Below, one piece after another: positions 1-64,000 of a stretch of 64,000 bases of DNA; position 1 is the first letter of the stretch, and every line of letters begins with the position of its first letter. A program made the translations under genes and the position numbers. The notes beneath the pieces were generated by a model that saw only the letters and a program-made list of their open reading frames with translations, was not told where the DNA came from and did no database searches. Location of the stretch: assembly GCF_002286735.1 (NCBI RefSeq), contig NZ_NRTA01000003.1, forward strand, positions 1 to 64,000. Reading direction: 5' to 3'. This DNA comes from Leptolyngbya sp. BC1307. GTDB lineage: Bacteria > Cyanobacteriota > Cyanobacteriia > Phormidesmidales > Phormidesmidaceae.

Positions 1-96
1 CTTTGTCCCCGTCATTCGACAGTTTATTCTAGAAAACGTAACAGAAGCTACTTTCGCTTGACCATAGTTTCGTTTTGCTGTCAATGCGTAACTCCT

Positions 97-2316
97 ATGA
101 GTTTAAAGCGTCGGCAGTTTTTGCTGTTTTTGGGTGCGGCCGCTGGGTCTACCGCGATTGGATCTTTGGGCGGCTCTTTAAATTCGCAAGCACAGGGAAA
201 GATCGCCTCTAGTCGTGTGGCAGAGGGCACTGCGATCGCCGCCACCCCGCCCGCTCCCTTTTCACCGGTAAAGGGGCCTATGCCCTATGGCGCAGTCAAG
301 ATCAGCGCTGAGCGGCAGCCGATGGCATATGCCGACTATGCCATTCAAGATGACCTGGTACTGCCTGAAGGCTTTACCTACAATGTGATTGCCGCTTGGG
401 GAGATCCCGTTGGCGACTCTCGATTTGGCTATAACAACGACTATCTTTCCTTTATCCCGACCGGAGCAGACGAGGGCTACCTCACAGTCAATTTTGAGTA
501 CATCAGTGCGGAAACTTGGGAGCAGACCTACCCGGCGGTGATTGGCCAATCTCTACCGTTTGAAGAAGTGCTGGCGGCATTAGCGGCGACAGGCGATGAG
601 GTCGATGCGTTTACTCTGGCCGATGGCACGCTGCTCAAGACTCAGATCGAGGAAATTTCTAAAGCGGCGCTGCTTGACCAGGGAATGGGCGTGATCTTTG
701 TGCGGCGGCAGGCCGACAGTAGCTGGATGCGAGTGGCGGCTGAGAGCGATCGCCGTATCTCTGGCATCTCTGGACTAGAAGACGACCGCTATCTCCAGAC
801 CACTGGCCCCGCTGCTGCGGTCTTTACCAAAACTGAAGTCAACGGCTACACCGATGGCTTAGGCGACCAGATTATTGGGACTTTTGGTAACTGCGCTGGC
901 GGAACTACGCCTTGGGGTACCGTTCTCAGTGCTGAAGAGAATATTCAAAGCCAGGTGCCCGAAGCAGTTTACGGCGATGGCTCCGCTTTTTCGCCCAGTG
1001 AAAAGGTCTTTGATAAGGGCTATGACGGTCAGGGCAATGTCTTAGGGCTAGCGGGCAATAAGTATGGCTGGATTGTAGAAGTTGACCCGAGCAACGCAGA
1101 TGACTACGGCACCAAGCACACCTGGCTGGGGCGCTACCGCCATGAAGCAGTCGGTACTCGGGTAGAAACGGGTAAACAGCTGGCCTTTTACTCGGGATGC
1201 GATCGCCGGGGCGGACATCTCTATAAATTCATCAGCGCAGGCACCGTCAGCGACCCCACCGACAAAGCCAATTCCCAACTGCTTACCGACGGCATGCTCT
1301 ATGCCGCCAAATTCAACGCCGACAGCACTGGTAGCTGGATTCCATTGACTCTAGAGACACCGGTCAATCCGATTTTGCCCAGCAGTGTCGTTGGGGAGAT
1401 GGTTCCCCTGCCTAAACGCCCCGAAGGCGGCTTTGAAGAAATCGAAGACGACGCGGTTGTCAATGCCTTTAAAGGCAACTTTGCGACCTTAGGCGACCTG
1501 TACGAAGGTAGCGATCTAGAAAAGCAGGGGGCAATTTTGATTGACGCTCACTTTGCTGCCAACGCCGCTGGTGCGACCGCCACCGCTCGGCCTGAAGATA
1601 CAGACGTGGCTAAAGATGGAACACTTTTTATCGCCTTTACCTCAGGCACAGCAGGGGGTGATGGCGGACCCGACAAAGCCATTTTCACTGGCCCTAAAGG
1701 CGAGCCAGACTATGAGGCGGGTTGGATCATGAAGCTCATTGAAGCCAACAATGATCCGGCGGCCCTGACGTTTAATTGGGAAATGTTTGCCACAGGCGGC
1801 GAACCCGCAGAGGGCGGCATCGGCTTTGCGAATCCAGACAATCTGGAGTTTGACAGCCAGGGCGACCTTTGGGTGGTCACTGACATGTCAACGAGCACAC
1901 ATAACAACGCCGTTCCTCAGCGTCAGGATGAAGCAGGTAAAGCACTGAGCGATAAGGATTTGCTCGGGCTATACGGCAACAACTCTCTCTGGCAAATTGC
2001 TTTAGACGGGGAAACTGCTGGAGAAGCCAAAATGTTTGCCTACGGTCCGATGGAGTGTGAACTCACTGGCCCGTTCTTCACAGCCGACGGCACGACTCTG
2101 TTTTTGGCAGCTCAGCACCCTGGCGAGCGCAACGGCACTCGACAAGCGATGGCCGTTGAAACTCGTGAATTTGCCTTAAAGACGACGGCGGGAGAGGTCT
2201 TTATGCAGTCGCGTGAAGTACCTATCGGCTCGAACTGGCCAGACCGGAGCGAAAGTGCAGCCCCTAAGCCCGCCGTAGTGGCTATTCGCCGAGTAGAACC
2301 CGGCGCCGTGATCTAG
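97..2316 (+). CDS. phoX: PhoX-type alkaline phosphatase (DUF839 family), Tat-exported
   Basis: Predicted exported phosphatase that releases phosphate from organic phosphoesters in the periplasm; PhoX enzymes use calcium and iron. The chosen ATG at 97 puts a twin-arginine signal (KRRQFLLFLG, about residues 4-13) at the N-terminus; a longer TTG start at 58 would add 13 unrelated residues. The segment GNCAGGTTPWGTVLSAEEN (about residues 263-281) matches the metal- and phosphate-binding stretch I associate with PhoX. At 739 aa it is somewhat longer than classical PhoX. No pho box was identified upstream, so phosphate control is inferred from the family only. It could also be one of the DUF839 relatives of unproven substrate. 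Confidence 0.85.
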   Translation: MSLKRRQFLLFLGAAAGSTAIGSLGGSLNSQAQGKIASSRVAEGTAIAATPPAPFSPVKGPMPYGAVKISAERQPMAYADYAIQDDLVLPEGFTYNVIAAWGDPVGDSRFGYNNDYLSFIPTGADEGYLTVNFEYISAETWEQTYPAVIGQSLPFEEVLAALAATGDEVDAFTLADGTLLKTQIEEISKAALLDQGMGVIFVRRQADSSWMRVAAESDRRISGISGLEDDRYLQTTGPAAAVFTKTEVNGYTDGLGDQIIGTFGNCAGGTTPWGTVLSAEENIQSQVPEAVYGDGSAFSPSEKVFDKGYDGQGNVLGLAGNKYGWIVEVDPSNADDYGTKHTWLGRYRHEAVGTRVETGKQLAFYSGCDRRGGHLYKFISAGTVSDPTDKANSQLLTDGMLYAAKFNADSTGSWIPLTLETPVNPILPSSVVGEMVPLPKRPEGGFEEIEDDAVVNAFKGNFATLGDLYEGSDLEKQGAILIDAHFAANAAGATATARPEDTDVAKDGTLFIAFTSGTAGGDGGPDKAIFTGPKGEPDYEAGWIMKLIEANNDPAALTFNWEMFATGGEPAEGGIGFANPDNLEFDSQGDLWVVTDMSTSTHNNAVPQRQDEAGKALSDKDLLGLYGNNSLWQIALDGETAGEAKMFAYGPMECELTGPFFTADGTTLFLAAQHPGERNGTRQAMAVETREFALKTTAGEVFMQSREVPIGSNWPDRSESAAPKPAVVAIRRVEPGAVI

Positions 2317-2397
2317 CGCAGCGGAAGTCAGAAGCGCTGTTTTGAGAAACGAAAGCGGGGCGATTACATCCTCCCCGCTCACTCAATCTACCGCGCT

Positions 2398-3051
2398 ATG
2401 ATGGTGAGCGCCGCTTTCATAGGTGCTGCTGTGACGCTATCTGCCACCCTCTGGCATGCCAATCAGGACTTAGCCGAAGCCGCTTTGAGCCATCCTTTTG
2501 TTCAGGGCATTGGCGACGGGTCATTGGCAAAGGAAAAGTTTGCCTACTACGTCGGGCAAGACGCCTTCTTTTTGGAGGCGTTTGCGCGGGCCTATAGTAT
2601 TGCCGCTGCTAAAGCGCCCGACTGGCAGAGTTTTCAGGTTTTTCACAGCCTGGCAGCCGGCGTTTTGCAAGAGCTGCACCTGCACCAGAGCTATGCCCAG
2701 TCCTGGAATGTTGATATTACAACGGTAGAACCCGGCACAGCGACTCGTCAGTACACCGATTTTTTATTAGCAACAGCCTGGAGCCAGCCAGTGGGCATTA
2801 CCGCTGTGGCGATGGCTCCCTGTATGCGGCTCTACGCCTACCTGGGTCAGGCGCTGGCTAAAAACGGCATGCCCTCACATATTTATAAAGACTGGATTGC
2901 GACCTATAGCAGCAATGAGTTTGAACCACTAGCTCAGCAGCTAGAAGATTTGGTCGATCAGCACTCACCCGAGACAGCGCTGACCCACTCGACTTATCGC
3001 TATGCTATGACTTGTGAGCGCGATTTCTTTCAGGCAGCGTGGCAGCGCTAG
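2398..3051 (+). CDS. tenA: TenA-family aminopyrimidine aminohydrolase / thiaminase II
   Basis: Likely thiamine-salvage enzyme hydrolysing aminopyrimidine breakdown products in the cytosol. The 217-aa length and all-helical pattern fit TenA. Visible family features are YYVGQDAFFL with Asp near residue 55, Cys near 142 in MAPCMRLYAYLG (the position of the catalytic Cys) and Glu near 174 in SSNEFE. Two adjacent ATGs at 2398 and 2401 are possible starts. It follows the PhoX gene by 81 bp on the same strand. No TPP riboswitch is visible upstream. The family also includes proteins with other pyrimidine substrates, so the exact reaction is inferred. Confidence 0.85.
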   Translation: MMVSAAFIGAAVTLSATLWHANQDLAEAALSHPFVQGIGDGSLAKEKFAYYVGQDAFFLEAFARAYSIAAAKAPDWQSFQVFHSLAAGVLQELHLHQSYAQSWNVDITTVEPGTATRQYTDFLLATAWSQPVGITAVAMAPCMRLYAYLGQALAKNGMPSHIYKDWIATYSSNEFEPLAQQLEDLVDQHSPETALTHSTYRYAMTCERDFFQAAWQR

Positions 3052-3055
3052 CAAA

Positions 3056-3664
3056 CTATACTGATGGATTGGCAAACTCGTAGCTTTCCTTCACCGTCCA
3101 CATTTGGCCGCTGTGAATAAGTAGCGTCAGCTGACCAACTGTGAAGTCAAAATGGATTTCCTGATGCTGAAACACCGACCAGGCTTGACGAAACATATTG
3201 GGCTTGAGATCGCGAAAGGCAACGGTCAGGTGAGGGATAAAGGAGCGGTTGCGATCGCGCTCACTCACTAGCCCGACCCGATCTTCTAAATAGGCGAGCA
3301 GATCAGGCTGAATGGTCATCAGGCGATCGCTCTTCACCACGTTGATATAGATCACATGCGGCTTAAACGCGCCAAAGCCCTCTAGCGTTATCGGCACGGG
3401 CGGCTGACTGGCCGCAAAATCGCTCAGCGTACTCGCTAGCTCAGGCAGCTCGGCAACGGGCCATTCAAACGGGGCCAGCAGCGTAATGTGGGGCGGTGAG
3501 CGAAAGGCGGCTTTGCTAGCATAGCGATCGCGCATCACAGCTTTCACTTGATTCGCTCGCACCCGCACCTCTTCGGGAGGCAGCAGAGCAATAAAAAATC
3601 GCTTCCGGCTTGAAGAAATCAAATCCGATTTTTCATTAAGTCCCACAGATTTGCTGTTGCCCAT
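3056..3664 (-). CDS. 2H phosphoesterase superfamily protein (2'-5' RNA ligase / LigT-like)
   Basis: Member of the 2H phosphoesterase superfamily, which includes RNA 2',3'-cyclic phosphodiesterases (ThpR/LigT). The two signature HxT motifs are intact: PHITLLAPF (His59, Thr61) and FIPHLTVAF (His145, Thr147). Their spacing of about 85 residues is normal for the fold. The 202-aa protein has an N-terminal extension of about 20 residues before the conserved RFFIALLPP strand, so the true start may lie inside it. It converges with tenA, the stops being only a few bases apart. The cellular substrate cannot be read from sequence. Confidence 0.85.
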   Translation of the reverse strand: MGNSKSVGLNEKSDLISSSRKRFFIALLPPEEVRVRANQVKAVMRDRYASKAAFRSPPHITLLAPFEWPVAELPELASTLSDFAASQPPVPITLEGFGAFKPHVIYINVVKSDRLMTIQPDLLAYLEDRVGLVSERDRNRSFIPHLTVAFRDLKPNMFRQAWSVFQHQEIHFDFTVGQLTLLIHSGQMWTVKESYEFANPSV

Positions 3665-3741
3665 AGAATAATCTGATAAAAGCCCAGAGTAGTGGCATGA
3701 GCATGGCCGCGTCGGGCTATAGACGCATTGGATGATTAGCG

Positions 3742-4044
3742 ATGGCCTGGTTTGTCAAAATTGAGCGTGGCATCGTTAACAAGCTCCGGTTTGATCGGTT
3801 TGTAGCTGCCCATGTTGACTACGTTAACAGCTTGATCGCAAATGGACATCGGGCTCGCAGCGGATATTGGGCAGAGCGGGGGGGCGGCATGCTGATTTTT
3901 GAAGCCGACTCCTTAGCTGCCGCCAAAACCATCATTGAGGCCGATCCCTTAGTGGCCAATCACTGCGTAAACTATGAGCTACATGAGTGGTGCATCGTCG
4001 CCGAGTCTACGTCCTCGCCTGCTCCCCTGCCTGCTCCCGATTGA
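3742..4044 (+). CDS. YciI-like domain protein
   Basis: Small single-domain protein (100 aa) of the YCII-like ferredoxin-fold family. The family usually carries a conserved His-Asp pair and lacks a well-defined common reaction. The N-terminal strand MAWFVKIERG, the FVAAHVDYVN helix and the EADPLVANHCVNYELHEW end match the YciI layout. The last ten residues are Pro/Ser/Ala rich and encoded by a short internal duplication (CTGCTCCC twice). It lies 97 bp upstream of smpB on the same strand and could be co-transcribed with it. The specific function is unknown. Confidence 0.8.
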   Translation: MAWFVKIERGIVNKLRFDRFVAAHVDYVNSLIANGHRARSGYWAERGGGMLIFEADSLAAAKTIIEADPLVANHCVNYELHEWCIVAESTSSPAPLPAPD

Positions 4045-4141
4045 GTACCATAGGGGATATGGCCTCACTGCTGTGTAGCCTTGTCTAAATTTCCAAAGTA
4101 GCACTGCTGCTTTCTTCTCGCCCCTTAAAGACCGATTTTCT

Positions 4142-4624
4142 ATGGCCAAACAGAGTCCAAATAGCGGCGGCGGCATCAAAATTGCTGCCGATAATCGACA
4201 GGCCCGCTACCAATACGAAATTTTAGAAACCTACGAAGCGGGTGTCGCCCTGACCGGCACTGAGGTCAAGTCGATTCGCGCTGGCAAAGTCAACCTGCGA
4301 GACGGGTTTGCCAATGTCAAGCGCGGCGAAGCATGGCTGCACAATGTGCATATCTCGCCGCACAGCATGACCAGCCTGGCCTACAACCACGAACCTCGCC
4401 GCGTGCGCAAACTGCTGCTGCACAAGCAGGAAATTCGCAAGCTAATCGGTCAAACTGAGCAGCAGGGCCTGACGCTAGTTCCCCTCAAAATGTACTTCAA
4501 AGACGGTCGGGTGAAAGTGAGCATCGCCCTGGGTCGGGGTAAAAAGCTGCACGATAAGCGCGAAAGCCTGAAGAAAAAGCAGGATAACCGAGAGATGGCC
4601 AGAGTCGCGAAGGGTAATTACTGA
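4142..4624 (+). CDS. smpB: SsrA-binding protein SmpB
   Basis: SmpB binds tmRNA and brings it to stalled ribosomes for trans-translation. The 160-aa length, the beta-barrel core with YEILETYEAGVALTGTEVKS near residues 23-42, and the basic C-terminal tail (KKLHDKRESLKKK) that enters the mRNA channel are diagnostic. The start is ATG at 4142. The tmRNA gene is not in this window. The next gene downstream is convergent. Confidence 0.97.
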   Translation: MAKQSPNSGGGIKIAADNRQARYQYEILETYEAGVALTGTEVKSIRAGKVNLRDGFANVKRGEAWLHNVHISPHSMTSLAYNHEPRRVRKLLLHKQEIRKLIGQTEQQGLTLVPLKMYFKDGRVKVSIALGRGKKLHDKRESLKKKQDNREMARVAKGNY

Positions 4625-4670
4625 TCGGTGTCCGGTGTCGTCAGGTCGCCTATTATTCGATCTGAGCTAA

Positions 4671-6248
4671 TTATTGAGTTGCCCGGTCTAACGCTGCCAC
4701 CACCTGTTCATAAATCGCTTCAGCTTCGCGGTGCGTATTGCCGATGCAGGTGAGGCCAAGCTTGCCGTGCTCGCTCAGACAGCCCATCAAATGAAACACA
4801 ACGCCAACCCCATCAATGGCGCTAAAGTGCAGCTGCTCACCCATAATGATGTCCATCAGATCGTTAGGCAGTAGCCCTCGATAGGCATCTTTTTGCAAAT
4901 TGTCAGAAGCCCGGTAGTACTTTGCCTGACCATTTTTGGTGTAAAACTTGCCGTCTTCGCAGCTGTAGGCTCCATTGGTCATCAGCTTTAAGGCCATGAA
5001 GGGATGCGTTGTGCCGCCCTTGCGCAGATTGATTTCGATGGCGTGTAGCTGCCAGGGCTCAGCCTGTTGCGGCTGATTTACCGCTATAAAATCGACGCTG
5101 TAGCGCTCTAGTGCGCCTTTTGCCGCCAGGTTTTCGCCGACCTTACGGCCCATCTCCTGAAGCGCCAGCCGGTAGGCATCGTCAGCCGGGAAAGTACAGC
5201 CTAAGAAAATTTGGCCATCGGGGCCGCCCAGTACCTGATCGTGGGTCGAGAGAATTTCGACCTCGCCCTGAGGGGTGACCCGCCCCTGCACGCTGGGAGA
5301 GTACTTTTGCTCTCCTTCGATGAAGGCTTCGGCGATCGCCCCCAATTCCTCAATTTTCAGCTCAAAAGATTCCCAGGTTTCGGTATCACACTGGTAGCGC
5401 AGTTGGGGCATCGCTGCTCTGATGGCCGCCGCCCGCTCCGAATGGTCGGCCTTGCCAGGCGCAACATCAGCTAAGGGCGCTAGCAATAGTAGCGCATTAC
5501 CCTCTCCAGAAAACCCTTCATTCAGCTTAATGACGATCCGCTGCAGCTCGGGTTGCCGCTCCCACAGCGCCGCTGTGACTTCTGCTAACTCTGTTGCACT
5601 GTGAGTCAGCTCACTGCCATCGGGAAGGGGCAACCCGCACTCTGCAAAAATTTGCCGACTGCCGCTCTTCGTACCCCAGTGCAGCAGATCGGGATCAACT
5701 GCCAACAGCGGCAAGTTCAGCGTTAGCGCCAGTTCTTTCTCTAGCTCAGTAGAGTTGTAGCAGGTCATGTAGGCTTCACCGGGCTTAATTCTGTCCCGAA
5801 TGCGCTGAATCAACCGGGGGCGAGCCAAGATCTTTTCTGAGAGCGGTCGCAACGAAGAGTCGTAGGTTGAAAAAAGGTCGAGGCGATCGCGCGCATGAGA
5901 GCTAGGGATACCCGGCAGCAGCTCTAAATAGTAGTCCACAATGCTGGGGTGCAGCGGCTGAGAGGTCACATAGATAATGCGCGTCTCAGGGTTGCGCAGC
6001 CGAATCAGTGAAAACAGCAACCGCTCTTCGTAGTGATGCACGCCTTTAATTTTCATCAGTTCAGACTGAGCCAGGCTGAGAGAAGGCACTACTAAAATCT
6101 GCCGGGGCCGCCGGTCAAACGCATCTATTGACTGCCAGCGATTTGCGAGCTGAGCCTGCAACTGGTGAAATCTTTCAGCCGCGGCTTCAGGCTCTGGCCC
6201 AGTGCCCTGAGTCTGACTCACCGGAAAAATTGCTTCGGCAGTGACCAT
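4671..6248 (-). CDS. ATP-grasp ligase, PGM1-like (peptide ligase-related)
   Basis: 525-aa protein with an ATP-grasp fold resembling the peptide ligase PGM1 of pheganomycin biosynthesis. Visible features are IVIKLNEGFSGEGNALLLL (glycine-rich ATP-binding loop), an EAFIEGEQKYSPSVQG segment, ERYSVDFIAV and HAIEINLRKGGTTHPFMAL; the EINLRKGG stretch should supply magnesium ligands. The N-terminal half (SLIRLRNPETRIIYVTSQPL) is a conserved pre-domain seen with this group. PGM1 joins peptides to an amidino acid, but the substrate of cyanobacterial homologues is unknown. No biosynthetic partner lies next to it. The next gene on the minus strand, sigF, is 220 bp upstream. Confidence 0.75.
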   Translation of the reverse strand: MVTAEAIFPVSQTQGTGPEPEAAAERFHQLQAQLANRWQSIDAFDRRPRQILVVPSLSLAQSELMKIKGVHHYEERLLFSLIRLRNPETRIIYVTSQPLHPSIVDYYLELLPGIPSSHARDRLDLFSTYDSSLRPLSEKILARPRLIQRIRDRIKPGEAYMTCYNSTELEKELALTLNLPLLAVDPDLLHWGTKSGSRQIFAECGLPLPDGSELTHSATELAEVTAALWERQPELQRIVIKLNEGFSGEGNALLLLAPLADVAPGKADHSERAAAIRAAMPQLRYQCDTETWESFELKIEELGAIAEAFIEGEQKYSPSVQGRVTPQGEVEILSTHDQVLGGPDGQIFLGCTFPADDAYRLALQEMGRKVGENLAAKGALERYSVDFIAVNQPQQAEPWQLHAIEINLRKGGTTHPFMALKLMTNGAYSCEDGKFYTKNGQAKYYRASDNLQKDAYRGLLPNDLMDIIMGEQLHFSAIDGVGVVFHLMGCLSEHGKLGLTCIGNTHREAEAIYEQVVAALDRATQ

Positions 6249-6368
6249 AGGGCCTCCTCTGTATCTGTGCGATCGCGCTAACTTCTAAAGCTTAATACGC
6301 GCAGCGGCTGAATCTTTCTCTCTAACGGCTAAATCCACGACCCCAGGCAGAGCCTCGCAACAAAACAT

Positions 6369-6405
6369 AAAAAAAGTCGGCGCGATCCAATTCAACCACG
6401 CCGAC
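6369..6405 (-). terminator. Rho-independent terminator downstream of sigF
   Basis: On the minus strand GTCGGCG pairs with CGCCGAC (plus-strand 6399-6405 and 6376-6382), separated by a 16-base loop and followed at once by seven T residues. It lies 64 bp after the sigF stop. No T-run follows on the plus strand, so the signal is directional. Confidence 0.75.
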
Positions 6406-6468
6406 CTATTCACTTAGGAGAGTTCAATACCTTAGGAATACTTTCACACGGATACTTTGGAATAATAT

Positions 6469-7296
6469 TTAGCAGAGTTCTGTAGAGAGTGTTTCTGATA
6501 GTGACGACAGTTCATCTTGCTCACCCGGCTGAGGTTGCAGATAAACGATCATTTGCTCTACCCCGCGCTGAATGCGGCGAGTCACCGTCATCGGGCTGAC
6601 GCCAATCCGCTCGGCCACTTCCTTACGAGAAAGCCCCTTGAAAAATACAAACTCAATTGCTGAGCGAGTTTTCTCCTCTAGCTGATTCATCGCCCGCTGG
6701 ATCTGCTGACGATCTTCTTCTAGCCCTTGCAGCAGCTGATAGTGCGCGTCCGGCAAGGTATCACCCAAGGTAATGCTCGAATCAATCTGGTGACATACCG
6801 TAGCATCCAGGCTCAGCGGCATCCGGTTTTTATTCGCAAGCTTTACCTGCCGCCATTCCTGCACAGACACTTCTAGCGCTGCTGCCATCTCAATATCAGA
6901 AGGCTGACGACCGTACTCACGAATTAGTTCAGATTGCCGCTTTTGACCTTCCTTTTGCAAGTCTTGCCAGCGACGGGGAATCTTAACGGTAGTGCCGCGA
7001 TCGCGCAAAAAATGCAGCATTTCGCCGCGAATGTAAGGCACTGCAAAAGAGCTAAAAGCACACCCCTGACTCGGGTCAAAACGCTCAATCGAACGGATCA
7101 GCCCAATGTAACCAATCTGCTCAAGATCTTCATACGGCTCAGCGCACTGATGGCTGACCCGATGCGCAATTTTACGAACTAAGCCAGCGTTCAGCCGCAC
7201 CAGTTCATTACGCAGCCGAACCGAACGATCTTGCTTATACTGCATGAGCAATTCCATGCCACGAGAACGAAGCTGTGCCGATTTTGAAGAAACCAT
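6469..7296 (-). CDS. sigF: RNA polymerase sigma factor, SigF/SigB type (group 3)
   Basis: Alternative sigma factor of the SigF/B/G class, which in cyanobacteria directs motility, pilus and stress genes. Region 2 is visible at about residues 40-110 (YEDLEQIGYIGLIRSIERFD, then FSSFAVPYIRGEMLHFLRD), region 3 at about 130-160, and the region 4 helix-turn-helix at about 225-255 (KGLSRKEVAERIGVSPMTVT). The 275-aa length is typical and there is no region 1.1. A terminator follows the gene and a 570-bp divergent intergenic region precedes it. No anti-sigma gene is adjacent. Confidence 0.92.
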   Translation of the reverse strand: MVSSKSAQLRSRGMELLMQYKQDRSVRLRNELVRLNAGLVRKIAHRVSHQCAEPYEDLEQIGYIGLIRSIERFDPSQGCAFSSFAVPYIRGEMLHFLRDRGTTVKIPRRWQDLQKEGQKRQSELIREYGRQPSDIEMAAALEVSVQEWRQVKLANKNRMPLSLDATVCHQIDSSITLGDTLPDAHYQLLQGLEEDRQQIQRAMNQLEEKTRSAIEFVFFKGLSRKEVAERIGVSPMTVTRRIQRGVEQMIVYLQPQPGEQDELSSLSETLSTELC

Positions 7297-7868
7297 AGTA
7301 ACTGCAGGATTTTCTGCGTCGAAGCGGTGCGTGAATTAAACTCATTCTCGGGAAGAGGCCCTTAGCTCACCATCGTTGAAACACGGTAGTCACTCAGGGC
7401 ACCCCACCGATACTTAGGCGGATCCACGCATAGAGACACAAATCAAACACGCACCACACCGCCGGCAAAGTGTCTCGCAGAGCCGTTTCCTGCTGCGCCG
7501 TTCAGTAGATATCCGGAATATGTTTGCCGCTCGGCTAATTTATTTCCCCCACTCAGACCCGGCCTGACATGCCTGAATCGGCCTACTTTCATACGGGGTT
7601 TCTACGTAAATTAACCGCACGCTTTTAGCACCGCTCCATCCCAGAAATCGCAGTAGATCAGAAATCGCAGTAGATTTTTCCCGAAGCGCAAAACGATTCT
7701 CAAAACCGTGAGGTTGAACCAATACGACCCGAGCAATCTGATTGAGTCGATTTGACTAGGTCACCAGCCAATGTCGAAAAGTAGGCGAGAGAACCGTAAT
7801 CGTCAGATGGCAATGAATTCAGTAAACTTTATAAACAGAAACTCTATTCTTTGAGAGCGCTTATCTAT
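7297..7868. other. Divergent intergenic region, no gene recognised
   Basis: About 570 bp separate sigF (minus) from the Bax-inhibitor-like gene (plus) and must hold both promoters; I could not assign boxes with confidence. A 60-codon minus-strand frame at 7540-7722 shows no family resemblance and is probably chance. A perfect 17-bp direct duplication lies at 7642-7675. I recognised no known RNA structure here. Confidence 0.5.
7642..7675. repeat. Tandem duplication, 2 x 17 bp
   Basis: CAGAAATCGCAGTAGAT occurs twice without a gap (7642-7658 and 7659-7675). It is one of several short tandem duplications in the window and lies in the non-coding region between sigF and the gene at 7869. Confidence 0.9.
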
Positions 7869-8597
7869 ATGAGCAACACCAGTAATTTTCGTAAGGCGAT
7901 CAGCGACGCTAAAGGTCAGGCGCTAGTTGGCCCCAATGTGATCGCCAATGCGCTGCCTTTTGTTGGCGGTGGTCTCATCCTCACCGCAGCAGGCACCTTT
8001 GGCGGATTAAATGTGCTGGGGGCCAACCCTAGCCTGTTTATGACCACCTTTTTCGTTGCCTTAGTAGCCGAGATTGCCCTATTTTTCGTGGCCCGTGGCA
8101 TTGCGCTTAAGGGCAACAATGGCGTAGCGCTGCCGTTACTAGCTACCTACAGCTTGCTGTCGGGCTACACGCTGAGCGGTTTGGTCTCGGTGGCTTTGCA
8201 AAGCAGCGGTGTCGGTATTCAGGGAGTTGGGTTTGCGGCCCTCGCCTGCGGTATCACCTTTATCGCCGCGCGTCCGATTGGGTCTAATCTGTCTGAAGAA
8301 GACGGTATGGCGCTGACTAAAACCGTCCAGCTAGGGATCTTAGCCCTGCTGGTTGTGATTGTTGGTCAGTTTGCGCTGAGCTTCTTCGGAGTGTACGCGC
8401 CTAATTTTCTTGAGATTGCAATTTCGGCCATTGGTGTGATTTTGTTTGTCGGCGCGGCGGTGGTAGATTTCTTTGTGCTGCCTCGCACCTATCGCGACGA
8501 CCAGGCGATACCGGCAGCGCTGTCGATGTATCTGACCTATATCAACCTGTTTGTCTTTATTCTCCGACTGTTGATTGCCATTAACGGCAGAGATTAA
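7869..8597 (+). CDS. Bax inhibitor-1 / YccA family membrane protein
   Basis: Hydrophobic protein of about 242 aa with roughly seven predicted membrane segments and a short hydrophilic N-terminus. The overall pattern and the end segment (DDQAIPAALSMYLTYINLFV, then ILRLL) fit the BI-1/YccA/YbhL family, in which conserved acidic residues in the late helices line a pore. The chosen start ATG at 7869 begins MSNTSNFRKAIS; a TTG at 7851 would add six residues. Family members affect membrane protein quality control or calcium leak, and no specific role can be assigned here. prfB follows by 40 bp and may share the transcript. Confidence 0.8.
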   Translation: MSNTSNFRKAISDAKGQALVGPNVIANALPFVGGGLILTAAGTFGGLNVLGANPSLFMTTFFVALVAEIALFFVARGIALKGNNGVALPLLATYSLLSGYTLSGLVSVALQSSGVGIQGVGFAALACGITFIAARPIGSNLSEEDGMALTKTVQLGILALLVVIVGQFALSFFGVYAPNFLEIAISAIGVILFVGAAVVDFFVLPRTYRDDQAIPAALSMYLTYINLFVFILRLLIAINGRD

Positions 8598-8637
8598 CGG
8601 CAGCAACTAATCGGCAAAGCCCCCTCCCCCTAACCGT

Positions 8638-9763
8638 ATGTTTGATACCACCACACTCAAACGAGAGCTAGAATCGATCTCTGAGCGCCTGGGCAAAGCT
8701 CAGGACTACCTTTGACGTACCGGCTCTCAATGCCAAGATCAGCGATCTAGAGCAGCTGGCAGCACAGCCTGATTTTTGGGATGACCAAGAAAGCGCTCAG
8801 CAGCACCTGCAAGATCTGAACGATTACAAGTCGAGCCTGGCACAAGTGCAAGGTTGGGCCAGCAGCTTTGAAGATGCTGAGGCGATCTTAGAACTGCTGG
8901 AAGCAGAGGCCGACGAAAGTCTGCTGACAGAATCTAAAAAAACTGTCAGCAGACTCAACCGTGAGCTAGACCAGTGGGAGCTGCAGCAGCTACTCTCGGG
9001 CACTTACGACAAATCAGGCGCGGTACTGACGATCAACGCAGGGGCAGGGGGCACCGATGCTCAAGACTGGGCGGAAATGCTACTGCGAATGTATACCCGC
9101 TGGAGTGAGCAAAATGGCTATCGCTTTGAGCTGGTAGAAAAGTCTGAAGGTGATGAGGCCGGGCTGAAGTCAGCGACCTTAGAAATTGAAGGGCGCTATG
9201 CCTATGGCTATCTCAAAGGGGAGAAGGGCACTCACCGACTAGTGAGAATTTCTCCCTTTAATGCCAATGGCAAACGGCAAACTAGCTTTGCTGGCGTTGA
9301 GGTGATGCCCATTCTCAATAACGATATTGAGCTGGATATTCCTGACAAAGATCTAGAGGTGAAAACCTCACGGTCGGGCGGTGCGGGCGGCCAAAATGTG
9401 AACAAGGTGGAGACGGCGGTACGGATCACTCACCTGCCAACTGGCCTTTCGGTGCGGTGTACTCAGGAGCGATCGCAGCTTCAAAACAAAGAAAAAGCCC
9501 TGGCCCTGCTCAAAGCTAAGCTGCTAGTGATTGCCCAAGAACAGCGCACGCAGGCCATTGCCGACATTCGCGGCGACATCGTAGAAGCCGCTTGGGGCAA
9601 CCAAATCCGCAACTACGTCTTTCACCCGTACCAGATGGTCAAAGACCTGCGCACCAGCGTAGAAACCACCGCTGTCTCTGATGTGATGGATGGCGATTTG
9701 GAGGCGTTCACGCAAGCGTATCTCTTGCAGGAAAATCAGCTGCTGGAAGAAAGCACTGTGTAG
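8638..9763 (+). CDS. prfB: Peptide chain release factor 2, with programmed +1 frameshift
   Basis: RF2 ends translation at UGA and UAA. The gene starts at ATG 8638 ([18 protein letters not shown]) and reads 25 codons to CTT TGA C at 8710-8716. The UGA at 8713-8715 is in frame, and a +1 shift at CTT continues as [12 protein letters not shown] in the frame ending at 9763. The product is about 374 aa, close to family length. An AGGA lies just before the slippery site, a weaker internal Shine-Dalgarno than in Escherichia coli. SPF (stop-codon recognition, in [11 protein letters not shown]) and GGQ (peptidyl hydrolysis, in [17 protein letters not shown]) are both present and identify RF2 rather than RF1. 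This is regulation, not a broken gene. Confidence 0.96.
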
Positions 9764-9809
9764 ACTGTAGGTATCTGATAAGTATTTCCGCTAAACATTG
9801 CCAAACATT

Positions 9810-9995
9810 ATGAGCACTGACAAATCAGTGGCCACTGCGCCCAAACCCTCACCGCTTGATGAGCCACCGCCAAGCTTTATTAAGCTAGCCATGCGCAATA
9901 TGGTCAAAAAAGGGGGCACGTCGCTCTATCACTTTTTCCTCTCATCGGTCGCGCTAATCGGATTGTTTGTTGGCTTGGCCTACCTGACCCGATAA
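9810..9995 (+). CDS. Small cyanobacterial single-span membrane protein (DUF3285-like)
   Basis: 61-aa protein from ATG 9810. A Pro-rich N-terminus (PSPLDEPPPSF) is followed by KLAMRNMVKKGGTSLYHF and one hydrophobic helix ending LIGLFVGLAYLTR. I recognise this pattern from a small protein family conserved in cyanobacteria and annotated DUF3285; its function is unknown. A longer TTG start at 9798 is less likely. It sits 46 bp after prfB and 33 bp before ybeY, so it may be in the same operon. Confidence 0.8.
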   Translation: MSTDKSVATAPKPSPLDEPPPSFIKLAMRNMVKKGGTSLYHFFLSSVALIGLFVGLAYLTR

Positions 9996-10028
9996 GGCAG
10001 GTATAAAGCAGGTATTGAGAAAAGCAGT

Positions 10029-10535
10029 ATGTCTATCAACTTATTATCGACGGTTCAAGTAGAGGCTTTTGTCGATGGCTGCGCAGTTGAGCAGGTAGCG
10101 GGAGGAGCGATCGCTCACTATCAAACCTGGCTACAGACCTGGATTAGCGACCTCGACCCGCAGCTCTCTCCGCTCAACGCCTACGAGGTCAGTCTGCGGC
10201 TCACTGACGATGCCGAGATTCAGCAGCTCAATACCGACTACCGGCAGCAGGCGAAGCCAACCGACGTGCTCTCTTTTGCCGCGCTAGAAGCCCACGTGCC
10301 CGGCGCAGAAAGCCTATATGAGCAGCAGCCGCTGTACTTGGGCGACATTATTATCTCAGTAGAAACGGCGGCTCGCCAAGCGCTAGAAAGCGACCATTCC
10401 CTGATTAAAGAGTTAGCCTGGCTGACAGCTCACGGGCTGCTGCACCTATTGGGCTGGGACCATCCGGATGAGGTCAGCCTGACCCAAATGTTAGACAGGC
10501 AAACTCATCTGCTAAGCCTGATAGAACTAGCCTGA
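10029..10535 (+). CDS. ybeY: Endoribonuclease YbeY (rRNA maturation factor)
   Basis: YbeY is a zinc endoribonuclease that matures 16S rRNA and supports ribosome quality control. The zinc-binding motif HGLLHLLGWDH (about residues 138-148) is intact, and YRQQAKPTDVLSFA is the conserved strand before it. The 168-aa length is normal. It is followed 64 bp later by dgkA; I recall this pairing from many bacteria. Confidence 0.95.
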   Translation: MSINLLSTVQVEAFVDGCAVEQVAGGAIAHYQTWLQTWISDLDPQLSPLNAYEVSLRLTDDAEIQQLNTDYRQQAKPTDVLSFAALEAHVPGAESLYEQQPLYLGDIIISVETAARQALESDHSLIKELAWLTAHGLLHLLGWDHPDEVSLTQMLDRQTHLLSLIELA

Positions 10536-10599
10536 TTAAAACCTGACGAGTTGGGCTAAGCAGCGTAGCATAAGAGAAGCTAATAGGACATGCTTACCT

Positions 10600-11118
10600 A
10601 TGTTTTCTCGCGATAGTCAGTTTTCCGGTGATAGCGAATCTGCCGATACCCAACTCGTGCACGATTCTGAGCTAGCGCGCCACAGTGAGAAAACTGCTGA
10701 AGTGGCCGCCTCTCTAGCTGAGCGATCGCAATCCTGGCAAATCGCCCCTAACCTTTTCACCAGCTTCAAGTATGCTTGGGCGGGCATTGCCTACGCTTTT
10801 CAAACCCAGCGGAACTTCAGAGTACATACGAGCATCGGCGTTCTCGCTATTATCCTGTGCTGGGCGCTTCAGGTTAGCCACGTCGAAGTCGCCGTTATCT
10901 GCCTGACCATTGGCGCGGTGCTGGTGATGGAAATTCTCAACACCGCCCTTGAATCACTCGTCGATCTCACCGTTGGCCAGACCTATCACAAACTGGCAAA
11001 AGTAGCCAAAGACTGCGCTGCTGGAGCCGTCCTCATGGCTGCTATCGTGGCACTGCTAATTGCGGTACTGATTTTTGCGCCCCCACTCTGGGATAATTTA
11101 CAAACCTACCTAGCCTGA
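10600..11118 (+). CDS. dgkA: Diacylglycerol/undecaprenol kinase family protein
   Basis: Small integral-membrane lipid kinase of the DgkA fold, phosphorylating diacylglycerol or undecaprenol. After about 50 polar residues the core begins FKYAWAGIAYAFQTQRNFRVH. Three hydrophobic helices follow, with the catalytic stretch MEILNTALESLVDL and VAKDCAAGAVLM. The 172-aa length exceeds the 120-130 aa core because of the N-terminal tail, so a later start cannot be excluded. Gram-positive-like members prefer undecaprenol; the substrate here is uncertain. Confidence 0.9.
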   Translation: MFSRDSQFSGDSESADTQLVHDSELARHSEKTAEVAASLAERSQSWQIAPNLFTSFKYAWAGIAYAFQTQRNFRVHTSIGVLAIILCWALQVSHVEVAVICLTIGAVLVMEILNTALESLVDLTVGQTYHKLAKVAKDCAAGAVLMAAIVALLIAVLIFAPPLWDNLQTYLA

Positions 11119-11178
11119 GTCATTTGGGGCAGGTCAGGTAAAACCCTCACTGACTCTTCAGCCGCTGGCAGGCTACCT

Positions 11179-11769
11179 ATGATTTTAGTCATTGATAACT
11201 ACGACAGCTTTACCTACAACCTGGTGCAGTATCTGGGTGAATTGGGCCAAACCCTGAGCGTCGCCCGCGAGATTGAAGTGTTTCGCAACGACCAGATCAC
11301 TTTGGAAGAGATTAAAGCCAAAAAGCCTAGCGGCATCGTGATTTCTCCGGGGCCAGGCACTCCCGATAGCGCAGGCGTATCACTGAAAATCATTGAGCAG
11401 CTAGGCCCGCAGATTCCTATCCTCGGTGTTTGCTTAGGTCATCAAAGCATTGGGCAAGTCTATGGCGGTAAAGTAGTCAGCGCTCCAGAGCTAATGCATG
11501 GCAAAACGTCTCCGGTGCGCCATAACAATACGGGCGTTTTTGCCGGACTAGCCGATCCTCTCACCGCCACCCGCTACCACAGCTTGATCATTGATCGAGA
11601 TACCTGCCCTGACGTTTTAGAAATCACTGCCTGGGTAGACAATGGCACCATCATGGGCGTTCGTCATCGCGACTACCCTCATATTCAGGGCGTGCAGTTC
11701 CATCCTGAGAGCGTGCTCACCGAGAGCGGGAAAGATCTGCTGAGAAATTTTCTAAAAGACCTCAACTAA
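11179..11769 (+). CDS. trpG: Anthranilate / aminodeoxychorismate synthase glutamine amidotransferase subunit
   Basis: Class I glutamine amidotransferase that supplies ammonia to TrpE or PabB. The N-terminus [20 protein letters not shown] is characteristic. The triad is visible as Cys in [10 protein letters not shown] and His/Glu in GVQFHPES, with the oxyanion segment SPGPGTP. The 196-aa length is normal. Cyanobacteria commonly use one such subunit for both tryptophan and folate synthesis, so trpG and pabA are both acceptable names. It follows dgkA by 60 bp. trpD is far away at 39.5 kb, in line with dispersed trp genes. Confidence 0.93.
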
Positions 11770-11877
11770 CTGCCCTCGGAACTATCCGCCTTAACGAACT
11801 GGCCTACTGATTATGTGCTGAAGGGCACGCGATGCGGCAGGATATATAACACTTGTGGAAAATTTGATAAGGAAATC

Positions 11878-12660
11878 ATGAAACGGCGACACCTGTTGAA
11901 ATACGCCAGCGCGACGTTTGTCAGCACTCTGGGATTGGGGCTCGTCTCTAGCTATCAGTCTTACCAGGCTCAAAGCAATAGTCAAAGTGGCTCGCTGGCG
12001 ATTACGGCGCTTGGCCACACTGCTTTTTTGTTTGCAGGCGGCGGTCAGCGCATTTTGGTTAATCCGTTTAAGGCGGTTGGCTGCACAGCTGGCTACAAAG
12101 AGCCTGCGGTCGATGCGGGGCTAGTTTTGCTCAGCAGCCGGCTATTTGACGAAGGCTTTTTAACAGATCGCTATGCCAGTACGCAGGTGATTGACGAACC
12201 GGGCGACTACACCGTCAATGGCCTGGCGGTGCAGGGAATCAGTATGCCGCACGACCGCCTGAACGGGCGGCGCTTTGGCTCCAACGTGGCCTGGGCTTGG
12301 ACTCAGGCTGGTGTCAAGGTGGTGCATCTCGGCGGCGCAGCGGCTCCGATTTCTATCGAAGATAAAATTTTGCTTGGACGCCCGGATGTTTTGCTGGTGC
12401 CGGTAGGTGGTGGGCCTAAAGCTTACACACCAGCAGAAGCCGTAGAAGCGGTGCGATCGCTCAATCCTAAAATTGTGATTCCGACTCACTATCGCACTCA
12501 AGCGGCTAATGCGGAGACTTGCGACATTGTCGGCGTGAGTGAATTCATCGCACTGATGTCAGGCACGCCGGTTACGCAAGGCGACAATTCGCTCACCGTC
12601 AGCGCTAGCGGCCTGCCTAGCAGCGGTATGCGCATCGAAGTTTTAAGCTATGCTTTTTAG
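11878..12660 (+). CDS. MBL-fold metallo-hydrolase-like protein with Tat-type signal
   Basis: 260-aa protein with a metallo-beta-lactamase-like fold of the UlaG/YtnP-like 'Zn-dependent hydrolase' type. The start at ATG 11878 is supported by AAGGAA seven bases upstream and yields a twin-arginine-like signal (MKRRHLLKYASATFV). The mature part shows ALGHTAFLF, LLSSRLFDEG, KVVHLGG, DVLLVPVGG and IPTHYRTQ. The usual HxHxDH motif is replaced by LLSSRLFDE, so the protein may bind metal poorly or differently. It may be exported to the periplasm or thylakoid lumen. The substrate is unknown. Confidence 0.75.
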   Translation: MKRRHLLKYASATFVSTLGLGLVSSYQSYQAQSNSQSGSLAITALGHTAFLFAGGGQRILVNPFKAVGCTAGYKEPAVDAGLVLLSSRLFDEGFLTDRYASTQVIDEPGDYTVNGLAVQGISMPHDRLNGRRFGSNVAWAWTQAGVKVVHLGGAAAPISIEDKILLGRPDVLLVPVGGGPKAYTPAEAVEAVRSLNPKIVIPTHYRTQAANAETCDIVGVSEFIALMSGTPVTQGDNSLTVSASGLPSSGMRIEVLSYAF

Positions 12661-12688
12661 GTTGCAATTTTTAACCGTCTAAAAGTCT

Positions 12689-14017
12689 ATGCAGAGTGAG
12701 TATCGTCAGCGTCGGCAGGCTGTGCTGAAGGCCATTGGTCAGGGCACTGCCATATTTTGTAGTGCGCCGATGGCGGTCATGCACAATGACGTGGACCATC
12801 TATTCCGGCAAGATAGCGACTTTTTCTACCTGACGGGTTTTAATGAGCCTGGCGCTGTAGCGGTACTGACCTCTAGTCATGATGAGCATAAGTTTGTGCT
12901 GTTTGTGCAGCCCAAGGATAAGGAAAAGGAAACCTGGAGCGGCTATCGTACGGGGGTAGAAGCGGCTAAGGAGCGCTACGGAGCCGACGAGGTTTATCCG
13001 ATTGATGAGCTGGATGAAAAGCTGACGCCGTATGTGATGAAGGCGTCCCGGCTGTACTATCATTTTGGCCGCGATCGCGCCTTCAATGACCGGGTCATCA
13101 GCCTGTGGCAGCATCTACTCAGGAAGATGACGAAAAAGGGCGAAGGGCCGGTCGCCATAGAAGACGCTAAGCTGCTGATGCAGCAGTTTCGTCGGGTAAA
13201 AAGTCCGGCTGAACTAGAGAAAATAAGGCAGGCGATCGCCATCACTACAGAAGCTCATAATACCGCCCGAGACATGGTCAGACCGGGTCTCTACGAATAC
13301 GAAATTCAGGCGGTCATCGAGAATATCTTTCGCAGGGAAGGCGCTCTAGGGCCAGCCTATCCGTCGATTGTCGCGGGCGGTAAAAATGCCTGCATTCTGC
13401 ACTACGTAGAGAACAACCAGCCGCTGCAAGATGGCGATCTGCTGCTGATTGACGCTGGCTGCGCCTATGACTATTACAACGCCGATATTACCCGCACGTT
13501 TCCGGTCGGCGATCGCTGCTCCGAAGAACAGCGCATCCTTTACGATCTCGTACTTCAGGCCCAGCTAGCCGCCATCGAACAGGTACAGCCTGGCCTGCCT
13601 TTCAATGCTTTTCATGACGCCGCTACGAAGGTGATTACTGCCGGGCTAGTCGAGCTAGGTCTGCTCAAAGGGGACGTAGACAAACTCATCGAAGAAAAAA
13701 AACACAAAGCTTTCTTTATGCACGGGACGGGTCACTTTTTGGGCCTAGATGTCCACGACGCCGGCATCTTGCGTAACCTCGATAAAACCTGGCAGCCCTT
13801 TGCCCCTGGCAACGTCGTCACCGTAGAACCAGGCATCTATATTTCGCCTAACTATGAGCCAGAAGAGGGCCAGCCGGTGATTGAGGATCGCTGGCACGGC
13901 ATTGGCATTCGGATAGAAGACGACTTGCTTGTCACCGAAACCGGCCATGAAGTGCTAACGTCGGGAGTTCCCAAATCTCTGGACGTATCTACTAAAGCAT
14001 TAGCGGCCAGTCATTAA
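12689..14017 (+). CDS. pepP: Xaa-Pro aminopeptidase (aminopeptidase P)
   Basis: Cytosolic M24B metallopeptidase that removes N-terminal residues preceding proline. The N-terminal creatinase-like domain (residues 1-170) holds HNDVDHLFRQDSDFFYLTG. The catalytic domain carries the five metal ligands in DAGCAYDYYNADITRTFP (two Asp), GTGHFLGLDVHD (His), VTVEPGIY (Glu) and GIRIEDDLLVT (Glu). The 442-aa length is normal. It starts 29 bp after the MBL-fold gene and may be co-transcribed with it. Confidence 0.95.
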   Translation: MQSEYRQRRQAVLKAIGQGTAIFCSAPMAVMHNDVDHLFRQDSDFFYLTGFNEPGAVAVLTSSHDEHKFVLFVQPKDKEKETWSGYRTGVEAAKERYGADEVYPIDELDEKLTPYVMKASRLYYHFGRDRAFNDRVISLWQHLLRKMTKKGEGPVAIEDAKLLMQQFRRVKSPAELEKIRQAIAITTEAHNTARDMVRPGLYEYEIQAVIENIFRREGALGPAYPSIVAGGKNACILHYVENNQPLQDGDLLLIDAGCAYDYYNADITRTFPVGDRCSEEQRILYDLVLQAQLAAIEQVQPGLPFNAFHDAATKVITAGLVELGLLKGDVDKLIEEKKHKAFFMHGTGHFLGLDVHDAGILRNLDKTWQPFAPGNVVTVEPGIYISPNYEPEEGQPVIEDRWHGIGIRIEDDLLVTETGHEVLTSGVPKSLDVSTKALAASH

Positions 14018-14169
14018 TCAAAAGACTTGAAGATCGTATCAAATTTTCTGATGAAACTCATTCTGTTGTGAACAACACAGTAGGATGCAAAAAGTTTATC
14101 AGTCGGTATAGCTTTAGTCGCCCTGCTAAAAGCCAGTCAGCGAGCCATTCGGTATTAAGGAAGCAAATA

Positions 14170-15657
14170 GTGAGATTAAATCGTCTACTGCCCGGACTCT
14201 CTTTGGTGGGAGCCCTTCTCTTAGCGCTGCCCGCCGAAGCGGCCAGGCTACAGTTCTGGCGGTTTGATACTGAAGCGAACCAGCTGACTTTCACCACAGA
14301 TGACCGCATTCAGCCCACTGCCCAGCTGCTCTATAATCCGACTCGTCTCGTTATAGACTTGCCGGGGACTGCGCTGATCACACCCGAAACCCAGACTTTT
14401 GAAGGGGCTATTAAGGAGATACGGACTAGCGAACTGGATACCGGCACGACTCGCCTCGTCGTTGAGTACAATTCAGGCTATACAGTCGATCCTAGCCAGT
14501 TACAGGTTCGCGGCGAAAGCGCGCGGCAGTGGCTTGTGCAGTTGCCTGATGCGCTCTCAGCCAATAGCGACAGCAGCCCGGTCGCCGACACAGCTGAAAG
14601 CAGCGTTACCGGTCAGCTAGCTACAGGGAGCGACACCCGAATTCAGAGGATTTTAGCAACCGCAGACGGGTTCTTTATCAGCACAGATGGTGCAGCGCCT
14701 CAGCTAGAAGTTAGCCGCTCTGAAGAAAATGGGCAGCGCTATATTACCCTGACGTTTGCACAGGCAAGGGCGGCTTTGAGTCTGCGATTGCGCCTCCCAG
14801 TCAATCGCTACAGCGTTACGAACTGGCAAATAGGCCCGGTCTCAGACGATCCAACCAGCGCTCAGGTCACGCTGGCATTGGGGGAAACAAGTCCAGATTG
14901 GGAGATCTCCGCCACCCCAGAGGGCGTAGTGATTTTGCCCAAAGATGTCTCGATCAGCAGCATTCCTGACGAGAGGGAAGAAACGGCTGAACCAGCCCCT
15001 ACAGTCGCCCCCACAGTCACAAGGACACCGCCCACGCCCGTATCGCAGCCCGTACCACAGCCAGCCACCCCACGTCAGCTAGCGCCTGATGAACTGCCAA
15101 CCTTGCCAAACGGTCGGTTTACTGTCGTGATTGACCCCGGACATGGAGGACGCGACCCCGGCGCTGTTGGCATTGGGGGTCTGCAAGAAAAAGTCGTGGT
15201 CAACGACATTGCTCCGCAGGTGGCCGCTATTTTGCGTGAGCAAGGCGCTAATGTCGTCATGACCCGAGACAGCGACTACGAGCTTGATCTGGCCCCTCGC
15301 GTACAGATTGCTGAACGGGCTAACGCGACGGTTTTCGTCAGCATTCACGCTAATGCCATCAGCCTGAGCCGCCCTGAGGTCAACGGTTTAGAGACGTTTT
15401 ACGCATCCGATGCGGGCCAGCGATTTGCCAATACCGTTCACGCTACGGTGCTGAATACGATGGGGATGCGCGATCGCGGGGTGCGCAGCGCGCGCTTTTA
15501 CGTGATTCGCCAAACCTCAATGCCCGCTATCTTGGTCGAGACAGGCTTTGTGACGGGCGCAGAAGATTCGCCTAATCTGGCAGATCCGGAGTGGCGATCG
15601 CGGATGGCTAGAGCGATCGCCCACGGCATTTTGCTACATCTGCAAAACGGTGTATAG
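14170..15657 (+). CDS. amiC: N-acetylmuramoyl-L-alanine amidase with AMIN domain
   Basis: Periplasmic zinc amidase that cleaves the amide linking MurNAc to the stem peptide, used in daughter-cell or septal-junction separation. The GTG start at 14170 is chosen because AAGGAAG lies six bases upstream and it gives a clean signal peptide (MRLNRLLPGLSLVGALLLAL). The ORF extends upstream to GTG 14068. AMIN-type repeats cover about residues 25-260, followed by a Pro/Thr-rich linker near 280-325. The Amidase_3 domain carries VIDPGHGGRDPGAVG (His), LQEKVVVND (Glu), SIHANA (His) and ILVETGFV (Glu). All zinc ligands and the catalytic Glu appear intact. Confidence 0.93.
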   Translation: MRLNRLLPGLSLVGALLLALPAEAARLQFWRFDTEANQLTFTTDDRIQPTAQLLYNPTRLVIDLPGTALITPETQTFEGAIKEIRTSELDTGTTRLVVEYNSGYTVDPSQLQVRGESARQWLVQLPDALSANSDSSPVADTAESSVTGQLATGSDTRIQRILATADGFFISTDGAAPQLEVSRSEENGQRYITLTFAQARAALSLRLRLPVNRYSVTNWQIGPVSDDPTSAQVTLALGETSPDWEISATPEGVVILPKDVSISSIPDEREETAEPAPTVAPTVTRTPPTPVSQPVPQPATPRQLAPDELPTLPNGRFTVVIDPGHGGRDPGAVGIGGLQEKVVVNDIAPQVAAILREQGANVVMTRDSDYELDLAPRVQIAERANATVFVSIHANAISLSRPEVNGLETFYASDAGQRFANTVHATVLNTMGMRDRGVRSARFYVIRQTSMPAILVETGFVTGAEDSPNLADPEWRSRMARAIAHGILLHLQNGV

Positions 15658-15683
15658 AATTGCCTGTCGAGCAAAGCCCACAT

Positions 15684-16775
15684 CTACTTCGTTTCGGGAT
15701 GCTTAACCGCTTCGCAGGAAACACCCAAGTTGCCTAGATAGCGAATCATCTGATGCAGTCGGCCAAAATCTCGCTGGTTAAAATGCAGTGCCAGCCGAGG
15801 CAAATCAGCGGTCTCATCGTCGCGTTCGAGATCAAAGGCACCGACCTCGCGAATTTTGCCCTGCTTGAGAATATCTGCAAACTCTTCATTCAGCCGGTCG
15901 ATGCCGCCGGGAGAGAGCGGTGCTTTAAGTCGCATCACCAGCTGATCGCCGACATATCGACTGGAGTGATACACCCGGTAAAAGCTTTCAATCGACTCTA
16001 GGGCATCGTCGATGCTGTCAGTGAGATGGTAGAGACTCGTATCATCCCGGCTAATCAACCCTTGATCTAGCAGCCGGTTGCGCACATAGTGATCCCAGCT
16101 TTTCCAATAGTCGCCGCCGGGTCGGTCGATCAGGACCACTGGCAGCGGCCCGGCTTTTCCGGTCTGCATCAGCGTCAGGCACTCAAAGCCTTCGTCTTGG
16201 GTGCCAAACCCACCGGGGAACAGAGCGAGCGCATCGCTTTCTTTCAGAAAAAACAGCTTGCGGGTAAAGAAATACTTAAAGTCCACCAGCTTGGCGTCTC
16301 CCGCCATCACCGGATTGGCTCCCTGCTCAAAGGGCAGCCGAATATTCAGGCCAAAGGAGTGATCGCGCCCGGCTCCCTCATTGCCGGCTTGCATAATGCC
16401 AGGGCCAGCGCCAGTCATCACCATGAAGCCTTGCTTCACCACCCGCCGAGCAAATTCAGCCGCCATCTGATATTCCGGCTGGTGAGCGGGCGTTCGGGCC
16501 GAGCCAAAGATCGTGATCTTACGAATGTGACGGTGGGGAAAGAACGACTTAAACCCTTCCTCCATATCTAGCAGCGAATGACTCAAAATCTTCCAATCGA
16601 GTCGTTCCGCTTCCTGCTCAGCCATCCGCACCAGCGTCTCAAAAATCTCCTCAATCAGTTCCCCGTGCTCTGTATGGTGCAGACGGTCTAGCACGCGGAG
16701 AACATTCGCGCGCAGCTGAGTACTAGAGCGATCGCTTGAGCTGCGATCTGAATTTTGAGAAGTGGAAACATCCAT
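15684..16775 (-). CDS. LOG family protein (lysine decarboxylase-like nucleotide fold)
   Basis: TIGR00730-like LOG-family protein, many members of which are cytokinin-activating phosphoribohydrolases that release the base from nucleoside monophosphates. The signature FPGGFGTQDEGFE (about residues 186-198) and the early ITIFGSARTP are intact, as is MTGAGPGIMQAGNEGA. At 363 aa it is longer than the core LOG enzyme of about 200 aa. It has about 90 N-terminal residues and a C-terminal domain of about 90 that I do not recognise. Nucleotide 5'-monophosphate nucleosidase activity is plausible but untested. It converges with amiC. Confidence 0.82.
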   Translation of the reverse strand: MDVSTSQNSDRSSSDRSSTQLRANVLRVLDRLHHTEHGELIEEIFETLVRMAEQEAERLDWKILSHSLLDMEEGFKSFFPHRHIRKITIFGSARTPAHQPEYQMAAEFARRVVKQGFMVMTGAGPGIMQAGNEGAGRDHSFGLNIRLPFEQGANPVMAGDAKLVDFKYFFTRKLFFLKESDALALFPGGFGTQDEGFECLTLMQTGKAGPLPVVLIDRPGGDYWKSWDHYVRNRLLDQGLISRDDTSLYHLTDSIDDALESIESFYRVYHSSRYVGDQLVMRLKAPLSPGGIDRLNEEFADILKQGKIREVGAFDLERDDETADLPRLALHFNQRDFGRLHQMIRYLGNLGVSCEAVKHPETK

Positions 16776-17076
16776 AGTGCGTGTCAGTAAAAATCGTCAG
16801 TTCCTGAAAGTGGCTACATTTTAAGCTGGAACCCCCCCCAACTCTCAGTAGCTTACGAAAGAGGCAGCGTACCAGCCATCGCGTTCAAGCCGTGATATCA
16901 ATGCGCCCCACCTAGGCAGATGCAGACAAAGCAAAGGCCCTAGCCGTTGCCAGAGCCTTCTTCTCAGAATATCTGTTCGAACCTGGCCAGGTGCCCTTGC
17001 TAAAATATTTTCCCTAATCAGGCTGAGCAAAAACCGCTTCGATTACAAAGACCCGCTGCTTAGCAGTGGTTCTTTG

Positions 17077-17178
17077 TGTTGTGTAGCCAGCAGTGTTTTG
17101 TAGCCAGCAGTGTTTTGTAGCCAGCAGTGTTGTGTAGCCGGCAGTGTTTTGTAGCCGGCAGCGTTTTGTAGACAGCGG
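17077..17178. repeat. Six-copy 17-bp tandem repeat after trxA
   Basis: Six adjacent 17-bp units (17077-17093, 17094-17110, 17111-17127, 17128-17144, 17145-17161, 17162-17178) follow the consensus TGTTTTGTAGCCAGCAG. Units 2 and 3 are identical; the others differ by one to four bases and unit 6 is the most divergent. The array ends four bases before the trxA stop codon (17183-17185), so it forms the first part of the trxA 3' untranslated region. There are no spacers, so it is not a CRISPR array. Confidence 0.95.
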
Positions 17179-17182
17179 TGAT

Positions 17183-17503
17183 CTATAGATACTTCTCTAG
17201 CGTGTTGGCCAACGTTGTCTTAGGCACAGCCCCGACCACCATGTCTACTCGCTGACCGCCCTTAAAAATCATCAGCGTCGGAATACTGCGGATGCCGTAC
17301 TGACTAGCTACGCTGGGGTTTTCGTCAGTGTTGACCTTCACTACCTTAACCTGACCATCGTACTGCTCAGAAATTTCGTCTACGACGGGAGCAACCATGC
17401 GACAAGGACCGCACCAGGGTGCCCAAAAATCTACCAAGACTGGTGTCTCACTCTCTAGAACTTCTTGCTTAAAGGTCGAATCGGTAACCTGTGCGGCTGA
17501 CAT
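17183..17503 (-). CDS. trxA: Thioredoxin
   Basis: 106-aa cytosolic disulfide reductase of the m-type/TrxA class. The active site WCGPC lies in the segment [18 protein letters not shown] (about residues 24-41), with Lys58-like and cis-Pro (SIPTLMIF) features in place. The start ATG at 17503 has AAGGA upstream. Downstream lies the six-unit tandem repeat; upstream lies the Yfr1 small RNA and then guaB3, all on the minus strand. The order guaB-yfr1-trxA is known from other cyanobacteria. Confidence 0.97.
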
Positions 17504-17675
17504 TCTTTAAAATCCTTGTCTCTCATGTACTGAGATCTTACCATAGCTAAAACCCATCGCTAAAACCTACCCCTGCGGCGAACCCGGCAATTTGTTTGAT
17601 TGAGGAGGTGAGCGATCGCCACAAAGCAGGCCGTCACCTACTAAGACCGCCCAATTTAAAGACACTGCCTTTTAA

Positions 17676-17748
17676 ATAAGGAACCGCCCAAACCCGAAGA
17701 TTTGGACGGAGTGTGGTGTGAGGAGTGAACGGAAACTTGCGTCTCCGC
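17676..17748 (-). ncRNA. yfr1: Yfr1 small regulatory RNA
   Basis: Yfr1 is a short cyanobacterial trans-acting RNA that base-pairs with mRNAs, including outer-membrane porin genes. All expected parts are present on the minus strand. The 5' hairpin is GGAGAC-GCAA-GTTTCC (plus-strand 17731-17746). The unpaired core ACTCCTCACAC at 17716-17726 is the invariant Yfr1 motif. The 3' hairpin is CCGTCCAAA pairing with TTTGGGCGG (17684-17692 with 17701-17709), followed by TTCCTTATTT. Its position between guaB3 and trxA matches the position described for Yfr1 in other cyanobacteria. The ends are estimated. Confidence 0.9.
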
Positions 17749-17757
17749 TTACACCTA

Positions 17758-17785
17758 ATTGTAAGAGACTCTTAGTAATTTGCCA
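17758..17785 (-). promoter_or_regulatory. Putative Yfr1 promoter
   Basis: On the minus strand TGGCAA (17780-17785) and TACAAT (17758-17763) are separated by 16 bases, resembling a sigma-70 promoter. The -10 box ends about nine bases before the inferred Yfr1 5' end. The -35 match is weak. Confidence 0.5.
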
Positions 17786-17887
17786 CCGCTTTCCAATGAT
17801 ATCGGAGAAAAGTCTTAGAAATTAGCGACGATTACCGATGGTTTCTTCATCCTTAAGTAATATTTGCGCGTAACTACTCGCGTAAAT

Positions 17888-19051
17888 TTACTTACCCATT
17901 CCTAACTGCTGAGCCTTTTGATAAACCTTACCTTCTGTTAGCAGCGAGGGAGCGATGACGATGTCTACCTGCTGCATCTCTTTAATGTCTTTTGCGCCTA
18001 GTGTGCCCATACTGGTTTGCAGCGCCCCTAGCAGATTGTGAGTACCATCGTCTAGCTGAGCCGGGCCGCGTAAGATTTGCTCTAGCGTGCCGGTTGTCCC
18101 CACCTGAATTCGCGTACCGCGAGGCAGCACTGGGCTCGGCGTTGCCATACCCCAGTGAAACCCTCGCCCCGGAGCTTCTTTAGCTCGCGCAAAGGGAGAT
18201 CCGATCATCACCCCGTCTGCGCCTGAGGCAATACATTTACAAATGTCGCCCCCCGTAATTAAGCCACCATCTGCAATCACAGGCACATACTGACCTGACT
18301 CCCGCTGATAGTCATCTCTGGCGGCGGCGCAGTCTGCTACCGCTGTCGCCTGCGGAATGCCAACGCCCAAGACGCCCCGAGAAGTGCAGGCCGCGCCTGG
18401 CCCAATACCCACTAGCACACCCGCTGCGCCTGCCTGCATGAGCTGCAGCGTGACTTCGTAGGTGACGCAGTTGCCCAGCAAGACGGGCATGGGCATCTCC
18501 TGACAAAACTTCGCTAGATCCAGCGGAGAAACTGACTGAGGAGAGAGGTGATCGGTTGAAACGACCGTTGCCTGAACAAACACCATATCTGCGCCTGCCG
18601 CCGCGACGATTTGGCCAAACTTGGCAGCGCCAGCGGGCGTCAAGCTAACGGCAGCGATTCCGCCTTGATCTTTGATTTCGCCGATTCGCTTTTGAATCAG
18701 CTCGGGCTGCACTGGCTGGGCATAGAGTTCCTGCATGAGCGGAACGAACTCCGTCTTGCCGACCGCTGCGATTCGATCTAAAACCGGCTCGGGATCTGCG
18801 TAGCGGGTCTGAATGCCTTCTAAGTTAAGGACGCCGAGCGCGCCTAAGCGAGAGAGTTCGACGGCCATCGTGACATCGACGACGCCATCCATAGCGCTAG
18901 CAATAATCGGGATTTCACGGGTGATTTGGCCAATTTGCCACTGGGTGTCTGCCAGCTGAGGGTCGAGTGTTCTAGCGCCAGGCACCAGGGCAATTTCATC
19001 AATTCCGTATGCGCGCCGCGCTGTTTTACCACGACCAATTTGAATATCCAC
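17888..19051 (-). CDS. guaB3: GuaB3-family IMP dehydrogenase
   Basis: 387-aa protein of the IMPDH/GMPR superfamily that lacks the CBS pair of classical GuaB. The start MDIQIGRGKTARRAYGIDEI is typical of GuaB3. The nucleophile Cys near residue 221 lies in GPGAACTSRGVLG. A flavin-independent TIM barrel is indicated by VIADGGLITGGDICK and GADGVMIGSPFA. GuaB3 in cyanobacteria has been reported to act as an IMP dehydrogenase making XMP for GMP synthesis; the actinobacterial counterpart is less clear. It is followed by yfr1 and trxA on the same strand. Confidence 0.9.
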   Translation of the reverse strand: MDIQIGRGKTARRAYGIDEIALVPGARTLDPQLADTQWQIGQITREIPIIASAMDGVVDVTMAVELSRLGALGVLNLEGIQTRYADPEPVLDRIAAVGKTEFVPLMQELYAQPVQPELIQKRIGEIKDQGGIAAVSLTPAGAAKFGQIVAAAGADMVFVQATVVSTDHLSPQSVSPLDLAKFCQEMPMPVLLGNCVTYEVTLQLMQAGAAGVLVGIGPGAACTSRGVLGVGIPQATAVADCAAARDDYQRESGQYVPVIADGGLITGGDICKCIASGADGVMIGSPFARAKEAPGRGFHWGMATPSPVLPRGTRIQVGTTGTLEQILRGPAQLDDGTHNLLGALQTSMGTLGAKDIKEMQQVDIVIAPSLLTEGKVYQKAQQLGMGK

Positions 19052-19410
19052 GTCCGTACTTGTCCCAAGGAAGCATCTAGCTAGCGTAGCAAAGAAAGAA
19101 ATCGATTGCGTGCCGGGTTTGATTCACGGGTATTGAACAATACGGACTAAGCGATAGACAGAAGGCATTTACCCCCAGGCCGCCTCAGCCGCTGCTAGAT
19201 CGGCTCATGCGATCGCAGCAAATCTCTCGATATCTCTCGACATTTATAGAGTTCAGCAAAACCAGTAAGATGCTTAGATACTCTCAATGGATTTTTCACG
19301 CTTAGCTGACTGCCTAACTGATCGCGCCAGCTAGCGCATCACTGACTAGCGCTCAGGCTTTAACGTCCCAAACTAACTCCTTTTTGTGTCCTTTAGCGAT
19401 CGCCCTCCTT
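19052..19410. other. Divergent intergenic region between guaB3 and the RCK gene
   Basis: About 360 bp must carry both divergent promoters. A near-perfect 10-bp tandem (ATCTCTCGAT then ATCTCTCGAC) lies near 19221-19241. I see no convincing RNA gene or open frame. Confidence 0.4.
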
Positions 19411-20127
19411 GTGAACATCTCGTCTCTTAAGTTTTTCAAAAATCTCAGGGCGACTAATCGTCAGTTTGCTGTGATTGGGTTAGGCCGGTTTGGTCGGGCT
19501 GTCTGCTTGACCTTACATGGCATGGGCTACGAGGTGATGGGCATAGACTCTAATGAGAGCCGGGTCGCCCAGGTCTTGACCGATCAGATTGCAGCTCACG
19601 CAGTCCAGCTCGATTCCACGCAGCCCTCAGCGCTGATAGAAGCGGGCATTCCTGACTTTGATACGGTGATTGTGGCCATTGGCAACTATGTGCAAGAAAG
19701 CATCATCACAACCCTCAATGTCAAAGAAGCGGGTGTCGCGAATGTCGTTGCCAAAGCCTCTTCCGAAATTCACGGCAAGCTGCTGGTTCGGGTGGGCGCA
19801 GACCATGTGGTTTTCCCGGAGCATGAGATGGGCTGCGAATTGGCGCGATCGCTCACCCGGCCTGGCATTTTAGACCGCTTTGAACTTGATCCCGACCACA
19901 GCATTGTAGAAGTGCTAGTGCCGCAGTCTTTTGAAGGTAAGACCGTGATGGAAGTCGATTTGCGTAATCACTATGGCCTGACGCTAATGGCCTTAAGCCG
20001 GGAAAATGCCAAAGCCGATGACAACGATAAGTTCATTATTAACCCCAGCCCAATTACCCGCTTCAAGAGCGGCAATCTGATGGTGGTCATTGGCGATAAC
20101 AAGGGCATTGACCGGCTACCGGTATGA
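19411..20127 (+). CDS. TrkA/KtrA-type potassium uptake regulator (RCK domain)
   Basis: 238-aa cytosolic gating subunit for a Trk/Ktr potassium channel. RCK_N has the Rossmann signature VIGLGRFGRAV followed by an acidic strand end (GIDSNESR), which binds NAD(H) or ATP. A TrkA-C domain covers about residues 150-238 (VEVLVPQSFEGKTVMEVDLR). The GTG at 19411 (MNISSLKFFKNLR) is preferred; an upstream TTG at 19384 is open. Its TGA overlaps the anmK start in an ATGA arrangement, indicating coupled translation. No membrane Ktr/Trk subunit lies nearby. Confidence 0.85.
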   Translation: MNISSLKFFKNLRATNRQFAVIGLGRFGRAVCLTLHGMGYEVMGIDSNESRVAQVLTDQIAAHAVQLDSTQPSALIEAGIPDFDTVIVAIGNYVQESIITTLNVKEAGVANVVAKASSEIHGKLLVRVGADHVVFPEHEMGCELARSLTRPGILDRFELDPDHSIVEVLVPQSFEGKTVMEVDLRNHYGLTLMALSRENAKADDNDKFIINPSPITRFKSGNLMVVIGDNKGIDRLPV

Positions 20128-21275
20128 TGCGAGCAATCGGCTTGATGAGCGGGACTTCGGTCGATGGCATTGACGCAGCGCTAGTCGAGGTCTCAGGGCA
20201 GGGATATGCGGTCACAGTCCGGCTAGTTAAGGGAATCACGCATCCCTATTCGGCTGAAGTGCGATCGCGCATTCTGGCCCTCTGTGCCGATCAGCCGACG
20301 ACCCTGGCAAATCTGGCCGATTTAGACGATGAGATCGCCCGTCAGTTTGTCCAGGCGATTGACGCCCTAGATGTCGATCTCACCGATATTGACCTGATCG
20401 GCTCTCATGGCCAAACGCTGCACCACCGCCCCCCCCAACCTGATCAACTCGGCCATACCCTACAGCTCGGTCGCGGTGATCTGATCGCCCATCTAACCGG
20501 CTGCCCTACCATCAGCAATTTTCGCGCCGCCGATGTCGCTCTGGGCGGACAGGGCGCGCCGCTGGTGCCGATCGTCGATGCCTGTTTGCTCAGCCAGCCT
20601 GACTGCGATCTGGCCGTTCAAAACATTGGTGGGATTGGCAACCTCACCTACCTACCGCCCTGGCAGCGAGATCGGCAATCCTTCGACATGCCCAAGGGCA
20701 TCAGAGGTTGGGACACTGGGCCGGGCAATGCCCTGATTGACTGGGCTGTCTTCAAGCTTTCTCAAGGCCGCCATACCTACGATAAAAACGGCGATTGGGC
20801 AGCACAAGGCCAGCCCTCTAAAGCACTCATAGCAGATTGGCTAGAGCATCCTTTTTTTCACACCCCGCCGCCAAAATCTACCGGGCGAGAGCTGTTTGGG
20901 GCCGCCTACGCCGAGCGGTGCTGGCAGACTGCCCAGGCGCAAAATCTCAGCCCCGCAGACCTATTAGCTACCCTGACAGACTTTACTGCCGCCACGATTG
21001 AACTGAACTGTCGTCGGTTTTTACCACATTTGCCCGCAAAAATTTTGGTCGGTGGCGGCGGCAGTCGCAACGGCTATTTACTAGACAGGCTACAGCAGCG
21101 GCTACCGGCAACTCAGGTCGGATCTACCGACCAGCACCAGGTCGACCCAGACTTTAAAGAGGCGATCGCCTTTGCCATCCTGGCTTACTGGCGCTGGCAT
21201 CAGGTGCCTGGCAACTTGCCCAGCGTGACCGGCGCTACTCGGCCTTGCCTGCTCGGTGAACTCTGGTCGCCCTAG
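20124..21275 (+). CDS. anmK: Anhydro-N-acetylmuramic acid kinase
   Basis: AnmK phosphorylates and opens 1,6-anhydroMurNAc to MurNAc-6-phosphate during cell-wall recycling. It shows GLMSGTSVDGIDAAL at the N-terminus, NIGGIGNLTYL and DTGPGNALIDW in the middle, and ILVGGGGSRNGYL for nucleotide binding near the end. The 383-aa length is normal. The start ATG at 20124 overlaps the stop of the RCK gene; a second ATG follows directly at 20127. The pairing with amiC at 14 kb is functional only, not an operon. Confidence 0.95.
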   Translation: MMRAIGLMSGTSVDGIDAALVEVSGQGYAVTVRLVKGITHPYSAEVRSRILALCADQPTTLANLADLDDEIARQFVQAIDALDVDLTDIDLIGSHGQTLHHRPPQPDQLGHTLQLGRGDLIAHLTGCPTISNFRAADVALGGQGAPLVPIVDACLLSQPDCDLAVQNIGGIGNLTYLPPWQRDRQSFDMPKGIRGWDTGPGNALIDWAVFKLSQGRHTYDKNGDWAAQGQPSKALIADWLEHPFFHTPPPKSTGRELFGAAYAERCWQTAQAQNLSPADLLATLTDFTAATIELNCRRFLPHLPAKILVGGGGSRNGYLLDRLQQRLPATQVGSTDQHQVDPDFKEAIAFAILAYWRWHQVPGNLPSVTGATRPCLLGELWSP

Positions 21276-21313
21276 TGGGCATTCTAAAAGTGCTGGCATG
21301 AGGAAATCGCGCT

Positions 21314-21754
21314 GTGGGCCACAGCTTTTTACTTGAGCCCGGTCGATGGACATTGCAAGGCAACTGGCTCACTCGGGATGCTTTGCCGACTGTCGTCAAG
21401 GGAAAAATTCTGGTGGCGTGGAAACCCAGTAGCTGCTTTATGGTGGCAACCAAACTTTCTTTTCCCGATAGCGACCAGGATGAGATTGTGATGCAGTCTA
21501 AGGGACGGATGACCAGTCAGGATCGTCAGTACACGTTTGTCTTGCAGCACAGCCTTTTAGGTCAGGTAGAAGGCGAGGGCTGGATTGCCCCAGAGTCGAT
21601 TGTGCAGCGCTACTGGGGGCTAAGCGACAAACAGCGCCGAACTGGGTTTGAGACGCTGCGCCAACTCAGCGCTGAACGCTATCACTTTTCGGGCGGTGTC
21701 ATGGCCGGACACTATCTGACCAGCACCATAGAAGCAGAGATCACTCGTCAATAG
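21314..21754 (+). CDS. Conserved-looking protein of unknown function
   Basis: 146-aa protein from GTG 21314 (MGHSFLLEPGRWTLQG), not recognised. It is soluble, with alternating strands (KGKILVAWKPSSCFMVATKL, TFVLQHSLLGQVEGEGWIA) that suggest a beta-barrel or lipocalin-like fold, then a helix (SDKQRRTGFETLRQL). It begins 38 bp after anmK and ends 20 bp before a Ser/Thr kinase gene on the same strand, so all may share a transcript. Codon use matches its neighbours. No function is proposed. Confidence 0.65.
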   Translation: MGHSFLLEPGRWTLQGNWLTRDALPTVVKGKILVAWKPSSCFMVATKLSFPDSDQDEIVMQSKGRMTSQDRQYTFVLQHSLLGQVEGEGWIAPESIVQRYWGLSDKQRRTGFETLRQLSAERYHFSGGVMAGHYLTSTIEAEITRQ

Positions 21755-21774
21755 CGCCCCACAGCACCTAGAGA

Positions 21775-23352
21775 ATGTCGGATCCTAACGCTGGTCGTAA
21801 AATTTCTAATCGGTACGAATTGATTGAAGCCATTGGGCAGGGCTCTATGGGCAGAGTCTATTTGGCCAGTGATTCGCTGCTGGGCGGGGTGCCCGTGGCC
21901 GTCAAGTTTTTGTCCCAAACGCTGCTGAATGAAGACATGCGCAAGCGCTTCTTGCGAGAGGCTATGACTTGCGCTCAGCTCGGCCAAAAGAGTATGCATG
22001 TCGTTCGCGTGACCGACTATGGGGTGAATGAAGACGATATTCCTTTTTATGTGATGGAGTATCTCAAAGGGGAAAGCATTGGGCGCATTATCCGCACAGA
22101 ACCTTTGCCGGTGCCCAGGTTTTTAGAGCTCTTGCGCCAGATTCTCTTGGGGCTGAAGACTGCGCACACGGGCATTCTCGTCAAGGGAGAGATCGTCCCG
22201 ATTATTCATCGAGATATCAAGCCCAGCAACGTCTTAGTGACATCTGACCCCTCAATGGGGGAACTGGTCAAAATTTTAGACTTTGGCATTGCTAAGCTCT
22301 TGCAGGCAGATAGCGAACAGACCAGTACCTTTATGGGCACGCTCGCCTACGCCTCCCCTGAGCAGATGGAAGGCCGCGAGTTAGACGGTCGCACCGATAT
22401 CTACAGCCTGGGCGTGATGATGTATCAAATGCTCTCAGGCATGCTACCAGTGAGGCCGACTAACAATACGTTTGGCAGCTGGTACAAAGTTCACCGACTG
22501 GCCCAGCCCAAGCCATTTGCCAGGCTGGAAATAGGTCTCCAGGTGCCCCGAGCGCTAGAAGATATTATTATGGCTTGCCTGGCTAAACAGCGGCAGGACA
22601 GACCGAAGACGATTGATCGCATTATTGAGGCGATCGCCCCCATAGATGACTGCTTTGGGTCAGGGTCTCAGGTCTCTCAGCGGACTGGTACTGGGCTCTC
22701 TAGCGGGCTCTCCCATCTACCTCTACCGGTTGCCAGCAGCGAGCAGGAACAGCCGTCAGTCGCCCAGCCACCTTCAGCAGAAAGCTTCTACCTGCAGCAG
22801 AGCTGGCCGCCGGAGATGCCCCTTGCCCAAATCGTCTTCCCTCGGCTGCTCAGTCGGTGCGAAGAAAAAATTCCCACCCTGTGGGCGATGATGCCCCTTG
22901 CCGAAATTGACAAGCGCATTCGCAATACCCGCTACAACAATTTTATGTGCACCATGACCCCTCATCCGATGGTGCTTTGGCTGACAGCGCTTTACCACAA
23001 GGTAGAAGGCCCTCGCTGGCTGCCTTGCTATCTCGATCTCAAGATAGAAGCTTCGCAGCGCCTGCTCTGGACGTTGGCTGACGCGCAGATCTACCGGATT
23101 TTATTCTTCACGAGAGAAGCGCCTCATCAATGCCGATACGTACGGCTGCTCAACGTGGCTGCCGGTCAGCGTAAGCTTTTCAAAGAATGGACTACGACAG
23201 CGCGCAATTTCCCTTCTATTGGCAGCCCCCAGGAAAGTAAAGCGTTGCTCAAACGCGAATTAGAAGAAAACCTCAAGCCCAGAATTTTGATGAACCTCGA
23301 AGCCATGCATTCGGATGCTAAACCCGGCCTAGACACATTTCTAGACTTTTAA
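21775..23352 (+). CDS. Serine/threonine protein kinase (Hanks type) with unassigned C-terminal domain
   Basis: 525-aa cytosolic eukaryotic-type kinase. Glycine loop GQGSMGRVY (residues 20-28), VAVKFL with the ATP-binding Lys near 43, catalytic loop HRDIKPSNV (about 144-152), DFG (about 169) and SPEQ (APE equivalent) are all present, so it should be active. After about residue 285 comes a Ser/Gln/Pro-rich linker. Residues 340-525 then form a globular region (MPLAQIVFPRLLSRCEEK, NFMCTMTPHPMVLWLTALYH) that I do not recognise. There is no membrane segment. A Usp protein and a PP2C phosphatase follow on the opposite strand. Confidence 0.9.
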   Translation: MSDPNAGRKISNRYELIEAIGQGSMGRVYLASDSLLGGVPVAVKFLSQTLLNEDMRKRFLREAMTCAQLGQKSMHVVRVTDYGVNEDDIPFYVMEYLKGESIGRIIRTEPLPVPRFLELLRQILLGLKTAHTGILVKGEIVPIIHRDIKPSNVLVTSDPSMGELVKILDFGIAKLLQADSEQTSTFMGTLAYASPEQMEGRELDGRTDIYSLGVMMYQMLSGMLPVRPTNNTFGSWYKVHRLAQPKPFARLEIGLQVPRALEDIIMACLAKQRQDRPKTIDRIIEAIAPIDDCFGSGSQVSQRTGTGLSSGLSHLPLPVASSEQEQPSVAQPPSAESFYLQQSWPPEMPLAQIVFPRLLSRCEEKIPTLWAMMPLAEIDKRIRNTRYNNFMCTMTPHPMVLWLTALYHKVEGPRWLPCYLDLKIEASQRLLWTLADAQIYRILFFTREAPHQCRYVRLLNVAAGQRKLFKEWTTTARNFPSIGSPQESKALLKRELEENLKPRILMNLEAMHSDAKPGLDTFLDF

Positions 23353-23366
23353 ATCTAAATCTAACC

Positions 23367-24251
23367 TCATTTCTGACGGGGGAAATGGACAATTGGGTGC
23401 CAGGACGTTCTCAGCAGCGCGTCAGTAAAGCTAGGCGTGGTCAGGTCTAAGAGGCTACCGCTTTTGCCAGAGTAGGCTGCGATTGCGCTGATATCATGCA
23501 CTTCCGCAGATTTGAGGATCTCATCTAGCGGGCTACCGGTTCTCACCTCTATTCGCACCTCTGTTTTGATTTCGGTACCAAAGCCGTCTAGCTCGGCCTT
23601 TACCTTGCTTAGCTCGGCTTGAGCAGCTTCTACCGTATTGCTTTTAGAAAGCCGCCCACCGCTGTCTATGACCCAGCACAGCAGACAGGTTTCTAGCGAA
23701 CAGTTGGGGTCGGCTTGAATTCTAGTTTTGATCTCACTGACTAGCTCTTTGGCACTATCGCTGCCATCGTAAGGCACCAGCAAATAGTTAAAGAGATGCT
23801 GACAGCGCTGAGCAAGCTCAGCCTCACGATAGGTCGAAACGAGCTGGGGCCGCAATATCAGCATCGGCACATCGACTTTATCGACAATGCCCATGGTCGT
23901 ACTGCCAAACAGCCGTTCGTTTAAAGCAGAGCGGGTCGGCATCCCCGAAAACACGATGTCAGCCTGATGCTTTTTAACGGCCCTGACAATATTCTCAGAG
24001 GGTCGGCCAGAAGCAATCTCAATCTCGACTGTCGTGCCTTCAGGCACTGATGACTCTGCTACCAATAGGCGCTGATGGGCTTCCCTGACCTTTTCTTCAT
24101 CTACGCAAGGAATCTCACGAGAAGTCATCAGGGGTACATTGTGAAAAAACACAATGTGCTCTATTCCGCCTTCAGCCAAATCAGGTACAAAGTTGGCAAA
24201 GCGCTGAAGACTATCTGAGAAATCAGTACAAATGAGCGCACGCTTAAACAT
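23367..24251 (-). CDS. Tandem universal stress protein (two UspA domains)
   Basis: 294-aa cytosolic protein with two Usp domains in a row. The first runs from MFKRALICTDFSD to DVPMLILRPQL with the nucleotide-binding glycine motif GSTTMGIV. The second starts YLLVPYDGSDSAKEL and ends near HPIVHFPRQK; its glycine motif is degenerate (SGKSGSLLDL), so ATP may bind only in the first domain. The start is placed at ATG 24251 rather than the open TTG-type extension to 24317, whose 22 residues do not fit the fold. It converges with the kinase gene. Confidence 0.88.
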   Translation of the reverse strand: MFKRALICTDFSDSLQRFANFVPDLAEGGIEHIVFFHNVPLMTSREIPCVDEEKVREAHQRLLVAESSVPEGTTVEIEIASGRPSENIVRAVKKHQADIVFSGMPTRSALNERLFGSTTMGIVDKVDVPMLILRPQLVSTYREAELAQRCQHLFNYLLVPYDGSDSAKELVSEIKTRIQADPNCSLETCLLCWVIDSGGRLSKSNTVEAAQAELSKVKAELDGFGTEIKTEVRIEVRTGSPLDEILKSAEVHDISAIAAYSGKSGSLLDLTTPSFTDALLRTSWHPIVHFPRQK

Positions 24252-24354
24252 AAGATCGCACCAATAAAACGCCTTGGGTGGGGAATATTTCTCAACAGTA
24301 TCACCCCCGCATAGCATACGTCTTAAGCGCAGGATGAAAGAACCCTCTAGAGGT

Positions 24355-24378
24355 CAAAAAATGGCCAGATAACTGGCC
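24355..24378 (-). terminator. Rho-independent terminator of the PP2C gene
   Basis: Minus-strand GGCCAG-TTAT-CTGGCC (perfect six-pair stem, plus-strand 24363-24378) is followed by ATTTTTTG. It begins 13 bp after the phosphatase stop codon at 24391. Confidence 0.8.
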
Positions 24379-24390
24379 GATTCAGGACAA

Positions 24391-25128
24391 TCAGGAGATA
24401 GACAGCGCAACTACGGTGATATTGTCTCTGCCTCCTCGTTTTTTAGCCGCATCGATCAGGGTGATCGCGGCATCTTTGCAGGTCATAGCAGATTGCAGAT
24501 AGGTGACAATCATATCGTCGGCGAGTTCTTCGGTGAGTCCGTCGCTGCAGAGCAAAAGCCGGTCGCCTGGCTGAACCTTTAGCTGCTGAGTATTGACCTG
24601 GCGAAGATCGGCCCGGCCAACGCACTGAATGAGCACATGCCGCCAAGGGTGATGCAGCAGTTGCTCAGTGGTGAGGTCACCTGCCTGCTGAGCCTGCGCT
24701 ACCCAGGTATGATCTCGGGTGATCTGAAGCAACTCATCTTGACACAGCTGATAAAGCCGCGAGTCACCGACATGAGCGCACCAAAACTGACGGTCTCTCA
24801 ACATGGCAACGACAACCGTTGTCCCCATATCAGCCCGCTCAGGATGTTGACGCTGATCGCGTAGAATGGCTTCATTGGCTGCAAGAACAGCGCGTTCCAG
24901 CAGCGCTGGCGAAGAAATATCGCTATCTCGATAGGCCGCCACGCAATTGCTAATAGCTTCTATCGTCAGCCGACTGGCCTCTTGCCCGCCAGCGTGACCG
25001 CCCATACCATCGGCTACGATAAATAGATCGCCTGTCGGCGACAGATAGTAGCTGTCTTGATTGGTCGCCCGATGGAGTCCAACGTCGCTCAGGCCAGCAA
25101 AGTCTAAACCAGTCAGGGAAGGGCTCAT
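24391..25128 (-). CDS. PP2C-family protein serine/threonine phosphatase
   Basis: 245-aa metal-dependent phosphatase of the Stp1/PrpC type that reverses Hanks-kinase phosphorylation. The conserved motifs are all present: NQDSYYL, VADGMGGHAGG (metal-binding Asp), AHVGDSRLYQL, LCSDGLTEEL and GRDNITVVAL. The length equals that of minimal PP2C enzymes, with no sensor or membrane domain. It lies close to a kinase gene (21775-23352) in opposite orientation, a common functional pairing. A terminator follows directly. Confidence 0.93.
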   Translation of the reverse strand: MSPSLTGLDFAGLSDVGLHRATNQDSYYLSPTGDLFIVADGMGGHAGGQEASRLTIEAISNCVAAYRDSDISSPALLERAVLAANEAILRDQRQHPERADMGTTVVVAMLRDRQFWCAHVGDSRLYQLCQDELLQITRDHTWVAQAQQAGDLTTEQLLHHPWRHVLIQCVGRADLRQVNTQQLKVQPGDRLLLCSDGLTEELADDMIVTYLQSAMTCKDAAITLIDAAKKRGGRDNITVVALSIS

Positions 25129-25176
25129 AGATTTAATTAACAGGTGAGGCCAGTGCCTCTGCGGTAGTTACTGGCA

Positions 25177-27213
25177 CTAGGGCATTCTGTCGGCTTTGGC
25201 TACCTTCATCAGCAGACGGATGAGCGTAATGCCCATGATCGCTGCAAGCACGCTCATGAACACAGCTGGCACTAAAAAGTCAGAGATTAGCAGCAGCGTG
25301 GCTGAGAGCGTAAAAGTGCCCACTAGCAGTGTGTAGCCCGTTGCCAGAAGCAAATTGCTGCCGCGACGGAGAATGCGATCGCTCTCGATAGAGCGCACCC
25401 GCACCCGCACATCCCCTCGATCTAGCCGATCGAGGGTAGCTTCAATCCGCCGGGGCAAACTCAGCGCAGAGCTGCCTACCTGCGCGGCCTGTCGGCTAAT
25501 TTCACCCAAAATACTGCTGGACTCACCGGGACCACCATTTGTCATAAGCTCGCTCGCATAGGGTTTAGCTGCTTCCATAAAACTAAAGTCCGGATCGAGC
25601 CCTTTGCCTACACCCTCTAGGGTAGAAAAGGCCCGCATCACAAAGGTAAAAGTCGCCGGAAACCGAAAGGGCTGATCGTAGGCTACCGCGTAGAGATCGT
25701 CGCTGATGGCGGTCACCGACTGCTCTTCAAACGGCTTGTCCATCATATTGTCCAGAATATACTGGATCGACCGGCGCACTGGCCCCATATCATCAATTTC
25801 GGCTAGTGCGCCCAAAGCGACCAGCGCCGTCATTACCTGACCGGCATCTCGCTGGGCAATTCCCACAAACGTATCCATCAGCCGGACGCGCGTCACTGGC
25901 TGAATTTGGCCCATCATGCCAAAGTCATAAAAGATCAGCGACCCGTCTAAATTCACCGCAATATTGCCAGGGTGAGGATCGGCGTGGAAAAACCCATCGG
26001 TTAGCAGCTGACGCAGATAGGATTCAGCCCCTAGCCGCGCTAGTCGCTTACGATCCAACCCGGCTGACTCCAAGGCTTCGTAGTGACTGATCTTGATCCC
26101 TGGCATGTACTCCATTGTCAGCACCCGAGGCGAGGTATACCGCCAGTAGATGCGAGGCACTTTCACCCAGTCAACGCCACGGAAATTGCGCCTGAATTTG
26201 TCCCCGTTGCGACCTTCATGCAGAAAGTCAATCTCTAACCACAGCAAGCGACAGCACTCTTCGTAAATGCCCATCCAGTCTCGGCCTTTGCCCCAGTCCG
26301 GATGGTTTTGAAAGTATTGAGCGATGCCCTTAAGAATAGAGAGATCAATCGAGAACAGCTTAGAAAGCCCTGGCCGCTGCACCTTGACAACAACCTCTTC
26401 ACCCGAGTGAAGCTGGGCGCAGTGAACTTGCCCTAGGCTGGCGGCGGCAATCGGCACGACATCAAAGCTCTGATAGAGTTTGTCAAGCGGGTGGCCAAAA
26501 TCGCTTTCGATGATTGCCTTCACCTGCGGGTAGCCAAAGGCAGGCACCCGATCTTGCAGCTTAGAAAGCTCCGCTACATATTCGATCGGGAACAGATCGG
26601 CGCGGGTGGAAAAAAGCTGACCGATCTTGATAAAAGTTGGCCCCAGGCTCAGGCAGGTTTCTCTGAGCCAAACAGCAATTTCCTGACGCCGCTGCTTTTG
26701 CTTTTCGGGCGTGATCGAACCGCCATAGCTCCAAGCCTTACCGTATAGCCAACGCTTGGCTAGCAGCTTAAGTACAAACGACCAAATATCGATAAATCGC
26801 TGCGGTCTGGAATAGCTACCGCTATTCCAGCGGTAGTCACCATCACGGTAGGTGCTACCGCTGTAGATTGAGGGTGCTGGAGCTGAAGACGCTGGAGCGG
26901 CCAGCGGTCGGTCGGTCAGGGTCGCTGGCTGCTCTGATGGTAGCTGAGGCGGCACAGGTGAGGCGTGATCTGGGCCACTAGCTGTAGCCGCCTGAACAGA
27001 AGCGTCATCCAACGGTGAAGATCTGACGGGCTCAGCATCGGTATCCCGCTCGTGATGTCTGTCTGTCGCCTGCGCACCCAATAGACTTTTACCCTGGATG
27101 TGACCGTTGCGATCGCCGTTTTGCCTCGCCTCATGACTGTCACCAGGCGGCACCGGAGACATCAGGGACTCTGACGAAGGGGGGGATTCACTTTCTCTAG
27201 AGACAGCAGACAC
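25177..27213 (-). CDS. ABC1/AarF/UbiB-family atypical kinase
   Basis: 678-aa protein of the UbiB/ABC1K family, linked to prenylquinone metabolism and membrane lipid homeostasis. About 130 N-terminal residues are Pro/Ser/Ala-rich and low in complexity. The atypical kinase domain shows KLGPTFIKIGQLFSTR (KxGQ motif), AAASLGQVH (Ala-rich loop), VVVKVQRPG (Lys), HADPHPGNIAV and YDFGMMG. Two hydrophobic helices near the C-terminus (LLLATGYTLLVGTFTL and FLVPAVFMSVLAAIMG) should anchor it in a membrane. ABC1K proteins are common in thylakoid organisms. The N-terminal extension may be an over-long start. Confidence 0.9.
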   Translation of the reverse strand: MSAVSRESESPPSSESLMSPVPPGDSHEARQNGDRNGHIQGKSLLGAQATDRHHERDTDAEPVRSSPLDDASVQAATASGPDHASPVPPQLPSEQPATLTDRPLAAPASSAPAPSIYSGSTYRDGDYRWNSGSYSRPQRFIDIWSFVLKLLAKRWLYGKAWSYGGSITPEKQKQRRQEIAVWLRETCLSLGPTFIKIGQLFSTRADLFPIEYVAELSKLQDRVPAFGYPQVKAIIESDFGHPLDKLYQSFDVVPIAAASLGQVHCAQLHSGEEVVVKVQRPGLSKLFSIDLSILKGIAQYFQNHPDWGKGRDWMGIYEECCRLLWLEIDFLHEGRNGDKFRRNFRGVDWVKVPRIYWRYTSPRVLTMEYMPGIKISHYEALESAGLDRKRLARLGAESYLRQLLTDGFFHADPHPGNIAVNLDGSLIFYDFGMMGQIQPVTRVRLMDTFVGIAQRDAGQVMTALVALGALAEIDDMGPVRRSIQYILDNMMDKPFEEQSVTAISDDLYAVAYDQPFRFPATFTFVMRAFSTLEGVGKGLDPDFSFMEAAKPYASELMTNGGPGESSSILGEISRQAAQVGSSALSLPRRIEATLDRLDRGDVRVRVRSIESDRILRRGSNLLLATGYTLLVGTFTLSATLLLISDFLVPAVFMSVLAAIMGITLIRLLMKVAKADRMP

Positions 27214-27362
27214 TCAGGCTTCCCGTTTTAAAACAGTTTGAAAAAATTTTTGCGCGAACTTGAACTGGAGGGTTCGTCAGCCATCGTCAGCTTTATCACC
27301 ACGAGCCTACATTTTACGCTCATAGAATCAAAAACTGACAGGCCAAGCGACCCCACCGCTCG

Positions 27363-27686
27363 CTAGGCATCTTGGCGGTACTGCTGAATGGCAGCTCTCG
27401 CTTGGGCAACTTCAGCCCTCAAATTATCGATAGTGGCCTGCAAGTCTTCAGCAGCAGTTGGAGCTCCGGCGGGCATGCCAGTCGTGTAGTCAGCGCCAGC
27501 AGCAGCCTTCTCTTGCTCGGCTCTGACCATCACCTCTTCTGTAAACTGACGCAGGTTTTCACGCTGCTCAGCATCGAACTTACCCAGCTGACTGAGGCCG
27601 TCGCTTACCAAATGCTCGGCTCTTTCACCCACAGCGGCGGCCAACGCCCGACCGACAAAAAAAGCTTGTAGCATTGGATTACTCAT
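27363..27686 (-). CDS. Small cyanobacterial protein, DUF6825-like, C-terminal coiled coil
   Basis: 107-aa soluble protein. The N-terminus (MLQAFFVGRALAAAVGERAE) is a mostly helical conserved segment; the C-terminal 40 residues (LQATIDNLRAEVAQARAAI) form a predicted coiled coil. I recall similar small proteins as a cyanobacteria-specific DUF6825 family; that label is from memory and the function is unknown. It is monocistronic, with its ATG at 27686 and the ABC1 kinase gene 149 bp downstream on the same strand. Confidence 0.7.
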   Translation of the reverse strand: MSNPMLQAFFVGRALAAAVGERAEHLVSDGLSQLGKFDAEQRENLRQFTEEVMVRAEQEKAAAGADYTTGMPAGAPTAAEDLQATIDNLRAEVAQARAAIQQYRQDA

Positions 27687-27785
27687 AAAAGTTTACGTAC
27701 TCACACTTCTGTAATTATAAACATCCCTCAGAGAATGTTCAGAAAGTTATATGAAATAGCAAGCCCGAGGGCTGATCCTGAGAAG

Positions 27786-27807
27786 TTTAGCAGTGGTTTA
27801 GCAGTGG
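27786..27807. repeat. Tandem duplication, 2 x 11 bp
   Basis: TTTAGCAGTGG occurs twice in a row (27786-27796 and 27797-27807), about 25 bp after the stop codon of the minus-strand gene at 27832. It belongs to the set of short tandem duplications near gene 3' ends. Confidence 0.9.
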
Positions 27808-27831
27808 TGTAGTCAAACGGCAGATGAACGG

Positions 27832-28503
27832 CTAATACTGACCGTTGTCTTCGTAGTATGCGCGATCGCCCGTACCGGGTTCTTCTACCCAAGGATAGTC
27901 CTCTTCGTAATTTTCTCCGCTGTAGCTGCTCTCAGGGTCAGCCGCATCAAGAGAGGGATCGTAATCAGCGCCAGCGGGATCGAGATCAGCCTCTGCGGGG
28001 GATTTTACAATTCCCAGATCAGGGCCTCGCTTTAGCGTCTCCCATGGATCGGCGGGCTGAGAGCTGTTTTGTCTATCTGCGAAGCTGTCAAATGTGGCGG
28101 TGTCAATCGATTCTAGATCGGCACCAGATGTCGAACTAGGCTGGTCGCTCGCTCCGTCTGCGAGCGGCGCTAATCGTTCGAAGGCAGGAAGTGGCAGCGC
28201 TTCTGGTGAGCGATCGCTATCTTCTGTCGCGGGCGCTTGAGCATCGGCAGTGTCTGAAGTGGATTCTGAAGTGGATCCAGACGGCGGCCAGCTAGAGAGC
28301 GTAGGAAAAGTCTGCAAAGGGCTGAGAAAACTGGCATTAGGCGAATGAGATAGCGAGAACCGAACAATCGCGCCGCCCCCCAGCCCAATTAGGCCCGCTA
28401 GCCCTGCTGTGATCAGCAATGACTCAGAGAGCGTGAGCTTCTGAGCTTTTGAGGCAGATGATGGCGACTTGCTGGCACCAGACTTGAAGGGCGATATAGA
28501 CAT
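27832..28503 (-). CDS. Hypothetical membrane-anchored acidic protein
   Basis: 223-aa protein I do not recognise. After a basic, Ser/Lys-rich start (residues 1-25) there is one hydrophobic helix (LLITAGLAGLIGLGGGAIV) and then about 170 residues rich in Ser, Pro, Asp and Glu. It ends YPWVEEPGTGDRAYYEDNG. The layout suggests a single-pass protein with a disordered, acidic outer or lumenal part. Within it a 12-bp duplication (28253-28276) encodes a repeated Ser-Thr-Ser-Asp-like stretch. It is probably real because codon use and length hold throughout, but the function is unknown. Confidence 0.55.
   Translation of the reverse strand: MSISPFKSGASKSPSSASKAQKLTLSESLLITAGLAGLIGLGGGAIVRFSLSHSPNASFLSPLQTFPTLSSWPPSGSTSESTSDTADAQAPATEDSDRSPEALPLPAFERLAPLADGASDQPSSTSGADLESIDTATFDSFADRQNSSQPADPWETLKRGPDLGIVKSPAEADLDPAGADYDPSLDAADPESSYSGENYEEDYPWVEEPGTGDRAYYEDNGQY
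28253..28276. repeat. In-frame tandem duplication, 2 x 12 bp
   Basis: TCTGAAGTGGAT occurs twice without a gap inside the low-complexity part of the gene at 27832-28503. It keeps the reading frame (four codons per unit). Confidence 0.88.
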
Positions 28504-28550
28504 AAGTTTAAGAAGTCATGTCAAGAGGTCATGGGGGCAGCGGGCCTGCA

Positions 28551-31307
28551 TCACCCTAAAGGATAGTGGTCTAAAACGTAGCATTCGGCAGCCCTGGCAG
28601 TCGTCAGCTCACCGTCTAGCATGGCGGCATGCGCAGCCGTCAAGATATCGCGAAATTGAGGCCCTGGTTTGTAGCCCAATCGCTTTAGCGTACCACCGTT
28701 AATCAGCGGCGGTACTGCTGAGAGCCGAACGATGTACTGCCAGATTTGCGGGCCGAGGGTGATGGGGTGGCGATCGCTCATCATCATCAGTTCTGGCCGC
28801 TCGTAGGGCTGCAGCAGTTGGTAGAGCTGGCTGGATCGATGCGCCTGCGGTAGTTGCTGGGCTAAGTCAGTTTCCCACTGGTGCAAATTTTTTAGCCGGT
28901 GCAGGCTGGGGCCACCTAAATCCAGGTTGGCGGCGGTGCGATCGCGTAGCGGCGGTGCGAGCTGAGCAATGATTAGCTCTAGCAGCATCAGCCAGCGGGG
29001 CGCTGTCACCTCAAACTTATCTAGCCACCGATCCATCCGGCGCAGCTGTCGCCAAAGGATGGGGGTCATCGCTAAACTGCTGTGCAAACAGACCAGCGCC
29101 CCCAGCGAGTCGATTTTTGTGAGGGCAGCTTCCCACTGCGAGGCGCTAAGTATGTACTTCAGCTCTGCTTTTAGGCGAGTTTGCAGAGCGGGCACTCTAT
29201 CGCCAGCGGCCTGTAGCCGCGCATAGACGCCGCTATCAATAGCGTAATCAATAAACTGTTCAGTTTGATGATCAAGCGTGAAGCCAAGCCTTACCGCAAA
29301 TCGCACCGCCCGAAAGATGCGCGTGGGATCTTCTACAAAGCTATTGGCATGAAGCACCCGCACATGGCGCTGTTGCAAATCTAGCCAACCCCCAAAAAAG
29401 TCGAGCAGTTGACCTGGCTGCGACCCATTTAAGCGCAGGGCCATGGCGTTGATGGTGAAATCGCGGCGATAGAGATCCTGACGAATCGTGCTGGCTTCGA
29501 CCTCGGGGTTAGCCGCAGGATAGGGATAAAATTCGGTGCGCGCGGTAGCAATATCAATTTCGACGGATGGCCCCATTGACGGTTCAGGCGACGGCCAGAT
29601 CAGTGACGCCGTTTGAAACTGCCCGTGGACTTGCACGGCGATTTGAGGGTAGCGCGATCGCATCGCTTCGGCCAACATCACCCCAGCCCCCGATTCAGCA
29701 CCATCGACTACCAGATCAATATCTGTCAGGGGATAGGGCTCTCCAGATAGGCTCAGCAGCAAATCGCGCACCGCACCGCCGACTAGATAGAGCGCCCAGC
29801 CTCTTTGGTCAGCGGCTTCGGCAATCAGCATTAAGGCGGGCCAAATCTCTGATAGACGACTTTGAAGCTGCTGATACAGGGTCTCAGCGGCAGGCGGCAA
29901 TCGCCCCCCGTTTGATGGGCTAAGCTGCGGCCTACCCTGCGTTTGATGCAGCTGCCGCAATAAATCAGTGCGGGTGACGATGCCGACTAGTTTTTCTCCT
30001 TCAAGCACCGGCAGGCGACCAATATCGTAGGTAATCATCAGGTCTTGAATCTCGGTGATCGAGGTTTCTGGAGCGATGCTTTTGACCTGTACACTCATGC
30101 AGCCTTTTACTGGCCCGTGCCCTAGCCCGTGACGCAGCGCCGTGTCAATGTCACGGCGGGAGATAATGCCGACCAGTGAGCCTTCGCCGGTCACGACACA
30201 GAGCCCCACATGGCCGTAGCGCAGCAAAATCCGCCGGGCTTCATCGACCGAGGTCGTCGGTAAAATGGTGCGCACAGGCGATGACATCAGTGAGTGAGCC
30301 GTGATCGGATGGGGAATTTGCGATCGCACTGCTGCCAGCGCCCGTTCAAAGCTTGCCTGAAGATCTTCTACATGCTCGCCCTTAAGCATAGTCGCCGCCG
30401 CCTGCGCATGACCGCCGCCGCCTGAGGCCGCGAAGATTGGACGCAAATCAACAGCGCTATCGGGCAGAAGAGGATTTGTGCGCGATCGCCCAATCATCAC
30501 CGCCTTAATCATCTGGTGAGCCCGGTACTGGGCATAAAACAGCAGCGTATCTAGACCCAGCAGCGACACCAACCGTCCGGCTAACCCCGACAGCCCCGGC
30601 ACGAACCCCTCTGTCTCTAGCTTCACCCACCCCAACTGATGCCCCCGCACCAGCTCAATTTCGACGGCTTCTAGTGCCGCCGTGAGCAGCTTTTGCAACT
30701 GAGGTGACAGCCCGGGGTCTTTATTCTCGGCAATCACCTGCTGATTGGCCCCTTGAGCCATGAGCCAGGCCAAAGCAGCCGCATCGCGGGCAGTGGACTG
30801 CTCAAAGGTAAGCGATCCGGTATCGCTGTGAATGCCCAGGGCCATTACCGTTGCTTCAAAAGGCGTGGGAGAAACCTGATGGCGTTGCAGCAGCTCTGTC
30901 ACCAGAGTAGTGGCTGCGCCGACCGCTTCTATATGGGCCTCGGCGGTTGGCAAATCGCTCTGCTGATCGCGATCTGGGCCATCTGTAGATGGATCTGCCG
31001 GGGCGTGGTGGTCATAGATGTAAATCGGCAGGTTGGTTTGCTCAGCCTGCTGTAGCCAGTCGCTGACCGGGGCAAAGCGATCGCGATCATGGGCATCGAC
31101 CAGGGTAAGCGATCGCACCTGGTCAAACGACACCGCCCGCCGCTCAATCAGCGCATATTCGTCTCGCCACAGCGCTAAAAACGCCTGCACCGTAGGGTCA
31201 GCGCCCCCTGTTAGGACAATGCGGCTGCCCGGGCGCAGGCAGCTGATCCCAACCGCCGCGCCCAGCGTATCAAAATCAGCCATCGTATGACACAAAACTA
31301 AATCCAT
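28551..31307 (-). CDS. DHH / CBS / tRNA nucleotidyltransferase (poly(A) polymerase family) fusion protein
   Basis: 918-aa fusion of three parts. Residues 1-310 are a DHH/DHHA1 phosphoesterase region (CHTMADFDTLGAAVG, IYDHH, then a Gly/His-rich GGGGHAQAAATML). Residues 325-445 hold a CBS pair (MSSPVRTILPT, VGIISRRDIDTAL, VGIVTRTDLLR). From about 490 on is a class II nucleotidyltransferase with YLVGGAVRDLLL, catalytic TDIDLVV near 524-530 and the RNA-binding helices RDFTINAMAL and DPTRIFRAVRFA. In lineages with split CCA addition this architecture is found in A-adding or CC-adding enzymes, so tRNA 3'-end maturation is likely. Which nucleotide it adds cannot be read here. Confidence 0.85.
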   Translation of the reverse strand: MDLVLCHTMADFDTLGAAVGISCLRPGSRIVLTGGADPTVQAFLALWRDEYALIERRAVSFDQVRSLTLVDAHDRDRFAPVSDWLQQAEQTNLPIYIYDHHAPADPSTDGPDRDQQSDLPTAEAHIEAVGAATTLVTELLQRHQVSPTPFEATVMALGIHSDTGSLTFEQSTARDAAALAWLMAQGANQQVIAENKDPGLSPQLQKLLTAALEAVEIELVRGHQLGWVKLETEGFVPGLSGLAGRLVSLLGLDTLLFYAQYRAHQMIKAVMIGRSRTNPLLPDSAVDLRPIFAASGGGGHAQAAATMLKGEHVEDLQASFERALAAVRSQIPHPITAHSLMSSPVRTILPTTSVDEARRILLRYGHVGLCVVTGEGSLVGIISRRDIDTALRHGLGHGPVKGCMSVQVKSIAPETSITEIQDLMITYDIGRLPVLEGEKLVGIVTRTDLLRQLHQTQGRPQLSPSNGGRLPPAAETLYQQLQSRLSEIWPALMLIAEAADQRGWALYLVGGAVRDLLLSLSGEPYPLTDIDLVVDGAESGAGVMLAEAMRSRYPQIAVQVHGQFQTASLIWPSPEPSMGPSVEIDIATARTEFYPYPAANPEVEASTIRQDLYRRDFTINAMALRLNGSQPGQLLDFFGGWLDLQQRHVRVLHANSFVEDPTRIFRAVRFAVRLGFTLDHQTEQFIDYAIDSGVYARLQAAGDRVPALQTRLKAELKYILSASQWEAALTKIDSLGALVCLHSSLAMTPILWRQLRRMDRWLDKFEVTAPRWLMLLELIIAQLAPPLRDRTAANLDLGGPSLHRLKNLHQWETDLAQQLPQAHRSSQLYQLLQPYERPELMMMSDRHPITLGPQIWQYIVRLSAVPPLINGGTLKRLGYKPGPQFRDILTAAHAAMLDGELTTARAAECYVLDHYPLG

Positions 31308-31490
31308 AGCAGCATTTTTAAAGATAAAACTCCTTTGGCAAGGGGCCTGATTTTTGATAGTTTACCTATATAGGAATCATCAGCTATTGTCCCTTAGTGA
31401 TGCTGGCTTCAGACCAGTCCCCGACGGATCTAGTGCTCAATAGCGGTTGACCTCACTCCGATTAAATAGTGTTTTGAGAGTACGAAGATC

Positions 31491-31679
31491 ATGTCTATTA
31501 TTTTTCAGCTAGCTCTGTTTGTTTTAGTGCTGTGGTCTTTTGTCATGATCATAGGCGTACCGGTAGCCTATGCTTCGCCTAGCAACTGGGACCAGTCCAA
31601 ACGGTTGATCTTCCTGGGCTCTATTGTATGGGGTGCGTTAGTTGTCCTGGTGGGTGGTCTAAACTATCTGGTGGTTTAG
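31491..31679 (+). CDS. psbZ: Photosystem II protein PsbZ (Ycf9)
   Basis: 62-aa thylakoid protein with two membrane helices that stabilises the PSII-antenna interface and is needed for PSII supercomplexes. The sequence [20 protein letters not shown] and the middle [14 protein letters not shown] are diagnostic. It is followed 79 bp later by ribH. The same neighbour pair is present in Synechocystis. Expression is expected to be high, but I could not define its promoter in the 180-bp upstream region. Confidence 0.97.
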
Positions 31680-31758
31680 CCAATTAGTTTGGCCGTCAGT
31701 TCGGCAGGTTTGATAAGATCGAGCCCTCCGTTTGTTTTTCACTATCTATTGAATCGCT

Positions 31759-32316
31759 ATGGCAGTTTTTGAAGGCAATTTCACTCAGACCAGCGCCATG
31801 AAGTTTGCCTTCGTGATTGGCCGGTTTAATGATTTGGTCACGACCAAGCTATTGACCGGTGCCCAAGATTGTCTCAAGCGTCACGGCATAGAGGTCGATC
31901 CTGAGGGCACCCAAGTAGACTACGCCTGGGTGCCCGGCAGCTTTGAAGTCTCCATGGTGGCCAGACAGCTCGCCCTGAGCGGTCGCTATAGCGCCATTAT
32001 CTGTTTGGGGGCGGTGATTCGCGGTCAGACGCCTCATTTTGACTATGTTGCCGCCGAAGTTGCTAAAGGCATTGCGGCTACCAGCTTTCAAACTGGTGTG
32101 CCGGTCGTCTTTGGCGTCCTCACCACCGATTCTATGCAGCAGGCGCTAGAGCGAGCCGGCATTAAGAGCAACCTGGGCTGGAACTACGCCATGAGTGCGC
32201 TGGAGATGGCCAGTCTGATGCCTCAACTGCGCAGCGGTGAACCGACATCTTCTACAAATGGGATTGCCGGTAGCCAGTCGCCAGCGCTGCCAGTGTCGGC
32301 AGAGACAGCTAGCTAG
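31759..32316 (+). CDS. ribH: 6,7-dimethyl-8-ribityllumazine synthase
   Basis: RibH condenses the pyrimidine intermediate with dihydroxybutanone phosphate in riboflavin synthesis and assembles as a capsid. [23 protein letters not shown] and [16 protein letters not shown] are the conserved segments; the catalytic His lies in GQTPHFD. The 185-aa length is slightly long because of a Ser/Ala-rich C-terminal tail of about 30 residues. No FMN riboswitch is visible upstream. Organisation psbZ-ribH-tRNA-Gly. Confidence 0.96.
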
Positions 32317-32335
32317 CAAATGAGCTAAAAAGGAG

Positions 32336-32369
32336 TTGACAAACGCTCCCCGATTTGGGAATCTAGTAT
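32336..32369 (+). promoter_or_regulatory. Putative tRNA-Gly promoter
   Basis: A consensus TTGACA at 32336-32341 lies 45 bp upstream of the tRNA. Possible -10 boxes are GAATCT at 32359-32364 (17-base spacer, weak) or TAGTAT at 32364-32369 (22-base spacer). The -35 match is strong, but the -10 choice is unsettled. Confidence 0.5.
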
Positions 32370-32385
32370 AAGTCTGCAATCACAT

Positions 32386-32456
32386 GCGGGTGTAGCTCAG
32401 TGGTAGAGCGCAACCTTGCCAAGGTTGATGTCGAGAGTTCGAATCTCTTCACCCGC
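32386..32456 (+). tRNA. tRNA-Gly (anticodon GCC)
   Basis: A 71-base cloverleaf with acceptor stem GCGGGTG pairing with CACCCGC, D arm AGCTCAGTGGTAGAGC, anticodon stem CAACC/GGTTG around loop TTGCCAA (anticodon GCC) and T arm with GTTCGAATC. The 3' CCA is not encoded. It lies 69 bp after ribH. No integrase gene or duplicated 3' end indicates use as an attachment site. Confidence 0.97.
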
Positions 32457-32725
32457 TTATTAAATAAATAGCTGTTCTTGTAGGTGATACATCTCCAAAA
32501 GCGGTCTTTTTACGAGTAGCAGATTAAGATAGGACTAGGGCTACCCATCTGTAATCTTGAACGCTGATGTCTCTGACATGAGCGTTTAGTTTTTTAAAAC
32601 TATTCCCTTTAAACTATAGATATTTAGAGAAGGCGCAGTATGTATCGTTGGGGAGCCTGACGAACCGACTGAATTGCGCTACCTTTTCCTATACATAGCC
32701 CGTCGTTCATCTGGTAGGACTGCCA

Positions 32726-33127
32726 GTGCAACCCAAAGAGAACCAGACTTTAGATCTCAATAAAACTTATCCTTGCCCCTCTTGTCGCCAGGGCTCTCTA
32801 GTTCCAATTACGTTGACGGAAGCTTGGGGCTGCGACCACTGCGAGCAAATCTTTGAGCTGCGAGAGGATCCGAACACGATTGGCAAGCTATCGACGCCCT
32901 ATCATCGTCAGCGCACTTGGCGGTGGAACGGCAAGCATTGGGTGATAGGTAGCAAGCTGGCAAAGCCTACCACCGTTGATTTTATGGTGGCGATCGCCTT
33001 TCTTGTTTGCCTGTTTTGGCTGGGGCTAATGCTGCCAGCGCTAACCGGCCTTTCGGTGCCAATTGGGATTGCGGCTTTAATCCTGCTAGCTTTGGTAGTA
33101 ATGTTTTGGGTGGTGTTGCGACGCTAG
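32726..33127 (+). CDS. Zinc-ribbon membrane protein of unknown function
   Basis: 133-aa protein from GTG 32726. The N-terminus carries a zinc ribbon, CPSC near residue 17 and CDHC near 38. It is followed by a soluble segment (TWRWNGKHWVIGSKL) and two hydrophobic helices (FMVAIAFLVCLFWLGLML and SVPIGIAALILLALVVMF) ending in RR. I know no function. It ends three bases before the ATG of the ProA-like gene, so the two are probably co-transcribed. Confidence 0.7.
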   Translation: MQPKENQTLDLNKTYPCPSCRQGSLVPITLTEAWGCDHCEQIFELREDPNTIGKLSTPYHRQRTWRWNGKHWVIGSKLAKPTTVDFMVAIAFLVCLFWLGLMLPALTGLSVPIGIAALILLALVVMFWVVLRR

Positions 33128-33130
33128 CTC

Positions 33131-34345
33131 ATGGCTTTATCTTCGTTCGATCTCACAACGGCGCTGGCGGCAGTTCGGCAGGCAGCCGATCAGCTAGATG
33201 GCGATAAATGCTCTCAGGCATTAGCGGCGATGGGTAAGGCCATTGCCCGAGACCAGGACGATATCTTAGAGGCCAACACACTAGATTTAGAAATCAGCCG
33301 CGATATGGCTGTGCCTGACCTGGTAGTAGACTGGCTCAAGCTCACGCCAGAACGGGTGCAGACTGCTGCTAGCATCTTTCAGCGGCTGGCGGCGATGGGT
33401 ACAGACCTGCCTACCAAAAATGGTTTTGGTAACGCTAGCGGCTGCGAACAAACCCGGCCTTTGGGCATTGTGGGTTTTATCTACGAAGCGTTTCCCGACT
33501 TGGGCGCGATCGCCACAGCGCTGTGTATTCGCACGGGCAATGCCATCGTTCTTAAGGGCAGCAGCGAAGCTAGCCGCACCAACCAGGCCATTGCCAGCAT
33601 TTTACAGAGCACGCTAAAAGAAGTCGGCTTGAGCGCACCGCTGATCTTACCGATTGAGCCGACCGCCGTGTCGCGACTGGATCTGGCCCAGTGCGCTGAT
33701 ATTGATGTGATTATCGCTCACGGGCGACCCAGTCTGGTAGCGCAGACTGTCCAGCAGGCGAGCATTCCGGTGATTCCCTCACGCATGGGGAACTGCTACC
33801 TGTACTGGTCAGCTAGCGGTGACCTTGACCAGGTTTATCAAATGATTGTAGAGAGCCACACCGGCACACCCGATGCGGTCAATCGGATTGAGAAAGTGCT
33901 GCTGCACGAGTCGCACAGCGAAAACGCCATTACCCGGCTGTGGAACCAGCTCCAGGAAAAGGGGTTTGAAGTGAGGGCGGACGGGGCGATCGCCCGCAAC
34001 TACAGTTTGGAAGCCGCCAGTTCTTCAGACTGGAATACCGCCTATCTCAGGCGCACGGTTGCCTTTCGTCAGGTGGCAGACGGCGCGGCGGCCATCCAGT
34101 GGATCAACGCCCATAGCAGCGGCCATGCTGACAGCATCGTCACCGCCGACTACGCAGACAGCCGTCAGTTCACAGCCGGCTGTCGCAGCGCCTCGCTGTA
34201 TATCAATGCCTCACCTCAGTTTGTACGGAACCCAAAGCAGCCGGGTGAAATTGCGTTAGGTATGTCGAACTATAAGGGGACTACCGGTGGGCTAATCGGT
34301 CTGGACACGTTGCGATCGCACCAGCGCATTTCCCACGGGTGCTAG
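33131..34345 (+). CDS. Glutamate-5-semialdehyde dehydrogenase-like protein lacking the catalytic cysteine
   Basis: 404-aa ALDH-superfamily protein that aligns through its length with ProA (gamma-glutamyl phosphate reductase). Matching parts include RPLGIVGFIYEAFPD, IVLKGSSEASRTN and IPVIPSRMGNCYLYW, then IALGMSNYKGTTGGLIGLD. In authentic ProA the nucleophile lies in RPSVCNA-type sequence. Here the same place reads GTPDAVNRIE, with Val250 (GTC at 33878-33880) instead of Cys, and no Cys occurs nearby. It may be an inactive or regulatory paralogue or use another chemistry, so I do not assign proA. The gene follows a zinc-ribbon membrane protein by three bases. Confidence 0.78.
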   Translation: MALSSFDLTTALAAVRQAADQLDGDKCSQALAAMGKAIARDQDDILEANTLDLEISRDMAVPDLVVDWLKLTPERVQTAASIFQRLAAMGTDLPTKNGFGNASGCEQTRPLGIVGFIYEAFPDLGAIATALCIRTGNAIVLKGSSEASRTNQAIASILQSTLKEVGLSAPLILPIEPTAVSRLDLAQCADIDVIIAHGRPSLVAQTVQQASIPVIPSRMGNCYLYWSASGDLDQVYQMIVESHTGTPDAVNRIEKVLLHESHSENAITRLWNQLQEKGFEVRADGAIARNYSLEAASSSDWNTAYLRRTVAFRQVADGAAAIQWINAHSSGHADSIVTADYADSRQFTAGCRSASLYINASPQFVRNPKQPGEIALGMSNYKGTTGGLIGLDTLRSHQRISHGC

Positions 34346-34374
34346 CGGCCCATTCTACGAGTATTACAAACGCC

Positions 34375-34403
34375 AAAAAGCCCCGCCACAAGAAGGGCAG
34401 GGC
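34375..34403 (-). terminator. Rho-independent terminator of the desaturase gene
   Basis: Minus-strand GCCCTGCC pairs with GGCGGGGC (one T.G wobble) across an eight-base loop and runs into TTTTT. It starts about 30 bp past the desaturase stop codon at 34434. Confidence 0.75.
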
Positions 34404-34433
34404 CATTGACATAATCGCTATTTGAAGGCCGAA

Positions 34434-35249
34434 CTAGGGTTTTGCCAGCTTTACCTTATCGGCCAAACCGACAGCCTGTAGCGTCCGGATAATCATCCAG
34501 GTGACATCAATCTCCCACCACCGCAAGCCGTGGCGAGCAGAGTACTGATAGGTGTGATGGTTGTTATGCCAGCCTTCGCCAAAGGTACAGAGCGCTACCC
34601 ACCAGCAGTTAGTCGAGCGATCGCCCGACTCATAAGTGCGGTAGCCAAACTTGTGAGTGGCACTGTTGACAAACCAGGTGAAGTGATAAACCACCACCAG
34701 GCGGGCAAAAATGCCCCACACCACAAATGACCAGCCGCCCAGCGCATAGAGCAGCGCGCCCAAGGCAATCTGCAGCACCAAAAAGTACTTATCGACTAAA
34801 AGATAGACCGGATCGCTGTTGATATCTTGAGTGAACCGGCGAATCTTATCTGTCTTAGAGGGCACCTCATGTAGTAGCCAGCCCATATGACTCCACCAAA
34901 AGCCTCGGCCTGAATTATGGTGGTCTTCTTCCTGGTCAGAAAAGGCGTGATGATGGCGATGCAAGCCAACCCACTCAATCGCACCGCTCTGACAGGAGAG
35001 GGAGCCGCATAGCAGAAAAAAGTACTCCAGCCACCGAGGTACCCGAAAGCTGCGGTGGGAGATCAGCCTGTGCCATCCCAGGGTAATCCCTAAGCAGCCT
35101 GTAATCCAGTAAAGTAGGAAGGCTACACCCACCGCGCTCCAGCTAAAGTTTGCCGGTACCAGCGCGAACAATGCCCCAATGTGAATGGCCACCATAAAGA
35201 GGATGTTTGTCCAGTTGAGGGAGCGGTCAATTGATTTTGCAATAGTCAT
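34434..35249 (-). CDS. desC: Acyl-lipid/acyl-CoA desaturase (delta-9, DesC-like)
   Basis: 271-aa integral-membrane di-iron desaturase that introduces a double bond, normally delta-9, into membrane fatty acids and is used in cold acclimation. The three histidine boxes are present: HRLISH (about residues 58-63), HRHHH (about 95-99) and HNNHH (about 227-231), and EWVGLHRHHHAFSDQEEDHH supports the DesC group. Four hydrophobic helices surround them. The position of insertion is inferred from the family. The gene is monocistronic, with a terminator, and diverges from the PLP-lyase gene at 35409. Confidence 0.9.
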   Translation of the reverse strand: MTIAKSIDRSLNWTNILFMVAIHIGALFALVPANFSWSAVGVAFLLYWITGCLGITLGWHRLISHRSFRVPRWLEYFFLLCGSLSCQSGAIEWVGLHRHHHAFSDQEEDHHNSGRGFWWSHMGWLLHEVPSKTDKIRRFTQDINSDPVYLLVDKYFLVLQIALGALLYALGGWSFVVWGIFARLVVVYHFTWFVNSATHKFGYRTYESGDRSTNCWWVALCTFGEGWHNNHHTYQYSARHGLRWWEIDVTWMIIRTLQAVGLADKVKLAKP

Positions 35250-35408
35250 AATTTAAAGTCTCAGCGCAAAACGTCAGGGCTTATTCAGGTCTATTTACTC
35301 AGGTCTATATAGAGATCTTAGCGGTCACTGACACCTTCTAAACTGTATAGATAGGTCAATTTGACGGCAACTGATCGCACTCTCTAGCCACCTGTTGGCA
35401 TAAAACAT

Positions 35409-36713
35409 ATGGACAATTCAAGCAGGCAAACATTCCTTTGGGAAGACCTAAAGATATCGCCAGCGCAGCGAGAACTGTCATCACTTCAGTTTTTTTACCA
35501 GATTGACAGCCAGGTCAAAAAAAAATTAGCAAAGGTTTTAGCAGCGTTCAAAGATCAGCGAGTAGGCGCTCATCATTTTGCCAGTGTGTCAGGCTATGGC
35601 CACGATGATTTGGGTAGAGAGACATTAGATAAAGTGTTTGCTCAAATCGTGGAGGCTGAAGCGGCTGCGGTTAGAGTGCAGTTCGTCTCAGGCACCCATG
35701 CTATTGCCTGCGCACTGTTTGGCGTGCTCAGACCTGGAGATGAAATGCTATCAGCCTGCGGGCCGCCCTACGATACGCTTGAAGAGGTCATTGGCACGCG
35801 CGGGCAGGGTCAAGGATCGCTTCAGGAATTTGGTATTCGCTATCGAGAGCTACCGCTTACGCAGGAGGGTCAGGTAGATTTTGACGGGCTTTGCTCTTCA
35901 GTGAATGAAAAGACCCGGCTGGTTCTTATCCAACGCTCTTGCGGCTATAGCTGGCGGTCTAGCCTTAGTATTCATAATATTAACAAAATTATACATTTAG
36001 TTAGGCAGCAAAATCCGAACACAATTTGTTTCGTTGATAATTGCTATGGCGAATTTACCGAGGATAGAGAGCCTACAGCGGTCGGCGCTGATCTGATGGC
36101 CGGTTCGCTGATTAAAAATCCGGGGGGTACGATTGCCACGACCGGCGGCTATGTCGCTGGCCGAGCTGATCTGGTAGAGGCGGCGACCTGTCGGCTCACG
36201 GCACCGGGCATTGGCAGCAGCGGTGGCGCGACCTTAGACCAGGGACGGCTGATGTTTCAGGGCTTATTTTTAGCGCCGCAAATGGTAGGGGAAGCGATGA
36301 AGGGTAACTACCTGATCGCTCAGACCTTCGAGCGCTTAGGCTATGCGGTCAATCCACCGGCCTCCGCTCAGCAGCGCGAGGTAATTCAAGCTGTCCGGTT
36401 AGGGACGCCTGAGAAGCTCATAGCCTTCTGCCAGGCGGTGCAGCAGCATTCACCTGTAGAGTCTTACGTGAGTCCGGTGCCTGCACCCATGCCAGGTTAC
36501 GACGCCCAGCTGGTGATGGCGGGCGGCTCATTTATCGATGGCAGTACGTCGGAGCTATCAGCCGATGGCCCGCTGCGTGAACCGTATGTGGTGTATTGCC
36601 AGGGAGGGACGCACTGGACGCATGTGGCGATCGCGCTCGAAGCCGCCGCCGCCGCTGTGGGCCCAGCCGCAGAGACAACGCTAGACAAAAAGCTTTCAGT
36701 ACAAGGCTTTTGA
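35409..36713 (+). CDS. Methionine gamma-lyase / aluminium-resistance family PLP enzyme
   Basis: 434-aa PLP-dependent protein of the YnbB-like 'aluminium resistance' branch of the Cys/Met metabolism superfamily. VSGTHAIACALFGVL, VDNCYGEFTEDREP and the likely Schiff-base Lys near residue 236 in GSLIKNPGGT are visible, as is the glycine stretch GIGSSGGATLDQGR. These features fit members annotated as methionine gamma-lyase family proteins, but the substrate is unproven. It begins 159 bp from the divergent desaturase gene and is followed 84 bp later by hisG. Confidence 0.82.
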   Translation: MDNSSRQTFLWEDLKISPAQRELSSLQFFYQIDSQVKKKLAKVLAAFKDQRVGAHHFASVSGYGHDDLGRETLDKVFAQIVEAEAAAVRVQFVSGTHAIACALFGVLRPGDEMLSACGPPYDTLEEVIGTRGQGQGSLQEFGIRYRELPLTQEGQVDFDGLCSSVNEKTRLVLIQRSCGYSWRSSLSIHNINKIIHLVRQQNPNTICFVDNCYGEFTEDREPTAVGADLMAGSLIKNPGGTIATTGGYVAGRADLVEAATCRLTAPGIGSSGGATLDQGRLMFQGLFLAPQMVGEAMKGNYLIAQTFERLGYAVNPPASAQQREVIQAVRLGTPEKLIAFCQAVQQHSPVESYVSPVPAPMPGYDAQLVMAGGSFIDGSTSELSADGPLREPYVVYCQGGTHWTHVAIALEAAAAAVGPAAETTLDKKLSVQGF

Positions 36714-36797
36714 ATTGGTACCATGGCTGTTAGCCAAGGAATCGCAACCGCTCGATTGCGCTCATGGGCTTCCCCCGACGTTATGGTTTGCTCACTT

Positions 36798-37445
36798 ATG
36801 ATCACAGTCGCCCTGCCCAAAGGCTCACTTCTCAAAGAGAGCATTCGCCTATTCCAATCTGCTGGCCTCGACTTTAGCGGCTTTCTAGACAGCAGCCACC
36901 GGCAGCTACAGCTGACCGACAGCGACAGTCAGGCGAGAGGTTTATTGGTACGCGCGCAGGATGTCCCTGTCTATGTGGAATACGGTCAGGCGCAGATTGG
37001 CATTGTGGGGTACGACGTACTGCGAGAAAAGCAGCCTCAGGTAGCTCACCTGGCAGATTTGGGGTTTGGGGGTTGTCATCTCTCTGTTGCTGTTGCCGCC
37101 AACAGCGGCTACCAGTCAGCGGTAGACCTGCCGCCCCACTGCCGGGTGGCTTCTAAATTTGTCAACAGTGCCCGGCAGTATTTTCAATCTTTAGATCTGC
37201 CGGTAGAGATTGTGCCACTCTCTGGGTCGGTAGAATTAGGGCCAATTACCGGTATGTCAGAAGCCATTGTCGATCTGGTTTCGACCGGGCGCACGCTCAA
37301 GGAAAACAATTTGATTGAGTTAGAAATGCTTTATCACAGTACGGCTCGGCTAATTGCTCACCCACTCAGCTATCGGGTAGATGATCGCCTGAGTGAAGTG
37401 ATTGACCAGTTGCGGACGGCCAGTCAATCAGCAGTGACGGCTTGA
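36798..37445 (+). CDS. hisG: ATP phosphoribosyltransferase, short form
   Basis: HisG catalyses the first step of histidine synthesis, joining ATP and PRPP. It starts at ATG 36798 ([16 protein letters not shown]), giving 215 aa, the size of the short HisG(S) form that needs the regulatory HisZ partner. A longer frame to 36723 adds 25 residues absent from the family. The PRPP-binding [14 protein letters not shown] motif and the [15 protein letters not shown] segment are present. hisZ is not in the window. Partial tandem repeats follow the stop. Confidence 0.93.
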
Positions 37446-37451
37446 TACAGC

Positions 37452-37521
37452 CTGGCTATCTATATCTGGCTATCTACTATCTGTTTGTGCGATCGCCCGT
37501 TCGTTAGGCCCATTCGTTAGG
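37452..37521. repeat. Short tandem duplications after hisG
   Basis: CTGGCTATCTATAT then CTGGCTATCTACTA (37452-37465 and 37466-37479) and, further on, TTCGTTAGG twice (37500-37508 and 37513-37521) lie between the hisG stop and the ABC exporter gene. Confidence 0.7.
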
Positions 37522-37544
37522 ATACCTACTTTAGAGAGTGCGTC

Positions 37545-39392
37545 ATGGCATCAGCTTCTTCAAGTCCACAGCGGGACGCCAAGCTAGACGAGAGACGAGG
37601 CGTTAAGAACGACTGGCGGCTGTTTTTACGGCTGCTGCCCTACATCCAGCGCAATCGCTCGCAGCTGGTGGTACCCCTATTGCTGCTGGTGCCGCTATCG
37701 CTGGCTCAAGCCATCCAGCCTGTGCTGATCGGTCAGGCGATTTCGCTGATCAGACAGGAAAGTGGTGTTTGGGAAATTTTAGCCGCGATGAGTCTGCGGA
37801 CAGGGCTGAACTGGATTATTGGGGGGCTGCTGCTGGCGATCGCCATTCGCCTGGCCCTCGATGGCTGGCAAAGCTACCAAATCCAAAAAGTCGGCCAAGA
37901 TATCACCGCCGACATTCGCAGCGATCTGTTCGTCCATGTGACCAATCTATCCATGGGCTTTTTCGACCGGACGCCAGTTGGCCGGTTAATCACTCGCCTG
38001 ACCAGCGATGTCAACGCGCTAGGAGATGTGTTTGCCACCGGTGCCATTGGCATTATCAGCGATCTGTTTTTGATTTTGGTGCTGATGGGGACGATGCTCT
38101 CGCAGGAGTGGCGGCTAGGGCTGATGTTAATTGCCATGCTGCTGCCGGTGACAGCTTTGATCATATATTTTCAGCAGCAGTATCGTAAGGCCAACTACAA
38201 AGCGAGAGAGGAGCTGTCGGCACTCAACTCTGACCTGCAAGAAAACATCAGCGGTATCGATGTGGTGCAGCTCTTTCGCCGTGAACGGTTCAATTCTGAG
38301 CTGTTTCGGATCATCAATGAGCGCTATGTGAGTGCCCTTGACAAAACAATTTTCTATGACTCGGCAGTCTCAGCGACCCTAGAGTGGATTGCGCTGGTGG
38401 CGATCGCTGGCGTCTTAGCGCTGGGCGGATCTTTAGTCACAGGGGGCCTTCTAGAAATCGGTACGCTAACGGCATTTATTTTATTTGCCCAAAAGCTATT
38501 CGACCCGCTGCGTCAGTTTGCCGATAAATTCACCGCCATTCAGGCCGGGCTAACTGCCGTGGAGCGGCTAAATGACCTGATGAGCGAACCGATTGCCATC
38601 CGCGATGCCAAAAATCCGGTGTCGCTGCCGTCTAAGACATTGGCTGATAATGAGACGGTCGTACCTGGCGAGATTCGATTCAACAACGTATCTTTTGGCT
38701 ACAAAGCAGATGACTATGTGCTGAAGGATCTCGACTTTACGATTCGCCCAGGGGAGAAAGTTGCCTTAGTTGGCCCCACCGGGGCGGGAAAAAGCTCGAT
38801 TATTCGGCTGCTCTGCCGCCTGTATGAGGTGAGCGCAGGGCAAATTTTGCTCGACAACGTGGATATTCGAGAGATTGCGCAGCAGGATTTGCGCGATCGC
38901 ATGGCTGTTATCCTGCAAGACGGCTTTTTGTTCTCAGGCGACGTAGAGAAAAACATCACACTCGGCGAAGACTACAGCTTTGAGCAGGTGCGCCGGGCCG
39001 CTGAGCAAACCAACGTCGCGCAGTTTATTGAACAGCTCCCTCAGGGCTACAATACCGCTCTACGAGAGCGCGGCACCAACCTGTCGGGCGGACAAAAGCA
39101 ACTGCTTGCCTTTGCCCGCGCCGCCATTCGCAACCCTGGCATTCTGGTACTGGACGAAGCCACCGCCAATCTGGACGTGGGCACCGAAGCGATGATTCAG
39201 CAGGCGCTCGACAAACTACTCGAAAATCGTACCGCCATCATTATTGCTCACCGCCTTTCGACCATTCGCAACGTGGATCGGATCATGGTGCTGAAGCAGG
39301 GTCAGCTCGTGGAGCAGGGTAGTCACGACGAACTGCTCGAAACTAACGGGCTCTACGCCAGTCTGTACAAGCTACAGATGTTAGGTCAGTAG
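37545..39392 (+). CDS. ABC exporter, fused permease-ATPase half-transporter
   Basis: 615-aa half-transporter of the MsbA/Sav1866 type. Six membrane segments span about residues 30-345, including the intracellular loop with FDRTPVGRLITRLTSD. The ATPase domain at about 365-610 has Walker A GPTGAGKSS (about 410), signature LSGGQ (about 512), Walker B ILVLDEATANLD and IIAHRLST (H-loop). All motifs look active, and it should function as a homodimer or with another half-transporter. The substrate (lipid, drug or peptide) is unknown. It lies 99 bp after hisG. Confidence 0.9.
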   Translation: MASASSSPQRDAKLDERRGVKNDWRLFLRLLPYIQRNRSQLVVPLLLLVPLSLAQAIQPVLIGQAISLIRQESGVWEILAAMSLRTGLNWIIGGLLLAIAIRLALDGWQSYQIQKVGQDITADIRSDLFVHVTNLSMGFFDRTPVGRLITRLTSDVNALGDVFATGAIGIISDLFLILVLMGTMLSQEWRLGLMLIAMLLPVTALIIYFQQQYRKANYKAREELSALNSDLQENISGIDVVQLFRRERFNSELFRIINERYVSALDKTIFYDSAVSATLEWIALVAIAGVLALGGSLVTGGLLEIGTLTAFILFAQKLFDPLRQFADKFTAIQAGLTAVERLNDLMSEPIAIRDAKNPVSLPSKTLADNETVVPGEIRFNNVSFGYKADDYVLKDLDFTIRPGEKVALVGPTGAGKSSIIRLLCRLYEVSAGQILLDNVDIREIAQQDLRDRMAVILQDGFLFSGDVEKNITLGEDYSFEQVRRAAEQTNVAQFIEQLPQGYNTALRERGTNLSGGQKQLLAFARAAIRNPGILVLDEATANLDVGTEAMIQQALDKLLENRTAIIIAHRLSTIRNVDRIMVLKQGQLVEQGSHDELLETNGLYASLYKLQMLGQ

Positions 39393-39452
39393 ATGTTTTG
39401 CGGTCACATGCTTTGATTTAATAGGCATATCACCTAAGTAAGGAGCGCCGCC

Positions 39453-40523
39453 GTGACCGGGACTAAGCACATTGAGTTTTATGGGCCGCAGGTATTGGAG
39501 CAGTTAATTGAGGGGCGATCGCTCACCCCCGCCCAGGCCGAAGCCCTAATGGACGGCTGGCTCACCGAATCTATTACCCCAGCCCTCTCAGGTGCCATCC
39601 TCGCTGCAATTCAGGCCAAAGGCGTCACTGGCGACGAACTCGCAGGCATGGCCCGAGTCCTGCAAGGCCAATCGCTCGGTGGTATGAGCGCGGATCTCAG
39701 CTTGCCTTCTCCCCGTATTGATACCTGCGGCACCGGGGGCGACGGCTCCTCTACCTTCAATATTTCTACTGCTGTCACCTTTGTTGCCGCTGCCGCTGGC
39801 ATCCCGGTCGCCAAGCACGGCAACCGCTCAGCCTCCAGCAAAGTAGGCTCAGCCGACGTACTCGAAGCACTAGGCGTAGATCTCAACGCGCCGCCCGACA
39901 AGGTCAAAGCCGCCCTCAAAGAAGTCGGCGTTACCTTTCTGTTTGCTCGGGGCTGGCATCCGGCCATGAAAGCCGTCGCGCCCATACGCGGCGAGCTAAA
40001 AGTTCGCACCGTTTTCAACCTGCTAGGGCCACTGGTCAATCCGCTCAGACCCACCGGACAAGTAATCGGCGTTTACGACCCCTCAGTGCTGATGCCCATG
40101 GCCGAAGCGCTCAGCCAGCTAGGAATACAGCAGGCAATGGTGTTACACGGGCGAGAAAAGCTCGATGAAGTCGGCTTAGGCAAAGAAACCGATGTGGCTG
40201 TCGTAGAAAATGGCTCAGTCACCTCGGAAGTGCTAGACCCGGCAGCGTTTGGGCTAGATCGCGCTCCCTTAGAAGCTTTGAAAGGAGGTGAGCTAGAGGA
40301 AAATACAGCAATCTTCCGCGATGTGCTTCAGGGCAAAGGCACACAGGCACAGCGAGATGTCGTGGCGCTGAATGCAGCGCTGGCGCTCAAAGTCGGCGGC
40401 ATGGCAACCGGCGACACCTTTGAAGCAGCTTGCGCGGACGGCTTACAAAAAGCTCAGGAAATTATTCAAAGCGGCGCTGCCTGGAAGAAGCTGGAGCAGC
40501 TAGTTGCTTTCTTAAAGAACTAA
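39453..40523 (+). CDS. trpD: Anthranilate phosphoribosyltransferase
   Basis: TrpD transfers phosphoribose from PRPP to anthranilate in tryptophan synthesis. The 356-aa protein starts at GTG 39453, with TAAGGAG upstream. [17 protein letters not shown] is the PRPP/Mg motif, and [15 protein letters not shown] with [13 protein letters not shown] are the other anchors. trpG is at 11 kb, so the trp genes are scattered. It is followed 47 bp later by a Uma2 gene that is probably unrelated. Confidence 0.96.
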
Positions 40524-40570
40524 TAAATCGCTAGCTACACTAGAAGAAATCAACGGTGGGAATATGGGTT

Positions 40571-41134
40571 ATGGTCACGACCTCTTATAAAGCTATTGGA
40601 CAAGCTGCACTTTCAGTTCCAGACTCTCTAGAAGCCTGGTTAGACAACCCCCTCGAAGGAACGGAATGGGCAAACGATCATCTGATTGAGAAAAGCGGCA
40701 TAACGGTGAAGCACAGCAGGGCTCAGCGACTATTAAGTACGCTGTGGGCTAATTATCAAACCAACCAAGCGCTGGGAGGAGAGGTCTATACCGAACTGCC
40801 TTGCCAAACCAATCAACAGGGGCGAAAACCGGATATCGCTTACCTAACACCCGAGCTACTGGAACAGTACGGCAATGTCAAGGTGGTACCCCAAAGCGCT
40901 CCGTTAATTGCAGAGATTGTTTCACCCACCGATTTAGCAGAAGAAATGATTGCAAAAGCCTACGAATATCTTGCTTCAGGCGGACAGGAAGTCTGGCTGG
41001 TGTATCCAGAAGTTCGCTGGATAATAGTGGTGACAGCAGAGAGCAAGCAGATCTTTGGGCCAAGTGAAATTGCTGAAACGCGGCTGGTATTGCCAGGGTT
41101 CAGTGTGACCGTTGATGAACTTCTGAATGGCTAA
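40571..41134 (+). CDS. Uma2-family (DUF820) putative endonuclease
   Basis: About 187 aa from ATG 40571; a GTG at 40556 is also possible. Uma2/DUF820 proteins have a PD-(D/E)XK nuclease fold and occur in many copies in cyanobacteria. The motif signature is visible as the acidic residue of KPDIAYLTPE and then LIAEIVSPTD (E with adjacent D). The tail GGQEVWLVYPEVRWIIVV is typical. Targets are unknown. The gene ends inside the start of the convergent protease pseudogene (four-base overlap) and lies in a patch of accessory and decaying genes. Confidence 0.82.
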   Translation: MVTTSYKAIGQAALSVPDSLEAWLDNPLEGTEWANDHLIEKSGITVKHSRAQRLLSTLWANYQTNQALGGEVYTELPCQTNQQGRKPDIAYLTPELLEQYGNVKVVPQSAPLIAEIVSPTDLAEEMIAKAYEYLASGGQEVWLVYPEVRWIIVVTAESKQIFGPSEIAETRLVLPGFSVTVDELLNG

Positions 41135-41580
41135 GCCGCTGACAAAATGTAAGTCACTGGATAGTCTGGGTGAGCCGGATTCGGAATCAGCTTTTGCTGG
41201 CGGCAGTCTACGAGCAAATCCAGCTTTTCTAAAACGACTTGACCAATCAAGATGCCATTGCCGACAACCAGAGCATCTTCAGTCGTTCGATGCCCTTCAC
41301 ACTCGATCAAAATAGCTTCAGTGACGCCCACAGTTTCCCTGCAGCCATCGGCGAATTCAACGCCTTGCTAATCTAAAATTCGTAAGCCTAACTTTTGAGC
41401 GATCTGCTCGGAAATGACTAAGTGTACAGAACCCGTATCCACCAGCGCCCTCTCTTCATGCTGTCGCAGGTGCTTTGGCGCTAATACCCCTCGGCTGACC
41501 ATTGCTTCATCTGCGGCATTGGTGAGCTTTATCGTCGAATAAACTGCGCCCGCTGAATTATCGGAAAATAACGTCTTCAT
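41131..41580 (-). pseudogene. Retropepsin-like aspartic protease gene interrupted by one in-frame TAG
   Basis: Two collinear segments in one frame, 41371-41580 and 41131-41367, are separated only by a TAG codon at 41368-41370. The first encodes MKTLFSDNSAGAVYSTIKL and the active-site motif ALVDTGSVHLVISEQIA, as in clan AA proteases. The second continues FADGCRETVGVTEAILIE and LEKLDLLVDCRQQKLIPNP, the usual second lobe. Without the stop this is a normal single-domain protein of about 149 aa. A GGAG lies upstream of ATG 41580. The mutation looks like a single transition of a CAG codon; a sequencing error is the main alternative. Confidence 0.8.
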
Positions 41581-41612
41581 ATCAACAATTCTCCGGTTAC
41601 AGCGCAACTAGC

Positions 41613-43016
41613 TCAGGTATCTGTCGCTTCCATTTTAGGTGATTGATTACCCGCTTCGGCTGGCTGGCTGACCAAAAGCGCGAGGACAGCACCGACAGCC
41701 ATGAATCCACCGCCAAGCACAACGACTGAAAGGCGATCGCCCCCCAAAAACGCTCCCATAAACCACCCCAATAGCAGCGACACCACAATCTCAGGAATCA
41801 CCACAAAGCAGTTAAAAATGCCCATATATAGACAGTTTTGCTCTGGCGGCAGCACTTTTACCAGCATGGCATAGGGCAGCGACAGCATACTGGCAAAGGC
41901 AATCCCTAGCCCTACCATCGGCAGCAGCAGCCAGTACTGGTCGTGAACATAGTGAAGCGATGCCAGGCTAAGCGCCCCGCAGAGCAAACAGAGGCCGTGA
42001 GTCACCGGTGAGGAGAGGCGGCGCACAAACATCGGCAGCGCAAAAGAGAAGCCACAGCAGACCAGGTTGTACAGCGCCATGCAGAGTCCGGCCCATTCGA
42101 TCCCGGCGGCGTAGAGTGTCGTGTCTTGCTCGATGGCGTGGAAAACGTTGTGAGCGATCGCGGGCGGAAAGTACAAAAACACGCAAAACATGCCCAGCCA
42201 GCTAAAGCACTGCACCCAGGCCAACTGACGCATCAGCGGCGGCATGGTCCGCATCGCCTGCCAGATATCGGCGACCAGATTGCCTTCTTCCAGCGTTTCG
42301 ACTTCATCCGGCGGAAAAAACGGCTTAGAGGCGCTTATCACCGTCCACAGAACTGCCCCCAAAAAAGCCGCCGCACCAATATAAAAGGAAATTTTCACCG
42401 ACTGGGGGATCACCTCGCCTAGCTGAGGCGGCACAAACCGGGCCACTAGCCAGGGCAGCGCCGAGGCAAGCACCGCGCCTGAGCCAGTAGCCACTCCCTG
42501 CATAGAAAATGCCCGCGTGCGCTGATGCTTGGGCACCAGGTCAGAAACAAAAGAGCGAAAAGGCGTCATGCTGATATTGGCAGAGGCATCGAGCAGCCAT
42601 AGCGCCCCTGCGGCAATCCATAGAGAAGGCGCGTTCGGCATCACCAGCAGGGCAACAGAGCTAAACAGGGCACCAACAAGAAAATACGGGCGGCGGCGAC
42701 CGAGGGAGGAGCGGGTGCGATCGCTCAGATACCCCACCACCGGCTGAATAATCAGCCCCGACATCGGCGCAGCCAGCCACAAAACCGGAATCTGCTCCGC
42801 ATTAGCCCCTAGCGATTCAAAAATGGCGCTAGTATTAGCCATTTGCAGGCCCCAGCCCACCTGAATGCCGAAAAAGCCAAAGCTAATATTCCACAGCTGC
42901 CAGAACCTAAGATTTACTTTTATTGGGGCGATCGCAGTCGCATTTTCACCCTGTTCTACCTCTTCTGTACTATCCCCTGAAACGTCGGAGAGCACGTCAA
43001 TCTGCCCGTCTGCCAT
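41613..43016 (-). CDS. MFS transporter, SLC45/GPH sugar-like
   Basis: 467-aa protein with about 12 membrane segments after a hydrophilic N-terminus of about 30 residues. Between helices 2 and 3 lies GYLSDRTRSSLGRRRPYF, the MFS loop motif of the sugar/SLC45-like branch. The N-terminal part FGFFGIQVGWGLQMANTSAI is also typical. Family members move sugars, commonly by proton symport, but the substrate here is not identifiable. It ends 33 bp upstream of the protease pseudogene on the same strand. CsbD and a strong terminator lie upstream. Confidence 0.85.
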   Translation of the reverse strand: MADGQIDVLSDVSGDSTEEVEQGENATAIAPIKVNLRFWQLWNISFGFFGIQVGWGLQMANTSAIFESLGANAEQIPVLWLAAPMSGLIIQPVVGYLSDRTRSSLGRRRPYFLVGALFSSVALLVMPNAPSLWIAAGALWLLDASANISMTPFRSFVSDLVPKHQRTRAFSMQGVATGSGAVLASALPWLVARFVPPQLGEVIPQSVKISFYIGAAAFLGAVLWTVISASKPFFPPDEVETLEEGNLVADIWQAMRTMPPLMRQLAWVQCFSWLGMFCVFLYFPPAIAHNVFHAIEQDTTLYAAGIEWAGLCMALYNLVCCGFSFALPMFVRRLSSPVTHGLCLLCGALSLASLHYVHDQYWLLLPMVGLGIAFASMLSLPYAMLVKVLPPEQNCLYMGIFNCFVVIPEIVVSLLLGWFMGAFLGGDRLSVVVLGGGFMAVGAVLALLVSQPAEAGNQSPKMEATDT

Positions 43017-43465
43017 CGATGAACCACATATCTACCAAGTACTACCATCACCCTAACTCACCTACAGTCAGCCCTACCAACCGGTATTTGGAGCGCAAAA
43101 ACTAGAGTTGCCCCCACGAACACCAGCCTCCGGCTAGCCATGAACTAGCAGGTAACGCTAGAAATCGGCGATGAGATCATGATGCCAAAAAATGTAAACA
43201 GAATAACTCAGTGCCCCTGACCGCCTAAGTCCCTATAGCAACTAAAAAGGGTGACCCGAACGCAGTGCGTTCAGGTCACCCTTCTAATCAGATTTAAGCG
43301 ACACCAAGATGCTTCACTAGATAAGAGAGCAAAAATGCGCAAACCCTGATGTGTAAATCATTCAAAATTACCTTGCACCAGTTTTTAAGAGCTTCGTGAG
43401 GCAAGGCTTTCGCTCTTCTCAACATAAGCTTACTTACCCAAGCAAAGTAATTCAGGAATGCTTAC
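43017..43465. other. Intergenic region between csbD and the MFS gene
   Basis: About 450 bp with a strong hairpin terminator at 43244-43282 (listed separately) that closes the csbD transcript; the remainder should hold the MFS promoter. I see no other structure or open frame with family resemblance. Confidence 0.5.
43244..43282 (-). terminator. Strong Rho-independent terminator downstream of csbD
   Basis: On the minus strand a 15-bp stem (AGGGTGACCTGAACG with its complement, one T.G wobble; plus-strand 43268-43282 and 43248-43262) around the loop CACTG is followed by TTTTTAG. It lies about 185 bp after the csbD stop. Confidence 0.82.
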
Positions 43466-43648
43466 CTAATCGATAGCGTCTTTCACGCCATCTTTGACGT
43501 TTTCCCCTGCCTTTCTAGCAGAAGCTTCTGCTTGCTTAGCCTTGCCTTTAGCTTGAGCTTCCTTATTGTCGGTAGCTTTACCAGCAGCTTCCTGGACTTT
43601 ACCTTCGGCATCTTTAGCAGCGTTTTTAATCTTGTCGTCGAGACCCAT
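43466..43648 (-). CDS. CsbD-family stress protein
   Basis: 60-aa highly charged helical protein (MGLDDKIKNAAKDAEGKVQE) with the Ala/Lys/Glu repeats of CsbD-like proteins. CsbD is a general-stress gene in Bacillus, but its biochemistry is unknown. The composition, with nearly no aromatic residues and no hydrophobic core, suggests a disordered or helical, hydrophilin-like protein. It is monocistronic with its own terminator. Confidence 0.88.
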   Translation of the reverse strand: MGLDDKIKNAAKDAEGKVQEAAGKATDNKEAQAKGKAKQAEASARKAGENVKDGVKDAID

Positions 43649-43755
43649 AACAAGTATTCTCCAAAGCTATTTGTCTTAATTTATAAATAGTATATGACAA
43701 AAAAACCACAATCAGCTCTATCCAATGGCGTCTCTTGGCAAATCGAAAGATAGAT

Positions 43756-43896
43756 CTACTGCTTAGCCACCTCGTTGAGAGCTGCTCGAATCACTCCATC
43801 ACTGGCCCCGTAACGTTTCAGACTGTCAACATATTCACGTTCCTTACGAGTCGCTTTGCGCGCCGAAATAATGCGAATGCTGACTTTAAATATCTC
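43756..43896 (-). pseudogene. Possible BrnT (DUF497) toxin C-terminal remnant
   Basis: The minus-strand frame ending at a TAG (43756-43758) reads SIRIISARKATRKEREYV and then DSLKRYGASDGVIRAALNE. The IRIISARKATRKERE stretch strongly resembles the C-terminal strand and helix of BrnT RNase toxins. No start codon or N-terminal two thirds is present, and upstream the frame runs into the TPR gene. No BrnA antitoxin is visible. I read it as a decayed toxin fragment. The similarity rests on one short motif, so a chance match or another protein is possible. Confidence 0.45.
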
Positions 43897-43909
43897 CAGC
43901 GATCGCTCC

Positions 43910-45062
43910 CTACGTCTTAGGCTGAATGAGGCTCAGGGCTTGGTCTAAGATTTCGGCTGCTGGTTCTAAGCGATCGCCTCCAAACCAGCGTTGCCAGAAT
44001 CGCTGCCAGCGCGAATCGGCAGCAGGGTTAGCGTATTGAACCGCGATTTGAGTGAGGGCTTCGGCTTTGTCATCGGGTGCTTCGATGGGTTGAACCAGCG
44101 CTAGTGCGCGCTCAAATTCTCCCTGCTTGGCAAATTCGGTAGCAACACACTCACGTAGCCAATCCTCAACCGGGTTTTGGTCAATTAGGGTGACTGCTTT
44201 CTCTAGCCGTCCGGCTTTGCAGTAGGTGCGTCCTACTTCTGGCAGGAACTCTATCATGTTAGGCTGCTGGGCGACTTGCTCGGCTTGGACATACTGCTCG
44301 GTTTCCAGGTAGGCGCGCAGCATATCAGCCCGCGCAAACTGCGGATTGCCGATTGACTTGACCAGGCTATCGGCTTCCCCGGGCAGCCCAGCTCTGGCAT
44401 AGGCAGTAGCGATCGCTCCGTATGCCACCTGTCGCTGAGAGACATTGTCTATGGATTTGGCTAAAACAAGGGCCTGGTCAAACTCACCTACCTCAGCGTA
44501 TCCCCTCACAAGCGCAGCTTGCGCCAATGGCAGCATTTGAGAATCTGACAGCTGAGCCGAGCTGGTTCGGGCCTGCGCTGAAACTTCTATAGCTTGGCGG
44601 CTGTCCAGTCGGTGATAAATCTGCGCAGCCTCAATCCGGCTATAGTTTGCTTCCAGCGGGTACTGTGGTGAGGATTGAATGCTGGGTACAATGGAATCAA
44701 GCAACGACAGGGCTTGCTGAGACTTTCCTAGCTCTGCTAGCGGTGCGCTCGACAGCTGACTCGGCGGCTCGGGTCAAGAACTTTTCGCCCTGAGCTTGAT
44801 CACCAGCAGCTTGGTAAGCTACGCCGATTTTTAACCAGGCAATCGACTCAAAACAGTCTTCGCCCGCATAGGTTTCGGCCTGCCCAAGCAGCGTGATCGC
44901 TTTTTCGGGCTGCTGGGCTTGAGCGTACCCAAAGGCGATGTCTGCTAGCTGTTTAGCTAGGGTAAGATCGGTTGACTGTGCCTGTGCAGTGTTGCTTGCG
45001 CAGAGTAGAGCGACAGCAGCTAAACCACCGCTGAGCTGAGCTTTCCAAGAGATATTTAGCAC
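43910..45062 (-). pseudogene. TPR-repeat exported protein split by a +1 frameshift
   Basis: Two frames belong to one gene. The first (45062 to 44697) has a signal peptide (MLNISWKAQLSGGLAAVALL, then ending near AQAQ) and TPR-like helices such as LADIAFGYAQAQQPEKAI, ending in the frame-shifted tail RARKVSASPVVA. The second (43910-44704) begins only at a TTG. Reading one base later near 44735 restores TPR sequence (ELGKSQQALSLLDSIVPS) directly after AVERTAS. The single-base insertion is between GCTAGC and GAGCTAGG. The combined protein would be about 380 aa, a periplasmic TPR protein of unknown partner. Confidence 0.8.
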
Positions 45063-45189
45063 GACTTGCCACAGAGTCAGAAATATTGGCTACTGTCTAT
45101 CTTTACAAGTTAAGATTGACCGCTTCGACCAGTTTAGACAATTAATTCTTCTGCTCAATACAGCCTGTGTGACAATTCCTTAAATTCTC

Positions 45190-46611
45190 TCAACTGAATC
45201 GCCGTTGAAGATGCCGCTCTGACCAGCCGCGCATTTTGCCAGGATTTAGCAGACCGTGAGGGTCTACCTTTTCTTTGAACTTAAGCTGTTTTTCATCGAT
45301 GGTTTTGCGTCCGCCGTCTTCCAGGATATAGGTGTGTGGGTTGGCGATAAATGCACCGTTCTCTTCGTGGTAGCGGATGATTTCATTCAGGCGTTCGGCG
45401 GTGGAGTAGCGCACTAGCTGAAGTGCGGCAGGCAAAATATTTCCCTGCACCCGGATGTACTCCAAGTGCATGACCACCTCGTCGCCGAAGTGCTCATACA
45501 TATGTTGCAGTAGCTGCAAGTCGGGGTCGTAAGGAAAAACTGTTTGTAAATAAGTCCAGCGCTCATCCACATTGCGAGCGTGAAGCGTCGTGTGGTTCCA
45601 GGTAAATTCGCCGAGGGCTGCGCCTTTACTCGCCGCCTGCGCGTCTTTTTGATAGGTAAGGGTGCCCTCGTATTCTTTGATGAGCTCGCCTAATGCCAAC
45701 AGGTCGGCTTCGGAGACAATTAGCAGCGCCGCTGCTTTTCCCTCGGGCAAGGCGTCTTTGAGCGCGGCAAAGTAGCTAGGAATAGGCCAGGCGTGAATGC
45801 TGATCAGCTTTTTGATAATGCCATCGGCGTCGCCCAGTGCCTGACCAAAGTGAGCGGCCCTCATAAAGTCATCGAAAACGACAATCACGTCTGCCCAGGG
45901 ATAGACTGGCCCTAAGGGAATTTCTAGCTCGGTAATAATGCCGTTGGTGCCGTAGGCGTGGCTGACCTGCTGCACGTCGCCGCCGCGCAGTTCGAGCACG
46001 CGAGGGGTGTCTTCTAAGGTGACCACGCGGACGGATTGAAGATTGCCGCGATCGCGCAACTGCCCATACATCACCGAGCCAATGCCGCCACTGCCCCCAC
46101 CGATAAATCCACCAATCGTCGCCGTCCGATAGGTGGAGGGAAACATCCGAATCTCCCACCCCTGCAGACGAGTCACCCGGTCAATCGCCGCCAGCTTAGC
46201 CCCCGCTTCCACGCAAGCTTGCCCTGGCTTCACCCACTTCACCGCATTCATTGCGCTCAGGTCTACAATCACGCCGCCCGCCAACGGAATCGCCTGCCCA
46301 TAGTTACCCGTCCCAGCGCCGCGCACCGTTAGCGGTACTTTGCTATCGACACAAACTTTGGCTACCTTTAAAACCTCGGCTTCAGTTTTAGGCCGCACGA
46401 CCAGATTGCCGACTTTATCTTTGAGCTGCTCCGCTAAAATCGGGCTGAAGTGATAGTAGTCTTTAGAAAGCTTAGCGACCTGGCTAGGGTCTAGTATGGT
46501 CTCGATAGTGCCAAAGCGGTCAGCAAACGCCTGCCAGTCTGTTGATTGAGACGCTAACTGAATCCCCGATTGGGCTGTCGTTTGCGCCGAGGCTTGATCC
46601 GAAGGTTTCAT
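45190..46611 (-). CDS. FAD-binding oxidoreductase (GlcD-like)
   Basis: About 473 aa from ATG 46611, with a GTG one codon earlier. PCMH-type FAD domain with VRPKTEAEVLKVAKV, TVRGAGTGNYGQAIPLAGG (FAD loop) and GGFIGGGSGGIGSVMYG, then a C-terminal FAD-oxidase segment that includes a HxxLLNPGKMRGW-like end. This matches GlcD/DLD-type flavoproteins that oxidise 2-hydroxy acids such as glycolate or lactate. The iron-sulfur partner (GlcF) and GlcE are not in the window. A photorespiratory role in glycolate oxidation is only a hypothesis. Confidence 0.82.
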   Translation of the reverse strand: MKPSDQASAQTTAQSGIQLASQSTDWQAFADRFGTIETILDPSQVAKLSKDYYHFSPILAEQLKDKVGNLVVRPKTEAEVLKVAKVCVDSKVPLTVRGAGTGNYGQAIPLAGGVIVDLSAMNAVKWVKPGQACVEAGAKLAAIDRVTRLQGWEIRMFPSTYRTATIGGFIGGGSGGIGSVMYGQLRDRGNLQSVRVVTLEDTPRVLELRGGDVQQVSHAYGTNGIITELEIPLGPVYPWADVIVVFDDFMRAAHFGQALGDADGIIKKLISIHAWPIPSYFAALKDALPEGKAAALLIVSEADLLALGELIKEYEGTLTYQKDAQAASKGAALGEFTWNHTTLHARNVDERWTYLQTVFPYDPDLQLLQHMYEHFGDEVVMHLEYIRVQGNILPAALQLVRYSTAERLNEIIRYHEENGAFIANPHTYILEDGGRKTIDEKQLKFKEKVDPHGLLNPGKMRGWSERHLQRRFS

Positions 46612-46718
46612 CACGTTTTTTTAGCTAACCTAGCAGTGATACCAATCCCATATTAAACCGCCTACGATGGCAGTACGGTTACTCACAAGCGGTCTGACCG
46701 CTCAAATAGACAAGGGAG

Positions 46719-47051
46719 ATGGCGATGAATCAGCGTAGAGGCTTTTTTGCAAAGCTGTTTGACTTTTCTTTCTCGACGTTTGTCGCGCCTCAAGTAGTGG
46801 GTGTTCTCTACATTTTGGGGCTAATTGGCGCTGTTCTGTTTGCGCTAATCGCAGTTGTGAATGGGTTTCAATTTAGCCCTATCGAAGGCGTTATCACGCT
46901 GATCGCATCGCTTGTAGGGCTCCTCGTTTACTCAATTGTGTTGAGAGTCTCTTTAGAGAGCTTTATTGCCATTATTCGCACTGCGGAAAATACCCGAGTA
47001 CTGGCAGAGAATGTACTGAATAATCCGGCTGATTCTTCTCGACCAGAATAA
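46719..47051 (+). CDS. DUF4282 membrane protein
   Basis: 110-aa protein with a basic N-terminus (RRGFFAKLFDFSFSTFVAP) and two hydrophobic helices ending VYSIVLRVSLESFIAIIRTAENTRV. The FFxKLFDFSF start and the ISRTAEN-like end match DUF4282. Start ATG 46719 or 46725. Function unknown. It diverges from the FAD oxidase gene with 108 bp between them. Confidence 0.8.
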   Translation: MAMNQRRGFFAKLFDFSFSTFVAPQVVGVLYILGLIGAVLFALIAVVNGFQFSPIEGVITLIASLVGLLVYSIVLRVSLESFIAIIRTAENTRVLAENVLNNPADSSRPE

Positions 47052-47067
47052 CTGAGGTATTTTTACG

Positions 47068-47328
47068 GTGAGAGAAGCTCTGGCATATTGCCAATTATGG
47101 AGAGGTAAGTGCATCGCCACGCCCTTTGAGTCAACCTGTCGCCCTGTAAAGAATATGTTTGCTAATCCTGTCTCTACATTTCCGCTGTTGCAATACCTGA
47201 CTCAGCCTATCGGGCAGCCTGAGCATCGGCTAGTTGTGAATCCTCTAAAGTTTTGGCACCAGCAAAAAATTCACCACATCGAGCGCTGCTGGGTGAAGTC
47301 TTATATGCCCGAAGAGCGAACGCATTAA
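47068..47328 (+). CDS. Doubtful small open reading frame
   Basis: 86 codons from GTG 47068, preceded by GAGG at about 14 bases. It fills an otherwise empty gap between DUF4282 and the CHAT gene and is not the shadow of another gene. The sequence (for example KFWHQQKIHHIERCWVKS) has no family I recognise. Composition does not strongly favour coding. Confidence 0.25.
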   Translation: MREALAYCQLWRGKCIATPFESTCRPVKNMFANPVSTFPLLQYLTQPIGQPEHRLVVNPLKFWHQQKIHHIERCWVKSYMPEERTH

Positions 47329-47372
47329 GCTGCCGTCTGACACAATCGGATCTCTGCTTCACCTCATGCAGC

Positions 47373-49874
47373 CTATTCTATTAGGAGCAAACTGAGTTCT
47401 TCCTTTGTCTCACTCCAGTCGGCGATCGCACTTCCTAACCAGAGCCAGTTATCACCTAGAGAATTGGCTCTAAATTCGTCAGGGGCTTCATTTAAAACCT
47501 GAACAAAAGCGGCCAGGGCTTGTTCTGTCAGCAAGTTCCGCTGAACCGGGTCGGCTTCGATTTTTGAGAGGGAGAGCGCCGCCATGGCCACGCCAGCATA
47601 GGCATTTAGCACATATTCGCTAGCGGGTTGATCAGAAAAATAGATATTCTCCGCTGCGGGCTGACGCTCAGCTAAGACAATGGCTCGCTGCCAGCTTTCT
47701 AGCGCCAGATCGTCATCGCCCATCGCATATTGGGCAAATCCCAGTGCCATAGAGATTTCCATCCAGTCAGGCTCGCCCGCTAGCGCCGTTACCCAAGAGC
47801 GCATGGCATCGTTAACTGAAAAGTCATTACTGCCCTGCTTAACTAATCCCCACTGCGCCCGGCCTTTAAAGAAGGAGACAATGACATCTGTCTGCTGGCT
47901 GCGATTAGCGGTATTCAAGGCATTAATTGCCGCCGTAAATTTTCCTTGATCAATCAATTTTTGAGTCGCTATTGTCGCGGCATCAAGATCTTTTTGATTG
48001 AGGGCGATCTCCAATTGAGCGGGTAGCTCTAGCTCGCTTACGGAAGTGGGCAGCAGATCTGGGGTGAGGCGATCGCGCTGTAACCAACCGGCTGTAACCA
48101 CCCCTAGCCAACCGACCAAAGCCACCCCCGCAATGCCCGAAACTATCAACAGTTGCTTCTGAGAAAATTTTCTAGGCTGAGGCGTACGACGGCGGGGCAG
48201 GCGCTTACCTACTCGCTCAGCGGGAACGGCTTCAGTCGTCGGATCGGCGATCTCGGGCGGCACAGGAACGGCAGTCTGCTGCTCTCCATAAAACCCGCTG
48301 GGGGTCTCAACGGCTTCCGGTACGTGCAGCTCGTCATCTATATCAGCGGTAGACGTATCAGCGGTAGACAGCGGCATCGATAGCTGTTTTAGCAAAGCGT
48401 TAGTTGCGTCGGCATCGGCACTGCTCCTCACTGGGTAGCTCACCTTTTGATTGTCCGAGCTAGCTTCTGGGCTAACATCAGCCCTTACCGCCGAACTGTC
48501 GTTTGGCAGTAAGGGTTGAGGCGCTGATGCTGCTGTCTCTGAACCGGCTAACGCTGCATCGGTCGCCTGGCTAGTGCGACGGTCTGCCGCATCAGTATCG
48601 GCTAGCTCCGACTCGAAAAAGAGGTCGCCAAAGAGATCGTTGTCTAGTGCCTGGGCGTTTTCGGTGCTGTTTGTTGTTCTCACCAGATAGCCGTCAAAAG
48701 AAGGCTGCATATAGAGCGTTGGCAGCGCCCAGTAAAACTCATGTGAACCGTAAGCTGAGATCAACCCTTGCCGGGTGCGGTTCAAGCTGAGGTCAATTGA
48801 CTGGCCCTTTCTCAGGTTGCGATAGAGCAGTTGGGTAAACGTAATCGCCACATGGTCAGGAATGCGCTCGGTCATGGCGATCACAGCCGGCAAGCCCCGG
48901 TTTACCAGTGCCTGAGCCAGGTTGCGCTCCTGCCAGCCCGGCTCACTGCTGGAGCTGTAGCCGCCCCGACAGGAGTTAAAGACCGCTAGCTTAATCCCGT
49001 TATTGACCAGTAGGCCAGCGAGGTCTTCACCGCTGAGCGGCTCAGTTAAGCCCGTTTGGCGACTCACTAGATAGAGATCGCCGCCAGCATTGCCCAGATT
49101 GCTATGGCCTGCGTAGTGGAGTACCTGATAGTTACCCCGATCTAGCTCCTGGGTGAGTTCAGCGCGTCCGGGTTGCTCAAGGATGGTCAGTTGCACGTCT
49201 AGCAGCGTCTCGCCAGTGTCTGCATGCTTAACCAGTAGATCGGGATGCAGCTCAGACTGTAGATGATAGACCTCTTGCTTCAGTTCCAAGCGCTCCTGGT
49301 CATCAGGCGCGGCAATTACCATTAATATGCGTAAGCTCTGCCCTGGCTCACTCGCTCTTGTAAGGGGCAGTGAGTGAGCCTGCCGCCGATCTAAAATGTA
49401 GCGGGAGAAAATTACGTCAGTGCCCGTTGCCAGCGGTCTCGTGCCCGCATGCAGAGTTTCCCAGGGCAACTGCTGCAGGCGGCTGTCTTTCATGCCAATT
49501 CTGAGCCGCAGCAGATCTTGACGGTTTTGGGCAACTCCTTGAGCGGTGACCCAGCTATCGTGCAGTTGCCCCTGAAAGAGTTCGTCGTGTAGGGTTTGCC
49601 CTAAGTGAATCAGGGTAGCCGCTTCGGCATCTGTTAGAGCGCTGTGCTGGCTGGGCTGACGGCCTGTCCGAGTTGTCAGAGCGTGACGCTGTTGCCCCTT
49701 TAGCAGCCCCAGCAGCGGATCGTGCATCAAAGCTTTGGTCTGCTCTAGCCACTCACTGACAGACCAGCGCACTTTTTCTTCAGCCAGTGGGACGCCCTTG
49801 GCGACATTTTCTGTACGCACCAAATACTGATCGCCACCCACAGCAGTGATGGATATTTCAAATTCCTGAATCAC
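47373..49874 (-). CDS. CHAT-domain caspase-like protein with membrane helix and TPR-like C-terminus
   Basis: 833 aa from GTG 49874, which begins VIQEFEISITAVGGDQYLVR, the usual beginning of cyanobacterial CHAT proteins; the frame extends to 49931. The CHAT (caspase-HetF) domain covers about residues 130-400, with the predicted catalytic pair His near 254 (YAGHSNLG) and Cys near 299 (AVFNSCRGG). A low-complexity linker at about 410-570 includes an in-frame duplication. A membrane helix (about 573-593, LIVSGIAGVALVGWLG) and a TPR-like region of about 230 residues follow. It is probably a membrane-anchored cysteine peptidase or sensor. Substrates are unknown. Confidence 0.85.
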   Translation of the reverse strand: MIQEFEISITAVGGDQYLVRTENVAKGVPLAEEKVRWSVSEWLEQTKALMHDPLLGLLKGQQRHALTTRTGRQPSQHSALTDAEAATLIHLGQTLHDELFQGQLHDSWVTAQGVAQNRQDLLRLRIGMKDSRLQQLPWETLHAGTRPLATGTDVIFSRYILDRRQAHSLPLTRASEPGQSLRILMVIAAPDDQERLELKQEVYHLQSELHPDLLVKHADTGETLLDVQLTILEQPGRAELTQELDRGNYQVLHYAGHSNLGNAGGDLYLVSRQTGLTEPLSGEDLAGLLVNNGIKLAVFNSCRGGYSSSSEPGWQERNLAQALVNRGLPAVIAMTERIPDHVAITFTQLLYRNLRKGQSIDLSLNRTRQGLISAYGSHEFYWALPTLYMQPSFDGYLVRTTNSTENAQALDNDLFGDLFFESELADTDAADRRTSQATDAALAGSETAASAPQPLLPNDSSAVRADVSPEASSDNQKVSYPVRSSADADATNALLKQLSMPLSTADTSTADIDDELHVPEAVETPSGFYGEQQTAVPVPPEIADPTTEAVPAERVGKRLPRRRTPQPRKFSQKQLLIVSGIAGVALVGWLGVVTAGWLQRDRLTPDLLPTSVSELELPAQLEIALNQKDLDAATIATQKLIDQGKFTAAINALNTANRSQQTDVIVSFFKGRAQWGLVKQGSNDFSVNDAMRSWVTALAGEPDWMEISMALGFAQYAMGDDDLALESWQRAIVLAERQPAAENIYFSDQPASEYVLNAYAGVAMAALSLSKIEADPVQRNLLTEQALAAFVQVLNEAPDEFRANSLGDNWLWLGSAIADWSETKEELSLLLIE
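48341..48370. repeat. In-frame tandem duplication, 2 x 15 bp
   Basis: TATCAGCGGTAGACG is followed directly by TATCAGCGGTAGACA inside the linker of the CHAT gene, in frame (five codons per unit). Confidence 0.9.
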
Positions 49875-50321
49875 GGCAGCTCTTATCCCCTGGTAGATAG
49901 GTCGCGATAGCCTCGTCTGGCAGAGGCACAACGGCGATCGCCTCAGCGTTAGTCGCCTACACAGCCCACCTCACTACTTTAAACGCTCTGCTAAGGCGCT
50001 GTAATTGGTGAGGCTGGGCAGTATTTAATACCTCAAGGCCGCTATCCCTATCCCTAGAGTAGGGAGCAAGTTCTATTTTCAGGACGATGTTAGGACAGTT
50101 GTGAGCGCGCCCACTCATTCGGAATGAGTCTGTTTCAATGCTGTCTCAATACTGAAGCAAAGATGAAGCCTCTGCGACTCAGGACATATTTGTTCAGCGA
50201 CTTGAACCACTGGCTCTCAATCTGATTTAAGCTTGTGTAAATAATTGCAGATTTTTTATACTTGCTCCGTTACAGACGCTTTTCATTTCTTTAAGTACTT
50301 TCCTTTAAGAGCTTTTATCGG
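49875..50321. other. Divergent intergenic region between CHAT and MFS genes
   Basis: About 390-450 bp that must hold both promoters; a short palindrome (CCCTAGAGTAGGG) lies near 50053-50065. I see no RNA gene, repeat array or open frame worth naming. Confidence 0.4.
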
Positions 50322-51806
50322 ATGACTTCTTTACAGATTGAAGCCACCCAGCCAGCCGTTTCGATGATGGCGATCGCCCCGCTTTCCTCAACTGAGTCGC
50401 CGTTAGTAGAGCTGCCGTTAGTAGACCAGCCGTTAGCAGTCGGACGGCTGCCAAAATCTGACGTTCGCAAGAGCCTGAGAGCCTCTACTTTAGATGGCAC
50501 CTTTTCCTCTGCTTTTGAAAATGTTGTCAGAGGGGTGCTAATTAGCAACTTTTTGCTGGGACTAGGGGCAGGCGCTTTTGAAGTGGGACTGCTCGCTTCT
50601 ATCCCCATGCTGGCTCACCTGCTGCAGCCGTTGGGAGCCTATTTTTCAGAGAAAACGACTAGCCGCCACCTTTACTGTCTGTGGATTTATGGCACGTCGC
50701 GCTTGCTGTGGCTGCTGCCAGCGATGGGCATTTTTTGCTTCAGCAGTGGCTTTCTTGATGCCCACGGACTGACGCTGCTGACCATGGGCGTGCTGACCAT
50801 CAGCAATATTCTCGACGCGATTGGCTGCGCATCTTGGATGAGTTGGATGGCGGTGCTGGTGCCTGCTAAGCTGCGAGGTCGCTATTTTAGCCTGCGGCGA
50901 TCGCTCTCTAGTCTGGCAGCGCTGCTGACCATTCCGGTGGGCGGCTGGCTGGTTTCTAGCTGGATGGGCGGCGAAGTGGAAGGCTATGGCATTGTCTTGA
51001 TTGTGGCTGTACTGATGGGGTTAGTGAGTCTGGGCTTTCAGTTTCGGATGAGCGACGCCAATCCGAAGATGGTCACTAGCCAGAAGGTAGCCAGGTCTGT
51101 TCGAGGCTCCGATCACAAACTTTCTGCTGAAGGCGATCAGTCACCACCCGGTATCTGGGGCGATCGCAATTTTCTCACCCTGCTCTTATTCCTGGGCCTT
51201 TGGACTTTTGGCGTCAACTTGAGCGCACCTTTTTTCAACTTCTACCTGCTCGATACGCTGCGGCTAGATGTAAAATGGGTGACGCTCTACAGCAGCCTGA
51301 ACTACGGCGCATTCTTCCTGATGATTATGCTGTGGGGTCGGCTAGCAGATCGGATTGGTAACCGTCCGGTTTTGATGATTAACTGTCTGTTGGTCGCAGC
51401 CATTCCGCTGCTGTGGCTCTATACCGACAGCGGCGCGGTCTCCTTGCTGCTGGGACTGCCGCTATTACACATACTGCAGGGTGGTACTTTTGCCGCCATT
51501 GATCTCTGCTTAGGTAATATTCAGTTAGAGCTAGCGCCAGTAACCCGGCAGTCGGTTTATTTTGCGATCGCAGCGGCGATTATGGGCGTTGCTGGCGCAC
51601 TGGGGGCAACGGTCGGCAGCTTTTTAGCTGAGCTGCCTGCCTTTGGATTGCTGGGTGTCTTTGCGCTTTCGGCGCTCGTTCGGCTGGCCAGTATTACACC
51701 CCTGGTCTTTGTCACAGAAGCCCGCGCTCAACCTATCCGTCAGCTTATCAACCTGCGCGGGTACTGGGCTCCGCGACAGTGGCGGCTCTCTAGAGTCAAA
51801 GCCTGA
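50322..51806 (+). CDS. MFS transporter of unknown substrate
   Basis: 494-aa major-facilitator protein with about 12 membrane segments. After a Pro/Leu-rich N-terminus it reads LISNFLLGLGAGAFEVGLLA, then LPAMGIFCFSS and so on. The cytosolic loop between helices 6 and 7 is charged and central (SDANPKMVTSQKVARSVRGS). A second-half motif MLWGRLADRIGNRPVLM matches the MFS A-like signature. The N-terminus contains three imperfect 15-bp coding repeats (PLVEL/PLVDQ/PLAVG). No neighbour indicates a substrate. Confidence 0.8.
   Translation: MTSLQIEATQPAVSMMAIAPLSSTESPLVELPLVDQPLAVGRLPKSDVRKSLRASTLDGTFSSAFENVVRGVLISNFLLGLGAGAFEVGLLASIPMLAHLLQPLGAYFSEKTTSRHLYCLWIYGTSRLLWLLPAMGIFCFSSGFLDAHGLTLLTMGVLTISNILDAIGCASWMSWMAVLVPAKLRGRYFSLRRSLSSLAALLTIPVGGWLVSSWMGGEVEGYGIVLIVAVLMGLVSLGFQFRMSDANPKMVTSQKVARSVRGSDHKLSAEGDQSPPGIWGDRNFLTLLLFLGLWTFGVNLSAPFFNFYLLDTLRLDVKWVTLYSSLNYGAFFLMIMLWGRLADRIGNRPVLMINCLLVAAIPLLWLYTDSGAVSLLLGLPLLHILQGGTFAAIDLCLGNIQLELAPVTRQSVYFAIAAAIMGVAGALGATVGSFLAELPAFGLLGVFALSALVRLASITPLVFVTEARAQPIRQLINLRGYWAPRQWRLSRVKA
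50400..50444. repeat. In-frame imperfect tandem repeat, 3 x 15 bp
   Basis: Units starting CCGTTAGTAGA at 50400 and 50415, and CCGTTAGCAGT at 50430, encode PLVEL, PLVDQ and PLAVG in the N-terminus of the MFS protein. Confidence 0.85.
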
Positions 51807-51821
51807 CGCTAAAATCTAGGT

Positions 51822-54167
51822 ATGGTTGCCACTCCTACTCATGTGACTGATGCGAATACCGCCGACCTGGCTGAAGACAGAGCGCTTCAGCTCCAGCAGA
51901 TAGCGGATAGTCTGCGTCCGGGGCAACGGTCTCTGGCGCAATGGCGATCTGGCCCACTGGCGGTTTCGGCGGTGCCCGGCTCTGGTAAATCTACTGGGAT
52001 GGCGGCGGGCGCAGCGATCGCCATTGCCCACCATCAGCTGCACGCCCGCAAACAGCTCGTTTTAGTGACCTTTACGCGCTCGGCGGCGGCTAATCTTAAA
52101 GCTAAAGTGCGTCAGCATTTGCGATCGCTCTCGCTACCACTCAATAGCTTTGTCGTCCACACCCTGCACGGCCTAGCGCTCAATATTGCCACCCGACATC
52201 CCGAAGTTTCCGGCATTAACCTGTCTCCCTTGGATTCAGAAGGCACAACGCTAGTCTCCCCGACCCAAAACCATCGGCTGATTCGCATGGCGGTGGAACG
52301 CTGGATTGCCGATAATCCCATCGACTATCAGCGGCTAATTGAGGGGCAAAGCTTTGACGGCGAAGAGGCTGAACGACTGCGCCGTCAGTCGGTGCTGCGG
52401 ACAGAAGTGCTACCCGCGCTGGCCGATACCGTCATCCACGAAGCTAAAAGCTCGGGGCTGTTGCCCGATGAGCTAGCTGAGATTGCTCAAACAATGGTGA
52501 TCGGGGTGCCCGAAGGGGCTGCTGATTACGCGGTAGTGGCGATCGCCGCTGGCCTCTACGCCCACTATCAGGCATTGCTGGCTGACCAAGGGCTCATTGA
52601 CTACGACGACATGATCTTAGCCGCGCTCAAAACCTTACAGGAGCCAACCCTGCGTCAGCTCTGGCAGAGCCGAGTATTTGCCATCTTTGAAGACGAGGCG
52701 CAGGACTCTTCGCCGCTACAAACCCGCTTATTGGAAGTGCTCGCCGCTGACCCCGACAATCCTCAGCAGCCGCTAAACCTGGTACGAGTGGGCGATCCGA
52801 ACCAGGCCATCAATTCCACGTTTACTCCGGCTGACCCAGTATTTTTCAATCAGTTTTGCGATCGAGCTCAAGAAATCGGACGGCTGGCCAGCATTGAGCA
52901 GGCAGGCCGGAGCTGCGATCGCATCATGGCGGCAGCTAACTTCACCCTGCACTGGGTCAATCAAAACGCGGCGGTCCAAGCCTTTCGCACTCAAGATATC
53001 CTGCCGGTTGGCGCTGACGATCCGCAGCCAAACGCTAACCCGGAGCCCATTGGGAGCGGTGTAGAATTGGTTCGTCCTAAAAGCACGCTTGAAACCGTCA
53101 AACAGCTTGCTCAAAGAGTGGTAGACGCTTTTGAAGCGGATAAAAATCTCAGCGCAGCGATATTGGTGAGAGAAGCGCGGCAGGGTAAATTCATTCGAGA
53201 AATCTTAGAAGATGCTGACCGGCTCGGATTCGATTTTGAGGCAACTGGGATTGAGATTTATGATGTGGGCGCGCGCGATCGCAAAACCCACATCCCCAGA
53301 GAAATGCTCGATCTGCTGCAGTTCATCGAGCGCCCTCACTCACCCGACAATATCAAAGCCGCGCTGCGCGTACTGGTCTCCCGTCAGCTCATTCCCACCC
53401 AAGACCTCAACCCGCTTGCCACTCATCCCGAGCAGTTTCTCTATCCCGGCCCGCTCGACACTCCGCCTCAAACTCAGCCAGCTCAGCAGGCCCGCCGCTA
53501 CTGCGCCTCTTTGCTCCGAGCCAGGCTAGAACTGCCCGCCTACCATCTCATCCCCTTTTTGGGCCTCACCCTCCGCTACGACCAGAGCGAACTGGCCACT
53601 GCCGATAAGCTCGCCGCCCGCATTGCCCAGCAAACTCTAGAAGACAGTACTCTGACTGCGATGCTGATCGCACTTCAAGAACTGCTGAGCAGCGAACGAT
53701 TCAGCGCCGTCGAAGCCGAAGATACCGAATCTCAGTACGCTCGCCCCGGTCGGCTCACGATCATGACCATGCACAAAGCCAAAGGGCTTGACTGGGATAT
53801 GGTCTATCTGCCCTTTTTGCATAAACGCAGCATTCCTGGCGAAGTCTGGGTGCCGCAGCAAATGCAGTTTCTCGGTGATTTTGCCCTAGATGAAGTCGCC
53901 CGCGCTCAGCTTCGCGCCCACACGCACGCCACCTACGCCCACAGCTACAAACCTGCACCTATCCCCGACATCGAGACTGCCTGGCAGCAGGCCAGCAACC
54001 TCAAAAAAGCTGAAGAGTACCGCCTACTCTACGTCGCCATGACCCGCGCCAAAAAACTGCTGTGGATGTCTGCCGCTCGTCAGGCTCCCTTTGCCTGGAG
54101 TAACCCTGACAACCTGCAAGACGCCGAAGCCAGCCCTGTTTTTACGGCACTAGCTCGCGATCTGTAA
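51822..54167 (+). CDS. UvrD/PcrA-like superfamily 1 DNA helicase
   Basis: 781-aa ATP-dependent helicase of the UvrD/Rep family. Motif I AVPGSGKSTGM (about residue 50), motif Ia-like LVTFTRSAAANLKAKV, motif II FEDEAQDSSPLQ, a glutamine motif-containing start and motifs V/VI (TMHKAKGLDWDMVYLP and RLLYVAMTRAK) are all intact. No extra nuclease domain is seen. The start is MVATPTHVT at ATG 51822. It begins 15 bp after the MFS gene and ends in a 26-bp tail-to-tail overlap with the dcm gene. Its role is most likely general DNA repair or recombination. Confidence 0.9.
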   Translation: MVATPTHVTDANTADLAEDRALQLQQIADSLRPGQRSLAQWRSGPLAVSAVPGSGKSTGMAAGAAIAIAHHQLHARKQLVLVTFTRSAAANLKAKVRQHLRSLSLPLNSFVVHTLHGLALNIATRHPEVSGINLSPLDSEGTTLVSPTQNHRLIRMAVERWIADNPIDYQRLIEGQSFDGEEAERLRRQSVLRTEVLPALADTVIHEAKSSGLLPDELAEIAQTMVIGVPEGAADYAVVAIAAGLYAHYQALLADQGLIDYDDMILAALKTLQEPTLRQLWQSRVFAIFEDEAQDSSPLQTRLLEVLAADPDNPQQPLNLVRVGDPNQAINSTFTPADPVFFNQFCDRAQEIGRLASIEQAGRSCDRIMAAANFTLHWVNQNAAVQAFRTQDILPVGADDPQPNANPEPIGSGVELVRPKSTLETVKQLAQRVVDAFEADKNLSAAILVREARQGKFIREILEDADRLGFDFEATGIEIYDVGARDRKTHIPREMLDLLQFIERPHSPDNIKAALRVLVSRQLIPTQDLNPLATHPEQFLYPGPLDTPPQTQPAQQARRYCASLLRARLELPAYHLIPFLGLTLRYDQSELATADKLAARIAQQTLEDSTLTAMLIALQELLSSERFSAVEAEDTESQYARPGRLTIMTMHKAKGLDWDMVYLPFLHKRSIPGEVWVPQQMQFLGDFALDEVARAQLRAHTHATYAHSYKPAPIPDIETAWQQASNLKKAEEYRLLYVAMTRAKKLLWMSAARQAPFAWSNPDNLQDAEASPVFTALARDL

Positions 54168-55440
54168 GGGTAGGAAACAATTCTGTTTGCTTTCGCTTTC
54201 GCTGGCCACTCTTTCGATTGCGCTTTTTGATCGGGTTTCTGATGCCCCAGTATCTTGAGGCGGATGACATAGTGAGTGAGAGCAAGGCGCGATCGCCCAA
54301 AGCGACTATCTTTGTGGGGCAGATGGGTTTTGTGGGCAGTACTTTGATGAGTTCTTGGGCGATCGCAAATGCCAGCGGCGGCGGCACCGAATTTCCGACC
54401 TGCCTGGCACCATGCCACTTGGTCTCATGGAAGCGAAACCAGTCTGGAAACCCATGCAGACGTGCCATCTCGCGAACAGTCACACAGCGGGCATACCGAT
54501 AGTGAATAGGTCTAGGACTGGTGAACGCGCCTCGCGCAGAATCAGTGCCTGCCCGCAGTGTATTAGAGACGCCATCGGCAGATAGTCTAAAAAATCTTGA
54601 AATTGGCTCTACTGTGCCCGGTTCAGTTTGTTCAAATCGCCTGCGAGAAGTTGTTGTATGTTGGCTGCGACGACTACTCGTCAATAGATTCTGGTTCCAT
54701 CGACGCGGGTAGCCATATTTCCAACTCTCTTTTGTGCTGCACCGCATCAAGGATGAATAGTGTTTGGACAACCCTAAACAGCCAGTGCGAACTTCGTCGC
54801 CGAACATGAGCTGTTCAAATTGCTCCGCATCGGGCAAGTCGCCCAGAGCCTCGGCGCAGGTAACCTGATACTTCAAGGGGATAGGGTATCTAGGCAAAGG
54901 ACTACCGGCTTTAGCGCCCACCAAAAATAACCGTTCCCGGCTTTGCGGCACGCCATAGTCTTTTGCGTTCAACACCTGCCACGGTTGCAAGACAACGTAG
55001 CCTGAATCACTGAGTACTTGAATAATTTCATTTAAGAACTGGCCATGCTTGCCAACGGTCAGTCCCTTTACATTTTCAAACAAAAAATATGAAGGCTGAA
55101 GCTCGCGAACCAGTCGAATATACTCTCGCACTAAAGAGTTTCGCGGGTCATCAAGTGCCCGCTGACCCATTAAAGAAAACCCCTGACAGGGCGCACCGCC
55201 AATGACGACATCAATCCTCGCGCTGGTCAGGCCAGCGGCTGCACAGATATCTTTGCCGCTGACTTCAGAGACCGATCTAGGAATGACCGCGCAGTCTGGA
55301 AAGTTGAATTGATGAGCGCAAGCATGAACAGGATCAACTTCGACGGCAGCGGCAACATCAAAACCGGCCTGCTCAAACCCCAAGCTGAGCCCACCTGCCC
55401 CGGCAAAGAGGTCAACCGCTATAGGTCGCCTGTAGGTCAT
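54142..55440 (-). CDS. dcm: DNA (cytosine-5) methyltransferase
   Basis: 432-aa C5-cytosine methyltransferase. Motif I (DLFAGAGGLSLGFEQAGF), motif IV with the catalytic Cys (GGAPCQGFS, about residues 81-89), motif VI (FENVKGL), motif VIII (QSRERLFLVG) and motif X (QVGNSVPPPLA) are all present, so it should be active. A target-recognition region lies near 200-310. The recognition sequence cannot be read; cyanobacterial M.Ssp6803I methylates CGATCG, the core of HIP1, and is one candidate specificity. It begins 18 bp after the GHKL ATPase gene, in the same operon-like run. There is no restriction endonuclease in the window. Confidence 0.93.
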   Translation of the reverse strand: MTYRRPIAVDLFAGAGGLSLGFEQAGFDVAAAVEVDPVHACAHQFNFPDCAVIPRSVSEVSGKDICAAAGLTSARIDVVIGGAPCQGFSLMGQRALDDPRNSLVREYIRLVRELQPSYFLFENVKGLTVGKHGQFLNEIIQVLSDSGYVVLQPWQVLNAKDYGVPQSRERLFLVGAKAGSPLPRYPIPLKYQVTCAEALGDLPDAEQFEQLMFGDEVRTGCLGLSKHYSSLMRCSTKESWKYGYPRRWNQNLLTSSRRSQHTTTSRRRFEQTEPGTVEPISRFFRLSADGVSNTLRAGTDSARGAFTSPRPIHYRYARCVTVREMARLHGFPDWFRFHETKWHGARQVGNSVPPPLAFAIAQELIKVLPTKPICPTKIVALGDRALLSLTMSSASRYWGIRNPIKKRNRKSGQRKRKQTELFPTLTDRELVP

Positions 55441-55458
55441 AGTCTTGACAGCATGTAA

Positions 55459-56907
55459 TTAGTCTTCCTGAGCTTGATTGAGAATCTCTTCAAAGCAGGC
55501 TTCGCCTACAGTAGAAGCCGGGCAGTCTGGGTCGCCAAACAAGTGTTCAGCAATCAGTCTGACTTCTTCAACTGGTTTATTAAAGCTGATTCTTTTGCGC
55601 TGGGCGATGGGCGGCGGCGAGGGTAGATTGGGAATGTACCTTTGCTCTACGTCTAGCTTTCTAGCGGTGGGCGCAACCGCTTTCCAAATGTTTTTGCTAC
55701 CGCCAGAGACAGGCTCGCTAGTATCCACGGTTTTGACCTGGTCGAACATGGCAGCAGGCGTTGCTGCTTTGGCCTTTTTAGACCTTTGCTTTTCCTCTTT
55801 GGGCATTTGCTTCCATTTGCTGGTGTAGGTGGTAAATACCTTCAGGCCCTCTCTCATACGCTCTTTGACATGCAGATACAGATCAGAAGAAGCGTCAATG
55901 CCGCGTTTGGTTGTGGTAATCGGTAGCTTTCTGGCGTCTGTACTTTTGAAGTGAACAATGCCTGAAATAGAGATGTACTGCGGATGGTATCGGGGCACAC
56001 CCGCTTCGCCCCAGCCGGTTAGCAGCGTCTTGTCGTTAGCGACGACGACCCGGTCATTACAGACACTCGTCCATCCGGCGGTATCTCTTTTTCGGCGCTT
56101 GCCTTCGGCGTTTTCAATTTCTTCGTAGCTGGGCAGCGCCCGATGAAACCCCACCGCCAGCTGAACCTCGACGTTTTCTTCGTAAGCTTCGTAGAGGTAG
56201 GGTGCGACGGCTTCTTTGTCGGTATTTTTCAGCTTTGAGAGGCCCTCCCATTGAAGGACTAGCGGTCTAGGCTTGACCGGTTTATCATTTACAGTGATTT
56301 GAAAGCCTTTGCCAATGATGTAGCTGTACAGCGCTTCTATCTCACCGGCAAGCATGTTTTGAAAAGTCTGGGTTGAGAGCTGCTTGGCCGCTTCGTCTCG
56401 CAGCGCCTGCACCTCTAAAGAAGTGCCGTTTCTACCGAGCGGGCTGTCTATTATCTCTAGCGGCAAATCCCAGGTTTCATCGCTTAGCAGCCAGTCTGGT
56501 TTAATGATGACCCTGAAGGATTCAGCTTCTGTTTGAGAAAAAACTTGAGCAGAGCGCCCCAGCTTAAAGAAGGCTCTCTTCATGCCAATGCCGTAGGTGC
56601 CGATGGTCAAGATATCGTCATCGTCGGTGATTTCTTTGGGCTTGCCCATTCTAAAGGCATAGCGCTGCGCGACATCGAGCGGGATGCCGCCGCAGTTGTC
56701 TTCTATTTTGAAAGACGTTTCGGAAACTTCTATTTTGGCCCAAAAGCCTTCGTAGGGCGTCTCTGAGGGCGCTTGGCCCCTAATTGTACGCTGAATGCCG
56801 TCTATGCAGTTATCGAGCAGGTCGAGAATGGCGTCCTTTAAATCGATATCTCGCGTCAGCATGTCTACGAAAAAATTCTTGGTCGGCGACGCATTAATCG
56901 AATCCAT
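55459..56907 (-). CDS. MORC/MutL-like GHKL ATPase adjacent to the methyltransferase
   Basis: 482 aa from ATG 56907. The N-terminus is a GHKL (HATPase) fold: N-box LLDNCIDG (about residues 33-40), EDNCGGIP (about 66-73) and the ATP-lid GTYGIGMKRAF (about 101-111). A second lobe with DRVVVANDKT and a Lys/Arg stretch TTTKRGID (about 336) resembles the S5-like transducer domain of MutL, Hsp90 and MORC. The C-terminus is low complexity with SPPPIAQRKRISFNK. Prokaryotic MORC-like GHKL ATPases have been linked to restriction-modification systems. It lies between a GNAT gene and dcm, with gaps of 7 and 18 bp. No nuclease domain is visible. Confidence 0.85.
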   Translation of the reverse strand: MDSINASPTKNFFVDMLTRDIDLKDAILDLLDNCIDGIQRTIRGQAPSETPYEGFWAKIEVSETSFKIEDNCGGIPLDVAQRYAFRMGKPKEITDDDDILTIGTYGIGMKRAFFKLGRSAQVFSQTEAESFRVIIKPDWLLSDETWDLPLEIIDSPLGRNGTSLEVQALRDEAAKQLSTQTFQNMLAGEIEALYSYIIGKGFQITVNDKPVKPRPLVLQWEGLSKLKNTDKEAVAPYLYEAYEENVEVQLAVGFHRALPSYEEIENAEGKRRKRDTAGWTSVCNDRVVVANDKTLLTGWGEAGVPRYHPQYISISGIVHFKSTDARKLPITTTKRGIDASSDLYLHVKERMREGLKVFTTYTSKWKQMPKEEKQRSKKAKAATPAAMFDQVKTVDTSEPVSGGSKNIWKAVAPTARKLDVEQRYIPNLPSPPPIAQRKRISFNKPVEEVRLIAEHLFGDPDCPASTVGEACFEEILNQAQED

Positions 56908-56914
56908 GCTCTCT

Positions 56915-57418
56915 CTACCGTTGAGGGTCTGCAATAGCTTTGCTGTAAACTTTATCGCAGCGCTCGGTTTCTACACCACTCATTGGCTGATAGCCGCTCT
57001 TTTCGTAGAGTTTCACGGCTTCGCGTAAGACGGTAGCGGTTTCTACCCAAACTTCTAAAAAGCCTTGAATAGCGGCGGCCTGCTCTAGCTGGGCTAGCAA
57101 AAACCGGCCCAAACCCTGCCCTCGCGCTGCTGGCAGCAGGTACATTTTGCGAATTTCGACGGCGTTTTGCCCGCGTTCGATGGGGTAGTAGCCACCAGTG
57201 CCAACGATCTGACCTGAGTGCTCTACGACCCAAAACTCGCCGCCGGTTTCTAGATAGTATTTTTCGACTTCTACGGCGTCTTGATCGCTACAGCCGCCGC
57301 AGTTGATTTCCCAGCCCAGGCCATATTCAGCTAGTACGGTTTTGATGACGTTGGCAGCAGTAGCGCGATCGCTCCTCACCCAATCTCGAATCAAAAAGTC
57401 CTTAAACTGTACCCGCAT
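56915..57418 (-). CDS. GNAT-family N-acetyltransferase
   Basis: 167-aa acetyl-CoA-dependent acetyltransferase. The acetyl-CoA loop AARGQGLGRFLLAQLE (motif A) and the following strand EVWVETATVLREAVKLYEKSGY (motif B) are clear. The acceptor substrate is unknown. Spacing to the genes on either side (12 and 7 bp) places it within the aroQ-miaE-GNAT-GHKL-dcm run. Confidence 0.88.
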   Translation of the reverse strand: MRVQFKDFLIRDWVRSDRATAANVIKTVLAEYGLGWEINCGGCSDQDAVEVEKYYLETGGEFWVVEHSGQIVGTGGYYPIERGQNAVEIRKMYLLPAARGQGLGRFLLAQLEQAAAIQGFLEVWVETATVLREAVKLYEKSGYQPMSGVETERCDKVYSKAIADPQR

Positions 57419-57430
57419 CAGCTATGCACC

Positions 57431-58060
57431 TCAGCTATGAATTCGGGGCTCAGGATGCAGCGTGCTCAACAGCTCACTCTCCACTTCTGCAAGCTCTACC
57501 AGGCGGTGATTGACCTGTTCAATATCAAAATAAGTCGTTGCTAATATCCAATAGCTGCCGTAATGCCGTGCTTCAGAAGCCATCAGAGAGCGGTAGAACT
57601 TGGCTAGCTCCAAGTCAGGGCAGTGCTCGCCCAATAGCCCAAGACGCTCATGGCTACGGGCTTCTATTAATGCCGATATCAGCAGCAAGTCCAACATGCG
57701 CTCAGGCTCATTTCGGCGCACGCACTTTTTTAGACCTGCGCCATAGGGCGGTGGCGGTACGGGCTGCAGGGGAATGCCGCGATTTTCCAACCACTGGTTG
57801 ACCTGCTCGTAGTGGCTGAGTTCTTCTTGAGCGATCGCAACCAATTCCTTCACCAGCTTAGTGCTCGAAGGATAGCGCGACATCATCTGAATAGCCGTGC
57901 CCGCCGCCTTGCGCTCACATTGGGCGTGATCGAGCAGAATGGTGTCGATATTGGCCATCGCCTGTGCCACCCAAGCCTGAGAAGTCGGCGTCTTTAAAAA
58001 CTTAATCGTTGGCTTAGCAGGGCTAGCGGAGACCAAAAGACTAAAATCCCGTCGAGACAA
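57431..58060 (-). CDS. miaE: tRNA hydroxylase MiaE (tRNA-(ms2io6A)-hydroxylase)
   Basis: Di-iron monooxygenase that hydroxylates the isopentenyl side chain of ms2i6A37 in tRNAs reading UNN codons. The four-helix bundle with carboxylate/His motifs is visible as LDHAQCERKAAG, EELSHYEQ, EARSHERL and SEARHYGSY. The 209-aa frame opens at a TTG (58060); another TTG at 58036 lies closer to the conserved PTIKFLKTP start, so the true start is uncertain. The miaA and miaB partners are not in the window. Confidence 0.88.
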   Translation of the reverse strand: MSRRDFSLLVSASPAKPTIKFLKTPTSQAWVAQAMANIDTILLDHAQCERKAAGTAIQMMSRYPSSTKLVKELVAIAQEELSHYEQVNQWLENRGIPLQPVPPPPYGAGLKKCVRRNEPERMLDLLLISALIEARSHERLGLLGEHCPDLELAKFYRSLMASEARHYGSYWILATTYFDIEQVNHRLVELAEVESELLSTLHPEPRIHS

Positions 58061-58093
58061 AAAGCTATTGTAAGGTCTAACCTGATCGACCGG

Positions 58094-58543
58094 CTAGCTC
58101 TGCTGCTGCAGGTGTTTCACCAAGCCCTCTAGACCCAGGCGATAGCTGTCTGCGCCGAATCCGCTGATTTGCCCAATAGCAACAGCCGCAATATAAGAGT
58201 GATGACGGAAAGCTTCTCGCTGGTGAATGTTGCTCAGGTGGACTTCGACCGTAGGGATTGCGACGGCAGCGATCGCATCTCGAATAGCCACACTGGTATG
58301 AGTGTAAGCCCCCGGATTAATCAAAATGCCCTGGTGGCGATCCAAAGCACTTTGAATCTCGTCCACCAGGCCACCTTCGTGATTTGACTGAAAAAAAGTC
58401 AGCTTCACCCCCAGCAAGTTCGCTATCTGGGTAAGTGAATCGTTAATATCTTGCAACGTTTGAGAACCGTAGACCGCTGGCTCTCGTCTGCCCAACAGGT
58501 TAAGATTCGGCCCGTGCAGGACTAGAATGCTCAGCAAAGCCAT
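58094..58543 (-). CDS. aroQ: 3-dehydroquinate dehydratase, type II
   Basis: Shikimate-pathway enzyme that dehydrates 3-dehydroquinate. The start at ATG 58543 ([18 protein letters not shown]) gives 149 aa, the size of this family; the frame extends upstream to 58627. [21 protein letters not shown] and [11 protein letters not shown] contain the Tyr and His catalytic residues of type II enzymes. It heads the tight minus-strand run through miaE. Confidence 0.95.
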
Positions 58544-58699
58544 AGGTGTTACAGACTGCGCGCTTAGAGAACGAACCACACCAAGAAGCTTGTGCGAGCC
58601 ATCTGCAAGCACGCTATCTATAGGCATTCATTCGTACAGGCTAGCCCAAAAGGCCGCTGACTAGAGCGCCACTGTCTACCGGTCAGCTAGTCAGATAAG

Positions 58700-58840
58700 T
58701 TAGCGACGACGCTGATTGCGGTCATCCACTGGGATAGGAATAGGCTCATGCTCAGGCTGCGTTTGGGGACCCAACAAGGCATCTACGACCTTGTCAATCC
58801 ACTCTCTGAGCTTTTCGAGCGCCTTATCGATGTAATCCAT
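58700..58840 (-). CDS. Small conserved-looking cyanobacterial protein (46 aa)
   Basis: A 46-residue frame from ATG 58840. The first half is an amphipathic helix (MDYIDKALEKLREWIDKVVD); then comes ALLGPQTQPEHEPIPIPVDD and a basic end RNQRRR. I recall similar small proteins in cyanobacteria, but no database was consulted. The helix-Pro-basic design looks like a small membrane- or protein-associated element. It lies upstream of aroQ, 157 bp away on the same strand. Confidence 0.6.
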   Translation of the reverse strand: MDYIDKALEKLREWIDKVVDALLGPQTQPEHEPIPIPVDDRNQRRR

Positions 58841-59096
58841 GAGCTAGATTGCTCCCTCTCATCTGCTTTAGACAACTTACACTGGCGAGGCTGGTGATTT
58901 TGCACCACCACAACCAGGTAAAAATAATTTCGCGCTGTCAGAGCCGCTATGAAGCTCGAATGAAAGCCGCTTAAACTATGTATTCATGATAACCAATCGA
59001 GCGGAATGATCAAGGTGACCCTTGGGAGATTTTATATAACCTCCCTTATTTCTTTAGAAGTAGGTTTGCAGATACGGCTGAGAGTTAGTCACTATC

Positions 59097-59122
59097 TGAC
59101 CCTGCTGGCTGACCCTGCTGGG
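59097..59122. repeat. Tandem duplication after cinA, 2 x 13 bp
   Basis: TGACCCTGCTGGC then TGACCCTGCTGGG, 16-41 bp beyond the cinA stop codon (59138-59140). Only the last base differs. Confidence 0.85.
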
Positions 59123-59137
59123 CACTCTCGGCAGAAA

Positions 59138-60391
59138 TTAGCTTGAGGCCAATGCCAACCGCAGCAGATTGACCGCGGTCAGGGCACTCTGCTGGCGAAT
59201 CGAGTCGCGGCTGCGATCTGCCCCAAACAAACACTTTTCGCTGCGGGTGCCAGCGGCTGAAGACAGGCCAATGTACACCAGGCCCACTGGCTTTTCGGCG
59301 CTGCCGCCACCCGGCCCCGCAATGCCAGTGATGCTTACCCCCCAGTCTGTACCCAGGCGAGTGCGCACTCCAGCCGCCATGGCGATCGCCACTTCTGGGC
59401 TAACAGCCCCGCAGCGGGTCAGAACGTTAGCGTCAACGCCCAGCAGACTTTGCTTAACCCGATTGTCATAAGAAATGACACCGCCCCAAAAATAGCTAGA
59501 GCTGCCGGATACGGCTGTCATCATCTGACCCAAACCGCCGCCCGTACAAGATTCGGCTACGCTCATAGTGTGCCCTCGCCCAGCTAGTAAATAGCCGACT
59601 ATGCTGGCTAAACTGTCATCCTCCTGGCCATAGCAGTCACTGCCGCCAATCTGCCGTAGCTTCGCAGCGACTGGCGCAATTAGCTCAGTTGCCGCAGCGA
59701 CCGACTCAGCTTTAGCCGAAATCCGCAGCTTCACCTCGCCGCCACCGGCATAGGGCGCTACCGTTGGATTAGCTAAGTCTAGAAACGGTCGCACCTTTTC
59801 TGCCAGAGCAGATTCGCCAATTCCCCAAAACTTGAGCGTTTGGCTGTGGATAACGCCGTCTGCCCAGCTGTTGGCTTTCAGGTAAGGTACCGCCGTTGCC
59901 TGCCACATGGCCTGCATCTCTTGAGGCACCCCCGGAAAGGTCATGACCGTCAGCCCGGCTCTCGGCTGCCAGATCACACCCGGCGCAGTACCAATCGGAT
60001 TGGGTAAGATGGCTGCGCCCTCAGGTAGCTGGGCTTGCCTGCGAGTAGCGGCGGTGAGCGGGCGGCCTCGCCGGGCAAATTTTTCTTCTAAATCAGCGAT
60101 CGCTGCGGGTCGCTCTATCAGAGGAGCGTCAAAAAAATCGGCGAGGGTAGCCATCGTCAGATCGTCAGGAGTGGGGCCTAGCCCGCCAGTGAAGATCAGC
60201 AGCCGGGCCCGTTCGCAGGCGATCGCCACCGCGCGCTGAATTCGTAGCGGATTGTCACCTACCACCGTCTGATAGTGATGAGCAATGCCCAGATAGGCCA
60301 GCTGCTGAGCTAAATAGCGGGCATTGCCATTGACAATATCGCCGAGCAACAGCTCGGTGCCAATGCAGATGATTTCAGCACTCTGGGTCAT
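59138..60391 (-). CDS. cinA: CinA-family protein (NMN deamidase / competence-damage inducible)
   Basis: 417 aa from ATG 60391; the frame opens to 60427. The N-terminal MoCF-like domain (GTELLLGDIVNGNA, GGLGPTPDDLT) and the C-terminal PncC nicotinamide-nucleotide amidase domain (AESCTGGG, VSGSSSYFWGGVISY, GIAGPGGG) are complete. The full-length protein recycles NMN to nicotinic acid mononucleotide and may act on ADP-ribose. A 13-bp duplication lies just past its stop. It diverges from the glycosyltransferase gene. Confidence 0.93.
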   Translation of the reverse strand: MTQSAEIICIGTELLLGDIVNGNARYLAQQLAYLGIAHHYQTVVGDNPLRIQRAVAIACERARLLIFTGGLGPTPDDLTMATLADFFDAPLIERPAAIADLEEKFARRGRPLTAATRRQAQLPEGAAILPNPIGTAPGVIWQPRAGLTVMTFPGVPQEMQAMWQATAVPYLKANSWADGVIHSQTLKFWGIGESALAEKVRPFLDLANPTVAPYAGGGEVKLRISAKAESVAAATELIAPVAAKLRQIGGSDCYGQEDDSLASIVGYLLAGRGHTMSVAESCTGGGLGQMMTAVSGSSSYFWGGVISYDNRVKQSLLGVDANVLTRCGAVSPEVAIAMAAGVRTRLGTDWGVSITGIAGPGGGSAEKPVGLVYIGLSSAAGTRSEKCLFGADRSRDSIRQQSALTAVNLLRLALASS

Positions 60392-60472
60392 GGCCTGCTT
60401 ACTCACATGCGGCGGTGAAAGTGGCATTATAGCGTTGGTTAGGCAGGTTTTTCGGTGGGTAGCCAGTCAGCG

Positions 60473-62029
60473 ATGAGACGTTTGAGCGATCGCGCAAAGC
60501 TCTGGGGGCTGCTGCTGAGCGGACTAATCTTTCGGGGCACAATCGCCTATTTTTTGCCGCCTGGGTTTGACGAAGCCTACTACTTTCTCTACACTCGCCA
60601 TCTAGATTGGAGCTATTTTGACCATCCGCTGGCAGTAGCCTTTACCACTGGTGTGGGCGTTTGGCTGACGGGTATGGTCTCACCGTTCACGCTGCGCATC
60701 GGGGCATTGGCGCTATTTACAGGCAGTCTGTGGCTGCTGCATGAGACGGGCCGCTGGCTGTTTGGGCCGAGAGCCGGATGGCTGAGTACGGCTGTGGCGT
60801 CCTTATCACCGCTCTTTGTACTGACCTTTGGAACGCTGACTGCGCCAGACAACGCCCTGATTGTTTGCTGGAGCCTGGCACTGTATCTCTGCGCTCAAGA
60901 GTTCTTCCCGCCTGACGATGGGCCCTATCGGCCTACCGCTAAGCTGACGGCGATCGCCCTCGTCATCGGCCTGGCTTGTCTGAGTAAGTATCACGGCTTT
61001 TTGCTGGGTCTGAGCCTGGTGTGCTTTTGCCTGAGTAGCCATCGCCATCGCTGCGCTTTGCGTTCTCGGTGGATGGGGATGGGTCTACTACTGTTTGGCC
61101 TTTGTCTGGTGCCCATCTTGTCCTGGAACAGTCGCCACGAGTGGATTTCGTTTCAGTTTCAGCTCGCTGGTCGCTTTGCTGGGCAGGCTAATAGCTATTC
61201 GCTGACTGATGGCTTAGGCGTCTTCTTAGCGGAGATCGGCTTTTTATTCCCGACGCTGGGACTGCCGCTTTGGTGGGTGAGTATTAAAGTGCTATTAAAG
61301 CGACTTTCGCAGGCTGTATCGCCTCGGGTGGCTCTGGTGCTCTGGTGCGGTTTGCCTGTAGCTGTAGGCTTTACGCTGCTGGGCGGACTGACCCGCGTCT
61401 ATCCGGCCTGGCCAGCACCGGGGCTATGGAGTCTGACGCTGTTGCTGGGGCACACGGCTGCTAGCTGGCCCAAAGCTCAGGTACGGCGTTGGCTGCTAGG
61501 AACCGGGTTGGCAGTCGGGATAGTGCTGCTATTTGCGCTGACGCATATTACGCTGGGCACGCTGCAAACGCCTGGCAAGTACGCTTTGTTTGGCGGTTTT
61601 GTCACACCCGAGCAAGATCCTTCGACGGCTTTAATTGACACCAAGCAGCTACGCCAGCAGTTCATGCAGTCAGATGAACTGCTGGCGGCAATTTCTACCA
61701 CTGACTTTATCTTTACGCAGGCGTTTTGGCTGAGCGGATATGTGGCGATCGCCCTTCCCCCATCAACCGACTTACCGGTGACCAGCTTTACCCAAGATCC
61801 ACGCGGCCACGCTTTTTGGTTTGATTCTCAAGATTGGCTAGGCAAAGATGCGCTGTTCGTTAGCATTGCTGACTTTTCTCAGGTGGCGGCTGTGGCGGCG
61901 ATTACGCCCTACTTTCAAGCGGTCACGCCCCTGATGCAGCTCACCACCCAGCGCGGCGGTACAAAGACAGAAACCTTCTACCTGTACAGAGCCCATCGGC
62001 TGATTCGGCCCTATCTGTACCCTTATTAA
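60473..62029 (+). CDS. GT39/ArnT-like membrane glycosyltransferase
   Basis: 518-aa multi-span protein from ATG 60473; GTG-type upstream starts are possible. The GT-C fold is indicated by GFDEAYYFLYTRH with the Asp-Glu pair of protein mannosyltransferase/ArnT enzymes near residue 36, followed by HLDWSYFDHPL. About ten membrane helices follow and the C-terminal part faces the periplasm. Such enzymes transfer sugars from polyprenyl phosphates to lipids or proteins. The donor and acceptor are unknown. Confidence 0.8.
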   Translation: MRRLSDRAKLWGLLLSGLIFRGTIAYFLPPGFDEAYYFLYTRHLDWSYFDHPLAVAFTTGVGVWLTGMVSPFTLRIGALALFTGSLWLLHETGRWLFGPRAGWLSTAVASLSPLFVLTFGTLTAPDNALIVCWSLALYLCAQEFFPPDDGPYRPTAKLTAIALVIGLACLSKYHGFLLGLSLVCFCLSSHRHRCALRSRWMGMGLLLFGLCLVPILSWNSRHEWISFQFQLAGRFAGQANSYSLTDGLGVFLAEIGFLFPTLGLPLWWVSIKVLLKRLSQAVSPRVALVLWCGLPVAVGFTLLGGLTRVYPAWPAPGLWSLTLLLGHTAASWPKAQVRRWLLGTGLAVGIVLLFALTHITLGTLQTPGKYALFGGFVTPEQDPSTALIDTKQLRQQFMQSDELLAAISTTDFIFTQAFWLSGYVAIALPPSTDLPVTSFTQDPRGHAFWFDSQDWLGKDALFVSIADFSQVAAVAAITPYFQAVTPLMQLTTQRGGTKTETFYLYRAHRLIRPYLYPY

Positions 62030-62050
62030 ATTTATCTGACTGGCTTTATC

Positions 62051-62078
62051 TGGCTAGCTTTATCTGGCTAGCTTTATT
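62051..62078. repeat. Tandem duplication, 2 x 14 bp plus a partial copy
   Basis: TGGCTAGCTTTATC then TGGCTAGCTTTATT (62051-62064 and 62065-62078), preceded by a shorter copy (TGGCTTTATC at 62041). The array overlaps the end of the wecA-like gene (stop at 62074-62076). Confidence 0.9.
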
Positions 62079-63138
62079 TGGCGTGGCGCATTGCCCGCCA
62101 CCCGGTGTAGCTCAGCAGTACGGTAGAGGCAAAGGCAAAAGGAATGCCTGCCCGCAGCCCCGAAAAGGCCATAGCTAAGCTCCCTACCCATAGGGCCAGC
62201 GCGTAAATAAACAGAACGGTAAAGCGATGTGAAAACCCAGCATTGAGCAGCCGGTGATGCAAATGGCGCTTATCAGCTACAAAAGGCGATAGTCCCCGGC
62301 GCAGCCGCAGCAAAATCACCGTTGACATATCTAAAATGGGCACTGCCAGCGTCAGTGAGGGCAGCAGCACCGCTACCGTCGTCACCCCTTTCACTAAGCC
62401 AATTACGCCAACACCGGCCAGGGTGAAGCCAATAAAGTAGGCCCCGCCATCGCCCATGAAAATCTGCGCCGGGTTAAAGTTGTAGCGCAAAAAGGCCAGT
62501 GAGCCGCCAGCTAGGGCTGCGGCAATCAGCGCGGCGGCTGGCTGTCCCATATACAGGCTAACGACGGCCAGCACCACCGCTGCAATGCCCGACACCCCAG
62601 CGGCTAATCCATCTAATCCATCAATCCAGTTGATGGCATTGGCCATACCCACTAGCCAGAATATGGTCACAATTAGGCTCAGCCAGTCTGGCAGTTGCGT
62701 AATGCCGTTACCCACTAGGGGAATGGTCAAAAAATGAATATCGACACCAACATACCAGGCGATCGCCGCCACCGCAGACTGCATAACCAGCCGACTGATT
62801 GCCGAGAGTCCGAACAGATCGTCAATGAGGCCAATCAGAAAAAAGGCTAGGCCGCCCAGCGTCACGCCCCAGATAGAATAGTCAGCGACTCGATCTAGGG
62901 GCTCGCCATCGACGCTGGTGAACCCGCCTGAGGCCCACACCATTAGCAACGCCGCTAAAACACCCACAAAAATTGAAACACCGCCCAGTCTTACCATGGG
63001 TTGAGTATGGACTTTTCGGTTGCCAGGCAAATCGACTCTGCCGCTAGCGAGCCCGGCCTTTTTAACCAATGGAGTCAGTAGCAGAACTATGATTGCTGAT
63101 ACGGCAAAAGCGAGCAGATGATAGAACGGGAACGCCAT
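62074..63138 (-). CDS. Undecaprenyl-phosphate glycosyl-1-phosphate transferase (MraY/WecA family)
   Basis: About 354 aa from ATG 63138, with a frame open to 63270. Ten or eleven membrane segments. The conserved catalytic stretch is visible as LIDDLFGL (DD motif), NAINWIDGLDGLAAG and MGDGGAYFIGFTLAG. This is the PNPT family that links UDP-sugar phosphate to undecaprenyl phosphate; WecA/TagO-like GlcNAc-1-P transfer for O-antigen or polysaccharide is more likely than MraY, because the HLHHRLL motif is present. mraY may be elsewhere. Confidence 0.87.
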   Translation of the reverse strand: MAFPFYHLLAFAVSAIIVLLLTPLVKKAGLASGRVDLPGNRKVHTQPMVRLGGVSIFVGVLAALLMVWASGGFTSVDGEPLDRVADYSIWGVTLGGLAFFLIGLIDDLFGLSAISRLVMQSAVAAIAWYVGVDIHFLTIPLVGNGITQLPDWLSLIVTIFWLVGMANAINWIDGLDGLAAGVSGIAAVVLAVVSLYMGQPAAALIAAALAGGSLAFLRYNFNPAQIFMGDGGAYFIGFTLAGVGVIGLVKGVTTVAVLLPSLTLAVPILDMSTVILLRLRRGLSPFVADKRHLHHRLLNAGFSHRFTVLFIYALALWVGSLAMAFSGLRAGIPFAFASTVLLSYTGWRAMRHAK

Positions 63139-63411
63139 CAGAAGCAGGTCATGTAGGGTGGGCAATGCTGTCACCCCTTCTCTACCACTTGCTACAAGCT
63201 CAACAAGTACAGAGCTGGACCTTCTTGAGGATTTTGACCCGGCGACGCGCTTTACGATCGGGTGAGCCAAAAAGCTAACTGCTGGCAGTGACCAACCAGG
63301 AATATACCGCAGTCGTTCAGGAGAAGGGGTTTTAGGTCTACTCGGCGACAGTATACCCCTTTACCATTTACCTGAAGCAAGAAAATTATCAACGGTTTCT
63401 CATATAGAGAG

Positions 63412-63449
63412 AGTCCGCTAGATACAGTCCGCTAGATACAGTCCACTAC
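63412..63449. repeat. Tandem duplication at the glyA 3' end, about 2.7 x 14 bp
   Basis: AGTCCGCTAGATAC at 63412-63425 and 63426-63439, then a partial copy at 63440-63449 that overlaps the glyA stop codon (63446-63448). Confidence 0.9.
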
Positions 63450-64000
63450 ACCAGCGCAGGCTCAGCTACCTGTAAGTGAGGGTAAAGCGGAAAGCGATCG
63501 CACAGCGCCCCTACCCGTCGCCGACAGTCACTCGCGACCGCGCTATCGTCCGGGCTAAGTAAGCAGTCAGCCAAAATATTCGCAATCTCGACGAACTCGG
63601 ATTCACCCATGCCCCGCGTCGTCATGGCTGGCGTCCCCAAACGCAGCCCGCTGGTGACAAACGGCGACTCTGGATCAAAGGGCACTGTATTTTTATTCGC
63701 CGTGATATTGACCTGGCTGACCAGGGCATCGGCACGCTTACCGGTCATGCCAATCGAGCGTAAGTCCATCAGCACCAGGTGATTGTCAGTGCCGTCAGAG
63801 ACAACTTTAATCCCACGCTTTTGCAGCTGAGCAGCTAATGCCTGGGCGTTTTTGATCACCTGCTGGCAGTAGCTCTGAAAGTCAGGGCTGAGCGCCTCGC
63901 CGAAAGCGACTGCCTTGCCCGCGATCACATGCTCTAAAGGCCCGCCCTGACTGCCGGGGAATACCGCCTTATCAAACTTTTTGCCCAGCGCTTCGTCATT
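63446..64000 (-). CDS. glyA: Serine hydroxymethyltransferase, 3' part
   Basis: C-terminal 184 residues of glyA; the start lies beyond the window edge. The edge reads [20 protein letters not shown] and then [33 protein letters not shown] and [14 protein letters not shown], all signature SHMT sequences. It interconverts serine and glycine while loading tetrahydrofolate, and also serves photorespiration. It ends with a short tandem repeat over its stop. Confidence 0.96.

What the first reader, a model, noticed from the sequence alone, without database searches (positions are those of the whole stretch)
54142..56907. MORC/MutL-like GHKL ATPase paired with an orphan cytosine methyltransferase
Seen: a 482-aa GHKL ATPase with intact N-box, DNxGG and lid motifs and an S5-like transducer lobe, 18 bp upstream of an apparently active C5 methyltransferase. 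Known: prokaryotic MORC/MutL-like GHKL ATPases have been found in predicted restriction-modification operons (Iyer, Abhiman and Aravind described this link to eukaryotic MORC). Inference: the pair may form a nuclease-less or unlinked methylation-dependent DNA sensing system, with the ATPase acting as a clamp that reads or blocks unmethylated DNA. No nuclease gene is in the window, which makes the pair unusual and worth testing.
Basis: partly seen in the sequence, partly recalled or inferred. Interest (0 to 1): 0.72.

Follow-up and report, generated by a model that had tools for sequence, protein, structure and literature searches.

The report
MORC-like ATPase beside orphan DNA methyltransferase
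A cyanobacterium carries a MORC-like ATPase next to a DNA-cytosine methyltransferase; a sister genome has a restriction enzyme beside the same pair that is missing here, and relatives of the ATPase travel in prophages with methyltransferases, so the pair looks like the remnant of a defence system.

Summary
The two genes are real and intact: a 482-aa GHKL+S5 ATPase (55459-56907, -) and, 18 bp downstream, a 432-aa C5 methyltransferase (54142-55440, -). The predicted ATPase structure matches MORC3 and Hsp90 about equally (VIA Z 21.8 and 21.0). The pair is probably not nuclease-less by design. In sister genome G052 the same pair is followed by a gene matching a type II restriction enzyme model (E 1e-127); no relative of it was found in the window's genome, and the methyltransferase frame here runs into the end of the next gene, as expected after a deletion. 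In G055 and G057 the ATPase stays at the same site with no linked methyltransferase or nuclease and evolves slowly (dN/dS 0.07). Outside this genus, 42 of 42 relative clusters have a Methyltransf_35 gene (PF20553) downstream (one split off by IS66) and 37 of 42 a C5 methyltransferase nearby. In 21 of 63 viral contigs the cassette lies in the P2 portal-replication defence hotspot; 47 of 5,426 E. coli genomes carry most of it. The genus lacks Methyltransf_35. Best reading: an eroded restriction-modification locus keeping a MORC-like ATPase from a widespread, apparently undescribed cassette. The "nuclease-less pair" idea is partly supported at family level, not for this locus.

The parts
55459..56907 (-). 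MORC-like GHKL+S5 ATPase, 482 aa (phrog_20521 family, function unknown)
   Evidence: Pfam HATPase_c_3; PHROG phrog_20521 E 2.3e-166; 33-row alignment; AlphaFold2 model pLDDT 87.5, matches to MORC3 and Hsp90
54142..55440 (-). C5 cytosine DNA methyltransferase, 432 aa, of a type II M family; relatives examined often sit beside a REase
   Evidence: Pfam DNA_methylase; PADLOC MTase_II PDLC03326 E 6.9e-164; relatives with adjacent REase
54168..54177 (.). probable scar where the restriction enzyme gene was lost: likeness to the end of the G052 methyltransferase stops about 54178, and the helicase stop codon ends at 54167
   Evidence: comparison with G052, where M ends and R starts 17 bp later; positions checked; that it is a deletion scar is inference
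51822..54167 (+). convergent UvrD-like helicase, right-hand neighbour of the site; present in 7 of 7 genus genomes, not thought to be part of the system
56915..57418 (-). GNAT acetyltransferase, left-hand neighbour of the site (7 bp upstream of the ATPase)
   Evidence: same neighbour in G052, G055, G057; in G056 helicase and GNAT have only a 92-aa ORF without a match between them

Best explanation
The locus is the remnant of a three-gene GHKL-M-R operon. M (C5 methyltransferase) and R (type II restriction endonuclease, seen in G052) form an ordinary restriction-modification pair. The GHKL ATPase is a MORC-like accessory that most likely closes as an ATP-dependent dimeric clamp on DNA and helps its partners act on, or silence, unmethylated foreign DNA. 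In this genome R has been lost: M remains as the only C5 methyltransferase found and presumably still marks the genome, and the ATPase is kept intact. Shown: the gene content in the genus genomes, the absence of R here, the predicted fold, the motifs, and the association of the family with C5 methyltransferases. Inferred: loss rather than gain, that R is an active nuclease, the clamp mechanism, and any defence role.
For: G052 carries GHKL (12476-13927), M (14049-15389) and a 272-aa gene (15407-16225) on one contig, the third matching PADLOC REase_II PDLC03404 at E 9.8e-128. M and R of these families stand side by side in Paracoccus, E. coli, S. meliloti and cyanobacteria G039 and G041. No R relative in G000. 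In the window the end of M is replaced by sequence running into the helicase 3' end. PF00145 finds one C5 methyltransferase in G000, this one. GHKL and M-R of these families also meet in prophage L104 (R 57%, M 58%) and, about 6 kb apart, on S. meliloti pSymA. GHKL dN/dS between G055 and G057 is 0.07. The predicted fold matches MORC3 (Z 21.8, rmsd 4.0 A, 302 residues, 20% identity).
Against: The contig of G052 ends 28 bp after R, so R-to-helicase linkage is not seen. The direction of change is inferred from few genomes. GHKL persists without M or R at the site in G055 and G057, so it does not depend on their being linked. M is common without GHKL: 68 plasmid records hold M relatives at E up to 1e-50, while only 2 hold relatives of the window GHKL. 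The family's constant partner is Methyltransf_35, not R: R was seen in 2 of 42 clusters outside the genus. Synonymous sites between window and G052 are near or at saturation (dS 5.17 for GHKL, infinite for M), so selection in the window lineage was not measured. Hsp90 is an equally good structural match. Nothing here shows that the ATPase binds DNA.
Confidence: 0.6

Rival explanations
1. The pair is a working nuclease-less system: M marks self DNA and the MORC-like clamp recognises and silences or blocks unmethylated DNA without cutting.
For: 37 of 42 clusters outside the genus have a C5 methyltransferase near the ATPase, and the G052-type R was seen in only 2 of 42. 21 of 63 viral contigs have the cassette with relatives of both the P2-type portal and replication genes, a hotspot known for defence genes. 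Both window genes are intact.
Against: The wider cassette has a further gene, Methyltransf_35, in 42 of 42 clusters, not found in the window genus (0 of 7). A restriction enzyme gene is present in the sister operon. Other nuclease types next to the clusters were only partly checked. Four other cyanobacteria have GHKL-Methyltransf_35 with no linked C5 methyltransferase.
Confidence: 0.2
2. The adjacency is incidental: an M-R pair inserted beside an older stand-alone ATPase with its own role, and M is now an orphan.
For: GHKL sits alone at this site in G055 and G057 and is under purifying selection there. M-R is found as its own unit on small plasmids.
Against: The same ATPase family lies near C5 methyltransferases of several subfamilies in 37 of 42 clusters, and near the same M family in L104, L108/L109 and S. 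meliloti. All 4 genus genomes with GHKL also hold an M of this subfamily, linked or not; but so do G054 and, as a fragment, G056, without GHKL.
Confidence: 0.15
3. The ATPase is a chaperone or housekeeping GHKL protein unrelated to DNA.
For: Foldseek ranks Hsp90/TRAP1 first, and VIA Z for Hsc82 (21.0) ties with MORC3 (21.8).
Against: Patchy distribution (4 of 63 genomes in the order, 5 of 386 in the phylum sample), prophage location and methyltransferase neighbours; higher aligned identity to MORC2/3/4 (16-20%) than to Hsp90 proteins (9-14%).
Confidence: 0.05

Closest known systems
Prokaryotic MORC / paraMORC ATPases in restriction-modification operons (Iyer, Abhiman and Aravind 2008, PMC2292703)
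   Same: GHKL+S5 ATPase beside C5 methyltransferases, sometimes with Vsr genes; the published MORC motif GhXhhpXXRhl is met by 32 of 33 rows; patchy distribution
   Different: The window protein itself misses the motif by one residue (Ser at one hydrophobic position); no SFII helicase gene found beside it; the partner Methyltransf_35 is not named in the parts of the paper that I read
HEF_HK / Response_reg_2 pairs with C5 methyltransferases (Bellieny-Rabelo et al. 2021, PMC8011034; abstract and section 8 read)
   Same: A HATPase_c_3 protein with a tightly linked second gene, C5 methyltransferase and often Vsr
   Different: The window ATPase has no Pfam match to PF19191 at E up to 0.1; the second gene of its family is PF20553, a methyltransferase fold
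Type II restriction-modification (PADLOC MTase_II PDLC03326 + REase_II PDLC03404)
   Same: M matches at E 6.9e-164 and the sister genome has a matching R
   Different: R not found in the window's genome; an accessory ATPase is present
Shedu with GHKL domain, VcSduA / paraMORC3 (PMC12137116; passages read)
   Same: GHKL clamp-type ATPase, there linked by experiment to anti-phage activity
   Different: No DUF4263 nuclease domain in the window protein
DISARM
   Same: In Microvirga (L006) the GHKL-Methyltransf_35 pair lies inside a DISARM-like operon with drmD, MmeI-like, drmA, a DUF1998 gene and drmC
   Different: No DISARM genes seen beside the window pair

Membership tests
MORC (Iyer et al. 2008) | GHKL ATPase domain followed by S5-fold domain | tested here: met
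   Pfam HATPase_c_3; AlphaFold2 model and VIA alignment to MORC3 over residues 3-366
MORC (Iyer et al. 2008) | GhXhhpXXRhl motif in the S5 domain | tested here: not met
   Window has GWTSVCNDRVV, one residue off; 32 of 33 rows meet it and 0 of 54 window ORFs of 100 aa or more do, this one included. Hence 'MORC-like', not filed as MORC
MORC | closer to MORC than to Hsp90 or MutL in structure | tested here: inconclusive
   VIA Z 21.8 (MORC3) and 21.0 (Hsc82) are tied; rmsd and identity favour MORC3
[quoted passage not shown]
   The one invariant His, 308, has no Glu four residues before it in any of 33 rows
paraMORC3 / GHKL-Shedu | C-terminal restriction-fold nuclease (DUF4263) domain | tested here: not met
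   No such Pfam match at E up to 0.1
paraMORC1, 4, 5 | distinct C-terminal extensions (unnamed extension, TIR, HxH domain) | tested here: inconclusive
   No Pfam match but HATPase_c_3; the paraMORC1 extension could not be compared
HEF_HK (PF19191) | match to PF19191 | tested here: not met
   No match at E up to 0.1
Type II restriction-modification | methyltransferase of a type II M family | tested here: met
   PADLOC PDLC03326 E 6.9e-164
Type II restriction-modification | cognate restriction endonuclease | tested here: not met
   No relative of the G052 enzyme in G000; present in G052
GHKL-Methyltransf_35 cassette (phrog_20521 / phrog_19983) | ATPase of phrog_20521 | tested here: met
   E 2.3e-166
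GHKL-Methyltransf_35 cassette (phrog_20521 / phrog_19983) | Methyltransf_35 gene directly downstream | tested here: not met
   PF20553 in 0 of 7 genus genomes, where the 14 control genomes did not ring either; the same search finds it in 3 of 3 records known to hold it
Mza (MzaB) | match to PADLOC MzaB | tested here: not met
   Window none; 4 of 33 rows weakly, best E 1e-5

The most novel reading that the evidence does not exclude
GHKL-Methyltransf_35-C5 methyltransferase is an undescribed, often prophage-borne defence or silencing system in which a MORC-like clamp acts on DNA according to its cytosine methylation, without an endonuclease, and the window pair is a reduced version that has dropped Methyltransf_35; it would be a bacterial counterpart of MORC silencing of eukaryotic transposons.
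Probability: 0.22. Interest if true: 0.8.

Novelty: new variant of a known kind. Interest (0 to 1): 0.5.

Why it matters
The link between MORC-like ATPases and bacterial DNA methylation was predicted in 2008 from gene neighbourhoods (PMC2292703). The survey here gives a concrete object to test it: a compact three-gene cassette, in part of its range in a known defence hotspot of P2-like prophages (21 of 63 viral contigs), most of it present in 47 of 5,426 complete E. coli genomes. The window's genus offers a natural series (ATPase + M + R, ATPase + M, ATPase alone, empty site) for asking what the ATPase does without its nuclease.

Tried and rejected
Direct sequence links to solved GHKL proteins: phmmer with the window protein found nothing relevant; a 33-row profile gave only marginal matches (Endoplasmin E 0.19, MORC3 E 0.41). 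The close-relative scan of genome contigs found one locus, LEGE 11477. A viral scan with the methyltransferase gave 21 weak relatives, 26-42% identical, not used for neighbourhood counts. Methyltransf_35 as a hidden nuclease was considered and set aside: its model (pLDDT 92) matches SAM-dependent methyltransferases (1wxw Z 16.1, Trm1 3axs Z 15.1). Its profile found no solved relative by sequence. A Vsr gene in the genus: none in 7 genomes, while controls rang in 5 of 14. The genes near GHKL-Methyltransf_35 in the four cyanobacteria that I scanned (8 proteins) proved ordinary (WD40/kinase, NADH dehydrogenase, PALP and others).

Literature: searches for PF20553 or Methyltransf_35, GHKL with prophage, defense and P2-like, and GHKL with cytosine methyltransferase and phage resistance found 0 papers; 'paraMORC' found 7 and 'prokaryotic/bacterial MORC' or 'MORC-like' 6, none seen to describe this cassette from the listing. 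Supplementary files could not be read, so the 169 systems of Rousset et al. Table S5B were not seen and the cassette may be listed there.

Rows collapsed or left out: 63 viral loci, 3 named records, 4 further cyanobacteria, 3 genus loci and the window (74 in all) were collapsed to 45 clusters at 90% identity; neighbours were tabulated for one representative of each; the 3 genus clusters are kept apart from the count of 42. In L067, a member of one cluster, Methyltransf_35 is split into two ORFs, and the S. meliloti copy lacks its first 60 or so profile positions.
Full report
WHAT IS THERE. The ATPase (55459-56907, -) matches Pfam HATPase_c_3 at E 1.6e-8, over the cut-off, no PADLOC model at E up to 0.1, and PHROG family phrog_20521, of unknown function, at E 2.3e-166. 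The methyltransferase (54142-55440, -) matches Pfam DNA_methylase at E 1.2e-69 and PADLOC MTase_II PDLC03326 at E 6.9e-164. The nearest neighbours are a convergent UvrD-like helicase and a GNAT gene. M and the helicase overlap at their 3' ends by 26 bp.

FOLD AND MOTIFS. An AlphaFold2 model from a 30-row alignment has mean pLDDT 87.5. Foldseek ranks Hsp90/TRAP1 first (E 2.1e-15), with MORC3 at rank 39, E 9.7e-14. VIA-align gives MORC3 5ix2_B Z 21.8, rmsd 4.0 A, 302 residues, 20% identity, and Hsc82 6xld_B Z 21.0, rmsd 5.0 A, 305 residues, 10%; Z values this close are tied. The motif that Iyer et al. use to unite MORC proteins (GhXhhpXXRhl; PMC2292703, abstract and section 3 parts 1 and 2 of 3 read) is met by 32 of 33 rows; the exception is the window protein, one residue off. 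I therefore call it MORC-like. In 33 of 33 rows the N-box has Asp where the catalytic Glu is expected (expectation recalled), so ATP hydrolysis needs testing.

THE GENUS. Of 63 genomes in the order, 4 have the ATPase, all in the window's genus of 7. G052: ATPase (73%), M (73%) and a third gene of 272 aa that matches REase_II PDLC03404 at E 9.8e-128. The G052 contig ends 28 bp after it, so the join to the helicase is not seen. G055 and G057 (G057 is apparently Cf. G056: helicase and GNAT with only a 92-aa ORF between. G053 and G054 have no ATPase, and their contigs end in or just past the helicase. R relatives occur in 7 of 60 genomes of the order (one of them weak, E 2.6e-7), and in the genus only in G052; G000, estimated 99.99% complete, has none. 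The PF00145 search finds exactly one C5 methyltransferase in G000 and one in G055.

LOSS. In G052 M ends and R begins 17 bp later. In the window the likeness to the G052 M stops at about 54178, and after 10 bp the frame enters the end of the helicase gene; in G055 and G057 the ATPase end abuts the helicase end with a different junction. Two different tight junctions fit two separate deletions from an ATPase-M-R layout, though gain of M-R by the window-G052 lineage followed by loss of R is not excluded. The ATPase of G055 and G057, without M or R beside it, has dN/dS 0.07, so it is still selected. Its dS (0.29) is lower than that of GNAT (0.65) and the helicase (1.14) in the same pair of genomes, which hints at recent exchange. 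Window-G052 comparisons are near or at saturation.

M AND R ELSEWHERE. M relatives were found in 68 plasmid records at E up to 1e-50, 55 of them Klebsiella or Salmonella. I examined four: R stands beside M in Paracoccus (with Vsr), E. coli and S. meliloti; a Salmonella plasmid shows no annotated gene there. So M-R also lives without the ATPase. The six R relatives aligned share an E-x-D-E ... Q-A-K pattern, which I read as a PD-(D/E)xK variant (inference).

THE WIDER FAMILY. A viral-contig scan with an alignment of the ATPase alone, blind to its neighbours, gave 63 loci. With 3 named records, 4 more cyanobacteria (5 of 386 phylum genomes had a match, the window's own included), 3 genus loci and the window, 74 loci collapse to 45 clusters at 90% identity; 42 lie outside the genus. 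In 42 of 42 representatives a Methyltransf_35 gene follows: in 41 within 60 bp, usually overlapping, and in S. meliloti behind an IS66 insertion. Of 25 sampled partners 25 match PF20553. A C5 methyltransferase lies in the fetched stretch of 37 of 42, within 1.5 kb in 35. The 5 without are L070 (a contig end) and the 4 cyanobacteria, whose genomes give 5 to 11 C5 matches elsewhere. The G052-type R was seen in 2 of 42 (L104, L007). I tested neighbours by similarity only for that R, Vsr, DISARM and UvrD types, plus a few by Pfam; L105 has a ResIII-domain protein directly downstream of the pair, so 'no nuclease' is not established for every cluster.

Methyltransf_35 was modelled (pLDDT 92) and matches SAM-dependent methyltransferases (1wxw Z 16.1, Trm1 3axs Z 15.1): a methyltransferase fold, substrate unknown. 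It was not found in the 7 genus genomes (where no control genome rang); the same search finds it in 3 of 3 records where it is known.

PROPHAGE SETTING. In L068 the cassette lies between a portal protein and a replication nicking protein, and relatives of both flank genes occur in 21 of 63 viral loci, 8 of 35 viral clusters; the other 42 loci do not show them. In E. coli elppa5 the annotation reads portal, ATP-binding protein, O-methyltransferase, DNA cytosine methyltransferase, replication endonuclease (the last marked incomplete). This is the P2 portal-replication hotspot of defence genes (PMC9122126, passages and section 10 read; PMC9519451, passages read). 254 of 5,426 complete E. coli genomes have some match and 47 have at least 80% of the cassette query. 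In Microvirga the ATPase-Methyltransf_35 pair lies inside a DISARM-like operon. Defence is therefore a reasonable guess for the cassette, not a result.

VERDICT. The window pair is best read as an eroded ATPase-M-R locus whose ATPase belongs to a widespread MORC-like, methyltransferase-linked and often prophage-borne family. The mechanism (clamp on DNA, reading methylation) remains inference.

Noticed in passing
L061-L123, L153 (E. coli elppa5 5001-8516): Conserved cassette ATPase - Methyltransf_35 - C5 methyltransferase in P2-like and other prophage contigs; the first two genes belong to PHROGs of unknown function (phrog_20521, phrog_19983).
   Followed up: partly
L006 9983-12397 (Microvirga terrae plasmid): The ATPase-Methyltransf_35 pair is nested inside a DISARM-like operon between the MmeI-like gene and drmA.
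   Followed up: no
L007 8205-17549 (S. meliloti KH46 pSymA): An IS66 transposase lies between the ATPase and a shortened Methyltransf_35; an M-R pair of the window's family with a Vsr gene lies about 6 kb away.
   Followed up: partly
L043 and L005 (G055, G057): The ATPase has much lower synonymous divergence (0.29) than its neighbours (0.65 and 1.14), hinting at recent exchange of this gene alone.
   Followed up: no
L047 8152-12347 (G029): A methyltransferase of the window's family lies about 0.5 kb from a relative of the same UvrD-like helicase, in another genus and in a different orientation.
   Followed up: no
L044, L045, L046: C5 methyltransferases of the same subfamily in G055, G057 and G054 beside metabolic genes; no R relative found in these genomes. 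The G054 match is reported with one stop inside.
   Followed up: partly
window 55459-56907 and 33-row alignment: Asp in place of the usual catalytic Glu of the N-box in 33 of 33 rows.
   Followed up: partly
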